Shown here in pieces: positions 1 to 64,000 of a DNA stretch of 64,000 nt. Made by a program: the position numbers and the translations under genes. Numbering within the stretch: the stretch's first letter is position 1; the number at the start of each line of letters is the position of its first letter. This stretch comes from Aphrocallistes beatrix (Eukaryota; Porifera; Hexactinellida; Sceptrulophora; Aphrocallistidae), in the NCBI GenBank assembly GCA_963281255.1, contig OY725488.1, forward strand, positions 2,920,285 to 2,984,284. Direction: 5' to 3'. The notes below the pieces were generated by a model. It was not told the DNA's origin and did no database searches. It saw nothing but the letters and a program-made list of their open reading frames with translations.

Positions 1-42
1 AAAATATACAATTTGAAATCTATACCCATAAATGCCCTAGAT

Positions 43-160
43 CAGTGGTTCCCAACCTGGGTCCATGGACCCCTTAGTGGTCTACAGAAGATATCAGGGG
101 GTCCACAGGATTCCGCTGTCCTGGCTCAACTGTTGGAGGCTAGTTTCTAGCTCTATTTGT
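43..160 (+). mobile_element. hAT-type MITE, left end
   Basis: The segment opens with CAGTGGTTCCCAACCTGG, a classic hAT terminal repeat, followed by a short GC-richer body containing GGACCCCTTAGTGGTC. The same terminus occurs inverted at 27289-27339. No right end or 8-bp duplication was found here, so this is probably a fragment. Confidence 0.6.
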
Positions 161-195
161 ATTTTTTACATTATTGTAGATTCCTGTAGAAAACT

Positions 196-497
196 AGTGC
201 GCTTTGCTTGCTTGCGCTGCGCGGCTGGCGGACACTTTGTGTTCGCCGGAGGTGCCCTTTGGGCGCCTGAGGCCACATTGAAGAAATAACATCTCTAAAT
301 ATGTCTGTCCTACTGTTATTATCGATATCGCACGAAAAATCACGAAATTTGTCAACATTTCAATTTTTGTAATCCGTAATGATGACGTCATGACAGAGTG
401 ATGAGTCGACATTTTCATCTGAGCACAGAACTTAAAAACTCCCACATGCCAAAAATTTCTGTGCTTTGCAGTTTTTTCAATCAACTCGTTGCAGAAT
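196..497 (-). repeat. Rep600 copy 1 (internally deleted)
   Basis: Reverse-strand copy of the dispersed Rep600 family. It starts with the GC-rich hairpin end (GCGCGGCTGGCGGACAC) and ends in the conserved TTGATTGAAAAAACTGC-like 5' part. The middle of the family consensus is missing. Confidence 0.85.
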
Positions 498-609
498 AAT
501 AAGGATAAACGAGCAAGCTGTTGAAATATAGTCTTTATCTATTATTTTTGGAATGTACTTACTTTATGTATCCTTACTATTTAAAATCGATAATGTCTAT
601 CTGTTTGTA

Positions 610-820
610 TGTGGCATATTGATTGAAGAAACTGTCACGCAAACAGAAAACTGATTTTAGCATGTTGGAGTCTTTGGTTGTAGCTCCACTAGGTTCTGAA
701 CAGATGAAAATGTCGACTCATCATGGAATTAGCCTAGGCGCCCAAAGGACGCCTCCGACGGACGCAAAGTGTCCGCCAGCCGCGCTGCACAAGCAATCAA
801 AACTCGCTTGTCTATTATAA
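610..820 (+). repeat. Rep600 copy 2 (internally deleted)
   Basis: Forward copy running from the conserved 5' block (TTGATTGAAGAAACTG) directly to the GC-rich end (GTCCGCCAGCCGCGC). The two ends flank a large internal deletion at about 728-745, before either CRE site. Confidence 0.8.
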
Positions 821-1005
821 TAAATATATATGTTTTAACCATATACTATAGTTGCAAACACGATTTTCAGTATCTACACCTCTAAAGACCCCAGGTCAGC
901 AGTTGAAAACTATTCTCTATCTTACTTCAGAATTTTTTAATATAATGTATTTATTGTAATTTGTAGACAAAAAACAAGCATAATCTTTACCATATAGTAT
1001 AGTCC

Positions 1006-2640
1006 AGGACCAATCCTGGATTTAGATGTCAACCGAGAAATTTGAGAAGCATTAACTTTTTTGATAGTTTTGACTTCTCGAGAGTTTCCTTGACAAAAAC
1101 TAAGCACATTAATTTTTCATTTTCGGTTAACTTTATTAATGCAAGCTTAAACATTTCCTCGGCGCATGAATAATTCTGACAATTCGCCTTTCACGAAAAC
1201 CTACAAATGATCATGTAGAGTGTTGAATAACTGTTGATGTATTTATTTAAACTCATAGAATATATTGGAGTAAAACAAGTAAATTATATATATATTATAT
1301 TCAGGTTGATTATGGTCATGTGGCCCCTCAAATTTCTCCAAATTTAACGCTGAATACGAATGTCAACATTCATTGAGTATGTTATTGCTGATCCAACCTA
1401 GATTGGCAGGCATGTGCATTTACAGTATGTACAAAAGTTTTTGGTAGTCAATTTTAATTTCGTTAATATTAATGTTTAAGAATAGTATTATAATTTCAGA
1501 ATGACTTCATTTACGCGTTTTCATTCTATATATACACTATCTTGAGTCACACTATCATACCATGCGGGTAATCAGCACCTTTTCTGGAATGCAAACTCAT
1601 TTTTTTGTAGAAATCTTTTTGAAAATCCCAGCAACTGTCTACCACAGTATTGCAATGTATTCTATATACTTACTATTAACACTCGATTAATGTTTATGTA
1701 TAGTATGTATATTATATATACATATATATGTAACGAATTGATTGAAGAAGCTGCCAAGCACAGAAAGCTGATTTTTGACATGTGGGAGTATTTTGGCTAT
1801 GGCTCCACTAAGTTCTGACCTCAGACGAAAATGTCCACTCGTCATGGAATTATGACGTCATTTTAACTTTTTTTTATAATTAGAAATTTCAGTTTTTGAC
1901 TATAATTCAGCCATTTTGGGTGATAGAACGCTGAAATTTAATGTGTATATGAGTATTTGTTGAAGGATTCTTTAAGAGTTAGGCCCGAAAAAGCGCGTAA
2001 AGATTTATAAAGAAAAGTTTTTTTGATAAAATACAATTGTACTTGAGTTTAATCCTAATGTAACATGGTATGCAGTGCTATATAATAACCACATCATGGT
2101 ATATTATCTAGAAAAATGACTAATCGGACATCTTACCGCATGGTATGATAGTGTGACTCAAGATAGTGTATATATAGGATGAAAATACGTAAATGTAATC
2201 CTGAAATTCTAGTACTCTTCTTAAACATATGCTAAATATTACACTAAGGTAAAGTGACTACTAATATTCAGGACATACTGTTATACCAATGCCTGCCAAT
2301 CTGGTTGACCAGCAATAAAATACTCAATTAGGTTTTAATGTTGATATTCGTATTCAGCATTAAATTTGGAGAAATTTGAGGAATCACATGACCATATTCA
2401 AGCTGAATATTTTCCTTGACTTCGCAGAAATGTGCAACCAATCTCACCAATTCCGATCTCAAACCTCCTAGTAACTCCATCGAGTGACCCCTTGTTTTGC
2501 TCCCCTATATTCCATGAGTCAACATTCTACATGATCATTTAGTAGGATTTCCTGAATGTGGAATTGTCCGAATTATTCAGGAGCCCCCAAATATTTATGC
2601 TAGCATAAAAGAAATTGCGCACCCAACATGGCATGGGCTT
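1006..2640. mobile_element. Foldback element F1 (long imperfect palindrome)
   Basis: Left arm about 1140-1590 and right arm about 2090-2640 are imperfect reverse complements: CAAATGATCATGTAGAGTGT near 1205 pairs with 2510-2530, and the ATATATACACTATCTTGAGT block near 1530 pairs with 2155-2175. Each inner arm carries a TATA-like stretch followed by TGAGTCA. No coding capacity is seen. A related element lies at 31050-32492. Rep600 copy 3 is inserted near the centre. Confidence 0.75.
1660..1957 (+). repeat. Rep600 copy 3 (3' truncated)
   Basis: Begins with a variant of the family start (ACTTACTATTAACACTCGAT), then an AT microsatellite, then the conserved body with one TATGACGTCA site near 1850. 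It stops abruptly before the GC-rich 3' end. It sits inside foldback element F1. Confidence 0.8.
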
Positions 2641-2659
2641 AATTTACTATTATTTCCCT

Positions 2660-3590
2660 TAACTAAACTAACCTTTTAAAATTTTCGAACATAAGATCGC
2701 TAAACTTATGGGAACTTTCGTAGAATTCATCATTCACGAGAATAAACTCGCCATTAATATAAGGGCAGTCTAAGCCGAAATAATTGACTGCACTCAGCCA
2801 TATCAGATTATCGCAGTTAGCATAGGGTATAACAAAAGTGTTGTCACCTTTGATACTAGCTCAAATTAATAGGTGAACAAATTTTGATAATGGGAGAGGA
2901 AAAGTGTATTTCGCAAATGGTGTGTTGTCGCAAAATATAGTAATATGTGATAGCTAACGACAGGCTAAGAGTTTTGTATTTGATTACTATCGGTTCGATA
3001 TCAATCAAGCATAATAATGAATGATCTAAGGTGACAACACTTTTGTTACACCTTGTAGTTCAAATGGTGAATATCAGTGGTCCATGAATGTGGAGGTGAT
3101 GAAGCCATTGTAACCTTCATACTATGAAGGCCAGGATCTCCACAATCCGATGCCAACAATGCTAAAAATTGTTCATCAAACACTACTCTCTCTAAACTAT
3201 TCATACTAAAATATAATTCTCTAAACCTATTACTACTGAGATCTAAACTATCATCATAATAAAGAGCTGAGACTAATTTAGGAGATATGTGTTCGATGAC
3301 CATACAGGGGATATCGGAATAGCTATTAATGGACTTACTACCGTAGCATTTCAAGTCCTGATTTCACGACCTGCTGAAAGTTAGCTCGGTTCAGTCTCCA
3401 TTTTATGGAAAAGGAATTACGCTGTGAGTCTTTGTTTTCCCCAAATATTTGCATTGATAATTTCCCCCAGATAGGTTTCGGATTAGTACATCCTTTGTCC
3501 ACAGCAGGTTTCAGGGTACCAAATTCCCTGTATCCCACCTGAAGAAGAGCACAGGAAAATTCATCAGGAGAAGCCATGAGTAGAAGCTTG
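2660..3590 (-). pseudogene. Unrecognised ORF, frameshifted and split by a MITE
   Basis: On the minus strand a start near 3580 (MASPDEFSCALL) opens a run of about 75 codons to about 3345. There a one-base shift moves to a second frame (KCYGSKSINSYSD onward), which runs to about 3060. A 235-bp MITE interrupts it, and the same reading continues beyond it at 2810-2690 (CDNLIWLSAVNYFGLDC). The joined product would be roughly 230 residues of ordinary, well-mixed composition, unlike random AT-rich ORFs. I see no zinc finger, DDE or membrane segment and do not recognise the family. It may be the remains of a host gene or of an unusual transposon protein. The downstream end runs into foldback F1. Confidence 0.55.
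2819..3057. mobile_element. MITE interrupting the 2.7-3.6 kb ORF
   Basis: Both ends carry GGTATAACAAAAGTGTTGTC-like inverted repeats (2826-2851 against 3030-3051). No coding capacity. Excising it with a GTT/AAC target duplication would rejoin the flanking ORF in frame, which supports insertion into formerly coding DNA. Confidence 0.7.
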
Positions 3591-3594
3591 TATG

Positions 3595-4128
3595 TCCTTA
3601 CTATTAAAACTCGATTAATGTGTATTTGTTTATATATATATATCTGTAACGAATTGATTGAAGAAACTGCCTGGCACAGAAAGCTGATTTTTGGCATGTT
3701 CGAGTCTTTTGGCTATGGCTCCAGTTCTGACCTCAGACGAAAATGTCGACTCATCATGGAATTATGACGTCATTGTCCCCTTTTTTTCATAATTAGAAAT
3801 TTCAATTTTTCGATTATAACTCGGCCATTTTAGGTGATAGAAGGCTGAAATTTTAATAGAATGTGTATATCAATATATCTCAAATATGATGCAGCTCTCA
3901 TCAAGAAATAATGATTCATCACTCTATTATGACGTCATCATTACGCATCTAAATTTTAAAAATTGACAAATTTAGTAATATTTCGTGCGATATCGATTAT
4001 AACAGTTGGACAGACGTATTTAGTGATGTTTCCACCCTTATGATTAATCAATGTTGCCCCAGGCGCCCACAGGCCGCCTCTGGCGGACACAAAGTGCCCG
4101 CCAGCCGCGCACCACATGCAAGCGAAAC
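3595..4128 (+). repeat. Rep600 copy 4 (near full length)
   Basis: Starts TCCTTACTATTAAAACTCGA, followed by an AT microsatellite, the TTGATTGAAGAAACTGCC block, two TATGACGTCAT sites (near 3765 and 3930) and the GC-rich hairpin end with GGCGGACACAAAGTGCCCGCC. Confidence 0.9.
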
Positions 4129-4129
4129 T

Positions 4130-4700
4130 GAATAATATGTATTATATGCAAATTGTATTTCGTCAATAAACACTTAATTACTGCATACAGATATCATATT
4201 AACTAAAATCTCGACAAAGAAAAATAAATAACCACGATATTTCCATGAGTAATTGGTGGGGGCTCGTAAAATCGCCATGTTAAATACATTCTGGTTGGAA
4301 TCATATGGAAACTTTGTATTTGTAACACATATTTATTAGCTTACTGCATACATCTCCTATGTAAGTAGATTTGTTTGATTTAGAACAGCCAATGAGATAA
4401 AGATATCTTGTGTTTTATGGTGTTAAATAATTAATAGTTGCAGGTTTTAAATAATCACCGGGGTTCGTAAAATAATACTCGATAGTGGATTGTTGGGGGA
4501 GTACATTAATTAATTATAATTTTCAATTCTACTTAACGGTTTACCTGGGTTGAAACTTGAAAATAATTGGTCTTCATAGAAAATATTTAAAATAAGAACA
4601 AAGTCGAAAATATTGTAGTAATTATAAATGATCAGATTTGAAATATTTTAAAAATGTTAAGATGCTTTTCCATGCGAAAATCTGTTCTAAATATTGAAGC
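4130..4700. other. AT-rich spacer, nothing recognised
   Basis: No coding potential, terminal repeats or known element termini were seen between Rep600 copy 4 and the Tc1 element. Confidence 0.5.
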
Positions 4701-4702
4701 TA

Positions 4703-6049
4703 CAGTCTGTTTCATAATTATTTACAAATATTATACCCAATGCAACTTGAAAACTCAAGTCGATATGTACTCATTCAAGTTTTATTTTGGTTCTATGGCC
4801 CCTTAGTAACAATTAAATAGGATATGGTTTAATAGTTAATCTTTTTGCCTTGAGCAGCTATCACAAGGTCGCACCGCTTACGCATAGATTTTGTGAAGTT
4901 GCCAATGAATTCAGGATCAAAGGTTCCCCACTCTATATCTACATAGTTTTTTACATCTTCAATCGTCTTAGGAGCCCTGTTTAGAATCCTTTTCTTCAGA
5001 ACAGCCCATAAATTCTCTATAGGATTCAAATCAGGGCTGCAGGATGGCCAATCTATACATCTAATGGCGCGTTCCTCTTTGTATGAGACAGAGAGCTTGG
5101 ATTTATGGATACTTGAATTATCCTCCTGGAGTTTCCAACCGTCTGGGTAGAGTAGGTCTGCTGTCTCTGTCAAACATTCATTTATCACATTACAATATGC
5201 GATAGAATTGAAATTCTCTCTAAAAATATGCACAGGAGTAGTTCCTCGAGTAGATATCCCTCCCCAAATATGGATCTTTGGTGAATGTCTCGGAATGTTG
5301 ATGACGGGCTTTTGAGTACCCTTGGTCCACATCTGTACTTTCCCGCCACAAAGCCAAATGGAACACTCATCCGTAAAGAAGACCTTGTTCCAATTGATGA
5401 ACTTATGTTTCTTAGCCCATAAAACTCTCAATGCTTCATGGGAGGGAGTAATATTTGGTCCTTTGATTGCAGTTTTCTTGGAATAGGACATCTCTTTGAT
5501 GCATCTCCTCACCATTGAATGCGACACATCAACGCCTCGTGAAACCTTTAGACTACTCTGCATAGTCCGCAAATAAATTCGGGGATTGTTTTTAATATTT
5601 AGAGAGAGTGAGATCCTGTCTCCTCTGTTGAGGCACCTTTTAGGCCCAGCTCCACCCCTGTGCTCAATGCTTTCCCCCGCTGAAATTCGTTGCTTAACAT
5701 TATAGTCCATCTTCAGGGTGACACCGCACATAGAAGCAATATCCTTCATTGGAAGTTTTGAAGTTTCAATGAGCTTAGCCACGTCTTCTCTACGTTGTTT
5801 CTGCATTATTCGCTGAAAATTAGTTGAATTGCCTTAACTAGCTTGTCAGAATTAACTTCGAGACCAAAAAGAGAGAAAAAAGCCCGCCGGAAGTGAAAAA
5901 ATTAAAAATAAAAAAGTTGAGTATCAAAGAGTTGGAAAGGTATCAATAGAAATCGTTAGGATGAGTGTATAGTTGAGAAAAATTGCATTGAGTAAGTTAT
6001 AGTCATTCAAAATCACCTCAAAAATTGTAAATAATTATGAAACAGACTG
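4703..6049. mobile_element. Tc1 element with both TIRs (1347 bp)
   Basis: Perfect terminal inverted repeats (CAGTCTGTTTCATAATTATT and its complement) sit at both ends and are flanked by a TA duplication at 4701-4702 and 6050-6051. The element carries one intact transposase ORF on the minus strand. A decayed relative lies at 45668-46931. Confidence 0.95.
4829..5806 (-). CDS. Tc1-family transposase, DD34E, apparently intact
   Basis: This 325-residue protein would catalyse cut-and-paste transposition by binding the element's TIRs and cutting at TA. The N-terminal ~110 residues hold helix-turn-helix segments and a GRPR-like stretch (GGAGPKR, 51-57). The catalytic DDE domain follows, with Asp146 (FFTDECS), Asp229 (QEDNSSIH) and Glu264 (NPIENLW). 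The last two are separated by 34 residues, the DD34E signature of Tc1. The ATG at 5806 gives the usual family length, and the ORF lies wholly within the TIRs. There are no internal stops. The glutamine usually found before the second Asp is Glu here, so activity is not assured. Confidence 0.93.
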   Translation of the reverse strand: MQKQRREDVAKLIETSKLPMKDIASMCGVTLKMDYNVKQRISAGESIEHRGGAGPKRCLNRGDRISLSLNIKNNPRIYLRTMQSSLKVSRGVDVSHSMVRRCIKEMSYSKKTAIKGPNITPSHEALRVLWAKKHKFINWNKVFFTDECSIWLCGGKVQMWTKGTQKPVINIPRHSPKIHIWGGISTRGTTPVHIFRENFNSIAYCNVINECLTETADLLYPDGWKLQEDNSSIHKSKLSVSYKEERAIRCIDWPSCSPDLNPIENLWAVLKKRILNRAPKTIEDVKNYVDIEWGTFDPEFIGNFTKSMRKRCDLVIAAQGKKINY

Positions 6050-6051
6050 TA

Positions 6052-6700
6052 TGAAAAGGAAAAAAAATTTAAATGGGTTAAAATTGAAAATTCTAATTGT
6101 ATCTTTCTATTTATTTAAACATTTCGTGCAAGAATAATTTAGTAAAAGTGACATAAGGCATTGAAATTTTCTCGATTGTCTGTGACGAGTTAGGTAACCT
6201 TTTTTCAATTTTCTTGCTTCTTGAGCTCCCAAAATGTGTTTTTAAAAATTTAACTCATCGAGAACAGTTTACACAAAAAATTCGGGAGAAAGTTTAAACT
6301 TTAAACTTTTGAGAGAGATGAAATACGGCCTGCCGGACACCGATACTCAATTTTATTACTGTGCATATATTGGGCATTCAATATATACTAATCATCGTCT
6401 ATATTTCAATTAATTGCTAAAATAAGATCGAGCTGCCAGTGCAATTATATTGAACCATATCTCTACTTTCCACCTAAACTTACTAGACTGAGTTGATTTC
6501 TCATTTATTTATCAAGTTATATACCCTTACCAACTCTTCGTGAATGGCTATTGAAGGAGTTTGAGTATTGTGCGTAATTTGATATACGTCCATTGTTCCA
6601 GGGGAGACAAAATTGGCTACAATCAGGATAAATTGGCTGTAGTACAGGTATTTATATAATCTTCTCCCATTCTACTTTTGAAGATGTAGCCATCCATGGC
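6052..6700. other. AT-rich spacer, nothing recognised
   Basis: Between the Tc1 element and the mariner fragment I see no ORF, repeat end or known element. Confidence 0.45.
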
Positions 6701-6719
6701 AACATTTCAACGGGCAGTG

Positions 6720-7345
6720 CACATACGATTCTGACTACGGAATTAGAACTGAAGAAGGTCCACGTGTGATCGGTGCAACACTGTTAAACTTTGTCCTAAA
6801 GGCCGCTAGACTCCAAATGGCTAAAGTAAACCTTGCAATTTATGAACAAGGCGACCGAAGACATTTATTAGAAATTGTAATAGGTGACAAAACATGGATA
6901 CCGCTTAAACCTACAATTTGAAACCAGGATGGAAGGGTATGGCTCAAAAAAGGAGAAGTACAGTCGAAACCGGGTTTTTTCTCACTACTGTTTATCCTTA
7001 CTTATCATTTTTTCTTACTATTTCAGAATCTTAATTATGTAAAAAATTCCAAATCTATAATTAATTTCCATCGATTTTTTCTTACTATCGTTATTTTTCT
7101 TACTGTTTGAACCTGTAAAGAAATAGTAAGAAAAGACCGGTTTCAACTGCACCTGTTTGTGTGTCCTACTTCCGTGCTCGTGTTATACTGCATATTTTTC
7201 GATGGGTTAGGTCCAGTAGCCCAGATCCCCGTTCGCAAATGCCAAACACATACTGGACAATTTTATGCTGATATGGTGCTGCCTGAGATTGAAAAGTCTT
7301 ATCTTAAGCGGTCGTCCAAACACTGGTAACCGTAGTCTGTGGCAT
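6720..7345 (+). pseudogene. Mariner/Tc1 transposase fragment split by a MITE
   Basis: Translated pieces match the middle of a mariner transposase: a GDKTWI motif (first catalytic Asp) near 6890, then WLKKGEVQ up to 6960. After the 6961-7152 MITE come FRARVI and FYADMVLPEIEKSYLKR (7265-7315). The frames differ, stops occur, and the C-terminal catalytic half is absent, cut off by the hairpin element at 7362. The N terminus is not recognisable. Confidence 0.65.
6961..7152. mobile_element. Tc1/mariner-type MITE (192 bp)
   Basis: Ends CAGTCGAAACCGGG and CCGGTTTCAACTG are inverted repeats, preceded by TA on the left and followed by CA on the right (probably a mutated TA). The interior is rich in TTTCTTACTATT repeats. 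A related left end occurs near 11363. Confidence 0.75.
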
Positions 7346-7361
7346 AGGAAACGGGAGGATC

Positions 7362-7900
7362 GAGGAGCCATCCCCCTTATAATGTACTCTAATCGGATAA
7401 AAGTATATGAAATCCTTGCTATTTTCAATCATAATTAGTTATAAAGTGGGTATATTCATGGAAGAAATGTAATCAAATTGTGACAGAGACTGTAATTTCG
7501 ATTTCAAATTCATATTCTACACATTTGAATTCCCTGTTTTTGAAGCCTTATATTGTCATTTTCATTCATAAGTTGAATTATTGTGAATCTAAGTCACTTT
7601 GTACCACTTTTTACTCCCATTACCATTAGAAATGATTATGAGGAGTTGCACAAAGTAACACAGTTTGATTAATCTTAACCTTGGAATGAATAAATCAATA
7701 GAAGGCATCTAACCTGAGTAATTCGAATGTGTAAAATATGAGTTTGAAATCGAAATTACAATATCTGTTACAATTTGATGACATTTCTCCTCATGAATAG
7801 ACCCACTTCATAACTATTTATGATGAAAAATAGCAAAGATTTCAAATACCTTTGTCCGATTATACTATATTGAAGGGATTATCCCCTCCACGAATTATGT
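7362..7900. repeat. Long hairpin (foldback) element
   Basis: The segment is a near-continuous inverted repeat centred at about 7630. For example, AATTTCGATTTCAAATTCAT (7494-7513) pairs with its near complement at 7740-7765, and the arms continue outward to TAATCGGATAAAAG at 7388. Arms are about 250 nt. No coding capacity. Confidence 0.75.
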
Positions 7901-7919
7901 TCAACAATTTATTTGATAG

Positions 7920-7984
7920 TACACAAGCGCGCTTCGTTTGCTTGCGCTGCGCGGCTGGCGGACACTTTGTGTCCGCCGAAGGCG
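7920..7984 (-). repeat. Rep600 copy 5, running into the gap
   Basis: The GC-rich Rep600 end (GCGCGGCTGGCGGACACTTT) in reverse orientation, cut off by the assembly gap. Confidence 0.8.
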
Positions 7985-8184
7985 NNNNNNNNNNNNNNNN
8001 NNNNNNNNNNNNNNNNNNNNNNNNNNNNNNNNNNNNNNNNNNNNNNNNNNNNNNNNNNNNNNNNNNNNNNNNNNNNNNNNNNNNNNNNNNNNNNNNNNNN
8101 NNNNNNNNNNNNNNNNNNNNNNNNNNNNNNNNNNNNNNNNNNNNNNNNNNNNNNNNNNNNNNNNNNNNNNNNNNNNNNNNNNNN
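7985..8184. other. Assembly gap (200 N)
   Basis: Exactly 200 N, which looks like a fixed-size placeholder rather than a measured length. The gap begins inside a GC-rich Rep600 hairpin. Confidence 1.
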
Positions 8185-8189
8185 GCTGT

Positions 8190-11100
8190 GTTGGTTAATA
8201 CAATATAGTTTACATCTTTTGTAGTTGTTGTCTGCGTAAATTCCTACTTTTATTTCTGATAATCTACTACTCTACTTAATTCCAATGATTATTTTCAGAA
8301 TATTCCCATATCTGTAACTATACGTTAACCAAATCCCAATTGAATTTAACATAGCTTCTAGGGGTGTACCCTCAAACTTTACCTCACAGGGGGTGCACGA
8401 GTTGAAAAAGTTTGAGAACCACTCCCATATAGCGTAGGCTCCGGTTGGGTTGGTATGGCAATGGCCCTACCCATATATAGTGCCTTTTTGATAGTTTATC
8501 TTTTCTTGAAATTGTGTGGAAAGGTCCTGCCAATCCTGAACCCAGCCCTATTTGGCCCGTCAATCCCCATTTCGATTCTTACACCTTTAATTTACTGAAT
8601 ATTTAATGACACCGAAACCCCAAACTTCATATGTCACTACAGTCTAATTTAAAATTGAATTATTAAATTTTATGTACTTAGCAATTAATGTGAGCTAACT
8701 AGAGAATTCAGTTGATACATAGGTCCCAAGTTTGAGTGGACTCAATGCGGGTTACCTTAGTCGCTAGGCATCCTATCTAAGGTTGATAATTCTGAGTGCA
8801 TGACAGTCGGATACTAAAGATAATATCCTATCTGGAGTGAATTTGAAGTTCTGGTAAGCTACTTTTCATCGTTTCGAAGACATACTTAAAGATGAGTTCA
8901 GGAAGACATTTTAAAATTAGATAGCTTCAGTTGCAGTTTAGGCATGCAAGCTTTCTTTCCTGGGATGTAATGTCGAGAAGTCCTATCTATACATACAAGA
9001 GTATTGGCCGGTTGTGAATCTAATTAGTATTCATTCTTTACGAGTGCCCACAACCATAGTCTATTAAGGACTACTACACTCCTTTGGTTAATATGGATGC
9101 GATTTTAATGGTATACTGGTTTTACCTTCTCTTTTAATATTACCTTTTTCTGATAAACTAAATTTCTGCGATCATCGATTTGAGCTCCGTTATAAAGCAA
9201 TATGAATGTTGGAAGGAGGCCTAAAACGAAAATAACTGCTGAAAGGCTTCACCAAGGTCTACTCGGTTATTGAAGAAAGAATAGTAGTCAAGGCCAAAAC
9301 ATTTGAAACACCGTGTTTTGACAAATTGATAGAGCATGTTAAATGTTATTTGTCTAGAATTGGGGTCGTATTTCCAACAGTAAACCAAAATATATCAGTT
9401 TTATCTGACATTTTATAGTCGCCTTATTCAATTTGCAACATCACCAGAGGAATTAATGCCCGAAAATGTTGCTTTTCGATCCTATTAGATTAATTTTAGC
9501 TTAGTGGTTTATCGTTTCTTTTCAGTTAATATTTTCGGTTGTTTGAATATGACAATTACTTGTATTTTCAGAACTGCAAGTTTCTTCATCTATACTGCTT
9601 TGTATTATTTCGTATTCAAAATATTGATATATTAAACTGATAATAATATTTCCGGAATACTTCATTAAGACTGATATGTCACTTTTGTAAGAGAATCTCG
9701 AAGCAAGCAAAACACTTTACAGGGTACTATATAGCGTAAATCACATACTAGGGTTGAATTTTCACAATATTGAGATTATTCTCTCCTTTATGCAAATATT
9801 ATATGGAAACCTTCAAATGGTGATCCTTAGACAATATATGGCATTTATTCTCAAATAGAAATTGTATTGAGAATATTCACATTAATCTGCCAACTATTAC
9901 GAATCTTTGCTAACAGAGCTTATGCTGTATCCAGAGGAAAAGTCGGTTCTAAGAACCTTGTATATTTTATTCCTATCTTGGGAATAGAGAATTTTCTGGA
10001 TTTCCTGAGGCTATTGCAAAACAATATTTTTTCGTTGAACCACTTTTTAATCTCATATGAAGGATGTTGCAAGGAGCATTGCCTGAATTATGTGTCCTTG
10101 GCGACCAAAAGATCTTAAGTTATCGGAGAAATTATAACCCCAGATCATGGAGATACCCCATCACCTTTTCTGTTTTCCTAGTGCAATCAGGAAGATAATT
10201 TCCATAGGTGCCTCCATACCTTGATCTTTCCATGTGTGTTGAATCCCTCTATCTATTTATTTGACATTATTCAGAGCTGAATGTCCGGAGCGCTGTGACC
10301 ATTGCTGGCTTGCAGAATTTTATTCATAAAGTTCTTAAATTATCTTACGTATTTTGAATAATAAATGCATTATCTGTATTTAAATTGGATTTTTCCAACC
10401 TAAGTACCATACCTAAATAGTAAAGTCTAGCCTTTAGTACTAAACCTAAATTGTAGATACTTATAAGGTTATGGACTCATGCTAGCCCATAAACTACTGA
10501 AGAGAGCTACGAAAACCGCGAATAGTCGAGGAAACGAGTCGCGAATAGCAAAACAAGACTCAAAAATTTTTCCGCGAATAGTCGAAACCGCGAACGGCGA
10601 GGGTTACCTGTACATGATGGGGTCAATGATCAAATACCCTCTTGGTGGCACAAGTTGAGACTTTTGTTTATTGGGATGATCAATTTATTAGAAATATTTC
10701 ACAATTACCGTCGTACGAATGTATAGATTTCGAATCTAGAATTTGATTTTCAATATAAATTTATTGATCAAGTCAAAGTACTCGTCGACAATGTACCATA
10801 TTGGTCACATTTGATAATTTGTCGAATATCTCATAAACTATAGAATTTAGAGGTCGAAATTATATTATCACTTAATAGGAAGTAGTATATTCGCTATCAA
10901 ATGGAATTACATTTGAATGTGTAGCCATTGCAGTTTTCAAGATATAACGCCAACTGACCAAACACGTTTCCATAGCAACACTGGAATGTACCAACATTCC
11001 ATAAAAAATTCCAAATTTTTCGTATTAACCCATTCACATCTCAGTTCTATGCGAAAAAATTTACAATAAAAACACTTAAAAATGCCCTTAAACGGCCTCT

Positions 11101-11270
11101 GAAAATCACCAAATTTGTCACAAATATAACCTATTGCGCAACCATATGGTGACTAATCAAATTTTTAACAACGGATATGGGTACTTTGACACCATATTTA
11201 TATATGCTGATAATACATTCCTAAGCTCTATTGTGCTTTGTAAATGATTTAAGGCAGCTCATGTATTAGT
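8190..11270. other. AT-rich region without recognised genes
   Basis: Nothing coding is convincing. A hAT-like right end (GTTTGAGAACCACT) lies near 8410-8425, with a possibly related short repeat from about 8358. A pogo/Tc1-type MITE end (CGCGAATAGTCGAAACCGCG, then GGTTACCTG before TA) lies at about 10510-10611. The rest has no visible structure. Confidence 0.45.
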
Positions 11271-11278
11271 TCAACGGT

Positions 11279-11352
11279 CTTCCTCCGCATCCCTATTCCC
11301 AAATCCGCAAGTTACTGTGAGGCCTTATATATGTACAGTAGGCTATGGTATA
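11279..11352. repeat. Segment repeated in inverse at 63118-63190
   Basis: The sequence around CCGCAAGTTACTGTGAGGCC is found as its reverse complement at 63118-63190, beside another Rep600 copy. Its origin is unknown. Confidence 0.7.
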
Positions 11353-11414
11353 GTATATGCAGTCGAAATCGGGTTATTTTGACCATTTGATTGCACTGCA
11401 ACGACAAAATAGCC

Positions 11415-11515
11415 CGATAAACAAAAAGATCCGATAGACAAAATAACCCGATGGACAAAATAACTTGATAGACAAAATGATCCGATTGACAAAATAACCC
11501 GTTAGACAAAAAATC
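11415..11515. repeat. 17-bp tandem repeat, six units
   Basis: Six head-to-tail units of a 17-bp motif close to CGATAGACAAAATAACC (last unit 16 bp), each with one to four changes. It is a small minisatellite. Confidence 0.9.
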
Positions 11516-11767
11516 TGATACATAGATCAAAAATCTGATGTTTGCATATAATTGGTTACAAATTGTACAGGGTAAGTGTTCTTCTATTCTTCACCGCGAA
11601 TGCACGTACTACTAAGTGCAACCCATGGGTTCCAGGATTAGAGATACAAAAATTAATTAAGCAATAATTATAAAGACTAAACTACATTAAATGTTCAAAA
11701 TATTCCCCCTTATTCTGAATACAGAGTTTCAAACGCTCCAACCACTTATGAAAAGTTTTTTGTACTC

Positions 11768-12759
11768 TTATTTGGGGATGGCTTTGAGATACTGGAAAAT
11801 GGCACTTCCAAGCTGGTGGTTGGTCTCAAAATCTCTTCCAGACAGATGCAATTTAAGGTTGTTAAACAGCCAGAAGTCACAGGGAGAGAGATCTGGGCTG
11901 TAAGGTGGATGCTGAAGCTCCACAACCCCCAAAGAATCCAACGTATCCTTCACAAGCCGAGTTTTATGGGGCCTAGCATTATCGTGAAGAATTCGCAGGC
12001 ATTTACAGATGGTACGTGAGCGCCTCTCTTTATAGTGCTGTTCTACTGCAGCAAGACAGGTAGTGGCATAATACTCCCCTGTTACTCTTTGACCTTTAGG
12101 TAAGCATATTTGAGCTACTGATCCATGTGCGTCAAAGAAAATTGTGTAATACCTTACGTCCAAACCTATCGGGCCTGGCTTTTTTGGAGGGGTGTTTTCT
12201 TGATCCGTCGTCATTTTTTCCAACCCAGGTACATGTAGCCGATTTTCTTTCAGGTTCATTATAACTTATCCACATTTCATCCCCAATAAAGATTTCGTAA
12301 AGACGCCTAGGGTCTGCATTGCTATATTCCTTTAAAAGTTATTTGGACATTTTTAGACGTGCCAATCGGTGATTCGGTGAGTTTATGCGGAATCCAACGT
12401 GCACAAAGCTTTCGCATCTGAAGATCGATGGTCTAAATCCTCTCAACACTTCCCGTTGATATCTCAGATTAATGAACAATCTCTTTGATGCTACAGTGTG
12501 GGTCCTCATCAACAATAGCCTTAATACGAGCGATATTCTCGTCCGTCCGAACCTTAAATTCGGGCCCTGGTCGAAGGTCATCTTCAACAGATAGTCTTCC
12601 TCCTCGGAAGCGAGCTGCCCACTCACATACCCTCGAATACGAAAGGTGACTATCTTGACAAACAATGACCAGCTCTTCAAAGATCGCTTTAGGAGCAAAC
12701 CCGAGTTTTGTGCGAACCTAGATGTAGGTCCTCTGTTCAATAATGGAATCTGATTCCTT
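11768..12759 (-). pseudogene. Mariner transposase pseudogene (DD34D type)
   Basis: The minus strand begins MASKESDSIIEQRTYI and meets an in-frame TAG after 16 codons. It continues with a recognisable helix-turn-helix region (VCEWAARFRGGRLSVEDD, and RTDENIARIKAIVDED in the next segment). The middle, with the first catalytic Asp, is too degraded to read. The last 163 codons are open from 12259, with LHDNARPHK (second Asp) and the YSPDLSPCDFWLF block (third Asp). Several stops and frameshifts make it non-functional. Confidence 0.88.
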
Positions 12760-12880
12760 TGAAGCCATAAAATTACCCAGTATCAAAAAGTTAAGTATTA
12801 CAATCTCGTGAATCTCAGAAAATATACGTGCGATTGAGTTTAGCTTATCTGGAATCAAAAGGTAATCCTCGAAATATATA

Positions 12881-12908
12881 TCCTTACTATTAAAACTCGA
12901 TGATTGTA

Positions 12909-12947
<39 letters not shown>

Positions 12948-13442
12948 GTAACGAATTGATTGAAGAAACTGCCGGGCGCAGAAGGCTGATTTTTGGCATG
13001 TGGCAGTTTTTTGGCTATGGCTCCAGTAAGTTCTGAGTTCAGAGCAAAATGTCGACTCATCATGGAATTATGACGTCATTGTCACATTTTTGAAAGTTAA
13101 GCAACAGAGTTATTCGAGCATAACTCAGCCATTATAGGAGATAGAAGGCTGAAATTTTAATAGAATCTGTATACTAACATACCTCACATATGATGTGACT
13201 TTCATCAAAAAATGATGACTCATCACTTTGTTATGACGTCATCATTACGCATCAAAAATTTTAAAATTGACAAATTTGGTGATTTTTCGAGTGATATCGA
13301 TTAGCACAGTAGAACAGACATATTTAGAGATGTTATCTCCCTTATAATGAACCAATGTGACTCCAGGCGACCGAAGGGAGCCTCCGGCGGACACGAAGTG
13401 TCCGCCAGCCGCGCAGCGCAAGCATGCGCGAAGCGCGCTTGT
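12881..13442 (+). repeat. Rep600 copy 6 (full length)
   Basis: Complete copy from TCCTTACTATTAAAACTCGA through an (AT)n stretch to GCGCGCTTGT. It is nearly identical to the copy at 63216-63750, so amplification was recent. It has two TGACGTCA sites (about 13071, 13231) and one TGATGACTCATCA. Confidence 0.95.
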
Positions 13443-13675
13443 TACTATGATAATCTAATATATATTATCTGATTACGAGTAGATGTAGGTCAACTCCTGG
13501 AACCCATGGGTTGCCCTTTGTACAAAGAGAAAATTGTTAGTTTTGTTGCACATACTCTCGTATATCGCTATGCATTTGCGGAAGTGACCTGATTCCATGT
13601 TCAACCTCAATGAGCGCTGGTGGTATGTTTCCGGGAAAATGGATAAATCTATGTCCTATATGCTGTATCTACCGA

Positions 13676-13939
13676 AGACAATCCTCTGTTGATATCAACT
13701 GCCCCAACATATCCTCACAATCGCTATCGCTGGATTCTCCACTGGTAGGTTTTGTAACTTCTTCTTTCGCCTGGTCCTGAAAGTTATCCATAAATTGTTC
13801 GATTTCAACAAAACAAGACTCGCCAACCGGTTCCTGGTCCTCAATATCCTCAATTTCAGGAACTTCATTATCTCCAGTAGAGTGGATGGACGCAAAGAAT
13901 CGGGGAGGATGCTTTTCATCACGATAGCATACTTCTTCT
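13676..13939 (-). CDS. Acidic ORF of unknown origin
   Basis: About 87 codons are open on the minus strand, with a strongly acidic stretch (DNEVPEIEDIEDQEPVGE) and a Ser/Asp/Glu tail (SGESSDSDCEDMLG). No start codon sits at the beginning of the open stretch and no domain is recognised. Acidic tails of this kind occur in transposase proteins such as pogo/Tigger, but that is only a guess. It could also be a chance ORF. Confidence 0.25.
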
Positions 13940-14660
13940 CAAGGGACGAACGACAATGCTTGATAGGTTTTTCACTGAAAGTACAATATTGAGAATCGTC
14001 TATGACACTTCTTCAAGATCTAATAAATATACCAATCGTTTGAACGATTGTTTACATAGAGGGCTTGGGCCTCTAGGTAATCTTTGAAGTTTACTCCTTA
14101 GATTCAGATTTCAAAAAATAACCATTGTGTTGGGACTAAAAAAGACGTTTCTGCGGATCAGACTCTTCTTGCTGCTGCAATTTGAATGGGATCGCAAACA
14201 ATTACATTCAATAAATTTTCAGAAAATAATCTCATTACGTTGATAATCTCATTACAGCAACTGAATCTGTCGAGGAAGGATTTAATTTGAATCAATATGC
14301 AAAATAATATTTTTAATAGAGTATATTAGCAATATACATTATCTTTCATATAAAAACACAAATGCTACCATTTATTGGATGAACATATGATCCATTGCTT
14401 TTATTTACTTACTTTGAAATCAAAACTTGAATTACGAGGCATTTGGGAAGAAGAGCAATATTGAGACTAGAAAATTTCTGTTGGGAGGCTGAAACAATCG
14501 AAATTCATTTCGTGAGTTGGAAATGATATCAACAATTAACATTCATAGAACAGCGTACCAAAATCGTTATGTAATGCAAAAATGTTTAGCTTCACCTGTT
14601 TTAGTGATTCATCAGCTATTCATCTACTTAGTTGTAACATTATGTCAAGGGCCAACATCA
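13940..14660. other. AT-rich spacer, nothing recognised
   Basis: No ORF or repeat end could be supported here. Confidence 0.4.
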
Positions 14661-14661
14661 T

Positions 14662-15077
14662 TCCTACTATGGAAACTCGATTAATGTGTCTTTCTCTCTA
14701 TATATGTAAAGAATGATTGAATAAATGCCAGTCGCAGAAAGCTGATTTTTGGCATGTGGGACTCTTTTGGCTATGGATCCATTAGGTTCGAAATTAATAA
14801 GAAAATGTCGACTCATCATTGAATTATGACTTCATTGTCACCTTTTTTGTAATCAGAAATTTTATGCTTTACAAATCTCATCAAAAATGATGACTCATCA
14901 CTCTGTTATGGCGTCATTATTACGCATCAAAAATGTAAAAATTGGCAAATTTGATTTTTTTCGAGTGACATCGATCATAACAGTAAGATAGACATATTTA
15001 GAGATGTTATCTCCCTTTTAGTTAATCAATGTGAGAGCAGGTGAACACAAAGTGTCTGCCAGCCCCGCAGCCCGCTT
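14662..15077 (+). repeat. Rep600 copy 7 (degenerate)
   Basis: An older copy with many substitutions. Both CRE sites are mutated (TATGACTTCAT near 14826, TATGGCGTCAT near 14920). It directly abuts the next copy, head to tail. Confidence 0.85.
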
Positions 15078-15078
15078 A

Positions 15079-15622
15079 TCCTTACTATTAAAACTCGATT
15101 AATATTTGTATATATATATATATATCTGTTACGAATTGATTGAAGAAACTGCCCGGCACAAAAAGCTGATTTTTGGCATGTGGGAGTCTTTTGGCTATGG
15201 CTCCAGTAAGTTCTGAGCTCAGACGAAAATGGCGACTCATCATGGAATTATGACGTCATTGTCACATTTTAAAAAGTTAAGCAACACAGTTATTCGGGCA
15301 TAACTCAGCCATTATAGGAGATAGAAGGCTGAAATTTTAATAGAATCTGTATACTAACATGTCTCACATATGATGCAACTATCATCAAAAAATGATGACT
15401 CATCACTTTGTTATGACGTCATCATTACGCATCAAAAATTTTTAAATTCACAAATTTGGTGATTTTTCGAGTGATATCGATTAGCACAGTAGGACAGACA
15501 TATTTAGAGATGTTATCTCCCTTATAATTAACCAATGTGACTCCAGGCGACCGAAGGGAGCCTCCGGCGGACACAAAGTGTCCGCCAGCCGCGCAGCGCA
15601 AGCAAGCGGAAAGCGCGCTTGT
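15079..15622 (+). repeat. Rep600 copy 8 (full length)
   Basis: Complete copy from TCCTTACTATTAAAACTCGA to GCGCGCTTGT, in tandem with copy 7 one base away. Two intact TGACGTCA sites and the TGACTCA site are present. Confidence 0.93.
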
Positions 15623-16139
15623 ATATATATATATAATGTATCACTGTTAGTTGATATTGTATTACCTACAATATTTCATTCATTTTCTTCCTAATTCCTA
15701 ATTTATTCATCCAAAAGTTCATTTTCAGGTGTAGCATATCTAACTTCTGCTCCAATTACGACTGCACTGATTACGTTCCAGTGTTTGTAATGTTGAATCA
15801 TTGATCCAAGGAAATGCCAGATGAATGGCAAAGGTTTCTCCATATAGATAATGCATGGAAATTAGCGATAGTCTTCATCTGTTCGCGAGACATTTCGGTG
15901 ACGAGGATATACTACTTCACTTCGATATTACCCAGGGCGACAGTACATTGAAGAAAGTTAACAGAAAACCTGGTCTTCTGAAAATGCCAAGCCCATCAAT
16001 CTTCCTAATTGTCCTTCATATTTAAGTGTGAATTTGGACTCCCAATTATCTTACATCCTGAAGAAACAGCCGAAAAAGTCGGCGAGGTAGACGAGGCTAT
16101 GGGAGAGCATGGAACTGGTGAAATAGAGGAGTTTAGAGA

Positions 16140-16905
16140 AGATGGGTTAGATAGACCTAGAACTGCAGATGACCAGGACTGCTTTAGCAAGTTTATTGTG
16201 GTGAGAGCGCTTAAAACGAAGTCAGCTGAAGGTATGCGAACACCTGATCTCTATATTCTTTGAACATGGAACACCTCATATCTTCCAGACAGATAACGGA
16301 GGTGAATTTACTAATAACCTGCTGAATACGACACTGCGCAATGGCGACTACAGGTGCTTCTTACTCATAGTTGATCTCTTTTCACATTACGTCGAAGCAA
16401 TCCCCGTTGAAAGGCTAGACCGCCACGTCCATCGTTAAGGCATTCATGGAAGGATGAGTCTATCGTGGATATGGCGTACCAAATATTATGCTCACAGATC
16501 AGGGGAAGAATGTAGATGGGTTAGCGGTGCACGAACTGTGCCTACGACTTAGGGATTACCAAACGTCACACCACACCGTAGCACCCGGAGTCCGATGGAA
16601 TGGCCGATAGACATATCGACTTCGTCAAACAAGTGACACGTTGCTTGATGCTCGAACGCCACCTAGAAAAGGGTTCCTGGCTGTCGTTGTTGAAAGAGAT
16701 TACTTTCTACTGCAATAATCTGGACAACTCATCGAGTAAAATATCCCCACACTTGTTGGCGTTTGGCCGTCTGCCGAGATCACCAGTCGATATTCTCATT
16801 AGCACTGGTAATACTCCAACAAAAGTTACAGGGCCAGTCGGTCAGTATCTCGAAACAACCGTAAAGAAGAGGCATGAATTCAGTGAAATTGCACGAGAAG
16901 AAAGC
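16140..16905 (+). pseudogene. Retroelement/Ginger-type integrase debris
   Basis: Two integrase cores are visible. The first has DCFSKFIVVRALKTKSAEG, then after a one-base shift FEHGTPHIFQTDNGGEF (second catalytic Asp). It runs without a break into a second start of a core, CFLLIVDLFSHYVEAIPVERL, which is followed by frameshifts and ends in RHIDFVKQV and a 102-codon open stretch. The first part resembles GIN/Ginger integrases and the second resembles Gypsy integrases. This looks like a recombined or nested fragment. No reverse transcriptase or LTR was seen. Confidence 0.65.
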
Positions 16906-16920
16906 TGAATTTTGGCATTT
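16900..16920 (+). repeat. Rep600 copy 9, 5' remnant
   Basis: AGAAAGCTGAATTTTGGCAT matches the conserved Rep600 body just before the Harbinger-type element begins. The rest of the copy resumes at 18206. The match is short and could be coincidental. Confidence 0.4.
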
Positions 16921-16923
16921 GTG

Positions 16924-18205
16924 TTAAGTTCGAACTTGAGTCTTTCTTTAAGTAACCTAGTTAAGCAATAAGTTCGAACTTAACTCTTTTTTCCCGAGTT
17001 CGGTATTCACTAAGATTTAAGTTTGTGCTTAAGTTTAGACTTAAGTAACATCTTAAAGTAACCTCCAGAGGTGGCTTAAATATTCGTTAGCTTCTAATTA
17101 TCGACATATAGTCAATTTTTCTTTGAAGTATCAACACTTATAACATTATATTACATAGAGATTAGCATCTAACCTGTTTTGTTCGTCATTTTATTCGATA
17201 ATATTGCTTCAATTTCATAACATCATTTGATATATAATTTGATTCATGCCAGTATCCCTAAAAATACAACATTTCTAAATTTATCTAAATTAAAGATCTA
17301 CACAAACTCTACATCTAGCTGTTAATGATTCAATATTTTTTCCCTTCTCAATTTATGATATGCTCTTGCTCTTAATTAATTTCAGCTGTTCCGAGAACTG
17401 GCATTGGTTGATAGAGCACTTGGCAGAGGGACTAAAACGGATGCTGTTAACCTTGGCTGATCAAACTCGGAAGAAGCTTCACGTCTCCGTTTTCGACTTC
17501 GATTTGACTTTCACTGTGCCTGAATTCCCATTGAAAGATGGGTTACTCTCAAACATTTGTGATATTCTCTCGGTATTCGTCAGAGTCTTGTCTGCAGAGA
17601 GGATGACTGTCTCAGCTTCTTGAATGACACCTACATTAGTTAGAGCCACTTCCAGTCCTATTAGCCTCCCTATGGCGATGGTTAGCATCAATATTTCGGA
17701 TAGTTTGAGCTTGTTCCACTTGTTTTCACGTCATCAACCCCTCTATTTGTAAGGAATTTCGTTGTCAATCCACAGTACCTGTTTTCATGTTGATTTCGGT
17801 GTTATTACCTGACCCCCTAATCGAATCACCATCAATTTCAAAGCATTCAATCAATGTGCATCCTATTCCTCCATCTAATTTGTTTTGCACTTCTACTATT
17901 TCTTTTTCTGAACTGTTTATGATTTTTTGGATACTTTGATGTATATATTTAGCCGTGTATTTTTGTTCGTTTGATTACTTGTGTGAAAATGAATGTAATT
18001 GATGTCTTTTGAATATCATACTTCAAAGATATCAAGTGTTTTACTTGTTAGCACTATTTAATCATGTGCTCAAGTATATTGATAATAAAAGTTGGTACTT
18101 AAGTTTGAACTTAAATCTTAGTGAATACAAATGAAGTTCGAACTTAACTAAGTTTAAACTTAATACTTAAGTTCGAACTTATTGCTTAACTTCTTAGTGA
18201 ATACG
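16924..18205. mobile_element. Harbinger-type element, non-autonomous
   Basis: Ends are built of repeated TTAAGTTCGAACTTAA-like palindromes and TATTCACTAAGATTTAAGTT blocks (17011; complement at 18096). The right end is CTTAGTGAATACGGCCCC. The same terminal blocks occur at 55585-55643 and 59662-59750 beside Harbinger genes. A 70-codon minus ORF (17691-17479) shares VILSADKTLTNTERISQMF with the Myb-like ORF at 60201-60899, so this is a deleted relative. Confidence 0.75.
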
Positions 18206-18582
18206 GCCCCAGATCTCAGGCAAAAATGTCCACTTATCTTGAAATTATGACGTCATTGTCACCCCTTTTTGTAATTAGAAATTTCAGTTTTTCTACTATT
18301 ACTCAGCCATTTTGCTGAAATCTTAAAAGGAAGTAAATATTAATATTCTTCACAGGCTCTACAAATCTCATCAATGTTTTGACGTCATCACTACGCATCA
18401 AAAAGTCAAAATTTGTCAATTCTGATGATCATTCGAGTGAAATGATTATAACAGTAATATAGACATATTTCGAGATGTTATCTCCCTTATAATTAATCAA
18501 TGTGAAACCAGGTTCCCAAATTGTGCCTCCCATGAACACAATGTGTTCGCCAGCCCCGCTGCGCGGTCAAGCGAAGCGCGCT
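18206..18582 (+). repeat. Rep600 copy 9, 3' part
   Basis: Resumes the family sequence from the CTCAGGCAAAAATGTCCACT region to the GC-rich end. One TGACGTCA is intact near 18249. A further ~80-bp Rep600 scrap with TGACGTCATCATTACC follows at 18605-18680. Confidence 0.8.
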
Positions 18583-18699
18583 TATATATATATACTGCCT
18601 GTAGAAAAGTATTCGTAATGACGTCATCATTACCCTTCAAAAATTGACAAATCTTGTGATTTTTCGAGTGATATCAAGTGATATGTGTTCGTTGAAAAC

Positions 18700-20340
18700 A
18701 GCCTACAGAAGAAAAACCAACTGACTTCATGATCAATGTATTAACTATTCAAGAGTTTAAGGACAATACACTTTAATGCCATGAACCTGAAAAGGGCTAC
18801 AAACTTCCAAAACGAGGAATTTAGTAATCCGCAATTGAGGGGTTTTCATAAAACCTTGAAATTTGGTATAATATTAGACCAAATTTAATGCTTTTATGAA
18901 AAAACCATTGTTGATGTCCCGGAATCCCATTTATATATTTGACTTCCATTTCCCGCCCGGGAAAAATCGACTGTAATTAATTGATATATGATTTGCAATG
19001 ATCTTGTTTCCTCTTGTAGACTAGTATTTGAGTTTGGTTTCATGCATACTTCAATGATTAAAATGTTTTTGTACAAAATCAGGTAATTTAGATAGTCAAC
19101 TGAAGTCTGGGCCTACGAGAGGGGCACTGCCCTGGGCCCATGCTGAGATATGGCGGATTAGCTAGACTAAGGTCAGAAGAAAGCATAAATTGGATGCAAA
19201 AATCCTACATATATGAGTCATTCAATCTACTTCCAAACCAAATCAAAAGGAGGCACATGCATTTGTCAGAATTTCTATAGTATCCATTTGTCAGACAACT
19301 GTATGCGTTTGTCAGACAAATGTATGCATTTATGAGAATCTTGAAGTTGTCTTTAGTCAGAATTTCCTATTCGCGCTAATTCCCAGGCGAAACCCTCACG
19401 TTGTTGAGCGTTGTTCTATCCATCGTGGGATCCCGGGATAATACATATTTTATTAATTAATTATTGAATTATACTAGTTACTCTTCAGATAAAACAATAT
19501 GTATTTAGCAATTGTATATATAATATAGTGAGTATCCTGAATTTAATAATATATTCGGTGTGTTAGAAATACAGTCGCCTCCGCTAAATAGGGTCACTGT
19601 TTAATCGGTTCAACCGCTTAATCGGGCTACTTTTGTAAGGACCGGAATTGCTCACACACATGGTATAAGCAAATTAGAGCAAAACAAATCTCTCCATTGA
19701 ATTCTACGTATCAAATACATATATATTAACTTCTTTGAAGCATTCAAGTTTTAGCATGGGAAATCAGTTTTTTCTCCTTTCGCTGACACTTTCGTCCCAA
19801 TTTTTCAAGTGGAAAAATTTAGCAAAAACCAAATATAAGTGACACCATATATTTTTAACACAGAATCTTCAAACTGAACACTTCCCGGATGCTTGTTTAT
19901 ATCGGTTCTTAATTATTTTACCTTTTAATGAACTAATTTCGCGATTTTCAAAAATGCTATTCTCAAACTTTTCGTTATATTCCTAAACTGTGTATGCAAA
20001 TAGAGTTCATGCACATTATACGATTATGATATGTATTCATAATAATGGAATCAGTTTCTCAAAAATTGAGATGGTGTCATTTGGAGTAGTTATCGACAGC
20101 CATCAACCTTAACGAAAATTGACGTAAGGTTTATAATTGTGTTAAAAACAATGCCCACTCAACGTTATTGAATTAAGCTCGAATTTATGAGAAAAGGGGT
20201 ATCTTTTCAGGCTTTTGATACAGAACCACAAATTTTGGCATTATTTCCTTCTAAAATTGGGCTTTGTTCTAAAAAGTATTACCTCTTTCATTTGTTAGAA
20301 TATCTGGATTCGATTCATTGAATAGCCTTTTATTTAAAAT
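18700..20340. other. AT-rich spacer with one pogo-type MITE end
   Basis: No gene is supported. A left end CAGTCGCCTCCGCTAAATAG lies after TA at 19573; it matches the MITE family at 51004-51186 but no right end is found. A short degenerate TTTGTCAGACAA-containing tandem occurs near 19255-19330. Confidence 0.45.
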
Positions 20341-20374
20341 TTTATTCATTTACTAACGTTGTGATTGTTAATAG

Positions 20375-20724
20375 GTATAACCACTTGCACATCTTCTGAT
20401 GCTTTTGATTTGGGATGTATGCCACGAATTCAGGAGGTTATATTTCAGAAATGTGGATCTGGGTCTGTCGGTCTTAATTGTGTATTTTCAGCGCTAGTTG
20501 ATGTGGACTCCCAGCTCTTTGCTATATTCTTAGTTGGTCTTGTCCAAACCCTCGTATCTATGATGTTTTTTGTAGGTACAGTACTGCAATTAATATATTC
20601 TGTAAATCTATTTCGTTCAATCCTTTCAGAAAATGGGTTTCCACATTCGACTGATCAGTATTATCCAAATCAGACACCAGTGGCACCAAGTCCAATTCCA
20701 GTAAATTCTCAAGAACTTATTTGA
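20375..20724 (+). CDS. Terminal exon, tetraspanin-like membrane protein
   Basis: A candidate acceptor (GTTAATAG) precedes an open stretch ending at a TGA after SQELI. The encoded ~115 residues start with a cysteine-bearing loop (TTCTSSDAFDLGC, QKCG, LNC). A strong membrane segment of about 28 residues follows (FAIFLVGLVQTLVSMMFFVG core), then a polar proline-rich tail. A Cys-rich loop, a final membrane helix and a short cytoplasmic tail fit the end of a tetraspanin, but the CCG motif would lie in an upstream exon that I could not find. The next exons upstream are unidentified. A variant poly(A) signal ATTAAA occurs near 20780. Confidence 0.4.
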
Positions 20725-20954
20725 TTATTTATAGTGCATTTATTTATAATGTCTTAATTTATCATTCAATTAATTATATTAATTAAATATCACTTAGAAA
20801 TTTATTTCAATCGAATTTAATAATTGCATTATTTTATTAAGATTCTTTAGGCAGATCTAACCTTTTCGGAGAAATTACAGTGTCAGCGAGGCTAGCAAAG
20901 AGTCTGTAAGGGTGTAATACTTAGGTCATTTTATAATTACTGAGCCGTGATCTA

Positions 20955-22224
20955 CAGGGTGACAAATAAGTTCTGTCCCATTTAAAAATTGTTATAACTT
21001 TATCATAAGACGAGATATTAACTTGTAATTTTGCTGAAAGTTATCTTAGTACATACAGATTCATTACAAATTTAGCTGTTCAATGTAGCCTCCCTTGTTT
21101 TCGATTACGGCCCTCAGTCGCTTAGGAACGGATTCAACAGCGATACGCATCGTTTCCTGTGGAATTTTCGCCCATTCTCTGCAAAGAGAGCTTTTTAGAG
21201 ACTCGATACTCTTGTGGCTGGTAGAGCAAGCCTTTGTCTCCGATATTGACCATATCCAAAAGTCCAGAGGAGTGAGATCCGGACTGGATGGCGGCCATTC
21301 CTCCTTCGAAATGAAATCCGGAATATTCGTTCGTAGCCACTCTTGGTTGATATTCGCGGTATGATCAGGAGCTCCGTCTTACTGGAACAAAAATGGACGA
21401 TTATTGAACATTGTCTTACCAAGATCTTTCACTATAGGCTTTAAAACGAGTTCTTGATACTTGACAGCATTGATTTTCACGCCTGGTGGGATAAAAACTA
21501 GGGGAGTGCGGCCGTTTGCGGATATTCCGGCCCAAACCATCACTGACTGAGGTTTATGTACTCTTAACCAATCTATACTCGTCTGGGATAGTAGAAGAAG
21601 AGGAGGACAATATCCGATCGTTTTGGGTATTTAGGGCTTGCTCAACTGTAAATAATTTCTCATCAGAAAAGATTATCTGATCTAGTCCATGACTTGCGAA
21701 CCGAACCGGTCACGTAGAATTTTACTTCTTGCTAACCTCTTCTGCTTGATCGCTGCCGAAATAAAGTGGACTTTCCTTCTTTTATAAGGAAATAGGCCTA
21801 GATCTCTTTTTACAATTGTACGAGATTCCCTAGAGATTTTAATTTCTGACGCTATTTTTCGCATCGAACGTCGCGGATTTCGCCAAATCCGACTCCGCAC
21901 AACCTCTCTATTCCGTATGTTGGTTGCAGAGACGGGACGTCCACTTCTTGGCCTGTCTGTGGTGTTGCCAATGTCCCTATACCTTTTGATAGTGCGATAT
22001 ATTAATTTACGTCGCGTTTTGGGAGAATCCATAAATTTCGCTAGGACTTTTCCCTTGAAGGTAAAATTTAATAATAGCCGCCCTGTCTTCTTCCATGATT
22101 CAAAAAAAATTTTAATTGGTTCCGATTGTTTGAAATAACTGTTACAGCAATATTACTTGACTTGGTTGGTTAGTAAAGAAATAGACTACATCAAACTATG
22201 GGACAGAACTTATTTGTCACCCTG
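20955..22224. mobile_element. Tc1-type element with TIRs (1270 bp)
   Basis: Inverted ends CAGGGTGACAAATAAGTTCT are intact on both sides, with TA duplications at 20953-20954 and 22225-22226. It contains a broken DD37D transposase gene. Confidence 0.93.
21070..22098 (-). pseudogene. DD37D (maT-like) transposase pseudogene
   Basis: The minus strand starts MEEDRAAIIKFYLQGKSP (ATG near 22097) and shifts frame around 22035. It then reads through a helix-turn-helix region with GRPV to 21682. In the C-terminal part the block DGAPDHTANINQEWL and the SPDLTPLDFWIW block place the second and third Asp 37 residues apart, the DD37D spacing of maT-type elements. A TAA replaces the expected Gln codon just before the second Asp, so the catalytic centre is cut. 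The middle has further shifts. Confidence 0.85.
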
Positions 22225-23164
22225 TATATTCAGAAGTTATTGAAAATATGCATTTTCGATTTATCCATTGTATAGCTTAGGGGATCAGCTTTCGATTTGC
22301 ATATAGGATTGTTGTGATAGAACAATTATCGTGATTGGTACGTTCGATTTATATACATGGTTTAGGTGACTGTTGAAAAATTGGAATCTCCCCATTGAAA
22401 ATGGCTTAAAAATGAATTTGGTGATATTTTTTTGAATTCGTGGAATAAGATCACTACAAGGTCAAATAATTAAGAACATATGTGTGATGACGTAAACGGG
22501 AGGTGTTCAGTACAATAACCTGTGATAAAAAGTAATTATGCAACTTTACGTGGATTTCTTCCCAATTTTCTCCCCCTAAAAATGGGACAAAAGTCGTAGT
22601 ATACCATTTCATAAACAATGTATTCCCCAGCCTAAAACCATAATGCTTGAAAAAATCAAAATTTATATTGTTTTTTATATGTAGAATTTAATGGAAGGAT
22701 CAGGTTTAATCTAAATTTGCTTAGAAATGAAATACAGCCTTAGGAAACTCAAAAATCACGTTTGAAGGCAGTATCCTCAACTGATGTACTTAAATGGGAT
22801 GTAGGAACCACAATAATTGTCCTATCACAGTAATTCTGTATGCAAATCGAAAGCTGATCCCCTGAGTTATACAATGGACAAATCGAAAATAGGATAATTC
22901 TACTAACTTCTGACTACAGTTAACGGCTCAGCACTAATGAAATGACCTAAGTATCTTAGAAACAAAGCATTTTGATTGTTGATAAACTATATTGAAATGT
23001 TATAAATACAAAACTATGCAGCAAGATATACATTGTTATCATTAACATCCCTCATTAAATATTGTGATTTGCACCACACTGCCACAGTATTAATGTATTT
23101 ATATGTGTGCATATGGGTTGAAATTAATATAGGATATGTGTAATAAGTGTTTAAATAAGTAGCT

Positions 23165-24395
23165 GTGGTTTTTAGCGGGGGTTTTAAATATAGTGAGTGA
23201 AAGCATTCCGAATGCTCAGAGGGAGAAGATTCCGCTCAACAGTCGCAGCTAAGGTGAATGCACGATCACCCAGGGTTTTGGAGGATTTAATAGTAGGATG
23301 TTCAAGGAGGATGGCATTGGATGATCGTAGAGCACGATTGGATTTATTAACCTGTATGAGTTGGATGATATAATCCAGAGCAAGGGAATGGATGGCTTTG
23401 TAAGTTATGAGGAGAATTTTGAAGAGGATTCGATGTTTAACAGGCAGCCAGTGGAGGTTGATAAGAAGAAGAAAAATGAGAAGGTACGGGGAGAGATTAT
23501 AGATAAGTCTGGCTCCATTGTTCTGAACTCGCTGGAGTTGAGCTGGTTTCCACTCATCCTCCCTAAGTGAAAACCATACAAGAAGTTGTTACAATAATCA
23601 AGACGAGATGTGATAAGAGCATTGACGATAGTTTCAAAGACTCACCTAGAGAGATTCTTTCTAATACGTTGGATGTTATAGATATAGTAGAAGCAGGAGG
23701 AGGTAACCTTGCTGACCTGAGTAGACACAGAGGGTGTTGTCCAGTCAAGTTCCTAGATTCTCTACTTCTTTGGAAGAAGAGATTCTCGACACCAACAGAG
23801 ATGCTATCAGTTTGGACCTTAGACAGCTGTTGACGAGTCCCTATTATGAGGAACTCTGTCTTGGGTTCATTGATAGGTAACTTGTTGGTGTGGAGCGAAG
23901 AACGGATCGCAGAGATGCAAGATTGGATGGCGGAGTATGCAGAATCTTCAGGAGAGATGGAGTTTCAAAGAAAGTAGACCTGTGTATCGTCGGCATAGAG
24001 TGGAAGTCGGGGAGGTGGGACCTAATAATTTCGAAAGGAGGACAGGTATAGATTCCGTGTTGGACCGGGATATTAGAAGAATTAGAACCCTTAATCGAGA
24101 CGAATTGAATCCTATCAGAGAGGTAAGATTCAAACCAAGATAGAGAAGAGTCACTTAAGCCGAAAAGAGACGAGAAGATTGAGTAAATGGTATGGTCGAC
24201 GGTGCCGAAGGCTGAACTTATATCAAGAAGAATCAGAAGGGATACGTGTTGGCGATTCATGCTGTAGAGGATGTCGTTTGTGACCTTCAGTAGCGCAGTC
24301 TCCGTACTGTGGTGTTTACGATAGACAGACTGCATCCTGGGGAAGAGATGATGTAATGTAAGATGATTCACGACCTGGCTGGAAGCGGCCTCTCA
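23165..24395 (-). pseudogene. CR1/L2-like LINE fragment (reverse transcriptase)
   Basis: The minus strand encodes the back half of a non-LTR reverse transcriptase. YRKHHSTETALLKVTNDIL and LLILLDISSAFGTVDH (24330-24170; the first catalytic Asp is in LLDIS) are followed by FESYLSDRIQFV. After frameshifts come SRLDYCNNFLYG (about 23600) and the LHWLPVKHRILFKILL block (about 23410). The YADD box is not readable. The copy is 5' truncated, as is usual for LINEs, and carries several stops. Confidence 0.85.
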
Positions 24396-24399
24396 GTTA

Positions 24400-25455
24400 T
24401 CTTAGAAATGAAAAACAATGTTTGACCCATATAATTTAAAAATACCGACTAATTAAAAAAAACTGATGAATATACGATCAACTTAAATTCATTGAACATG
24501 TAGGATAGACCTTATTAATGTATTACCAGCATATATAATTATGGCATCAAAGTACATATATCCATTGTTATATTGCGATTAGTCATTAGATCATTGCGAA
24601 ACTATCAATACCTTAGTATACTAAATCAGTTACTAACTATAGATAATCAACTTTGACTGTTTGGGTTTTGTGGTATTGTAAGGTCCCTCCCCTCAAACAA
24701 ATTTTGCAAAAGTATATACCAGTTAAACAAATAAATTAAACAACGTGCACACCAGCGCGACACTACTTAATGCCATAGTCGATGTAATTTTTGCGTAAGT
24801 GTTGTAGTTTTACTAGTTGTCAACCATTTATAATTTTATAAACGAATCCGCACTGTTTGGAGCGCTATCTATCTGCGGAAACCGTGGAAATTTTGGGCAC
24901 GTGTACCCCGTGCACATTTGGACAGTCAGTCATACTTTTTTGATCCAACCTAAACTCCCAGCTCCATCCCGTTATTTCTATATTTTTTTACGAACTGATC
25001 CCGACTTTTTACAAACTGATTTTTGTAAAAAGTCGTAAAAGTTAGGTCGTATTTTTGTATATATGTTTTTGTAAAAAGTTTGTAAGAAGTTCTACAAACT
25101 GATCCCGCCTTATTGCAAAAATTGCTTTCATTTTTTTACAATTCTCACTTTTAAACACCCCGTTCGATTTCAAAGAAGAAACCTAAAATTGACCATAAAG
25201 TTACCACCACTTTATTCTAAAAACACTCACCTGCCACTCTCAAACTTCTACTACCTACAACAAACACCATCACCAACTCTTAATGATTGACAGCCACTCC
25301 CAAAAAGCGTCACCATCGTCCAAGTTTGTCGTGTGCTCGTTCCTAAACAGCGTCATCGGTTCACCTGAATCACTTGTTTCTGTCAAAAAGCACTTCACCA
25401 ACTCCGATTAGTAGATTCTTTTTCTCAATTCCTTTGCAATTTTACTCAATTCCTT
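24400..25455. other. AT-rich spacer, small hairpin only
   Basis: No gene is supported. A small inverted repeat (GACTTTTTACAAACTG against TTTTGTAAAAAGTC) lies near 24992-25035, and CA-rich low-complexity sequence near 25190-25290. Confidence 0.4.
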
Positions 25456-25459
25456 CAAT

Positions 25460-26190
25460 TTTACTCTTCGCTTGCTTGCGCTATGCAGCTGGCTGATACT
25501 ATGCCGCAGTGGCGAAAAATCACTAAAATTGTCAAATTTTCAACATGATGCGTAATGATGACGTCATAACGGATTGATGAGCAGGGATGGAAACAGCTAA
25601 GCTGTTAACAGCCAACGCAAAATTGTGGCTGTTAACAGCTATCGCTAAATTTTAATCTATATCTGTCTATCTATTTTTATAATCTAAATTTGAGATAAAT
25701 TATTCAAAAATATAGATATTATTATAGAACCATATAGCTTAACCTTGACTGTTGTGTAAATATTTACTATTTGAATTATATTAAACAGCTCGAGTTGGCT
25801 GTTAACAGCTCAAATTGGGCTGTTAACAGCAAAGAAAATTGCTTTAAAAGCTCAAATAACAGCAGAGCTAGACTGTTAATTGTTTGGAAATTGTAGCTGT
25901 TAACAGCAAACAGCCAAAGTGGCTGTTAACAGCATTTTCACCATCCCTGTTGATGAGCCATCATTTTTTTGATGATAGTTATATCACATGTGAAAAGTAT
26001 TAATATACACATTCTATTAAAATTTCAGCCTTCTATCACCTAAATGGCTGAGTTATAGTCGAAAAACAGAAGTTTCTAATTATTAATAAAATGACAATGA
26101 CGTCATAATTCCATGATGAGTCGACCGTGCAGTCATACCAAAAATCAGCTCTCTGTGTCGGGCAGTTTCTTCAATCAATTCGTTACAAAT
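25460..26190 (-). repeat. Rep600 copy 10, carrying a hAT MITE
   Basis: Reverse copy whose body is split by the MITE at 25582-25949. It faces copy 11 head to head across an AT microsatellite at about 26190-26200. Confidence 0.88.
25582..25949. mobile_element. hAT MITE with six CTGTTAACAGC palindromes (368 bp)
   Basis: The ends CAGGGATGG and CCATCCCTG are inverted repeats, and a perfect 8-bp duplication TTGATGAG flanks them (25574-25581, 25950-25957), as for hAT transposons. The body contains six copies of the palindromic core CTGTTAACAGC. There is no ORF. Confidence 0.95.
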
Positions 26191-26200
26191 ATATATATAT

Positions 26201-26725
26201 ATGTAACAAATTGATTGAAGAAACTGCCAGGGCGGAAAGCTGATTTTTGGCATATGGGAGTGATTTGACTATGGTTACACTAAGTTCTGACCTCAAAATG
26301 TCGGCTCATCATGGAATTGTGACATCATTGTCACTTTTTTTGTAATTCGAAATTTCAGTTTTTCGACCATAACTTAGTCATATATTGAGATAAAAGGCTG
26401 AAATTTTAATTCAATGTGTATATGAATGTTCTTCACATGTGACAACTATCATCAAAAAATGGTGACTCATCACTCTATTATGATGTCATCATTGCGCATC
26501 AAAATATAAAAATAGTCAACTTGATGGTTTTTCGAGCGGAATCGATTTTAACTATAAGACAAACGTATTTAGAGATGATCTCTCCCTTATCATTAATCAA
26601 TGTGAGCCGAGTTGTCAAAAGACGCCTCTGGCGGACACAAAGTGTCCCCCAGCCGCGCAGCGCAACCAAGTGAAGCGCGCTTGTGTTTTTATATATACAC
26701 ATTAATCGAGTTTTAATAGTAAGGA
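26201..26725 (+). repeat. Rep600 copy 11 with inverted family start at its 3' end
   Basis: After the usual GC-rich end, the copy continues into ACATTAATCGAGTTTTAATA and then GTAAGGA, which is the reverse complement of the family's own 5' start. Its CRE sites are mutated. Confidence 0.88.
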
Positions 26726-27195
26726 TATAACTTATAAGTACTAACATTTCTGATTCATTATTTATTTAAAAATTAATTGTTTGTTTGTTCTGCAGTCATC
26801 AGAGAAAGTGGAAATTTCGCAATTTCTGCCACTTCTCTATGCCTTCGCATTCCGAATCGTCAGATAGCAATGAGGGTAGTGAGCACGATACTTCGATATC
26901 TGCTCCCAATACACCTAGAACCCCTGCCACTCAACTAACACAGTTGAGTTCTTCTATTTCGGCTTTCTATTTTTGCGATTCGGATAGCTCCTCAACTCCA
27001 AGATCCACTTTTGATACTAAAAGGAAGATGAAACATAAGTACCCGAATCGTTTTTCTAGGGGAGGGTGCAAACGCATATTATTTCGTACTCCATCTTCAG
27101 TTAAGCGTCCCTTGCTCAAACATCCAAACTCCAGACTTCTGGATAGCATCAAGTTTCCGCCACCTCCAGTTCCTCATGAGATCACGCTAGAGCAG

Positions 27196-27339
27196 CAGTT
27201 TACAACCTCTTGGGGGCTGTGGACCCCTTATAAAATCTTTCCTATAATCTGTAGGAACTCTCTCCTATTAACCGTAACACAAAATTTCGAATCCTGTGGA
27301 CCACCAAGGGGTCCATGGAGCCCAGGTTGGGAACCACTG
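27196..27339. mobile_element. hAT-type MITE
   Basis: The right end is CCAGGTTGGGAACCACTG, the complement of the hAT terminus at 43. The left end CAGTTTACAACCTC is a diverged version. It interrupts the Mutator-like ORF between LEQ and LKEVEK. No clean 8-bp duplication remains. Confidence 0.7.
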
Positions 27340-27552
27340 TGTTAAAGGAAGTGGAGAAGGCAATAAAAAAGAGCATGTATATTCCTCACAGTACAGAACT
27401 AATGAACTTGGACATACTTTCTCAAGTTTTTTCACTGTTTTCATGTCGCGAACCAAATTGTAAGGCTGGTACTTTGAGACTTCACAAACAAGCTCACACT
27501 AATGGTTAAGAAGCGCCTCAGACGGTATATCATAAATAAGGTTGGTCGTGTC

Positions 27553-27636
27553 CATAGGCGCCGAACCCGGGGGGGGGCTCGAGCCCCCCTAGAACTACAA
27601 ATTTGCCCTTTAATTTCGAAAAGTTCGGCGCCCCTG
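27553..27636. mobile_element. hAT MITE (84 bp), GC-rich
   Basis: CATAGGCGCCGAAC and GTTCGGCGCCCCTG ends are inverted repeats, flanked by 8-bp duplications GTCGTGTC and GTCGTGCC (one mismatch). The same family occurs at 35396-35538. Confidence 0.92.
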
Positions 27637-28421
27637 GTCGTGCCCTTAGTGCATGGAAGATATAACATTGTGCAATTATATGCTCTTGTCATTGTTCAAA
27701 ATAGGGGCAGGACACTAGATGGAGATACAGGCAGCCCAGTACAACCTTTTGGATCATCTATTTGAGAAACATTCCAACTGCCCCGCAAAGATCGATCCGT
27801 GGTGCTATCACCGACGCTGATGTAGGAAAATGCTGCCAATTCATTGGTTGAAATCCCTACTCTCCGTGCACCATACCCTGACGAGTCGCAGTATACAGGT
27901 GAATGGGAGGTATTCGAAGTATTTGCTAGCATTTCTCTATGTTCAGCACTCACTAGAGGAAAGACACATAATATCAATGAGTCTCTTCATTCGATAATCT
28001 GGCATAACACGCCAAAGATCAAATTTGTTGGCAATAAGTCCATTGAAGCCGGTGGTCTATAGCAGTCACTACATTAAATGATGGGTCCCTTGCGTTGGCG
28101 TCAGTATTTGATGCGTATTCCATCCCTTTCTCCTACTCCACACTGCTTCACCTCGCCCGCAGAGATATGGATCGTAATCTCAGATCGGAGATGAGTCATC
28201 TGCAAAGCCAAAGGAGACGGAGACTCCTGCTCAAGGTGAGGTCGCGGAGAGCTGAATCATCTCGAAAGCGAAGTGAAAAGTCTTCCGATTACAGTAGCCG
28301 AAGGTTTGGTACTGAAGTTTCTGAAGAACAAGAAATGGGTCTGACGATTTATACGTATACCCTTTGTAACTCCTGCAAGCACCGAAATTTACATTCTGTC
28401 AAACACTTTTAATTAGCATAA

Positions 28422-28790
28422 ATTGTATTGGGAGGCAGTTGCTCCCTGCCCCCGTGAGATCTTTCACTCAGTTAAGACTATCTGCCCTTCTGCAGAATGT
28501 CCAACCAATCCGATTTTGCGTGTATAGTCGAATTTCATTAATATATGGAGAGCGATAGTATTTACCAGAGAGTCCTGGGAATAATGATTCTGGGCCTCTA
28601 GGTCGCTTAAATTTACGGTGAGGAGCATACCCCCGGATCTTCTAGTATATTCGGGTTTTGCCCTCGGGTGTCGGCTACGCAAACGCAAATCCCAGGTAGG
28701 TACTGTCCAAAGGTTGGATAATCTGCTGCTCAAAAGCGGGGGTGGTCCCATCTCGCAATTAATAGGAGTGGGGAGCAGTCTCCACTAAAG
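28422..28790. other. GC-elevated segment with imperfect inverted ends
   Basis: GGGAGGCAGTTGCTCCCTGC on the left and GGAGTGGGGAGCAGTCTCCA on the right are partly complementary and could be the ends of an old hAT-like MITE. No target duplication or ORF supports this. Confidence 0.3.
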
Positions 28791-29229
28791 GTTTACACTT
28801 TACGCTTATGTATACAACCTACTTAAGTTCTTAATTCATTTAATTTCCTTGATGTAAAACAGATGAATCATCACTTTACATATACCTTTACATTAAATAA
28901 CTGACATGCCAAACTACATGTTATTTTTCCTCTAAGAGTTGGCTCAATGTGACTTCTTGTTCCCAACTCTCAAAGTAAAGATCCGTGGGGTCAGGTTTGG
29001 TAGTCCTGAATGGACCCGACTGGCGTTCGAAGAGGCCGTTTGAACCCTCTCAGATGAAAATGGCACAATTGCTTCGACGGCTGGTTTCATCGTATGAAAC
29101 TTTGCATAAAATGTTCTGGTCGATACTTTGAAAAACTGTGAAAGTTTGGATATGTCAAGTATTTTTTGTGTACAACAAAACCTTTGGACTGACCCTTATA
29201 AGGCATATCTTAGAACTCACACATGTAGG
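28791..29229. other. Spacer, nothing recognised
   Basis: No ORF, repeat end or motif could be supported. Confidence 0.4.
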
Positions 29230-29231
29230 TG

Positions 29232-30574
29232 CGAGGGTCACTAGGAAAGTTTTGCGACTCGACTAGAATAATTGTTTGAATCTAAACGAAATTGATTGAA
29301 ATATACAATATTGGATTATAATTGTTCAAAATAACCACCATTGTAAGAAATACACCTATGCATTCTTTCAAACCACTTTTCAAAGCAGGAGGCCCAATCT
29401 TCCAGTTTTAGGCCCTCTAAGCACCCCCTATATGCCGCCACAGCACTCTCTGGACTATCGAAAGTAACTCCACGTATCTCATTTTTCATTCTCGGGAAGA
29501 GGAAAAAGTCGCACGGCGCAAGATCAGGAGAAGACGGAGGGTGTGTGAGGAGCTGTATATCATTATCTGCAAGTGTGTCCAGTGTTCTTGCAGCAGTGTG
29601 TGCGCTTGCATTATCATGATGCCATAAGATCTGTCTTCGGACACGTTTTTTAAACTTGCAGTGCCATTCCTGAGAAACCTTTGGTACGCAAACTTCACAA
29701 TAACATTCTGAGTTGACAATTTTGCTTTCTACTAATGGAATTGTGGTCACATGCCCCCATTTAGCGAAAAAAGTTGCAATCATCTGCTTTCCGGCGCTTT
29801 TCTGGCGTTTCACTTTGGTTGGATTATGCTCCCCAGGAAATCTCCAGACCAATGACTGCTTTTTACTCTCAGGATCATATTGTTAGATCCATGTTTCATC
29901 CCCAGTAACAACATGATCCAGTAATTTCGATTTTCCATTGTCAAATTTCTGGATCATGAACTTGCACCATGAGACACGCCGGTCTTTTTGGTCCTCAGTC
30001 AAGCGATATAGGATCCACCTAGCACACACTTTAGATACTTTCAAGTGCTGATGAAGAATTTCGTTTAGAGTAGGTGGGGAGAGTGATTTAATTTCTTCAA
30101 GAATAAGTTCGTAAGTGATTCTCCGATCCTCCTTTATCAGTTTTTTGACATCACATACGTTGGATTCATTAACCGCTGTTGGAGGACGGCCGCTCCTTCT
30201 ATCGTCGTCTATACTGGCTCTTTCCCACTTAAATTCATTAAACCAGCGATAAACTGTTGCTTTATCAGGTGATAAATCACCAAAAGCAGTAGTAAGCTGG
30301 TCTAGACATTCCTTCGGACCTAAATTTCTGCTGTAATCATAATGGATCATTGCTCGAAAATCTCTTCTTTCAAGTTGCATTTCTTAACAAAATCAAAATA
30401 TACTAATTGTCTCTAGTACGAGTATAAAGATATAAAACTCAAAAACGCGTGAATCGATCAGTTAGAAAATTATACTCTAATCTTCAGATATGTAGAGTAT
30501 TCTATTAGAACTCTAATAATAACAGTGTGGTATGATTTTAATAGTGAGTCGCAAAACTTTCCTAGTGACCCTCG
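29232..30574. mobile_element. Mariner element with TIRs (1343 bp)
   Basis: Inverted ends CGAGGGTCACTAGGAAAGTT lie at both sides, with TA on the right (30575-30576) and TG on the left, which is probably a mutated TA. Contains one mariner transposase gene with a single stop codon. Confidence 0.92.
29316..30380 (-). pseudogene. Mariner transposase, DD34D, one in-frame stop
   Basis: From the ATG at 30380, 165 codons encode the paired helix-turn-helix region (VYRWFNEFKWER, then DDRRSGRPP) and reach the first catalytic Asp in GDETWI. There a TAA (29883-29885) stops translation. The same frame continues directly with QYDPESKKQS and 178 further codons from 29852, containing WHHDNASAHTA (second Asp) and SPDLAPCDFFLF (third Asp, 34 residues on). 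No other stop or shift is present over ~354 codons, so this copy died recently by one point mutation, probably in a Tyr or His codon. Confidence 0.93.
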
Positions 30575-30727
30575 TATATATAGTAGGTCTGAGTTTAGCA
30601 CGAGTATTCACTTATTTTTGTACTCAAACTTATATTTCTCTTACTCTCAATCGTGTTCTGTATTGTACTTAGTAATACTTGTTTGCTTCGCTTACCAATC
30701 AGGGTGCTACATAAATATACAGTTATA

Positions 30728-30953
30728 AAAAAGGTGAAAATGACGTCATAATTCCATGATGAGTCGACATTTTCGTCTGAGCTCAGAACTTACTGGAGCC
30801 ATAGCCAAAAGACTCCCACATGCCAAAAATCAGCTTTCTGGGCCTGACAGTTTCTTCAATCAATTCGTTACAGATATATATATATATATATATATACTAG
30901 TATATAGTATACACACACATACACAAAGATTAATCGAGTTTTAATAGTAAGGA
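30728..30953 (-). repeat. Rep600 copy 12 (5' part only)
   Basis: Reverse fragment from the TATGACGTCA-like site to the family start TCCTTACTATTAAAACTCGA, with an expanded (AT)/(GT) microsatellite. Confidence 0.85.
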
Positions 30954-31049
30954 TATTATTAAATAGTACTAATTAGTAACAATGAAAAAACAGGATAACT
31001 TTGGTATGATATTCTAAAGACATCAATTACACTACACGGACAAATTTAT

Positions 31050-32492
31050 TTGCACAATTTTCCTCGTTTTAAGTTCTTGGGGGCCTCCTTGACCAAGATT
31101 AACCCCATGCTACTTTTGAATGGTCGGCAATTTTTTTAATTCAAGTTTAAATATTTGGGAGCTCGTGATTATTCGGACAATTCCGCATTCAGGAAATCCT
31201 ACTAAATGATCATGTAGAGTCTAGATTTTTGTTTGTTTGAACTCATGGAATATAGGAGAGCAAAACAATGGGTCACTCGATGGGGTTACTATGTGGTTTG
31301 AGATTGGAACTTTGCACATTCCTGCCCCGTCAAGGAATATATTCAGCTAGAAAATAGTCATATGATCCCTCATATTTCTCCAAATTTAATGCTGAATACG
31401 AATATCAACATTAAAACCTAATTGAGTATGTTATGACTGGTCCAACCGAAATTGGCAGGCATGGGCATTTACAGTATGTCCCAAAATTATTGGCAATGAA
31501 CTTCAACTTCGAATATTAAATTGATGTTTAGGAAGAGTAGTATAATTTCAGGATGACTTCATTTACGCATTTCCATCCTATATATACACTATCTTGAGTC
31601 ACACTACCATACAATGTGGTTAACCAGCACCTTTTCTGGGAAGGAAGCTCATTTTTTGTGGAACTTTTTGAAAATCCCAGCAAATATCTATCACAACATA
31701 ACAATGCATTCTTATATACTACTGAATTTAGTTATGAAAATAGTCATGTATTTAAATATAATTTAGTTGTGTAATTTTTAAGGGTTCAGTAAGATATAGT
31801 AGGTTCTGAATTATGTGTATAGTTGACGTTAGCACAAAATGACAACGCAAAAAAATTGTAATTTCGCTCTCAAGATTCACAATTTTATACTTGCCTTGTT
31901 TAGATTAATTGTTTAACTAATAATTAGGATAACTAAATTGCATAACTAAATTCAGTAGTATATAAGAATACATTGCTATACTGTGGAAGACAGTTGCTGG
32001 GATTTTCAAAAGGATTTCTACAAAAAATGAGTTTGCATTCCAGAAAAGGTGTTGGTTAACCGCATGATATGATAGTGTGACTCAAGATAGTGTATATATA
32101 GAATGAAAATGCGTGAATGAATTCGTCCTGAAATTATAATACTGTTCCTAAACATTTAATTAATATTACAGGAAGTTCAAAATGCCCATGCCTGCTAATC
32201 TCGGTTGTACTAGCCATAACTTACTCGATTAGGTTAAAGGCTAATGTTGATATTCGTATTCAGCGTTAAATTTGGAGAAATGTGAAGGTTTATATTTCCT
32301 TAGTGCGAATTGTCCGTATTATTAAGGCGCTCCCAAATAATTAAGGTTGGATAGAAAAAATGCCCAAACATGCAAAAGTGGTTGCCTTAATTTTGGTCAA
32401 GGGAACCCCCAAGAACTCAAAACCACCAAAAAAGGTTCATACTTCTCAAATTTCTCGGTTGATCCCTAAATCCAGGATTTGGTCCAGGACTA
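31050..32492. mobile_element. Foldback element F2
   Basis: Second member of the F1 family. Left arm about 31060-31735 and right arm about 32000-32490 are reverse complements around a short centre: ACTACTGAATTTAGTTAT near 31719 pairs with ATAACTAAATTCAGTAGT near 31943. The right end (CCAGGATTTGGTCCAGGACT) matches the left end of F1 near 1010. TATA-like sequence plus TGAGTCA occurs in each arm. No ORF. Confidence 0.78.
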
Positions 32493-32569
32493 TTAGTGAG
32501 TAACACAGGACTGGGGTTGGTCGACCGATTTTAGGGCTCGGTTATTTTAGTTTCATCCATGGCGGTTAA

Positions 32570-34438
32570 GGATACCGCCCTCGGTCTACCATCTGATAGC
32601 ACTATTTGGGTGGCATTTTTTTTTATTTTTTGTGAAATAACTCCCTAAAGTTTAGCGTTAATAAAAATTGAAAAATTATTGGAGGATTTTAACTCATTTA
32701 CCAATTAGTTTTTAACTAATTTGATATTTTTTTAATGATACGAACCTTAACATTGTTTTAGCACCTTTGGAGATTATAAAACACAAAGATTAAAAGAATG
32801 GGCAAATAAAATCCAAACAAAATAGCTCTATAAGGGAGTTCATTTATATAATCCTCGGGAAATCGCAAGTTTGATCTCAGATATTTATCGATCACTGGGT
32901 CAGAAAAAAAATTCTGATCGTTTTTTAAAAAAATTTGTTCGGATCCGACCATTTGTTCTTGAGATATCGCATATTATAGGTAAAGTTCGGCCATAATATC
33001 CCTCTAAGGTCCCGAAAGAGGCTGATGTCATATCTTAAAAACTATTGTAGATATACAATATATTATATCCTTAAATAAAAGGATATATGCGAAAATATAT
33101 ACGTTCCTCGACCATACCTTTGTCAAAAAATAAATAATTCTCGACTTATCATTGATTTAATTGTAATACAAATTCTATGGAGAACTTTGAATCTATTGGA
33201 AAATGGCGAATCTAATCATTGAATATGTGTCCAAATTTAGCTATTATGCTAAATAGTGAATACAATTGCCGTTAATAATATGTGCAGTAAAATTGGAGAA
33301 CTTTTGATAATTATTTTGAAAGTTCTGGCCTTGGACCTCGCAGATTCGGTCAAAAACCCCCATTTAGGGTCCAAAAAGAGATATCTCTATCTTTATAAAT
33401 ACAAGTCCAAATTCTTAGTTCTCACTTCCTAATATACTTTTTATGAGTGTACATATATGATTCTTTGATAATAATTGCACTACACCCTATGGAATGTTAA
33501 GTTAGAAATTTTTGTCATATGATGACGTAGCATTTTTCGAAAATCCTCACTTCGAAACTAAAAGTCGTAGACTTTTGCTCTAACTTCCTAATATACTTTT
33601 TGGAAGCTTTTTATTCATTCTAAACTGATAGATTATACTTCGCAGTGCCAGGAATATGAAATATTATCTACAATTATCTCAAAATATTCGGAGTTAGGGG
33701 CCTCAAGGAAATTTGTGGATTTTCAGGGTACTTTTGCTATTTTTGGTAAATATTTGGCTTTAATATACCTAAATCAACAGTATGGATGCGAATAAATGTC
33801 TGTGGATGCTTATGTGCATTATTAATAACTCATTTTACATTCTTCTTAACACCTAAACTTAAAATCTCTATAGCTCTGGACTTTAAAATTTCAAAATTGA
33901 CCGTCTTTACAGAATTATTTCTCAAATTTGGTTTGAGATAGAAGTTTGAAAATTTCAAGAGTTGTTTCATATCATTAGGCGATGAACGTAGGACCACCAT
34001 TTTTTGGATATATTCTAACTCGGTGATTTTATTCATGATTTCCCAAAAAAAACAGACATTTTTCGCCTTTTTTTGGCCCTTTTTTTTCGGACACCGATAA
34101 AATTTACAATTTTTGTCATTTTAACTTTATTCTGGTCCTATGAAGTTGCAAATATGGTAGACTATCTATGATTCGATTTTGAAAGCGTTTGATTCCTTGG
34201 TATGTCCTAAACAATTCATTGAGTGCCTAAATTTCTATCATTAAGATGTGCTAGCGGAAAATTAAAAATACAGCCTTTGAGACACTGTCTCTCAAAATCT
34301 AGAAATGAGAATCAAAAACGGTTTGGAATGTGCCAGTATTTCTTGATGGAGATACCTCCCCACGCTTAACATCTCTTATAGCTCTACTTTCATCGTATGT
34401 TGTAATGCAAATCATATGTTTTTTCGAGGGCGGTATCC
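32570..34438 (-). mobile_element. TTAA-flanked element A (1869 bp)
   Basis: Ends GGATACCGCCCTCG are inverted repeats, each flanked by TTAA (32566-32569, 34439-34442). A TTAA duplication is typical of piggyBac and Kolobok transposons. Only a 68-codon ORF is present (34036-33830), and it is shared with copy B at 55648-59661. The two ORF copies differ at three non-synonymous and two synonymous sites, so there is no sign of coding constraint. I take the element as non-autonomous. Confidence 0.85.
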
Positions 34439-34868
34439 TTAAGAACAATGTAAAATGAGTTATTCAAAATGGACGAAGTCATTCACAGGCTTTTATTCGC
34501 ATTTATACTGATGTATTAGGTATATTCGAACCAAATTTTTCATAAAATAGCAAAAGTACAGTGAAAATCCAGAAATTTCCTCGAGGCCCCTAACCCCGAA
34601 TATTTTAAGATAATTGTGAATAATTCATATTCCTAGCACTACGAAGTATAATCCATCTGTTTGGAATGAATAAAGAGCTTTCAAAAAGCATATTAGGAAG
34701 TTAGAGCTTAAGTCTTCGACCTTTAGTTTCCAAGTTAGGATTGTCGAAAAATGCTACGTCATCATATGACAAAAATCTAAAACTTAACATTCCATAGGAT
34801 GCAGTGCAATTATTATCAAAGAATCATATATCTACCCACATAAAAAGTATATTAGGAAGTGAGTACTG
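34439..34868 (+). mobile_element. TTAA-family element C, left fragment
   Basis: Matches the middle of elements A and B, starting at an internal TTAA. It is interrupted by the Ginger element at the GTAC site and continues at 43743. Confidence 0.8.
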
Positions 34869-35395
34869 TTGCATGATATTTTGAGTTTCTTATATTGTCA
34901 GACCATGGATTGTCTATCACCGTGATATTCTGAGAATATACAAGATTAGTGATGAATTGTGCTATAGTCACTTGGTTAGGTTTAATGTTATTTTTGTAGA
35001 AATTTGAGACCGCTTGGTGGTAGTATAATGCAATCTAAAATGTTCCCATTTAATATATGCACATAGTTATTTTAGTTTGTAAAATACTGTTTAGGTGTCT
35101 TAAGAAATACGTACGTATAGCTGTCATTATGATAACCTTTATGCTCAGGCTTTTTACGTTCATATGAATCTTGTGACACAGATGTTGACTGAATTCCCCG
35201 TCATTAGGCTCAGTAAAAAAGAATTGCATGAAAATTTGATGTTGACAACCAGCAGTACGTATAAAGAAAAATACTGATGATTCTTTTCCGTGTTTAGTCC
35301 AGTATAATATTACATAAATAATATTACGAATACTTTGTGTTTGTGTAGACTAGTACAATCCGACGACTACCCACTTTAATGAAGTGATCTATGAC

Positions 35396-35538
35396 CATAG
35401 GCGCCAAACGCGGGGGAGGGGGCTGGGGGGGTTCGAGCGATTCGAAGTTGGCCCATAGACGCAACAAAATTTTTAGGGATGATCCCCCCCTAGAAATCCA
35501 AAATCGCCTATAGATTTCGAAAAGTTCGGCGCTCCTGT
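35396..35538. mobile_element. hAT MITE (143 bp)
   Basis: Same family as 27553-27636: ends CATAGGCGCC and GGCGCTCCTG, with a perfect 8-bp duplication TCTATGAC (35388-35395, 35539-35546). It lies in the 3' region of the Ginger element. Confidence 0.93.
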
Positions 35539-36864
35539 CTATGACAGTGTCTGGGTTGTCAGCAATCTTGCCCGTCACCTCCAGGTTTACATTGATCACT
35601 GATCACTTAGACGAATGTTGCCCATGGCTGCTCGCAACCAAGATTTATAACAATATTGGTATGGACATTTGATTGATTGGTTTAGACGATCTGAGCTTCC
35701 CTAGAATATTGAATTTGAAATTCGGTCCTCCAGTGGTGGCCAGTTAGCGACGCCGCTGACGGCAGTATGCAAAAATCAGATAATATATATTTTAATGCTC
35801 TATATTCAGATATTTGTTCAGTTTTAATCTTGATCACTTAATTTATAACCCCATTATGCTAAATAAATATATAAACAAAATTTGATTTTATTATATTCAC
35901 ATTAGGTAGACAAAATATTGGGTGTTATATGTGTACATACAAAACCTGTAAAGAATGATGAGATTGTATAGATACAAAACTTCTGCATCATGTCAGGATT
36001 TAATAATATCATTTTTAAAATGCCCAGAGTGTGCGATCGTGACAGAGTGGCTCATTTTTGGATGTTAGTATTAGTCCCGCTTGCCCAAAAAAAAGGGATT
36101 TTATCCACTTTTTGGAACATTTGGCGGGACATGACGACCCAATAAAAGTCCGAAAACTAATTTTCTCTACTTGATAATAAATAAATGTTATTTAGTATTG
36201 TGTTTTGAAACCTCTCAGTATCTCGCTCATAAGCAATTATTTTTACTTTGTTGGATTCCATTACACCAACAAATATGTTGGGTATGCAGAAGACAATTAA
36301 TTCTGTGTGATATTGTAATTCTATTTCTTTTCGCAATAGTTTTGATAGTTACGTTTTCGCAACAGTTGCGTATCAGCAAGTTATGATGATTCAATTCTGT
36401 GGTTACGATGCATTTATGAAATCTTAACAGTTATGATTATTTATTTGTCCGAAGTAGTTACGATACGTATTACTCGTTATAATGAGATCAATTTGTAGAC
36501 GGTTTACGTAATGGACTGTTACGATAACTACAGTTTGCATCTTGGGTTTTTATCGAAACTTAGCTTAGCAGAAATTAAATGTAAACTTGACTGGATTGCT
36601 TGGTTTTATCAAATGAAGTTTAAGAAATATTAGTGAATACCCCCTGACAATAATTATGATCATGTCGTGCTAATTTTATAGAGATATCCCTAATGAACAT
36701 TTCATTTATCAAAAGTTTATTTCTGCTAGCTCTTTTCGTTTTAGAGTAATTGGAACAAATGATCAACTCGATTTTCACAAAATACAAACGGACAGAAACT
36801 ACTTGCCATTAGATATCTATTGGGAGTTACTACGCTAAAATAAACTAATTAGCATATTAAAATT

Positions 36865-39800
36865 TTATTTGTCGATAGCTTCTTTACTCTCATTAGAATC
36901 ATCTACATCTGCTATCGGAATGGGGTTTGCGGAACCATTTTCACGGGGATCGTTGGATTCTGTGTCGCTGGATTCCACGTTGAGAATTTTTTCTGACTTT
37001 GCTCCATAAGAATGTGTAGGGCTGTTTATCATTGAAATGACTGGTTCATAATGCTGGCCATAGTTGGTGATGTAAATGTTCGCATTCGGATTGGTACTGC
37101 CTCTCAGTAAACTCCATCTCACTTCATGAGTCAAAGTACCTTTTTGCCAATAGTCGGCATTTGCAACGTAAATGTCTGCATCCAGGATAGCAGAAGCCGC
37201 CATTATTTCAACATCGCTACCCCAAATTCCTTCGCAATAAACTAGATTTTCATTAACGAAATATTCACAAGGAGTTGTACGTTTCGATTTGAAATACCAT
37301 CCTAGTCGAGTTGATCCCTCACTTGCGATAAATCGAGCAATTATCGAGCGAATCTCTAAGTGGCTGTTCTGACTGCCAGTAATGATTTTTGAGAGGCAAC
37401 GAAAAAGGCAATTGCCATCTTGCATAATGTTGTCCACTTCCCATGGTTGATAGTATTTAAGTGGCTGTCCAATGAGATTACCCGGCTGTTTCATTACGGA
37501 GTCAAAGGTTAGACCCAAAATGGCACATTTTCTGCGCTGCCAATCTTCATTAATAATTTGAATTAGTGGGTCTGATGGACTCGGGTTAGGAATGTAAGAT
37601 GAATAGCTGTCAGGAATGGTTTCCCAAAACATTGTGTTTAGGTATTGCATTGCCTAAAACGATAGCAGTACACGTAATAAAAATCTATACTACTACTAGG
37701 CTCAAATATGTTATCATCACTTACCACGGAATACAATACTTTGTGAGTGTATTTGGCTGCAAGCATGTCACCAAACTTAGGATAGAGTTCTGTAGTCCAG
37801 CTCAGTAGTCGTTTCCTGATTTCAGTTTTCTAGAATTAAACGTAATTGATATTGGATTGATTATTTCAGTGGCGGGCATAATGATATAGAAGATATATTG
37901 ATATTCAGCATCAATTTCACACCAAAATTAGGCGGGCTTATTTTGTATTACAATCACTAACGCGGCCCCATAATAGAGTGTTTTGGAAGAGTCGCGGACC
38001 ATCAAATTTAGTCTCGCGGGCCTCAGGTTGCCCACTGCTGGATTATATTGAAAATAAACACAATAATATATAATTTTGAATATGTCAATACCATTTGGTC
38101 TTCTGTGGTGTCTTTAAGAAATGTGAACAGCAATGTATTAGGAACGTATTCGTGATAGCGGTTAAGTTTGTTGTGTAAATCCTCGTGTAATGGCGTCATA
38201 AAAGTGTTGCTTTGCACTTTTTGACGTAAAATAGCCTAGTATGATGATCAAAGTCATTAATATTGATTCAATATGAACGTAAAAGACTGTGATTAGAGAA
38301 TTATAGCACTACTTTTAATTTTAAAATAAACTTGTAATGGGAATTTTATTAACTGCAAATAACATGATGTTATTACGTACGCGTAATAACATCATGTTAT
38401 ACCTTGAAGTCATTCAGTTGTGATAGAATTGTACACATTGAAAATCCGAAAATATTGTGTTGTACTGACTACAAAGGAAAATGAATTAAATCAAATTAAT
38501 CGCGACACCGTTATTTCAAAATTCTTTATGATGCTTACAAATAGAAGTTTCTTGCTCTGGTGAGAATCAACAACGCTTTCCAACTTCCTTTTACGTTGTG
38601 TGCACCGTTCTAGTCCAGCATCACGTTCGTAATAAGGTCGTACAATGTCGATGGGGATTTTATTTTCCTTCCTTACACCAGGTTTGGGATTGGGGATGAA
38701 AGCATGACTCTCAGTTAATCTTGAGACAGTGTACGGTCCTAAATATTTCTTTTGCTTTTTAGTATTTGGCAATTTCTTTAACTTGGGCATGTTTGTGCAC
38801 AAAATTTCATCGCCTTCTTTTATCTCAGGTCTATATCGAATAAAAGTATGATATATAAATTATAATATATAACACAGGCCAACAAAAAAATATTTTTGTC
38901 TCTTGGCTCAGATTGTTGGAGCGTTTTTGGGGTATATCGGGGTTGCTGAATCCAAAAATACTATTAGTTTTGCTGAATTGGCTCTAGTTTTCTAGATATT
39001 ACACAACCTTAAATTTTGAGATAATTTACAAATATATGCGATTTGTAGGTTTATTACAACATTTACATCTATTTGTTCACTCTATTTCCAGCATATTCGA
39101 ACCTTTCATGGATTCAAAGCGCATTAGACGTTGTTGCCTCAATGATCCTGATGTCTTTTGCTATATTTGTGGTGAATATATGACAAAGGAACATCGTTTT
39201 AATGTTATAGATGTCACCAAAAAAGCTTATCAGGCTTACTTTGGTATGAAGTTAGGCGATCAGGATAAGTCATGGAGCCCTCACAAAGTGTGCAAGTATT
39301 GCACAGAAACCCTCCGCTTGTGGACACAAGGAAAAGCCAAATCCATGAAGTTTGGGATACCAATGGTTTGGCGAGAGCCCAAGAACCATCACGATGACTG
39401 TTACTTCTGCATGGTTAACATGTCTGGATGGAACCGAATGAAAAAGAATTCGTGGCAATATCCTGACATAGATTCTGCAAGACGGCCAATTCCACACTGC
39501 AGCGAAATTCAGGTGCCTGTTTTTACATCTTTACCTGATCTAGTTCCTGATACTGCGTTTACTCAGGCTATTGATGAATCGTCGGACAGCACTTACAGCA
39601 GCAATAGCTGTATTGAGTCGTTACAGATAAGTAAAGCGGAGCCTTTCACACAGGGGCAGCTCAACGACTTAGTGAGAGACTTAGGCTTGTCAAAAGATGC
39701 TTCAGAGATCCTGGCTTCCCGTCTCAGTGAACACCATGTTCTCCACAGTGAAGCTATGATAACTTATTACCGACGCAGAGACGAAGAACTTATCCGCTAT

Positions 39801-42800
39801 TTCAGTAAAGAAGGCGATTTCGTGTTTTGTAATAACATCCCAGGACTTCTCTCAGCGATGGGACTGTCCCAATACAATCCGAATGAGTGGCGTTTATTTA
39901 TCGACAGCTCTAAACGGAGTTTAAAGTGTGTGTTGCTGCATAATGGTAACAAGTTTGCCTGTGTTCCGATCGGCCATTCAGTAATCTTGAAAGAGCACTA
40001 CGCAACTGTAAAGATGGTCCTACAAAAGCTGTGTTATGATTAACATAACTGGATCGCGTGTGTGGACTTGAAAATGGTCAACATTCTGTTAGGACAGCAA
40101 AGTGGTTACACTAAATACCCATGCTTTCTTTGTTTGTGGGACAGCAGAGCGGATGAGGTGCACTGGGAAAAGAAGAACTGGCCCGTTCGTCAAGAGCTCG
40201 CCGTGGGGGAAAAGAATATCGTTAACGAGCCACTAGTTAGCCGTGACCGTATCATCCTACCCCCACTACATATCAAGTTGGGACTGATGAAACAATTCGT
40301 AAAGGCATTGAACAAAGATGGTACCTGTTTCAGCTACCTCTGCTCAGTATATCCTGGTCTGAGTAGCGAAAAACTTAAGGCAGGAATTTTTGATGGGCCA
40401 CAAATCAGAAAACTGATAAAAGATGAAGATTTCGCCTCACACATGACTGGGGTAGAGGCTGCCGCGTGGTATTCCTTTGTCGATGTTGTAAAGGGATTTC
40501 TAGGCAACACCAAAGTTGCTAACAACCAGAATCTGGTCGAAGGCATGCTCAAAAACTTCCACAGTCTGGGAACCAGAATGAGCATAAAACTTCATTACCT
40601 CTATAGCCATTTAGAGAGATTCCCTGAAAATCTTGGTGATTTAAGCGAAGAACAGGGCGAGCGATTCCACCAAGACATCAGGACTATGGAGGAACGGTAC
40701 CAAGGACGATGGGACGCTCACATGTTGTCAGATTACTGCTGGAGCCTTATGCGTGATTGCGCCCAGGAACCTCACAAGAGGAAATCGTATAAGAGAACGT
40801 TCGTTCATGATTGATAAGTATTCAGATCATATTATATCTCAAATTATCTGCTTATTACGTACGTTCAATTCTAGTTATAAGGTAATACATACATACTATA
40901 TACTATCAGTGAACACGATTCACGGATACTAAAAAACACATAATTTTACAATATCACAAAAAGTAGAGCCAATTGACCAGAACTAGTGCCATTTTCGAAC
41001 TCAGTGACCCCGATATACCCTAGAAATAGTCTCAACTTATCAGCCAAGAAAATGTTGTTGGCCAGTGTAATTATAGATATCTTAAACAAGCTATTTTTTC
41101 CGTGTGATTTATCTCTAGTACGGTATTCACATTTTGACAAGAAAATAGCCTTTATCATGTACATTTATCTCGCCTAGTGCTGCACTATCGGTGTGTCGAC
41201 CAACATTTTTGTACCATGCTCATAATACGTATTTTAAGTATTAAACAACAAACTGTAATTAATCATTTTTTAATAGAATACCATTACAAACCTTATTTGA
41301 GTAACTTTTTTATCGTACTGTCTCTTCTGTCTAAGTTGCTCTGTCTTAATATTTCCACCAGCAAGTTCACACGTCGTCTTGCGGAAAGTGTCCAAACTAG
41401 CGATGCACTCTTGTTGCGGTTCCGGTGGTAGGGAATACAAGTCTGATTCGCTATCAGGTAGAACAGTATTGTAGAGAGCGAATATTGCTTCCTCCATATC
41501 GACATCCTCTTCTGCTGAGACTGAGACATGGTTAATGAATGGAACAAGTTCTTCATATCTCGAGTCTCTTCCCCACATTAATCGGAATGGCGTATCTCCG
41601 TGGGACCTTTTAATAGTGGAGTTCATGCAGAGTAGAGCTGATTTCAGGAGTTGCGACCAATTGGTATTCCCAGACTCAATCTGCATTTTGTTCAACTTCC
41701 TACATTATAATGTACATGCAATTTCGAACATAAATCACATTCTACCATTTCTCAATTTTATTAAATCCTTGTTAAACGCGAAGTAGACATATGAGGTGAT
41801 ATCATTTGAATTAATAATATTAATTTTGAACTACTGATATCCCACGCTAAATTAAATGCCAGAATGTATCGATTACAATCCTCCATTAACAGGACAATAT
41901 AATCTGAATAGTTTCAAGCACCCTCATCTTAAAAGTAAAAAAAGATAAAAGTCTTACGTTTTAAGGATTTTGTTGTGAGCCTCAACCAATCCGTTTGCCA
42001 TAGGATGATAGGCCCGCGTGCTTCTATTTTGAACAGCCAATTTTTGATGGAAATCCTGAAATGCCTGCAAAATGCAACAATAACCACAGTATGCATTATT
42101 AATGAACATTTACCTATTACGTACCTTACTAGATGTGAACTCCTTTCCTTGATCATGTTGTATTATTTCGGGCAATCCCAGATCAAGATATATGTCCTCC
42201 AACTGTTCAATCACTTCATTGGTCGTCTTGGTTTTCAGCGGTCTTGCAACAACATATTTCGAAAGGTAACATGCTGTAACCAGTATGTGCTTGTAGCCGT
42301 CAGGAGTTTCTGGGAGATCACAAATGAGATCAATCCCGATATGTTTCCAAGGTCTGTTGGGGGGAGGAATCGGTTGCAATTTTCTCTGCGGTTGTGGGGG
42401 TAGAGCAGCAGTTTGTTGACAAGTTTTACACGATTTAACCTATTTTGAAACGAAGCAATTAAGAAATGTATAAATAAATGGTTAACGTTCTATTATGAAG
42501 TATGTAACGTTAAATTAATGTGGAGAGTTATGAGGCGTTTCCTCTTGCGATATATTTAAATATATTTATATTGGTACTCTTAATAAGCCTCTATTAGTTG
42601 GGATTTTGACTATTTCATAGTAAATTGAATAACTCATTATTATCCTTTATCAACTTTAATGAATTAACAGTTAACCTATAAACTGGTAACGTTGTATCAA
42701 ACATCCATACAATGTTATCTATCACTTACATAATTAGCAACATCTGGATTAATTCCGATCCATTTGTATCGTTGCTGTATAGCATTTACGGTGCAGTTTA

Positions 42801-43444
42801 TCCCAGGGTGACCTATTTTGTCATGATATTTAATGAATATCTCCTCAATCTCTTTCCGAGTAGGAACTTCCAGTTTCATTTCTTGACCACCTTGTAAGAT
42901 TTTCTAGGTATAGAACATTAATAATAAACTTTTATTTACCAAGATAACCCATAATTGTTTATATTTATTTGATAAGCCAAAGGTGCATGTGATAAAAATA
43001 GAGGCATGCAATAATTGTTATTTTGAATTCAAAACAACAATCCTATATAGTATCTATACTTTCATATTACATGTAGTTGCTCTTGGTAAGAAAGTTAATG
43101 CGCAAAGATATAATATTCAAATAATAACTTCTTTTCATGGTTGGTACACCTGGCGTAGCAAGTCCGACAAATACCATGTCACATTCTAACAAGATCCAGG
43201 CAAATTGTTAGCACTTTTCAGAACGAATTTCCAATCAAAGAATATTAAAATTTATGAATAACTAAATGAACAAATACAAATATAAAACAGTGTACACTTA
43301 CCCTGTACAGTCGACTCGGTTCTGCATCCGATTGAGTATAATTGTTCGTCTTCCTTTTGAAATTCCATTGGCGTCGAGTATAATTTTCAGTCGATTCTGG
43401 GTAAATACCTCTCCCAAGAAATTCGATGATTTCATGATATTCTT
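36865..43444 (-). CDS. Ginger1 transposase: zinc finger, DDE integrase, GPY module, OTU protease
   Basis: Nine exons join in phase with GT-AG borders: 43302-43444, 42730-42903, 42125-42439, 41958-42064, 41292-41699, 38539-38830, 38092-38235, 37725-37829, 36865-37653. They give about 824 residues without a stop; the first exon with the start Met was not found. In order: a YPES-type N-terminal block; an H2C2 finger (YHDKIGH, CKTC); the integrase core with Asp in GIDLI, Asp in QHDQGKEF and Glu in NGLVEAHN (36 residues later); the GDEIL-to-GPYTV-to-RPYYERD C-terminal module; and an OTU domain with DGNCLFRCL (catalytic Asp/Cys), WGSDVEIMAAS and a late His in QHYEPV. Integrase should insert the element. 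OTU proteases cleave ubiquitin, but their role in transposons is unknown. A TATA-like box lies upstream (about 43545-43560, minus). Confidence 0.9.
37962..38038 (-). mobile_element. hAT end fragment inside a Ginger intron
   Basis: The complement reads CAGCAGTGGGCAACCTGAGG and continues with the sequence seen at the left end of the hAT element at 47378. Only this end is present. Confidence 0.75.
38359..38400. repeat. Perfect 19-bp palindrome with 4-nt loop
   Basis: ATAACATGATGTTATTACG and its exact complement flank TACG. It lies in the Ginger intron between the GPY exon and the next exon. It could form a cruciform or bind a dimeric protein; no function is shown. Confidence 0.8.
38873..41067. 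mobile_element. CACTA/CMC-like transposon nested in a Ginger intron (2195 bp)
   Basis: Ends CACAGGCCAACAA and CACTGGCCAACAA (complement) open imperfect inverted repeats of about 120 bp that share GGGTATATCGGGG and AATTGGCTCTA. TAA flanks both sides (38870-38872, 41068-41070). CACTG-like ends and a 3-bp duplication fit the CACTA branch of the CMC superfamily. It encodes one protein on the plus strand, opposite to the host Ginger gene. Confidence 0.85.
39108..40814 (+). pseudogene. CMC-like transposase broken by one stop
   Basis: From ATG 39108 (MDSKRIRRC) the frame runs to a TAA at 40041-40043 and continues in the same frame (HNWIACVDLK) to a stop at 40812-40814, about 567 codons. The N terminus has Cys pairs (CYICGEY, CKYC, CYFC) like a ZAD or treble-clef finger. 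Candidate catalytic residues are Asp in LFIDSS, Asp in VDLKMVN and Glu in GERFHQD. YPCFLCLWDSR followed by HW fits the CxxC...H insertion reported for CMC-type DDE domains. Relatives are common as uncharacterised proteins in arthropods and molluscs (from memory); they carry Glu where this copy has TAA, so a GAA-to-TAA change is likely. An upstream exon is possible, since TTTCCAG precedes the ATG. Confidence 0.8.
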
Positions 43445-43742
43445 CTGAATTCTTTTAATTCAAAAGGTAGCAGTAAAATATATGCGTATACGTACGTCAA
43501 GATAATTTGTATATTGAAATGACAATTATTATGTACTAGTTGGTATACTGCTTATATATACTTGTATTTCCTATCGTACATTGACACCTTCACCCCCAAG
43601 GTAAAATATATAAACCAACCACAAGTGACTATAGCACAATTCATCACTAATCTTGTATATTCTCAGAATATCACGGTGATAGACAATCCATGGTCTGACA
43701 ATATAAGAAACTCAAAATATCATGCAACAGTACCAACAGTAC

Positions 43743-44091
43743 TAAGAATTTGGGCTTATATTTATAGAGATAGAGAGATATCTCTTTTTGGACCCTAAAT
43801 GGGGGTTTTTGACCGAATCTGGGAGGTCCAAGGCCAGAACTTTCAAAATAATTATCAAAAGTTCTCCAATCTTTCTGTACACATTATTAACGACAATTAT
43901 ATTCATTATTTAGCATAATAGCCACATTTGGATACATATTTAATGATTAGATTCGCCATTTTCTAATATATTTAAAGTTCTCCATAGAATTTGTATTACA
44001 ATCAAATCAATGATAAGTCGAGAAACATTTATATTTTGACAAAGGATTGTTTGAGGAACCTATATATTTTCGCATATATCCTTTCATTTAA
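43743..44091 (+). mobile_element. TTAA-family element C, right fragment
   Basis: Continues element C after the Ginger insertion (ATATCTCTTTTTGGACCCTA, as at 58780-58800). It ends where the next TTAA-flanked element begins. Confidence 0.8.
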
Positions 44092-45200
44092 GTTTGGTCT
44101 TTCCTATATGCATTTTGTTTTTTAACAAAAATTTGCCAAAAGTCCTTTTTAATCATTTTTAGACCCCTAAAGGAATTCTAAAAATTAATTTCGATTTCTA
44201 GAATTTCAATGCTACTATTTCGCCACTTAGAGCCACTTGTACCACTTGGTGTCACCCAAAAAAGAACACATTTTTGAAGCAAAATTACTCATATCCATAA
44301 CTTCCTCGACCCATGTCAGATCATCATTTTAATGCTAAATTCTAGCTCAGCACTAAATTTCCAGCAATTTGATATCTATATATTGACCACATTTAGAGTT
44401 TTTTTGGCTTCGGGTTCATAGCAACGGCCAGGAATGTGAAAAAATTCATGGCCGTTGCTAGGCACGGTCAACCAAAAAAATCTCCAAATATGGTCAATAT
44501 ATATATATCAAATTGCTGGAAATTCAATGCGGGACACGAATTCAGGATTCAAATAATGATCTGACATGGTTCAAAGAACTTATTGATCTGGGATTCCGGC
44601 GGATACTATCGAATGTGGTTATTTTTGGGCGACCAGTCATCAATCACCAGTTTTTCACACTTTTGATGGTGAAAATTTGTGATATACCATATTTTGAAGT
44701 TAAGTACGCTATAATTTGTCGAGATAACGATATTTGCATGTTATTTATTATTCTGAAGCAGTTAAAATTAATAGAAATTGGGGAAATATATAAATATTTT
44801 CTAAATCCTATTTTCTGAGATTTTTTTTCAGCAATTATAAATGTATTAACTTTTTGCAAATTCACCATAGAAGCGAAAACTCAACGGTTTTTAATAGATC
44901 TCGAAGAGTATATCATAATGAACAGTTCTCTGGTGATTTAGTGTTAATTTTTAACAATTTTCAAAATTTCAAAAATCTATCTGTTCATTAGATAGATCAT
45001 CCATTTATGAAAGAATTAAAAAGTTTCTAAATGATTGTAAGCATATTGTGTCCGATTTCTTCCTTGTAAATTCACCAATTTTGAAAAAATTTTTAATCTG
45101 TTGAATTATTTCGATTATTAATGCAGTTTTGCAGATAACTCAAAAAATAAATGAATCGGTTGAAAAAGTCAAAAGTTAGCTATTATAGGAAAGGCCAACC
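44092..45200. mobile_element. TTAA-flanked element with long internal palindrome
   Basis: Ends GTTTGGTCTTTCCTATA and GGTTGGCCTTTCCTATA (complement) are inverted repeats flanked by TTAA (44088-44091, 45201-45204). An imperfect palindrome with ~140-nt arms (44300-44437 against 44450-44590) lies inside. The outer arms share CATGTCAGATCAT and the inner arms share CAACGGCCA. A solo left end of the same family lies at about 45475-45540. No transposase. Confidence 0.75.
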
Positions 45201-45335
45201 TTAATGTATATTTTAGCATATATCCTTTCATTAAGGAGACAAAACCCCAAAAATCAAAGTCTTAATTCATTAATCAATAATATCTTCCTTCTCTAAATTT
45301 TCCAAATTACAATTTAAATAAATTTTGCTGCAAGA

Positions 45336-45452
45336 TACAATCCCGAAAAATCCCGGGATTCTGGGATTGGAAAGATCTTGAATCCCGGGATTAGAAAAAT
45401 ATCAATCCCGAAATCCCGGGATTGAGAAATTTGGCCGGGATTGGAATCCCTA
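45336..45452. repeat. MITE-like block of TCCCGGGATT repeats
   Basis: AATCCCGGGATT-type palindromes recur four times in about 115 bp, and the right side ends GGGATTGGAATCCCTA. Probably a small hAT-type MITE. The target duplication is not clear. Confidence 0.55.
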
Positions 45453-45667
45453 ATCATTATTAGTTAGAATACAATTAAGGTTAGCCTTTCCTATGGACAT
45501 ATTGTTTTTTATCTAAAATTTGCCAAAAGTCCTGTTTAATCATTATTCCGATATATTCTCAAGAAATACTTTCATAGCAGAAATTGTATCTATCTTTCGC
45601 CCTTTCTTCCTCAATTCAAACTTGAGCCGACTAAAGATATTTTCGATGATATCATTCAAGAATTACT

Positions 45668-46931
45668 TGACTTTTGAATGACCACAACTTACTAACTCAT
45701 TTCTATCGATATCTTGCCAACTCTTTGATACCCAACTTTTTAAAAAAAAATTATTCACTTCCGGCTGGTTTTTTATCTCATTTTGGTCTCGAAGCTAATT
45801 CTGTCAAGCTAGGTAATTCAACTAATTTTCTGCGTATAATGCAGAAGCAACGTATGAAGATGTTGCTAAGCTTATTGAAACGTCAAAGCATCCAATGAAG
45901 GGCATTGCTCTATGTGCGGTGTCACCCTGAATGCGACTTATAATGTTAAGCAACGGATTTCAGCGGGCGGAACCATTCAACACAGTGGTGGAGCTGGGCC
46001 TAAAAGGCGCCTCAATAAAGGAGACAGGATCTCACTCTCTCCAAATATTAAAAACAATCCCCGAATTTCTTTGCGGACTATGCAGTAGTCTAAAGGTTTC
46101 ACGAGGTGTTAATGTGTCGTATTCAACAGTGAGGAGATGCATCAAAGAGATGTCCTATTCCAAGGAAACTGCCATCAAAGGACCAAATATTACTCCCTCC
46201 CATGAAGCATTGAGAGTTTTATGGGCTAAGAAACATAAGTTCATCAATTGGAGCTAGGTCTTTTTTACGGATGAGTATTCTATTTGGCTTTATAGCGGGA
46301 AAGTAGTACAGATGTGGACCAAGGGTATTCAAATCCTTTCATCAACATTCCGAGACATTCACCCAAGATCCATATTTGGGGAGGGATATCTACTCGAGGA
46401 GCTACTCCTGTGCATATTTTGAGGAGAGGATTTCAATTCTATCGCATATTGTAATGTGATAAATGAATGTTTGACAGAAACAGCAGACCTACTATATCCA
46501 GACGGTTGGAAACTCAAGGGAGATAATTCGAGTATTCATAAATCCAAGCTCTCTGTATCATACAAAGAGGAACGCGCCATTAAATGCATAGATTGGCAAT
46601 CCTGCAGCCCTGATTTGAATCCTATAGAGAATTTAAGAGTTGTTCTGAAGTAAAAGATTCTAAACAGGGCTCCTAAGATTTCAAAAACTATGTGGATATA
46701 TATAGTGCGGAACATTTGATCCTGAATTCATTGGCACCAAAATCTATGCGTAAGCAGTTCTACTTTGTGATTGCTTTCTCAAGGCAAAAATATTAATTAT
46801 TAAACCACAATATCCTATTTAATTGTTACTAAGGGGCTGTAGAACCAAAATATACTTGAATGATTATATATCAACTTGAGTTATCAAGTTGCATTGGGTA
46901 TAATAATTGTAAATAATTATGAAACAGACTG
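45668..46931 (+). pseudogene. Decayed Tc1 (DD34E) copy
   Basis: Homologous to the intact Tc1 at 4703-6049, in plus orientation. The right TIR (AATTATGAAACAGACTG) is intact before TA at 46932, but the left TIR is lost. The transposase is broken by shifts and stops: VSRGVNVSYSTVRRCIKEMS is readable at 46100-46150, and the later SCSPDLNPIENL block is intact at 46600-46635. Confidence 0.88.
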
Positions 46932-46934
46932 TAT

Positions 46935-47377
46935 TTATAGGTATAGAAAATGACTGTTGTTATATTCCATTCGGATGAACCATTTTAAAATATAGAAATA
47001 AAATTACAGTGATATAGAATGTATTCAGAAATTATTGACACAATATGCATAATTGAATTCTCTGTGTTTTATTAGCTTCTTCTTCTCACTATATGGCAAC
47101 CTTGATTTTAATCGTTTTTATATTACCTTATTTTCGATTTTTACATTTAAATATCGACTGATTCTCGATACTGAAACACAGCATAATATTTGTAATACTG
47201 TCATCATTTTCTCGCACATAATTTATTCAACCACTTCAGGAATTATAGCTAAATATTTTTGTTTATGACTATGATTGAAACTCAAGAAACCAGAATTCAA
47301 ATTTGAATCTCTGATTCAGGGATAACCAAACCTAGTAAATTGTATAAAAACAGCCATCCCAAGAGAACTATCTACCA
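46935..47377. other. Spacer, nothing certain
   Basis: GAATGTATTCAGAAATTATT near 47017 weakly resembles the complement of the Tc1 end at 50337-50359, but the match is not sufficient to call an element. Confidence 0.3.
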
Positions 47378-49565
47378 CAGTGGTGGGCAACCTGGGGCCC
47401 GCGAAACTAAATTTGATGGCCCGCGACTAGTTATTTTTGCTTTTATAAGTTTAATTTTAGCTGTTACATTGCTTCCATTTAGGTTTCTAATGAGTCAACT
47501 TACTATGGTACAATAATAACCAGTATGTTGAAATGATTAGGGTTTTTCCCCTTTTTATAAGGATAATTGAATGAAATTTTGGCACGGATTCTGCGGTGTG
47601 CACTATAAGGTATGCTTTTAACGAACACCTGATACACTAAGGTATGCTTTTAACGAACACCTGATGCACTACTGTGCCACTTTGCCATTTCACGTTTTAA
47701 TTAATCACGTTATTAATCACGTTTAATCACGTTTAATAGCTGCAATATTTGGTGCTAATTAATCACGTTTAATTAATCACGTTTTAATTAATTTAAAACT
47801 AGACACAATAGCAATGAATGAATGGTCAACAAGGTCTGTACAGCTGGAACCAGAAAATACAACTAATCTCCCTGAAACACAGCCAAAGAAGACTAAATTG
47901 GATCTGCGCACAGAAAAAGAGCATGAACGGATTTTTAACAACGATTGGGAATTACTCTACTTCACGATTGAACAAGATGGCAAACCTTTTTCTTATTGTG
48001 TGGCGGCGATACTGTTAGTATTTTCGAAGTTTACAGCGTGAATTTTATGAAGCTCAGAGAAAAACTCAACAAAATGTTTCAGTAAGAGCAATAATAGAAT
48101 CTAAAGTCACAACTTTAGCATCCTTTAAGTCGCTTGGATACTTGCAAAGCATAAGCGTTCCTTTTTCGATGATGAACTTGTAAATGATTGTATTTTGGAA
48201 TCCATGTCAGTGGTTCTCGAGGAATTTGCGAATCGAATTGAGGTATTACTGCGCATTAAACATATACAGTTGAGTCATCGAACAATTGTACGTCGAATTG
48301 CAGCTATTCAGTCGATTTAGCTTCTCAGTTAAAAATTAACTTTCTCAGAGTTTGGCATTCAGTTTAGCTCTTGATGAATCAACTGATATATGTGATATCG
48401 ATGCGTATCGATGCGATACATTGATAGTGATTTAATTTATCATGAAGAATTGTTGAGTTTGGAAGGCATGCACGATAGTACTCGAGGTGAGGATGTTGCA
48501 GCAGTGCTATTCAAAATGTTGATCCAAAATAAGCTTGTAATTAATAACTTGGTCTCAATTACAACTGATGAAGCACAATATATGATAGGCTGTAAAGTAG
48601 GATTAACAACGTTGTTGCACAAAGTGATTTCTCACTTATTATCACATTTCACTATATCATTCATCAAGAGGCACTGTGCTAAAATCTCGAATGATCGCCT
48701 ATTGTCAGTTATGTCAACTGTCACTGCTATTGTAAATCTAATTCGAGCAAAAGCATTGATTCATCGACAATTTGTTGGCTTTCTTCAAGATATTGAATGT
48801 GAATATTGTGATTTACTTTTGCATAGTAAAGTTAGATGGCTTAGCCGAGGGAAAGTTTTAGTCCGATTTATTGCTTTGTTTGTTCCCACGCATGAATAAT
48901 TTCTTAGATTCAAAAAATATTAAGATTTACGACAAAAATCTGTGTGATATTGATTGGGCTTGTGATCTCGCTTTTCTAACATATATAACATACCACTTGA
49001 ACTATCCGAATCTTGAATTACAAGGAAAAACCAAACATTATTGACATCCAGGCCCGGCGGAAGCAACTTTTTATTGGTCCGGCCAAAAGCAAATTTGCAT
49101 ATGAAAATAAGCCATAATGGCATAAAATTGGTCCGGCCAAAGCCGGACCAGTTCCGCCAGCCCTGCATTTTATGCTGCAGTGAAAGCTTTCATGAGAAAT
49201 ATTAACTTATTTTAGAGCAATTAAGTATCATGGAATTGCTTCATTTTAATCAACTAAGAATGTCTCTAGAAGAAGAACCAGCACCTATTCCAAACATGGA
49301 TCGTTATCTGGAATGGACTTTTCATCTAAAACAAAATTTTTCCAATAGGTTTCAAAATTTTGAACTTATTTCTGAGTTATTAAACTTTCTCCATGATCCA
49401 TTTCAATTTCTACTGTCGAAGATAGAACATGTGCCTCAAATATTCACCATGGATTGTGCTAGGTTAGAGATTGACCTTATAATGTCCAATCAAGCCCTAA
49501 TGAATCAACTCTTAAATGGAACTCAGTCTTCTATTCGGCTACTATGTACTAAAATTCTGAATTAG
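47378..49565 (+). pseudogene. hAT transposase pseudogene (ZBED/GTF2IRD2-like type)
   Basis: The left TIR CAGTGGTGGGCAACCTGGGG starts at 47378. A BED-finger-like N terminus follows (EKEHERIFNNDWELLYFTI, 47915-47970). Then FSLALDESTDICD (first catalytic Asp, about 48365), ITTDEAQYMIG, and the C-terminal LIRAKALIHRQFVGFL and LLHSKVRWLSRGKVLVRF (48745-48875). The 48411-48899 stretch is open; elsewhere stops and shifts abound. The right TIR is not identified, and a Tc1 fragment follows. The protein would have been a cut-and-paste transposase of the group that also gave rise to domesticated vertebrate genes. Confidence 0.8.
49050..49166. mobile_element. Small MITE inside the hAT remnant
   Basis: CAGGCCCGGCGGAA and TTCCGCCAGCCCTG form imperfect inverted ends about 115 bp apart, with further internal complementarity (GGTCCGGCC). 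The ends suggest hAT type. No clean duplication is seen. Confidence 0.6.
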
Positions 49566-49589
49566 CTTAAGGTCAATTCTTAAAATGAG

Positions 49590-50359
49590 CTCTTCGTGTT
49601 CTAGCTCTAACCGATGTGCATGTGACGAAGAGACTCCAGTGGCGCAAGAAGATGGAAGGGTTTGATTGATCGAGGACGATTTTACAGACGAATGTTCGGT
49701 CTTGCTGGACTCTAGAAGGGTATTGGTATGGACGAAAAGGGGACAAAGGGTCCACCTATCTTTAAAGCACCGGCTAAAGTCCACATCTGAGGTTGAATCT
49801 CAATATTAGGCACTACACCGCTACGAATATTTACTGAGAACTTTAACCAAAACCCTATATTGACACTCTGAATGAATGCCTAGTTAACCAGGCTGATGCA
49901 CTACGGAAATGAATGGTACCTCCAAGAATAGGATAGCCCAGTACACACCGGAAAGGTGACTAAAGCCTGGAAATGGGAATTTATCCCCTCACGCATCGAC
50001 TTTGCCCCGAACAGTCCTGTCCTGGCTTGGAGAGTACCAATTGATAATCTTTGGAGTGTAATGAAAAGTAAGCTTGATTCTAAAACATCCTGTTTGATCT
50101 TAAAACAGTGAGTAGACTGAGAGTTATGGAATCGTTCGACCCCGAGTTTCTAATGATTTATATATCTATGAATAAACGCTTTGGCATTTGTCTGAAAAAT
50201 TCTGCTAAAAAAATAAAATATTGATACTATCTGCAACTTTATTTCTGGAAATATTCGAAGAATACTACTTTATTAGTGTGTCAAATCTGAACTAGGTATC
50301 CAATGCTGTTTTAAGATATTGCTATTTAAATTTTGTGCGAATAATTTCCGAACATACTG
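49590..50359 (+). pseudogene. Tc1 transposase fragment
   Basis: Readable blocks, in shifting frames, are FTDECSVLLDSRRVLVWTK (about 49680), the PNSPDL block near 50010 with VPIDNLW in place of the usual PIENLW, and VMESFDPEFL (about 50130). The right TIR ends ACATACTG before TA at 50360. The left end is missing. Confidence 0.75.
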
Positions 50360-50364
50360 TAGGA

Positions 50365-50640
50365 AGAAAAGGAAATGCATATGGGTGGAATTTATGTAGT
50401 AGATTTTCTGAATAATTATTATACATGATGTATATAAATATTAGCTTTTGAATTGGCTCATGCATCCTTCATCTTATGGAAGCAAGTTCTATATACTTCA
50501 AATTAACATTGTTGAAATACAAATTCTTTAATGAGTATTTCAAAATGTTCAACTTTCGATCAGAAAATAGATCATTAATAATTGTGAAATAGCGAATATA
50601 AAAAGTCGAAAATATAACGTTTGTAATTGATCAAATTATA
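50365..50640. other. AT-rich 3' flank, nothing recognised
   Basis: Short spacer that may hold the 3' UTR of the minus-strand exon at 50652. No canonical AATAAA was seen on the minus strand here. Confidence 0.35.
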
Positions 50641-50651
50641 TTCACGTTGGA

Positions 50652-50838
50652 TTATTGCCCCTTGCCACCTTTCATACTTTGATTCAACTTTAACATTGGA
50701 GATACTGCTTCTGGGTTTGAGAAAGAGGGTTTTTCTTTCTGTCTGAGAGACTGAATGGCCTTTCGGCGTGAGAGTTCTTCATAAACCACAAACATCAGCA
50801 TTTTATGTTTGGCATGACCCATCGAAATACTGATGTTT
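50652..50838 (-). CDS. Candidate terminal exon, unknown gene
   Basis: On the minus strand a CTAG acceptor (50839-50842) is followed by 62 open codons ending in TAA at 50652. The peptide has even composition (SMGHAKHKMLMFVVYEEL, then SRRKAIQSLRQKEK) and a basic, Ser/Pro-containing tail. Such composition is unusual for random AT-rich DNA. An ATG inside (50811-50813) could also start a 56-codon ORF. I do not recognise the family, and no upstream exon was found. Confidence 0.4.
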
Positions 50839-51003
50839 CTAGGTTCTTTGGATAAGATTTATAGGTTTCTCAGGGTGATCTATCCTTTTGGCGTTCATAT
50901 TCTATATTATCAAACTCAGTTATGTGTTTGTCATTATCAATTTGCATTGTAATTCTGTCTAAGACTGAAGGGCCATAAATTAATATTCGCTAATTGCTTA
51001 ATA

Positions 51004-51186
51004 CAGTCAACAACACTTAATAATCACTGTTTAATCAGGTCAACCGCTTAATCGGGCCACTTTTGGCCGGACCGGAATAGCTCTCACACATAGAAGCTAA
51101 TACAGAACATTTTCGGTTAATAGGGTTCTCCGCTTAATCGGAGTAATATGTCTTCTGACCGAAGTGACCCTATTAAGCGGAGTCTG
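51004..51186. mobile_element. Pogo/Tc1-type MITE (183 bp)
   Basis: CAGTC...CGCTTAATCGG on the left and CCCTATTAAGCGGAGTCTG on the right, with TA at both ends (51002-51003, 51187-51188). A related left end lies at 19573. Confidence 0.75.
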
Positions 51187-51189
51187 TAC

Positions 51190-51650
51190 TTCATTTAATC
51201 AATTGCAAACCTAGATAATTGACCAATTGCAAACCCTATATTTTTGACGATTTGCTGGTTCCTTAATTGGTAACCATGAATTTTCATGATTCCTATCCCT
51301 TCTAGCGAGTAACTTAGATTGTAAATAGTTTTCGCAACATTAAGAGCATTGTTTTGGGTTTATGTCTTTTCTATATGCTCATCATGTAAGTAAGTAGTAA
51401 TCACATTTGATTAATGGCTCTTTTGGTTAATTGATTTTATTTACTGGCCAAGAGACATTGTTTATGGCACTAATATGTATACCTATATGAATTAATTATT
51501 TCAAGCCTAATTTGTTTGATTGTCTATTTTAATAAATATCCATAGGTCACACTAGTATATGTTTCAGCCATATAGATGATGCTACGAACTATAAATAGAG
51601 ATGATTCAAGTAATATCGACATTATAGATTTACCTTTTATTTTTTAGAAA
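51190..51650. other. Likely intron or 5' flank of the bZIP gene
   Basis: No ORF. The end is pyrimidine-rich and finishes with TTTTATTTTTTAG at 51650, a plausible acceptor for the exon that carries the bZIP start codon. Confidence 0.4.
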
Positions 51651-52975
51651 ATCATATTAGACTGCTATTCTATTCATGATGTCTACAAATAGTGGTACTG
51701 TTTATGCTTGTTACCCTAATTATGCTCAGGGTATTGATATGCAACAACAACAAACTACCCTGTCATTCGTTCATCCTATTAACAAAGATGCACCTGTGAG
51801 TCAGCCACAATTTCATGTACAGTCTCTACCTACACCAATGACAGGTATTTGTCTTCCTCATCAACCTCACAATCCCATGATGCTCTCTACGCCTTTTTGC
51901 CCTATCTATCTCCCTAATACAACCGCATTGCAAGCTACTAATTATCCTCTTCCAATGCAATTCATTCAAACTAGCCAAATGGATTCTCCTTCACCACCTA
52001 TTACAGACGTTAAGGATCCTTTTTTGATTAAAAATGCTATCAAATCACCCCTTAGTGCCAGTGAATTATCCAGCAACATTGAATTAATTCCATCTGTATC
52101 TAAGAGCAAAATTATACCAAATCTTGAATTGAAAATGGATCCCCGGCCTTCCAGTTCCGGTTGGGATAGTGTATTCTCTCCTTCATATCAATCAGCTGGC
52201 TCACCTACCCTTACTGTTCGAGATGACGAGGAAGATATGACTAGCATTCGATCTGATGAGGAGATCGAACTACTAACTCCTGACCCTGAGCGGAAATTCC
52301 ATATAAATAAAGAATACCTTGCTGATCTAGCAATGCAAGCACAATCTGATCCTGATGTATTTGGGAAGATTTCTTTTGTTGTATTTCAAGAACTAGTGGA
52401 TTCAGAGTTTCTATCTCCTGTCTTGAGACAAAAGGCAAGACATTACCGAAGGCGACATCGGAATAAACTTGCAGCGAAAATATGCCGAGATAAGAAACAG
52501 ACTAAGATTAAAGATTTGAATGGTGAGATTGATGAGCTTAAAAATCAGATATACATGGTAAAATCAGAAAGAGATATGCTGCGCAATGAAGTTGAAAAAC
52601 TTTCCGAGGTTCACATGCAAAAAGCAGATAAAGACTAAATTTGTACTAAAAGGGACTCATGGAATGCCATCTTTTTCATGAACAGTTTCTAGTTGAGCCC
52701 TAAATTTACTAACTTAAAAATTGATTAATAGTTATCTATAATATTGCAGCTGTTTGTCATACCAATTATTCTTTGTATGCTTGTCTTCCATAAAGGCTCG
52801 TATTTATTATTGGCCTAATTTGCTAATCCAACTACATTCTTATTATAGCTTTTTCATGTTAGCACTATTATTGATAATATATTATTCATCGTATCCATTC
52901 TTTTATTATCGCGTGAAACTAATTTTATATTCTAATATACCGATTTACAATAAATACCTCAGGTTATTTTAGACT
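51651..52975 (+). CDS. bZIP transcription factor (Jun/Fos/ATF-like basic region)
   Basis: An acceptor at 51650 is followed by a short 5' UTR and an ATG at 51676 (a second ATG is next to it). The ORF runs 320 codons to TAA at 52636-52638, within one exon. Residues 1-160 are rich in Gln, Pro and Ser, as in activation domains, and 180-205 are acidic (RDDEEDMTSIRSDEEIE). The basic region is at about 257-280 (YRRRHRNKLAAKICRDKK; N..AA..CR signature). The zipper is at about 286-315, with d-position residues L, L, V, L, L spaced by seven. The protein should bind CRE- or AP-1-type DNA as a dimer in the nucleus. A poly(A) signal AATAAA lies near 52949. The exact subfamily is not resolved. Confidence 0.9.
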
Positions 52976-53265
52976 AAATACAATCCAAAATATTTGCATA
53001 TGCTTTCTCTTCGGTATTGTGTGTTTTAAAAAAATTAAGCTACTTATGTTAATACTTTAAGCCTACACATTTATCTAAATTGTCGAGGTGGATAGTTAAC
53101 GAATAGCTGCATATATGAATCAATTTAGAGCACTTACAGGTTTCTTAAATCGTTCATTTACCTGAAAGAATGTATCCAATGCATCATTTGATAATTCTAC
53201 TATATATTAATTGAAGCCCTTGTTTAATGAATAAATTGATGAATGAATCTCAAATATATAATATT

Positions 53266-53399
53266 TTATTACACACATATTCGTTGCGAAAGAATAATTG
53301 CCTTACACCCCAAGTGAATTGCGTAATGCTTTTTGACCATCTTTTGCGGTGGAAACCAGCTGACCAGCATAGTTGATAAAATCCAGCATTTTACATGAA
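53266..53399 (-). CDS. Candidate terminal exon with poly(A) signal, unknown gene
   Basis: On the minus strand TTCTAG (acceptor, 53400-53401) opens an exon of one base plus 32 codons: KMLDFINYAGQLVSTAKD, then GQKALRNSLGV and TAA at 53303-53305. AATAAA follows about 33 bases later (53265-53270), as expected for a 3' end. This gene converges with the bZIP gene. The family is not recognised and upstream exons were not located. Confidence 0.45.
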
Positions 53400-53409
53400 C
53401 TAGAATTTT

Positions 53410-55050
53410 TATTCATATATTCATCATTATCAGTAGGTTATCTCTGTTAATTATATTATCATGGGAGCATTGATATACTTATATTTATTTATTAAATGGG
53501 TTGCTGACTTCATATCTTTGACAATCACAAGAAAACTTTAGTCATTTCCTATATTTGGAAACTAGATATTGCTCCCATTTCAAACCCGGCATAATTAAAA
53601 GTGCTATGATAAAATCAGATTTTAAAAGTGGTATGGCAAAATTGTGATTTTAGATACGTACCTGTAATACAGATTCAATTGCAATACAGATCATAATATT
53701 GTGCTGCTGATTATAGAAAACGACAAATTTGAAGAAAATTTATTCAAAATTAGTATACAAATTAATCACATTTTAAAAATAAATAATGGCACACCCGTAC
53801 AACATTATGTATGCTTAGACACTAGACATATCCATAACTGTAACATCTTTTCACTATATGCAGATTAATATCGAAGCAATATTTGGCTATTCGTTAAAAC
53901 TGGTCCTGTTATGATCGTTGTTCAAAGGCGCAATATAATTGTGGAATATTGTTGAATTTGATTTTAATTGTATTTTAAAAAACAAGCAAGCTTCGACGAC
54001 TTGCACTACGTGACTGGCGAACACTTCATGTCCGCATTTAATCCCATCCGTGTTCGTGGTGAGATCCAAGAATTTAGAGGTACTCAATGGACACCTAATT
54101 TCAGTTTCCTAAAACCTTTGATGTACCATCCAGGATCTTAACTAATTTAACCAACATAAAATGAATTGAAAATATTATTATGTATATGATGAGCGATAAT
54201 CCAATTAGATTTTATTTGTTTATTGATGCTACACGATGACGTAATACTTTAAGAATGGCTCATTATCGTAGTGTATAAAGTTTTACTACATCATGTTGGA
54301 ATTGTTAATTTAGCCTGTGATTAAATTTTAGCCTTCGATCTCATATTATGGTGTAATGCCCATAAACTGAAATTTATTATTATAAAATCTGACAATATCA
54401 TCACAAAGCAATACTGAATTGATATTTTTGTCTCAGAATTGTAATTTCTCCTGCCAATGAAATACTATGGTGTGCTAGAAATTTACTTTTTGTGGCTGGC
54501 ATTATCTGTAATACATTCGGTTCGGGTATATACTGTGTATAAATAGGGAGGATATTCTTAGCTCCCTAGGCCCTGATTAGAAAACCTAAGGACCCTGGGT
54601 TCCAGTTTTTATAACCCCATAGAGTACCAGTTTAGAAAATTCTACCCTGGACCCTATGGCTCCAGAATGAACTTTCGATCCATGAACCCATACCTGCCAA
54701 CAGTTTATGGGTTCCCTAGACAGTCCGGGATTTCGTACTCTGTCCTCCAATTTATTGAGCATTTCAACAATCCCTCTTGTATACTCGTGGTTTGCTAACT
54801 ATATTTTATAAAAATCTTTTATAATGATTAAATTATGTTTATCAATATTTCATAGTGTTCTTTTTACTTTTTATCTAATTGGCTCGTATGATTAGAGCAT
54901 CAAATGAACTCGCTTCATTGAGCAGCAGCCAGGTTCCTTTTAAAATTATGGATCGGAAGGTAGAGGGTACTCGTAAATTTCAGGAGCGCTTAATGCTCTG
55001 TGTTGATGTATTTCGTTAGTTTGTGCTAGGTAATATTAACTCAATCAATT
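53410..55050. other. AT-rich region, possible introns of the 53.3-kb gene
   Basis: Only scraps are visible. A Rep600-like remnant (CTGGCGAACACTTCATGTCC) lies near 54010. A 43-codon plus ORF (54890-55019) contains VPFKIMDRKVEGTRKFQERL; it has no acceptor and no recognised family. Confidence 0.35.
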
Positions 55051-55058
55051 AGTAATTA

Positions 55059-55539
55059 CAGGCTGACAAATAAGTTACAAGCTTCATTAAGTATAGAATT
55101 TCTTATAGTCAAACAATTCGAATTTCGAATTGATTTTTTTAAAAATTCGAGTCTAGGACCTAGAACTGTGCTTTAGATGTTGAGTTTTGAAAAGAGAAAA
55201 TGTGCCCTGACAAGTAGCAAAGATCGCGAATCAGGGCGATCTGCTTTTTCAATTATCTAAAAATAAAAAATTAGCTCACATATTTTCCTCGAACACTAAA
55301 TTTGTAGAAATATAGGATGTTCAGATCATTCTTTATGAGAACCATTTGGATCAGATTTATTTGTGATGTGAATAAAAGTGCATTTTAGAGTAATTTTGCA
55401 AAATGTACCTAATTTGAAATTTTGAAAATCATTGAAAATACTTGAATTACAATCTATAAGACCATAATAACAAATATTGTTTGGGTATGGAAAATTTTAT
55501 ATTTAATGAAGCTTGTAACAGAACGTACTTGTCACCTTG
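55059..55539. mobile_element. Tc1-type MITE (481 bp)
   Basis: CAGGCTGACAAATAAGTTAC and the complementary right end (GTACTTGTCACCTTG) are flanked by TA on both sides. The ends resemble those of the DD37D element at 20955, which may supply its transposase. No ORF. Confidence 0.8.
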
Positions 55540-55584
55540 TAGTTTCCGAATTTCTCTACGCCAAATAATCAATTGGTTATACTT

Positions 55585-55643
55585 GGGGCCGTATTCACTA
55601 GGAACTTAAGATCGATCTTAGTGCTTAAGTCTTAAGTTCGATC
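55585..55643. mobile_element. Harbinger element, left end
   Basis: GGGGCCGTATTCACTAGG followed by TTAAGATCGATCTTA-like palindromes. It is cut by element B and resumes at 59662, where TATTCACTAAGATTTAAGTT matches the ends of the element at 16924-18205. Confidence 0.75.
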
Positions 55644-56531
55644 TTAAGGATACCGCCCTCGAAAAAACGTATGATTTGCATTACAGCATACGATGAAAGT
55701 AGAGCTATAAGAGATGTTAAGCGTGGGGAGGTATCTCCATCAAGAAATACTGGCACATTCCAAACCGTTTTTGATTCTCATTTCTAGATTTTGAGATACA
55801 GTGTCTCAAAGTCTGTTTTTTACATTTTCCGCTAGCACATCTTAATGGTAGAAATTTAGGCACTCAATGAATTGTTTAGGACATACCAGGAATCAAACGC
55901 TTCCAAAATCAAATCATAGATAGTCTACCATATTTGCAACTTCATAGGACCAGAAGAAAGTTAAAATGACAAATATTGTAAATTTTATCGGTGTCCGAAA
56001 AAAAAGGGCCAAAAAACGGCGAAAAATGTCTGTTTTTTTTGGGAAATCATGAATAAAATCACCGAGTTAGAATGTATCCAAAAAATGGTGGTCCTACGTT
56101 CATCGCCTAATGATATGAAACAACTCTTGAAATTTTCAAACTTCTATCTCAAACCAAATTTGAGAAATAATTCTGTGAAGACGGTCAATTATGAAATTTT
56201 AAAGTCCCGAGATATAGAGATTTTAAGTTTAGGTGTTAAGAAGAATGTAAAATGAGTTATTAATAATGCACATAAGCATCCACAGACATTTATTCGCATC
56301 TATACTGCTGATTTAGGTACACTAGCGGTCAAAAAGAATTACACACCTCTTTTACATTACTTATATTCAATAGTAATTGATAATTCAGTAATGCGAGAAG
56401 CATTATTTTAGTACACCCAATATTCAAATCCAGTTTATATAATACTATCACATTTGAGTTACTTTTTGATGCATTTTCAAATTTCTGCTAAAATGTTTCC
56501 AAACTAAAAAATACCTGTTTTTCAATTTTTG

Positions 56532-56923
56532 ATGAATTCCAGGCCTAGAATCAGCTTAGAAGACCGTGGAAAAATTGTTGTACTGTCTGACCTTCAATAC
56601 ATTTGCACTCATTGACTGACATTTCAATATTCCAGCAAGACAATGCCCCTTGTCACCGGGCCCGCATTGTGAAGGATTGGTTTGAAGCCGAAGGTGTCGA
56701 AGTTATGAAGTGGCCAGCGCAATCCCCCGATTTGAACCCAATCGAGAACCTTTGGGAACAAATAGGAACTAAAGTCCAGCTCCAAAATCCAACAAACCAT
56801 ATGGATTTGTGGTCTGAAGTGAGAACAGCCTGGGATCAAATCGAATCGGAGAAATTAGTCAATCTCTTCCAGAGCATGCCACGTAGGTGTGAAGCAGTAA
56901 TCAAAGCTAAGGGGGGCCCAACT
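56532..56923 (+). pseudogene. Tc1 transposase with internal deletion
   Basis: Begins MNSRPRISLEDRGKIVVLSD and jumps within a few codons (with a stop) to the C-terminal third. This keeps the FQQDNAPCHRARIVKDW block (second Asp) and SPDLNPIENLWEQI (Glu). It then reaches the RRCEAVIKAKGGPT end, where the inner Tc1 is inserted. The N-terminal DNA-binding region and first catalytic Asp are deleted, so it is non-functional but could still be mobilised in trans through its TIRs. Confidence 0.9.
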
Positions 56924-56924
56924 A

Positions 56925-58270
56925 CAGGGTGTCCCATAAGTATTGGCCGGTAGTATAAGTTGCTATAATTTTTTTTAAGCAAATAATATAAGTCAATTTT
57001 ATTTTCCAATGTAATCTCCATCCTTTTCTATAACTAGTTTAACACGATTCGGCATGCTACAAATTAAATTTGCTAAAAAATCTGGAGAGATTGATCTCCA
57101 TGCTTCTATAAGATTTTTTTCCAGGCCCTTTAAAGTATTTGCATCTCCCATTTCGCTGATCTTCTCTTTCATATATGCCCACACGTTTTCAATTGGATTA
57201 AGGTCAGGCGAGTTACCTGGCCATTCCGCTTTACGCCAGAAGTTTGGGAACTTCTTTGAACACCATTCTTGGGTCGAATTGGCAGTGTGAGCTGGTGCAC
57301 CATCCTGCATGAAAAATAACTCGGACATGTTTGGTAGCATTGACCGTTCCAAAATTGAGCCTCTCTTCCGTTTACGTTTGATCGCATCCAAACAAGTTTT
57401 GGCTAATATCGAGTCCCGATAATAAGCTCCATTAACCATCTGCCCTTTCGGTATTAAATGCAATTCCGACACTGCTTGAAACGAAATCATCCCCCACACT
57501 TGAATTTTCGGTGGAAATTTAATACGGAGACATGGCTCAATGTTTCTTGAAGATTTTGACCAAACTCTGTCGTTCTGGCGATTTGGAAGAGAAAATAGTT
57601 CAAAGGAGGATTCGTCGCTCCACAGGACCTTTTTCCATTGCTCGATTGTCCACTTTTCTGTTTTAAGGGCGAATTTTAGTCGATTTTCTTTCATTTTTTC
57701 CGTTAATCGGGGCTTTTTGGGTCTTTTGTAAGATTTTAGGCCAAGAGTACCCTTTAGATAACGGTGTACTGTTGATTTTGAGATGGTTATTCCGCTATTG
57801 GATAGTCTAGTAGCAATTCTTCGCGTTGATTGTCTCCTTTTCCCCACAGATTTCGAAATTACAATTTTAGCAACTCGGCTAATTGTTTTTGGACGACCTT
57901 GTTTGGGTCTACTTTCGAGGCGATTTCCGGCTTTGTGTGCATGCCACCAACGCCTTAGTGATCTTTCACTAACAGATAACCTCTGTGAAACAATTTTCTG
58001 CGATAAACCGCCCTCTAGAAGTCCAATTGCCTTGGAACGAATCGCGATTCCATAATCTTGGACATTCATTATTGATTTGTTCAAGCTAGATAGGCCTATT
58101 AATATTATAGCTTTGTATTATGATAGATTGTAAACTTAAGTGATAGAAATTACTCGCAAGTTATTTACTTCAATAATTGAAAGTAACTTGTCTTATTTCA
58201 CAATGGTTTTGCAATAAAAATTTTACAATTCAAAAATCTGAAGACCGGCCAATACTTATGGGACACCCTG
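56925..58270. mobile_element. Tc1-type DD37E element, complete (1346 bp)
   Basis: TIRs CAGGGTGTCCCATAAGTATT at both ends and TA duplications (56923-56924, 58271-58272). It is the innermost layer of the stack, so it is among the youngest insertions here, and carries an intact transposase. Confidence 0.96.
56999..58084 (-). CDS. DD37E transposase, intact
   Basis: The 361-residue ORF starts at the ATG at 58084 or at MNVQDYG six codons on. Helix-turn-helix regions span about 15-50 and 75-110, with GRPK (63-66) between them. The catalytic residues are Asp157 (LWSDESS), Asp261 (FMQDGAPAHTA) and Glu299 (SPDLNPIENVW). The second Asp and the Glu are 37 residues apart, which assigns it to the DD37E branch of the Tc1/mariner superfamily rather than to Tc1 proper (DD34E). 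It has full family length, no stops, and TIRs close outside both ends. It is a good candidate for an active element. Confidence 0.95.
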   Translation of the reverse strand: MNKSIMNVQDYGIAIRSKAIGLLEGGLSQKIVSQRLSVSERSLRRWWHAHKAGNRLESRPKQGRPKTISRVAKIVISKSVGKRRQSTRRIATRLSNSGITISKSTVHRYLKGTLGLKSYKRPKKPRLTEKMKENRLKFALKTEKWTIEQWKKVLWSDESSFELFSLPNRQNDRVWSKSSRNIEPCLRIKFPPKIQVWGMISFQAVSELHLIPKGQMVNGAYYRDSILAKTCLDAIKRKRKRGSILERSMLPNMSELFFMQDGAPAHTANSTQEWCSKKFPNFWRKAEWPGNSPDLNPIENVWAYMKEKISEMGDANTLKGLEKNLIEAWRSISPDFLANLICSMPNRVKLVIEKDGDYIGK

Positions 58271-60200
58271 TAGATACTAATGATCACAACAATTAATATT
58301 TTGTCAATTCGATACATATAAATACATATAGCAGTTAAAAAAACTAGTAAATATTGAAAATTCTTTACTGTGTAATTCTTTTTGACCGCTAGTGTATATT
58401 AAAGCCAAATATTTACAAAAAAATAGCAAATGTACCCTGAAAATCCACAAATTTCCATGAGGCCGCTAACTCCGAATATTTTAGGATAATTGTAGATAAT
58501 ATTTCATATTCCTGGCACTGCGAAGTATAATCTATCAGTTTAGAATGAATAAAAAGCTTCCAAAAAGTATATTAGGAAGTTAGAGCGAAAGTCTACGACT
58601 TTTAGTTTCGAAGTTAGGATTTTCGAAAAATGCTACGTCATCATCTGACAAAAATCAAAAACTTAACATTCTATAGGGTGTAGTGCAATTATTATCAAAG
58701 AATCTTATATGTACACTCATAAAAAGTATATTAGGGAGTGAGAACTAAGAATTTGGACTTGTATTCACAAAGTTAGAGAGATATCTCTTTTTGGACCCTA
58801 AATGGGGGTTTTTGACCGAATCTGCGAGGTCCAAGGCCAGAACTTTCAAAATAATTATCAAAAGTTCTCCAATTTTACTGTACATATTATTAGCGACAAT
58901 TGTATTCACTATTTAGCATAATAGCTAAATTTGGACACATGTTTAATGATTAGATTCGCTATTTTCTAATAGATTCAAAGTTCTCCATAGAATTTGTATT
59001 ACAATTAAACAATGATAAGTCGAGAAATATTTATTTTTTGACAAAGGAATGGTCGAGGAACCTATATATTTTCGCATATATCCTTTTATTTAAGGATATA
59101 ATATATTATATATCTACAATAGTTTTTAAGATATGACATCAGCCTCTTTCGGGACCTTAGAGGGATATTATGGCCGTACTTTACCTATAATATGCGATAT
59201 CTCAAGAACAAATGGTCGGATCCGAACAAACTTTTTTTTGAACCGATCAGAATTTTATTCCTGACCTAGTGATCGCTAAATATCTGAGATCAAACTTGCG
59301 ATTTCCCGAGGATTATATAAATGAACTCCCTTATAGAGCTATTTTGTTTGGATTTTATTTGCCCATTCTTTTAAATCTTTGTGTTTTATAATCTCCAAAG
59401 GTGCTAAAACAATGTTAAGGTTCATATCATTAAAAAAATATCAAATAAGTTAAAAACTAATTGGTAAATGAGTTAAAATCTAATAATTTTTCAATTTTTA
59501 TTAACGCTAATCTTTAGGGGGTTATTTCGCAAAAAACAAAAAAAAATGCCGTCCAAATAGTGCTATCAGATGGTAGACCGATCAGTAATACAATGAAATT
59601 AGCAATAAAAAATTTTGCAGTTTTTTTTTACGCCAGGCAAGATTTTTCGAGGGCGGTATCCTTAAGTCGTATTCACTAAGATTTAAGTTCGATCTTAAGA
59701 CCGCACTTGAGACCGAACTTTAAGTAACCTAGGGAGGTGTCTTAAATATTGTAATTGATTCGATTTTCACTAATTACTCCATAAATGTTGTTCATACTTA
59801 CTTCTATCGAACATTGAATCTACCTTGATTGATATTATACTTCAAATAAAATTTAAATATCTTTTGAACATTTCTCTTATTGTGTGTAACATCGCAACAT
59901 GTATCACATGCTATAATTCGTGGCAAATTCTTCTTGGGTTTGTATGAATAAACAAACATACATTCTTTGATTATGTAATCTTACACTGATTCTAACATGC
60001 ATAATTATAGAGACAGGCTTTATATATTGATTCAAATGACTGATAATAATAATCTCCTCTTTACAATGATTTTTCCAATAATCTCTGACGTTTTAATCTA
60101 TAATAGTCCCTCTGTTCTTCTATCAACTATAGCTGTGCTGAGAATACAGCCATATGTTTGAACAAAACTTCCTGCTGTATTGGAAGTAAGTCTGCAGCCT

Positions 60201-60818
60201 TCAAGAGTTCGACCGAATCATCTTGCTCAACAGTTCGCCTTCTCTTCCGAATTTTCTTTGATGCCTTGTATGTCGTCGGGATTTCATTTCTGGAGACTCT
60301 AAAATTGGAGTACCTTCAAATTCAACTAGACAAGCAGCTGATACTGTTGATGCTATTGGAATTTCATTGTTCTCAGCTGGTGATTGAAAAAGAACAGCAG
60401 CACCTGAAATTCCACTAAAAGCAAGGATGTTTTGAAACATCTCTGTTACCCGATCTGCAGAGTCAGCAAAAATACTTCTATCTGCTGATAGAATTTGCAT
60501 ATCCTCGTCTTCTACCTGTCCAACAGTGTTTGTACCCCTTCCAGTCTTTCTAGCTTCCCTAAAACTGGCATCAACTTTGGACTTTGCGTTTAGCTTTAGG
60601 TTGGTCCATTTTTTTCTGATATCCTCTACAGCTCTGCCATTGCTATGCACTGAATTGTGAGTTTGGCTGCAATGTCTCTCCAGATTTTTCCTCCTTTTGT
60701 TTTTGTCGGCAGAATTTCCTGAGCCTCTCAAAATCTCACCTGCTGATTCAATTTCATTAATGAGACTGCACTCTTCTTCTCTGGTCCAATTTGCTTTGCG
60801 GCCTTTTTCCATTTGGTT
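60201..60818 (-). CDS. Harbinger Myb/SANT-like DNA-binding protein
   Basis: Likely start at MEKGRKANWTREEECSLINE (ATG near 60813), about 204 residues; an in-frame ATG further up gives 232. The N-terminal 80 residues have the tryptophan-spaced pattern of a Myb/SANT-like fold (NWTREEE, then the KKWTNLKLNAKSK helix). In PIF/Harbinger elements such a protein carries the transposase to the nucleus and to the ends. The C-terminal half has ILSADRSIFADSADRVTEMF, shared with the remnant at 17479-17691, and a basic tail (KSRRHTRHQRKFGRE). The frame is open and may be functional, although its transposase partner is broken. Confidence 0.75.
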   Translation of the reverse strand, partial: NQMEKGRKANWTREEECSLINEIESAGEILRGSGNSADKNKRRKNLERHCSQTHNSVHSNGRAVEDIRKKWTNLKLNAKSKVDASFREARKTGRGTNTVGQVEDEDMQILSADRSIFADSADRVTEMFQNILAFSGISGAAVLFQSPAENNEIPIASTVSAACLVEFEGTPILESPEMKSRRHTRHQRKFGREGELLSKMIRSNS

Positions 60819-61104
60819 AGGTATTGTTAATGCAAATACTCGGCAGCAATTTATATACACGGGAGGACGCCGACTTACCATAACCACTAATAATACCATT
60901 TATTTTCGTAACACCAAATGACGCAGAAATTTTAACGTCGATAGAGTTCAATTTATTATACTTCTCATTTCCAGTGTTTATATTTTGTTTTAGAGAGGTT
61001 TTCATGTTACAATATATAAAGACACTTGTTGTTTATATGTTTTGTTTAATATAATAGATGAGATACAACATATGCTCTTTGATAGCTCCTAAATTTAGAT
61101 TTAT

Positions 61105-61780
61105 TCAACTAAAGTTATGAATAGCAAACTGATCCCTGTAGTGTTTTGCAGCAATATGTCCAGTTTCCTCAAATGCAAATGGTTCATCCATATTGCTAGT
61201 ATTATGGTCAATAGTGGAATCTTCTAACATGGGCTGCTTCCAAACAATAGCCATATTATGAAGAACAGCACAGGCAAGAATAATAGTGCAGACTTTATCT
61301 GGAGCCATCATGATCTCGCCGTGAAGGCAATGAAATCTTCTCTTCCATCTCCCAAAGGTTTGCTCGATTAATACACGCATTTTTTTTGTGGGAGTAATTA
61401 TCATTCTCTTGGTCATTTGAAGCAGGTTGCCGGTATGGAGTTAATAAATAGGAATTCAGCATATACCCACTATCACCTAATATATGCTCACCAGCCAAGA
61501 AGTTATTCTCTACATATGTTCCGACCTGAGAGAGCTTCCAAATACGTGAGTCATGAACTGAACCGGGGAATCTTGCCAATACATCGTAAAATCTACCATC
61601 AGGTAGACAGATAGCTTAAACATTTATGAAGTGGTAGAAATGTCGGTTTACATAATCCGCCCCATTTTCAGAAGCCTTTTGAATACGAACATGTGTTCCA
61701 TCTACAAGTCCAAGAACGCTGGGGAGGTTCGTGAGCTCATAAAACTGTGACTTAATCATTGCCTTGTCAGCAGAACCGGT
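61105..61780 (-). pseudogene. Harbinger (HARBI1-like) transposase pseudogene
   Basis: The minus strand reads SQFYELTNLPSVLGLVDGTH (first Asp) and is cut by a TAA at 61616-61618, where a Gln codon is expected. It resumes as the ICLPDGRFYDVLARFPGSVH block and SRIWKLSQ (61579 onward) with LGDSGYML and LLTPYR. A run of eight A near 61385 then shifts the frame, and the last part continues as MRVLIEQTFGRWKRRFHCLH (catalytic Glu) to 61105. The N terminus is degraded. The order VDGTH, HDSRIW, GDSGY and EQTFGRWKRRF identifies the DDE_Tnp_4 family. Confidence 0.87.
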
Positions 61781-61904
61781 ATGCTAATATACTTTGAGTA
61801 TACCGATTGCAGTTCAAGGGCAGCGGCTCTAATGTACCTTAGCTAGCTAGCTGCAACGGCTGCTGAAGATTACTTCACTCTGTCTGCCAACATTTGCAGG
61901 GAAA

Positions 61905-62515
61905 TGTTTAATGATTTGTTTTCAAATATGAACAATACTTATATAGATATAATCCATGGTTCACCTAATGTTTTGCTTCGACTACATAAGATTATAAATG
62001 CGAATAACTTATTTTATGTCGTGAATTTCACACTAGGGCATAAAATCACAATTTATTTGTGGCCTGAATTCAAATTAATCTTCAACATATTTGGTATAGT
62101 TACATTTCACATATAACATTCAATAATACATTAAAATATTTGTTAGTATATAAAAAATCCTACAATTGTAATGGTGCTCAAATATATCTGTCTTTCGAAT
62201 CATACTATACTATTTAACGTTAAATATGTCACAAGGATCAAAGTAATATTTGCAAAATCGCAACTTTTTGGATGGAAGAATGTTGAAATTTGTAGCTTTG
62301 GAGCTAATACACGCAAAAGAACCATCTGGAGACACTTTTTATAACTCCAAATACCCACTTGTTTCAAATTTTGGAGTGCACATTTGAAGATTTAAATCAC
62401 ATCTCCTTTTAACCCCAATAACTCAAACGCTATCGACTATTTTCCCATTCTTCTGTTGACATTCGATCTAGAATTGTTTTCTTTCAGATACGGGAGATCC
62501 GGCTGAAAATATTTT
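61905..62515. other. AT-rich spacer, nothing recognised
   Basis: No gene or element end could be supported. The right side meets a Rep600 start fragment (TTACTATTAAAACTCGATTA) at 62527. Confidence 0.4.
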
Positions 62516-62526
62516 TTTCGATTAAT

Positions 62527-62588
62527 CTTTACTATTAAAACTCGATTAATGTTTATATATACCAACATATATATATAACGAATCTCTC

Positions 62589-62634
<46 letters not shown>

Positions 62635-63108
62635 CGCGCTTTGCGGCTGGCAGACACTTTTTGTCCACTGGAGACACCCATTGGGTGCCTTGGCTCACAT
62701 TGAGTGATTATAGGGGAGATAGCACCTCTAAATATTTGTGTCTGACTGTTATAAGTATAATCGAAATCACTCGAAAAATCATTAAATTTGTCAGCTTTTA
62801 AACTTTTGATGTGCAATGATGATGCCATAACAGAGTGATGAGTAATCATTTTTTGATGATAGTTGCATCATATGTGAGGTTTATTAATATACACATTATA
62901 TTAAAATTTCAGCCTTCTATCACCTAAAATGGCTGAGTTATGCTGAGAAGCTGAAATTTCTAATTATAAAAAGGTAACAATGACGTCATAATTCCATGAT
63001 CATTTTCGTCTGAAGTCAGAACTTTAGTGGATCCATTGCCAAAAGACTCCCACATGCCCAAAATCAGCTTTCTGTGCCTTGCAGTTTTTTCAATCAATTC
63101 GTTACAGA
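62527..63108 (-). repeat. Rep600 copy 13 with start fragment
   Basis: A forward start fragment (62527-62560) and an AT microsatellite are followed by a reverse copy from the GC-rich end (62633) to CAATCAATTCGTTACAGATA (63108). Its second CRE site is mutated. Confidence 0.85.
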
Positions 63109-63117
63109 TATATTATA

Positions 63118-63190
63118 TCATAGCCTACGGTATATAAGGCCTCACAGTAACTTGCGGATTTGGGACTAGGGATGCGGTAGAAGATGTATT
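63118..63190. repeat. Inverted duplicate of 11279-11352
   Basis: Contains GGCCTCACAGTAACTTGCGG, the complement of the segment near 11310. Both lie close to full-length Rep600 copies. Confidence 0.7.
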
Positions 63191-63215
63191 TTATCAGGAA
63201 CAATTCATTCTATTA

Positions 63216-63237
63216 TCCTTACTATTAAAACTCGATG

Positions 63238-63272
<35 letters not shown>

Positions 63273-63750
63273 GTAACGAATTGATTGAAGAAACTGCCGG
63301 GCGCAGAAGGCTGATTTTTGGCATGTGGCAGTTTTTTGGCTATGGCTCCAGTAAGTCCTGAGTTCAGAGCAAAATGTCGACTCATCATGGAATTATGACG
63401 TCATTGTCACATTTTTAAAAGTTAAGCAACACAGTTATTCGGGCATAACTCAGCCATTATAGGAGATAGAAGGCTGAAATTTTAATGCAATCTGTATACT
63501 AACATACCTCACATATGATGCGACTTTCATCAAAAAATGATGACTCATCACTTTGTTATGACGTCATCATTACGCATCAAAAATTTTAAAATTGACAAAT
63601 TTGGTGATTTTTCGAGTGATATCGATTAGCACAGTAGAACAGACATATTTAGAGATGTTATCTCCCTTATAATTAACCAATGTGACTCCAGGCGACCGAA
63701 GGGAGCCTCCGGCGGACACGAAGTGTCCGCCAGCCGCGAAGCGCGCTTGT
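63216..63750 (+). repeat. Rep600 copy 14 (full length)
   Basis: Complete copy, nearly identical to 12881-13442, from TCCTTACTATTAAAACTCGA to GCGCGCTTGT. Two TGACGTCA sites and one TGATGACTCATCA are intact. Confidence 0.95.
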
Positions 63751-64000
63751 TATTATCAATTTGATTCCATGTCAATTTGCAGAAATGGATCCCGCATATA
63801 CTCAATAGACAACAGATTGTCCGCAAAAAACACTTCAAATAAACTTTTGGAACCCTATGAATATTAGACACCTTCCTGAAGTTATGACCAGACATGAGAC
63901 GTGGGTATACTGTAAACACTATCAATAACTATAATATGCCATCATGAGTCAGAGGAGGTGATAGATCTGCACAAATTCCTTGACCGACTTTTGAAAACCG

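Follow-up and report, generated by a model that had tools for sequence, protein, structure and literature searches.

The closest described systems are the Ginger1 DNA transposons. In the available text of PMC2836005, these elements carry TGTNR-type ends, terminal inverted repeats (TIRs) of 40-270 bp and a 4-bp target-site duplication, and encode a single spliced transposase in which an H2C2 zinc finger, a DDE core and a GPY/F-like motif can be followed by a C-terminal OTU domain. OTU-bearing members were published in 2010, as the original prediction for this locus had noted, and Table 1 of that paper lists Ginger1-1, -2, -3 and -11_HM of Hydra, Ginger1-1_AC of Aplysia and Ginger1-1 and -2_AP of aphid. 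As given there, published Ginger1 elements are 2.6-7.1 kb long with 0-4 introns (1-4 in the OTU families), and the duplications, taken from 112 Hydra elements, are CCGG (75%) or CCGT/ACGG (24%). Bao and colleagues proposed in the same paper that OTU and Ulp1 domains act in transposition, perhaps through repair, and the accessible part of PMC9741609 suggests a protection of transposition proteins. Since the integrase-OTU fusion was already published, the copy described here is no discovery in itself.

The window, i.e., the whole 64,000-nucleotide stretch of Aphrocallistes beatrix DNA that was analysed, contains an element at 34867-43729 that shares these structural features, with a candidate GPY/F-like motif recognised by eye. 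We consider it, with a probability of roughly 0.75, to be a Ginger1-type cut-and-paste DNA transposon, present as a young copy that is probably non-autonomous, for which a relative's transposase would act at GNNC target sites and the OTU would remove ubiquitin. Its initial recognition as a Ginger1-type element is correct. By comparison with the published elements, it has eight introns, a length of 8.9 kb (about 6.7 kb minus a nested element) and a GNNC duplication; it belongs to a large family and departs from the known kind in its target and in the number of its introns. The differences from the published record are the GNNC targets, the nine-exon layout across families, the large set of integrase-OTU elements and 34 Ginger-like ends at a single site within the inverted repeat of another transposon.

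The stretches 34863-34974 and 43622-43733 are 100% complementary over 112 nt, and subtraction of the palindromic GTAC leaves TIRs of 108 bp, within the Ginger1 range (Table 1). The terminal repeats are identical, as had been predicted, although their length had been given as 106 bp; the TGTTG ends and the 4-bp GTAC duplication were both found. Of the predicted limits, 34869-43738, the left one holds to within 2 bp, whereas the right one included an extra 9 bp. The flanks joined at the outer GTAC form a 500-nt sequence that matches at least 40 places in the genome at 92-94% identity (40 scored of 1286 first-look candidates). In all 12 of the host-repeat copies that were fetched, the repeat continues uninterrupted across the junction and carries GAAC where the window copy has GTAC; the empty host repeat reads GAGAACTAAG, compared with GAGTACTAAG in the joined window. 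These 12 copies show that the insertion is real and that GTACCAACA lies outside both the element proper and the empty site. Both the interruption of a host repeat that resumes at the outer GTAC and the recent date of the insertion were borne out. By sequence, the extra GTACCAACA equals a tandem duplication of CAACAGTAC, and it may represent either a tandem 9-bp duplication or a 5-nt excision footprint between two GTACs. This unit, the nested transposon and the absent start codon had been missed in the original prediction.

Table 1. Features of the integrase-OTU element and its insertion site, in window coordinates
Feature	Position	Strand	Content or basis
Left target-site duplication GTAC	34863..34866		Matches outer right GTAC; compared with empty host repeat
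Left TIR, 108 bp	34867..34974	+	Begins TGTTGCATG; 100% complementary to 43622-43729
Right TIR, 108 bp	43622..43729	-	Complementarity to left TIR
Extra unit GTACCAACA	43730..43738		Between right end and outer GTAC; absent from 12/12 empty sites
Outer right GTAC	43739..43742		Host repeat resumes here; empty-site comparison
Exon 1	43302..43454	-	N-terminal YPYY-like region; codon 43452-43454 AAG
Exon 2	42730..42903	-	First part of H2C2 zinc finger; first downstream in-frame ATG
Exon 3	42125..42439	-	Remainder of H2C2; DDE core, both Asp
Exon 4	41958..42064	-	Catalytic Glu of DDE, within GLVEAHNK
Exon 5	41292..41699	-	Splice sites and frame
Exon 6	38539..38830	-	GPY/F-like motif KYLGPYTV (motif name from PMC2836005, available text)
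Exon 7	38092..38235	-	Splice sites and frame
Exon 8	37725..37829	-	Splice sites and frame
Exon 9	36865..37653	-	OTU protease and 40-odd residue tail; stop codon 36865-36867
OTU catalytic residues (exon 9)	Asp 37417-37419, Cys 37408-37410; His 37051-37053	-	Asp and Cys within DGNC
Nested unrelated transposon (intron 5)	38873..41067	+	Ends CAC...GTG
TAA 3-bp duplication of nested transposon	38870-38872 and 41068-41070		Flanks nested transposon
Nested-transposon protein frame	39036-40814		In-frame stop 40041-40043

As originally proposed, the gene has nine exons on the minus strand; all splice junctions use GT donors and AG acceptors, and the exons form one in-phase frame of 824 codons whose sole stop is the terminal TAA. 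Integrase_H2C2 (residues 63-115, 1.9e-16), rve (residues 133-231, 4.1e-9) and OTU (PF02338; residues 641-729, 3.3e-7) were all found above the curated Pfam cut-offs, confirming that an integrase and an OTU domain with its Asp/Cys and His motifs are joined in one frame. By eye, KYLGPYTVSRL in exon 6 resembles GPY/F, and a YP...F/Y...Y/F pattern is seen in exon 1 of the window copy and of other families. The best solved-structure relatives of the integrase half are the PFV (foamy virus) and Ty3 integrases, with the DDE residues aligned; residues 1-479 gave a match to PFV integrase at 2.4e-24 in which the three catalytic residues are in register. PFV also makes 4-bp duplications. The PFV and Ty3 enzymes, however, belong to reverse-transcribing elements and have no OTU. 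The OTU exon is related to the cellular OTUD1, OTUD5 and OTUD3, which share the OTU fold family and the DGNC active-site motif (DGAC in OTUD5). It matches OTUD1 at 1.6e-5 alone and at 3.5e-8 as a ten-sequence profile, through DGNC; this similarity is weak and limited to the Cys side, with the His region outside the alignment, and in the window element the OTU is fused to an integrase. Helitrons with OTU or VTD deubiquitinase domains are likewise transposons that bring their own deubiquitinase-type domain, but they are rolling-circle Rep-helicase elements, unlike the integrase-type element in the window (PMC9741609, available text).

The nested transposon enlarges intron 5 to 2461 bp. It is lacking in five sibling copies (L009, L011, L012, L013 and L015), whose alignments span 38872|41068 and overlap there by 2-3 bp. 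The nested transposon has inner repeats with 72% complementarity across 100 nt and 119 matches in the genome, and its protein gave no Pfam match.

Searches of the genome (100.5 Mb in 28 contigs) identified many other integrase-OTU elements. Matches were found at no fewer than 148 places for the OTU exon (146 of 493 candidates scored), at least 150 for integrase exon 3 (150 of 725 scored) and at least 149, all above the cut-off, for the Pfam OTU profile (150 of 263 scored), each count being a lower bound. For 80 of the 150 scored integrase exons, an OTU match lies within 10 kb downstream in the same orientation, compared with 2 exons with an upstream match and 8 with a match on the opposite strand. 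The other 70 lack a scored OTU in the 10 kb downstream, and the domain may thus not be present in every element. From other families, twenty loci were selected for having integrase and OTU close together. In most of them the match breaks near residues 47-50, 106, 208-212, 246, 382, 481, 528 and 563, as in the window copy, and in L048, L049 and some others certain exons merge into one match with intron-derived stops. The original view that the many introns are unusual for this copy is therefore not supported. Near-identical copies (e.g., L034-L037 and L042-L045) indicate that several families moved recently. Ulp1 was considered as an alternative C-terminal domain and rejected, as PF02902 matched 9 places in the genome, none of them, by eye, closer than 10 kb to any of the 150 integrase exons listed. 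A fusion of MINDY-3/4 to Ginger1 was also rejected; an integrase exon without an OTU (C8:2737081) has this intronless gene (Pfam 2.1e-118) 3 kb downstream, but the gene is single-copy (1 match) while the integrase exon has several near relatives, and the gene was taken to be a host neighbour.

The OTU appears to be maintained across these families. DGNC and the His are kept, by motif, in 18/18 sequences (siblings and families, not all independent), Cys and His are kept in all 10 sequences of the OTU profile alignment, and the first and second DDE Asp are each present in 17/17 of the rows covering them. Using the Nei and Gojobori counting method, dN/dS of the OTU exon between families was 0.12, 0.09, 0.11 and 0.11 in four of eight pairs; this value near 0.1 is rough, since dS was saturated in the other four pairs and was 1.3-2.7 in these. 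Integrase exon 3 gave 0.04 (L038-L041), 0.03 (L034-L047) and 0.07 (L042-L046), with the other between-family pairs saturated. Within the window family, OTU dN/dS values were 1.34, 1.34, 0.62 and 0.32 on 6-15 changes, compatible with copies decaying after insertion. Judged from these substitution counts, constraint on the OTU between families is roughly shown.

The Cys and His motifs in all 18 sequences and the between-family dN/dS make it probable that the OTU serves transposition as a deubiquitinase. Alternatively, it could be a passenger or structural module that is retained for folding or dimerisation rather than for cutting ubiquitin, a reading that we consider unlikely but worth keeping in view. 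The residue two after the catalytic His, which is Asp or Asn in many OTUs, is Glu in 18/18 sequences, and this replacement of the usual residue after His-Tyr is in line with a module that does not cut; moreover, the available text of PMC9741609 states that, up to 2022, the activity of transposon OTUs had yet to be assayed. A single-sequence structure prediction had a mean pLDDT of 37.2, too low for the OTU fold or active-site geometry. The invariance of DGNC and His and the purifying selection between families nevertheless argue against a passenger, and the recurrence of OTU, Ulp1 and other deubiquitinase domains in unrelated transposons (PMC2836005 and PMC9741609, as far as available) favours catalysis.

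In the proposed mechanism, the transposase of a functional relative would bind the ~100-bp TIRs, pair the ends and insert them at GNNC by strand transfer staggered by 4 bp, in the manner of retroviral-type integrases. The C-terminal OTU would deubiquitylate either the transposase or chromatin or repair proteins where the element inserts, and transposition would thereby become more efficient. Of the possible roles we favour these two, protection of the transposase by its own OTU or an effect on ubiquitylated proteins at the site of insertion, between which the data do not discriminate. The OTU might also control protein stability or host silencing, as first suggested.

The window copy had been described as apparently intact and possibly active. 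Instead of the complete start-to-stop coding sequence expected of an active autonomous element, it reads TAA AAG AAT TCA GAA GAA TAT, with an in-frame TAA directly upstream of the AAG. All eight siblings that keep this region (L009-L016) read TAA ATG AAT TCA GAA GAA TAT, encoding MNSEEY; the region is missing from L017. A Met is found at the same place in 17 of the 20 other-family loci, four codons before a conserved [EKQ][YF] (exceptions L033, L048 and L049), with starts such as MNSQEF, MDSAKF, MDGLQY, MDRLEY, MEPKEY, MNSEEY and MDSTEY. This sets the number of exons at nine rather than ten, with the start lost in the window copy. The first exon that the original prediction had wanted to find is not missing, and the lost ATG, together with the second transposon in intron 5, speaks against an intact and active copy.

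It is improbable, in our assessment, that the window copy is nevertheless fully functional and active through translation from a further upstream exon or from a non-AUG codon. While the 824 open codons, the identical TIRs and the preservation of all nine splice boundaries would fit such a copy, the TAA immediately precedes the AAG, AAG is a poor start codon, and no upstream exon is expected given the starts of the siblings and of the other families. An upstream first exon was also sought among the ATGs that lie between the TIR and exon 1, and this candidate was rejected: only one ATG is followed by an in-phase GT without running into a stop, that donor is weak rather than convincing, and the sibling starts make such an exon needless. 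The lost start codon is read from a single assembly, in which a base or assembly error is possible. The next in-frame ATG lies in exon 2, at residue 56 of 824 and upstream of the zinc finger. A probably non-autonomous copy would thus make at most a protein from this ATG, without the YPYY-like region but keeping the zinc finger, the DDE core and the OTU, or it may be mobilised in trans by a relative's enzyme. This copy, which is probably not intact, is a caution that perfect inverted repeats around an open frame do not guarantee a living element.

A genome search with the TIR, proposed as a check for near-identical copies, found 32 places, and nine further element copies were retrieved. These dispersed siblings are mostly 91-99% identical to the window copy in their aligned pieces, and in the alignment used each has at least one coding exon missing, stopped or shifted: L009 has a shift and a stop in exon 9, L010 and L016 lack exons 4-8, L011 lacks exon 4 and has stops, L012 lacks exon 2 and has stops, L013 has a 1-bp deletion in exon 6, and L014, L015 and L017 lack several exons. 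None of the ten copies examined (the window copy and nine siblings) holds a complete gene. A further sibling was seen near C7:252135-259661, outside these ten. Copies that are still 98-99% alike nevertheless point to recent movement of the family.

Host genes derived from Ginger1 are known (PMC2836005 and PMC12863088, available text), and a multi-exon gene with one long open frame could suggest that the window element is such a domesticated gene, like GIN-1 or Imagin. This is very improbable, as it is contradicted by the identical TIRs and by the target duplication within a host repeat whose other copies lack the element; in addition, the start codon is lost and the catalytic DDE is kept, whereas it is reported lost in Imagin. 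The original prediction had linked domestication to an absence of other copies, which does not apply with nine siblings at different places. That the element is a remnant of a Gypsy-type LTR retrotransposon with a Ginger1-like integrase is hardly credible, since, although Ginger1 and Gypsy integrases are closely related (PMC2836005, available text), its terminal repeats are inverted and not direct, which contradicts this origin, and it has an OTU fusion, a spliced gene, multiple copies with 4-bp duplications and no reverse transcriptase Pfam match among the three element proteins scanned.

The young Ginger1-type transposon in the window belongs to a group that differs from the Hydra elements in target choice. 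Ends were located by the terminal motif, with no condition on the flanks, and 23 of 30 elements gave an end pair (7 had no recognisable pair). The four flanking bases are identical in 22/23 pairs, the exception being L015 (GGGC vs TGGC); for L047 the outer of two candidate end pairs was taken, and for the window copy the inner right GTAC was counted. All 22 matching duplications are GNNC: GGCC in 8, GTAC in 3, GAGC, GGAC and GTCC in 2 each, and GACC, GGGC, GTGC, GAAC and GATC in 1 each. None is CCGG or CCGT/ACGG and none fits the AT-rich RTATAY target of Ginger2/Tdd. Those elements share the Gypsy-type integrase, TGTNR ends, TIRs and 4-5 bp duplications, but have RTATAY targets and lack GPY/F and YPYY (PMC2836005, available text), whereas the window element has a candidate GPY motif (by eye) and GNNC. 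No report of GNNC for Ginger elements was found in the largely open-access literature searched, the available text of PMC2836005, PMC10045372 and PMC10871703 included. The CCGG specificity, drawn from the 112 Hydra elements, may be a lineage trait.

Moreover, nine of the 30 elements (L013, L016, L030, L033, L035, L040, L041, L042 and L047) share one insertion point in another repeat, some 20 bp inside the end of that repeat. This landing repeat occurs as inverted pairs several hundred to ~1100 bp apart and is therefore itself an inverted-repeat element; its 24-base end has 1141 copies in the genome (at most 1 mismatch; control 0). At 34 places in the genome the landing-repeat end is joined to TGTTKYRT (at most 2 mismatches; reversed-pattern control 0), and many of these are separate insertions, as their outer flanks and terminal sequences differ. 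We tentatively propose that the integrase-OTU lineage shifted its target from CCGG to GNNC, lands at a conserved AGGCCT in the inverted repeats of an abundant transposon, and carries a selected OTU that is needed for each insertion, although this is a doubtful extension of the main reading.

If this proposal were true, these elements would be parasites sitting on parasites, with the OTU as a transposon-borne deubiquitinase. The GNNC targets indicate that target choice in the Ginger1-type group is not fixed at CCGG, and the many insertions at a single site of another transposon are a natural series for studying target choice. With many integrase-OTU elements in one genome and an OTU constrained between families, the question of why transposons carry deubiquitinases becomes testable across families.

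The right border of the window copy, a Ginger1-type transposon, has two possible readings. It is a tandem duplication of 9 bp, or else an earlier excision left a footprint here, consisting of GTAC, five terminal bases and GTAC, and the window copy then inserted into it. Termini of five sibling copies (L009, L010, L011, L013 and L016) have at least one additional tandem unit of approximately 61 bp close by, whereas this unit is single in the window copy, indicating that terminal repeat length alters through gain or loss of units.

Insertions of different Ginger families occupy an identical AGGCCT, both at nine loci (L013, L016, L030, L033, L035, L040, L041, L042 and L047) and at 34 places genome-wide. 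The insertion point lies approximately 20 bp inward from the end of another inverted-repeat element; this end, CATAGCCTACTRTATATAAGGCCT, has 1141 copies in the genome.

The window holds many DNA transposons. The one nested in intron 5 of the integrase-OTU gene is CACTA-like, judged by its ends, and its protein has two zinc clusters but no Pfam match. Several of its 119 genome matches fall within longer open frames of 598-608 aa, and relatives are therefore better preserved.

Features at the window copy and elsewhere (window coordinates unless a contig is named)
Feature	Location	Remarks
Right-border sequence	43730-43742	GTACCAACAGTAC
Nested transposon	38873-41067	CAC...GTG ends, TAA duplication
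Tc1/mariner-type transposase-like frames	4829-5806, 29316-30380, 56999-58084 (minus)	resemblance judged by eye
MINDY-3/4 deubiquitinase gene	G000:C8:2739586-2741295 (L050:1287-2996)	single-copy, intronless, adjoins integrase exon

No scored OTU was found downstream of seven closely related integrase exons in this genome (G000: C8:2737081, C2:2983240, C19:2062107, C14:2845648, C9:1179465, C13:1968413 and C1:10780083), which possibly represent a Ginger1 family that either lacks OTU or carries a C-terminal domain that escaped recognition. Among the matches listed, OTU was also contained in long intronless frames of 1041-1970 aa (e.g., G000:C4:961412, C6:4042450, C7:763718, C7:2463656 and C15:4005091), with five such matches alike in length (1041 aa) and score, which suggests that further transposon classes in this genome carry OTU domains too.
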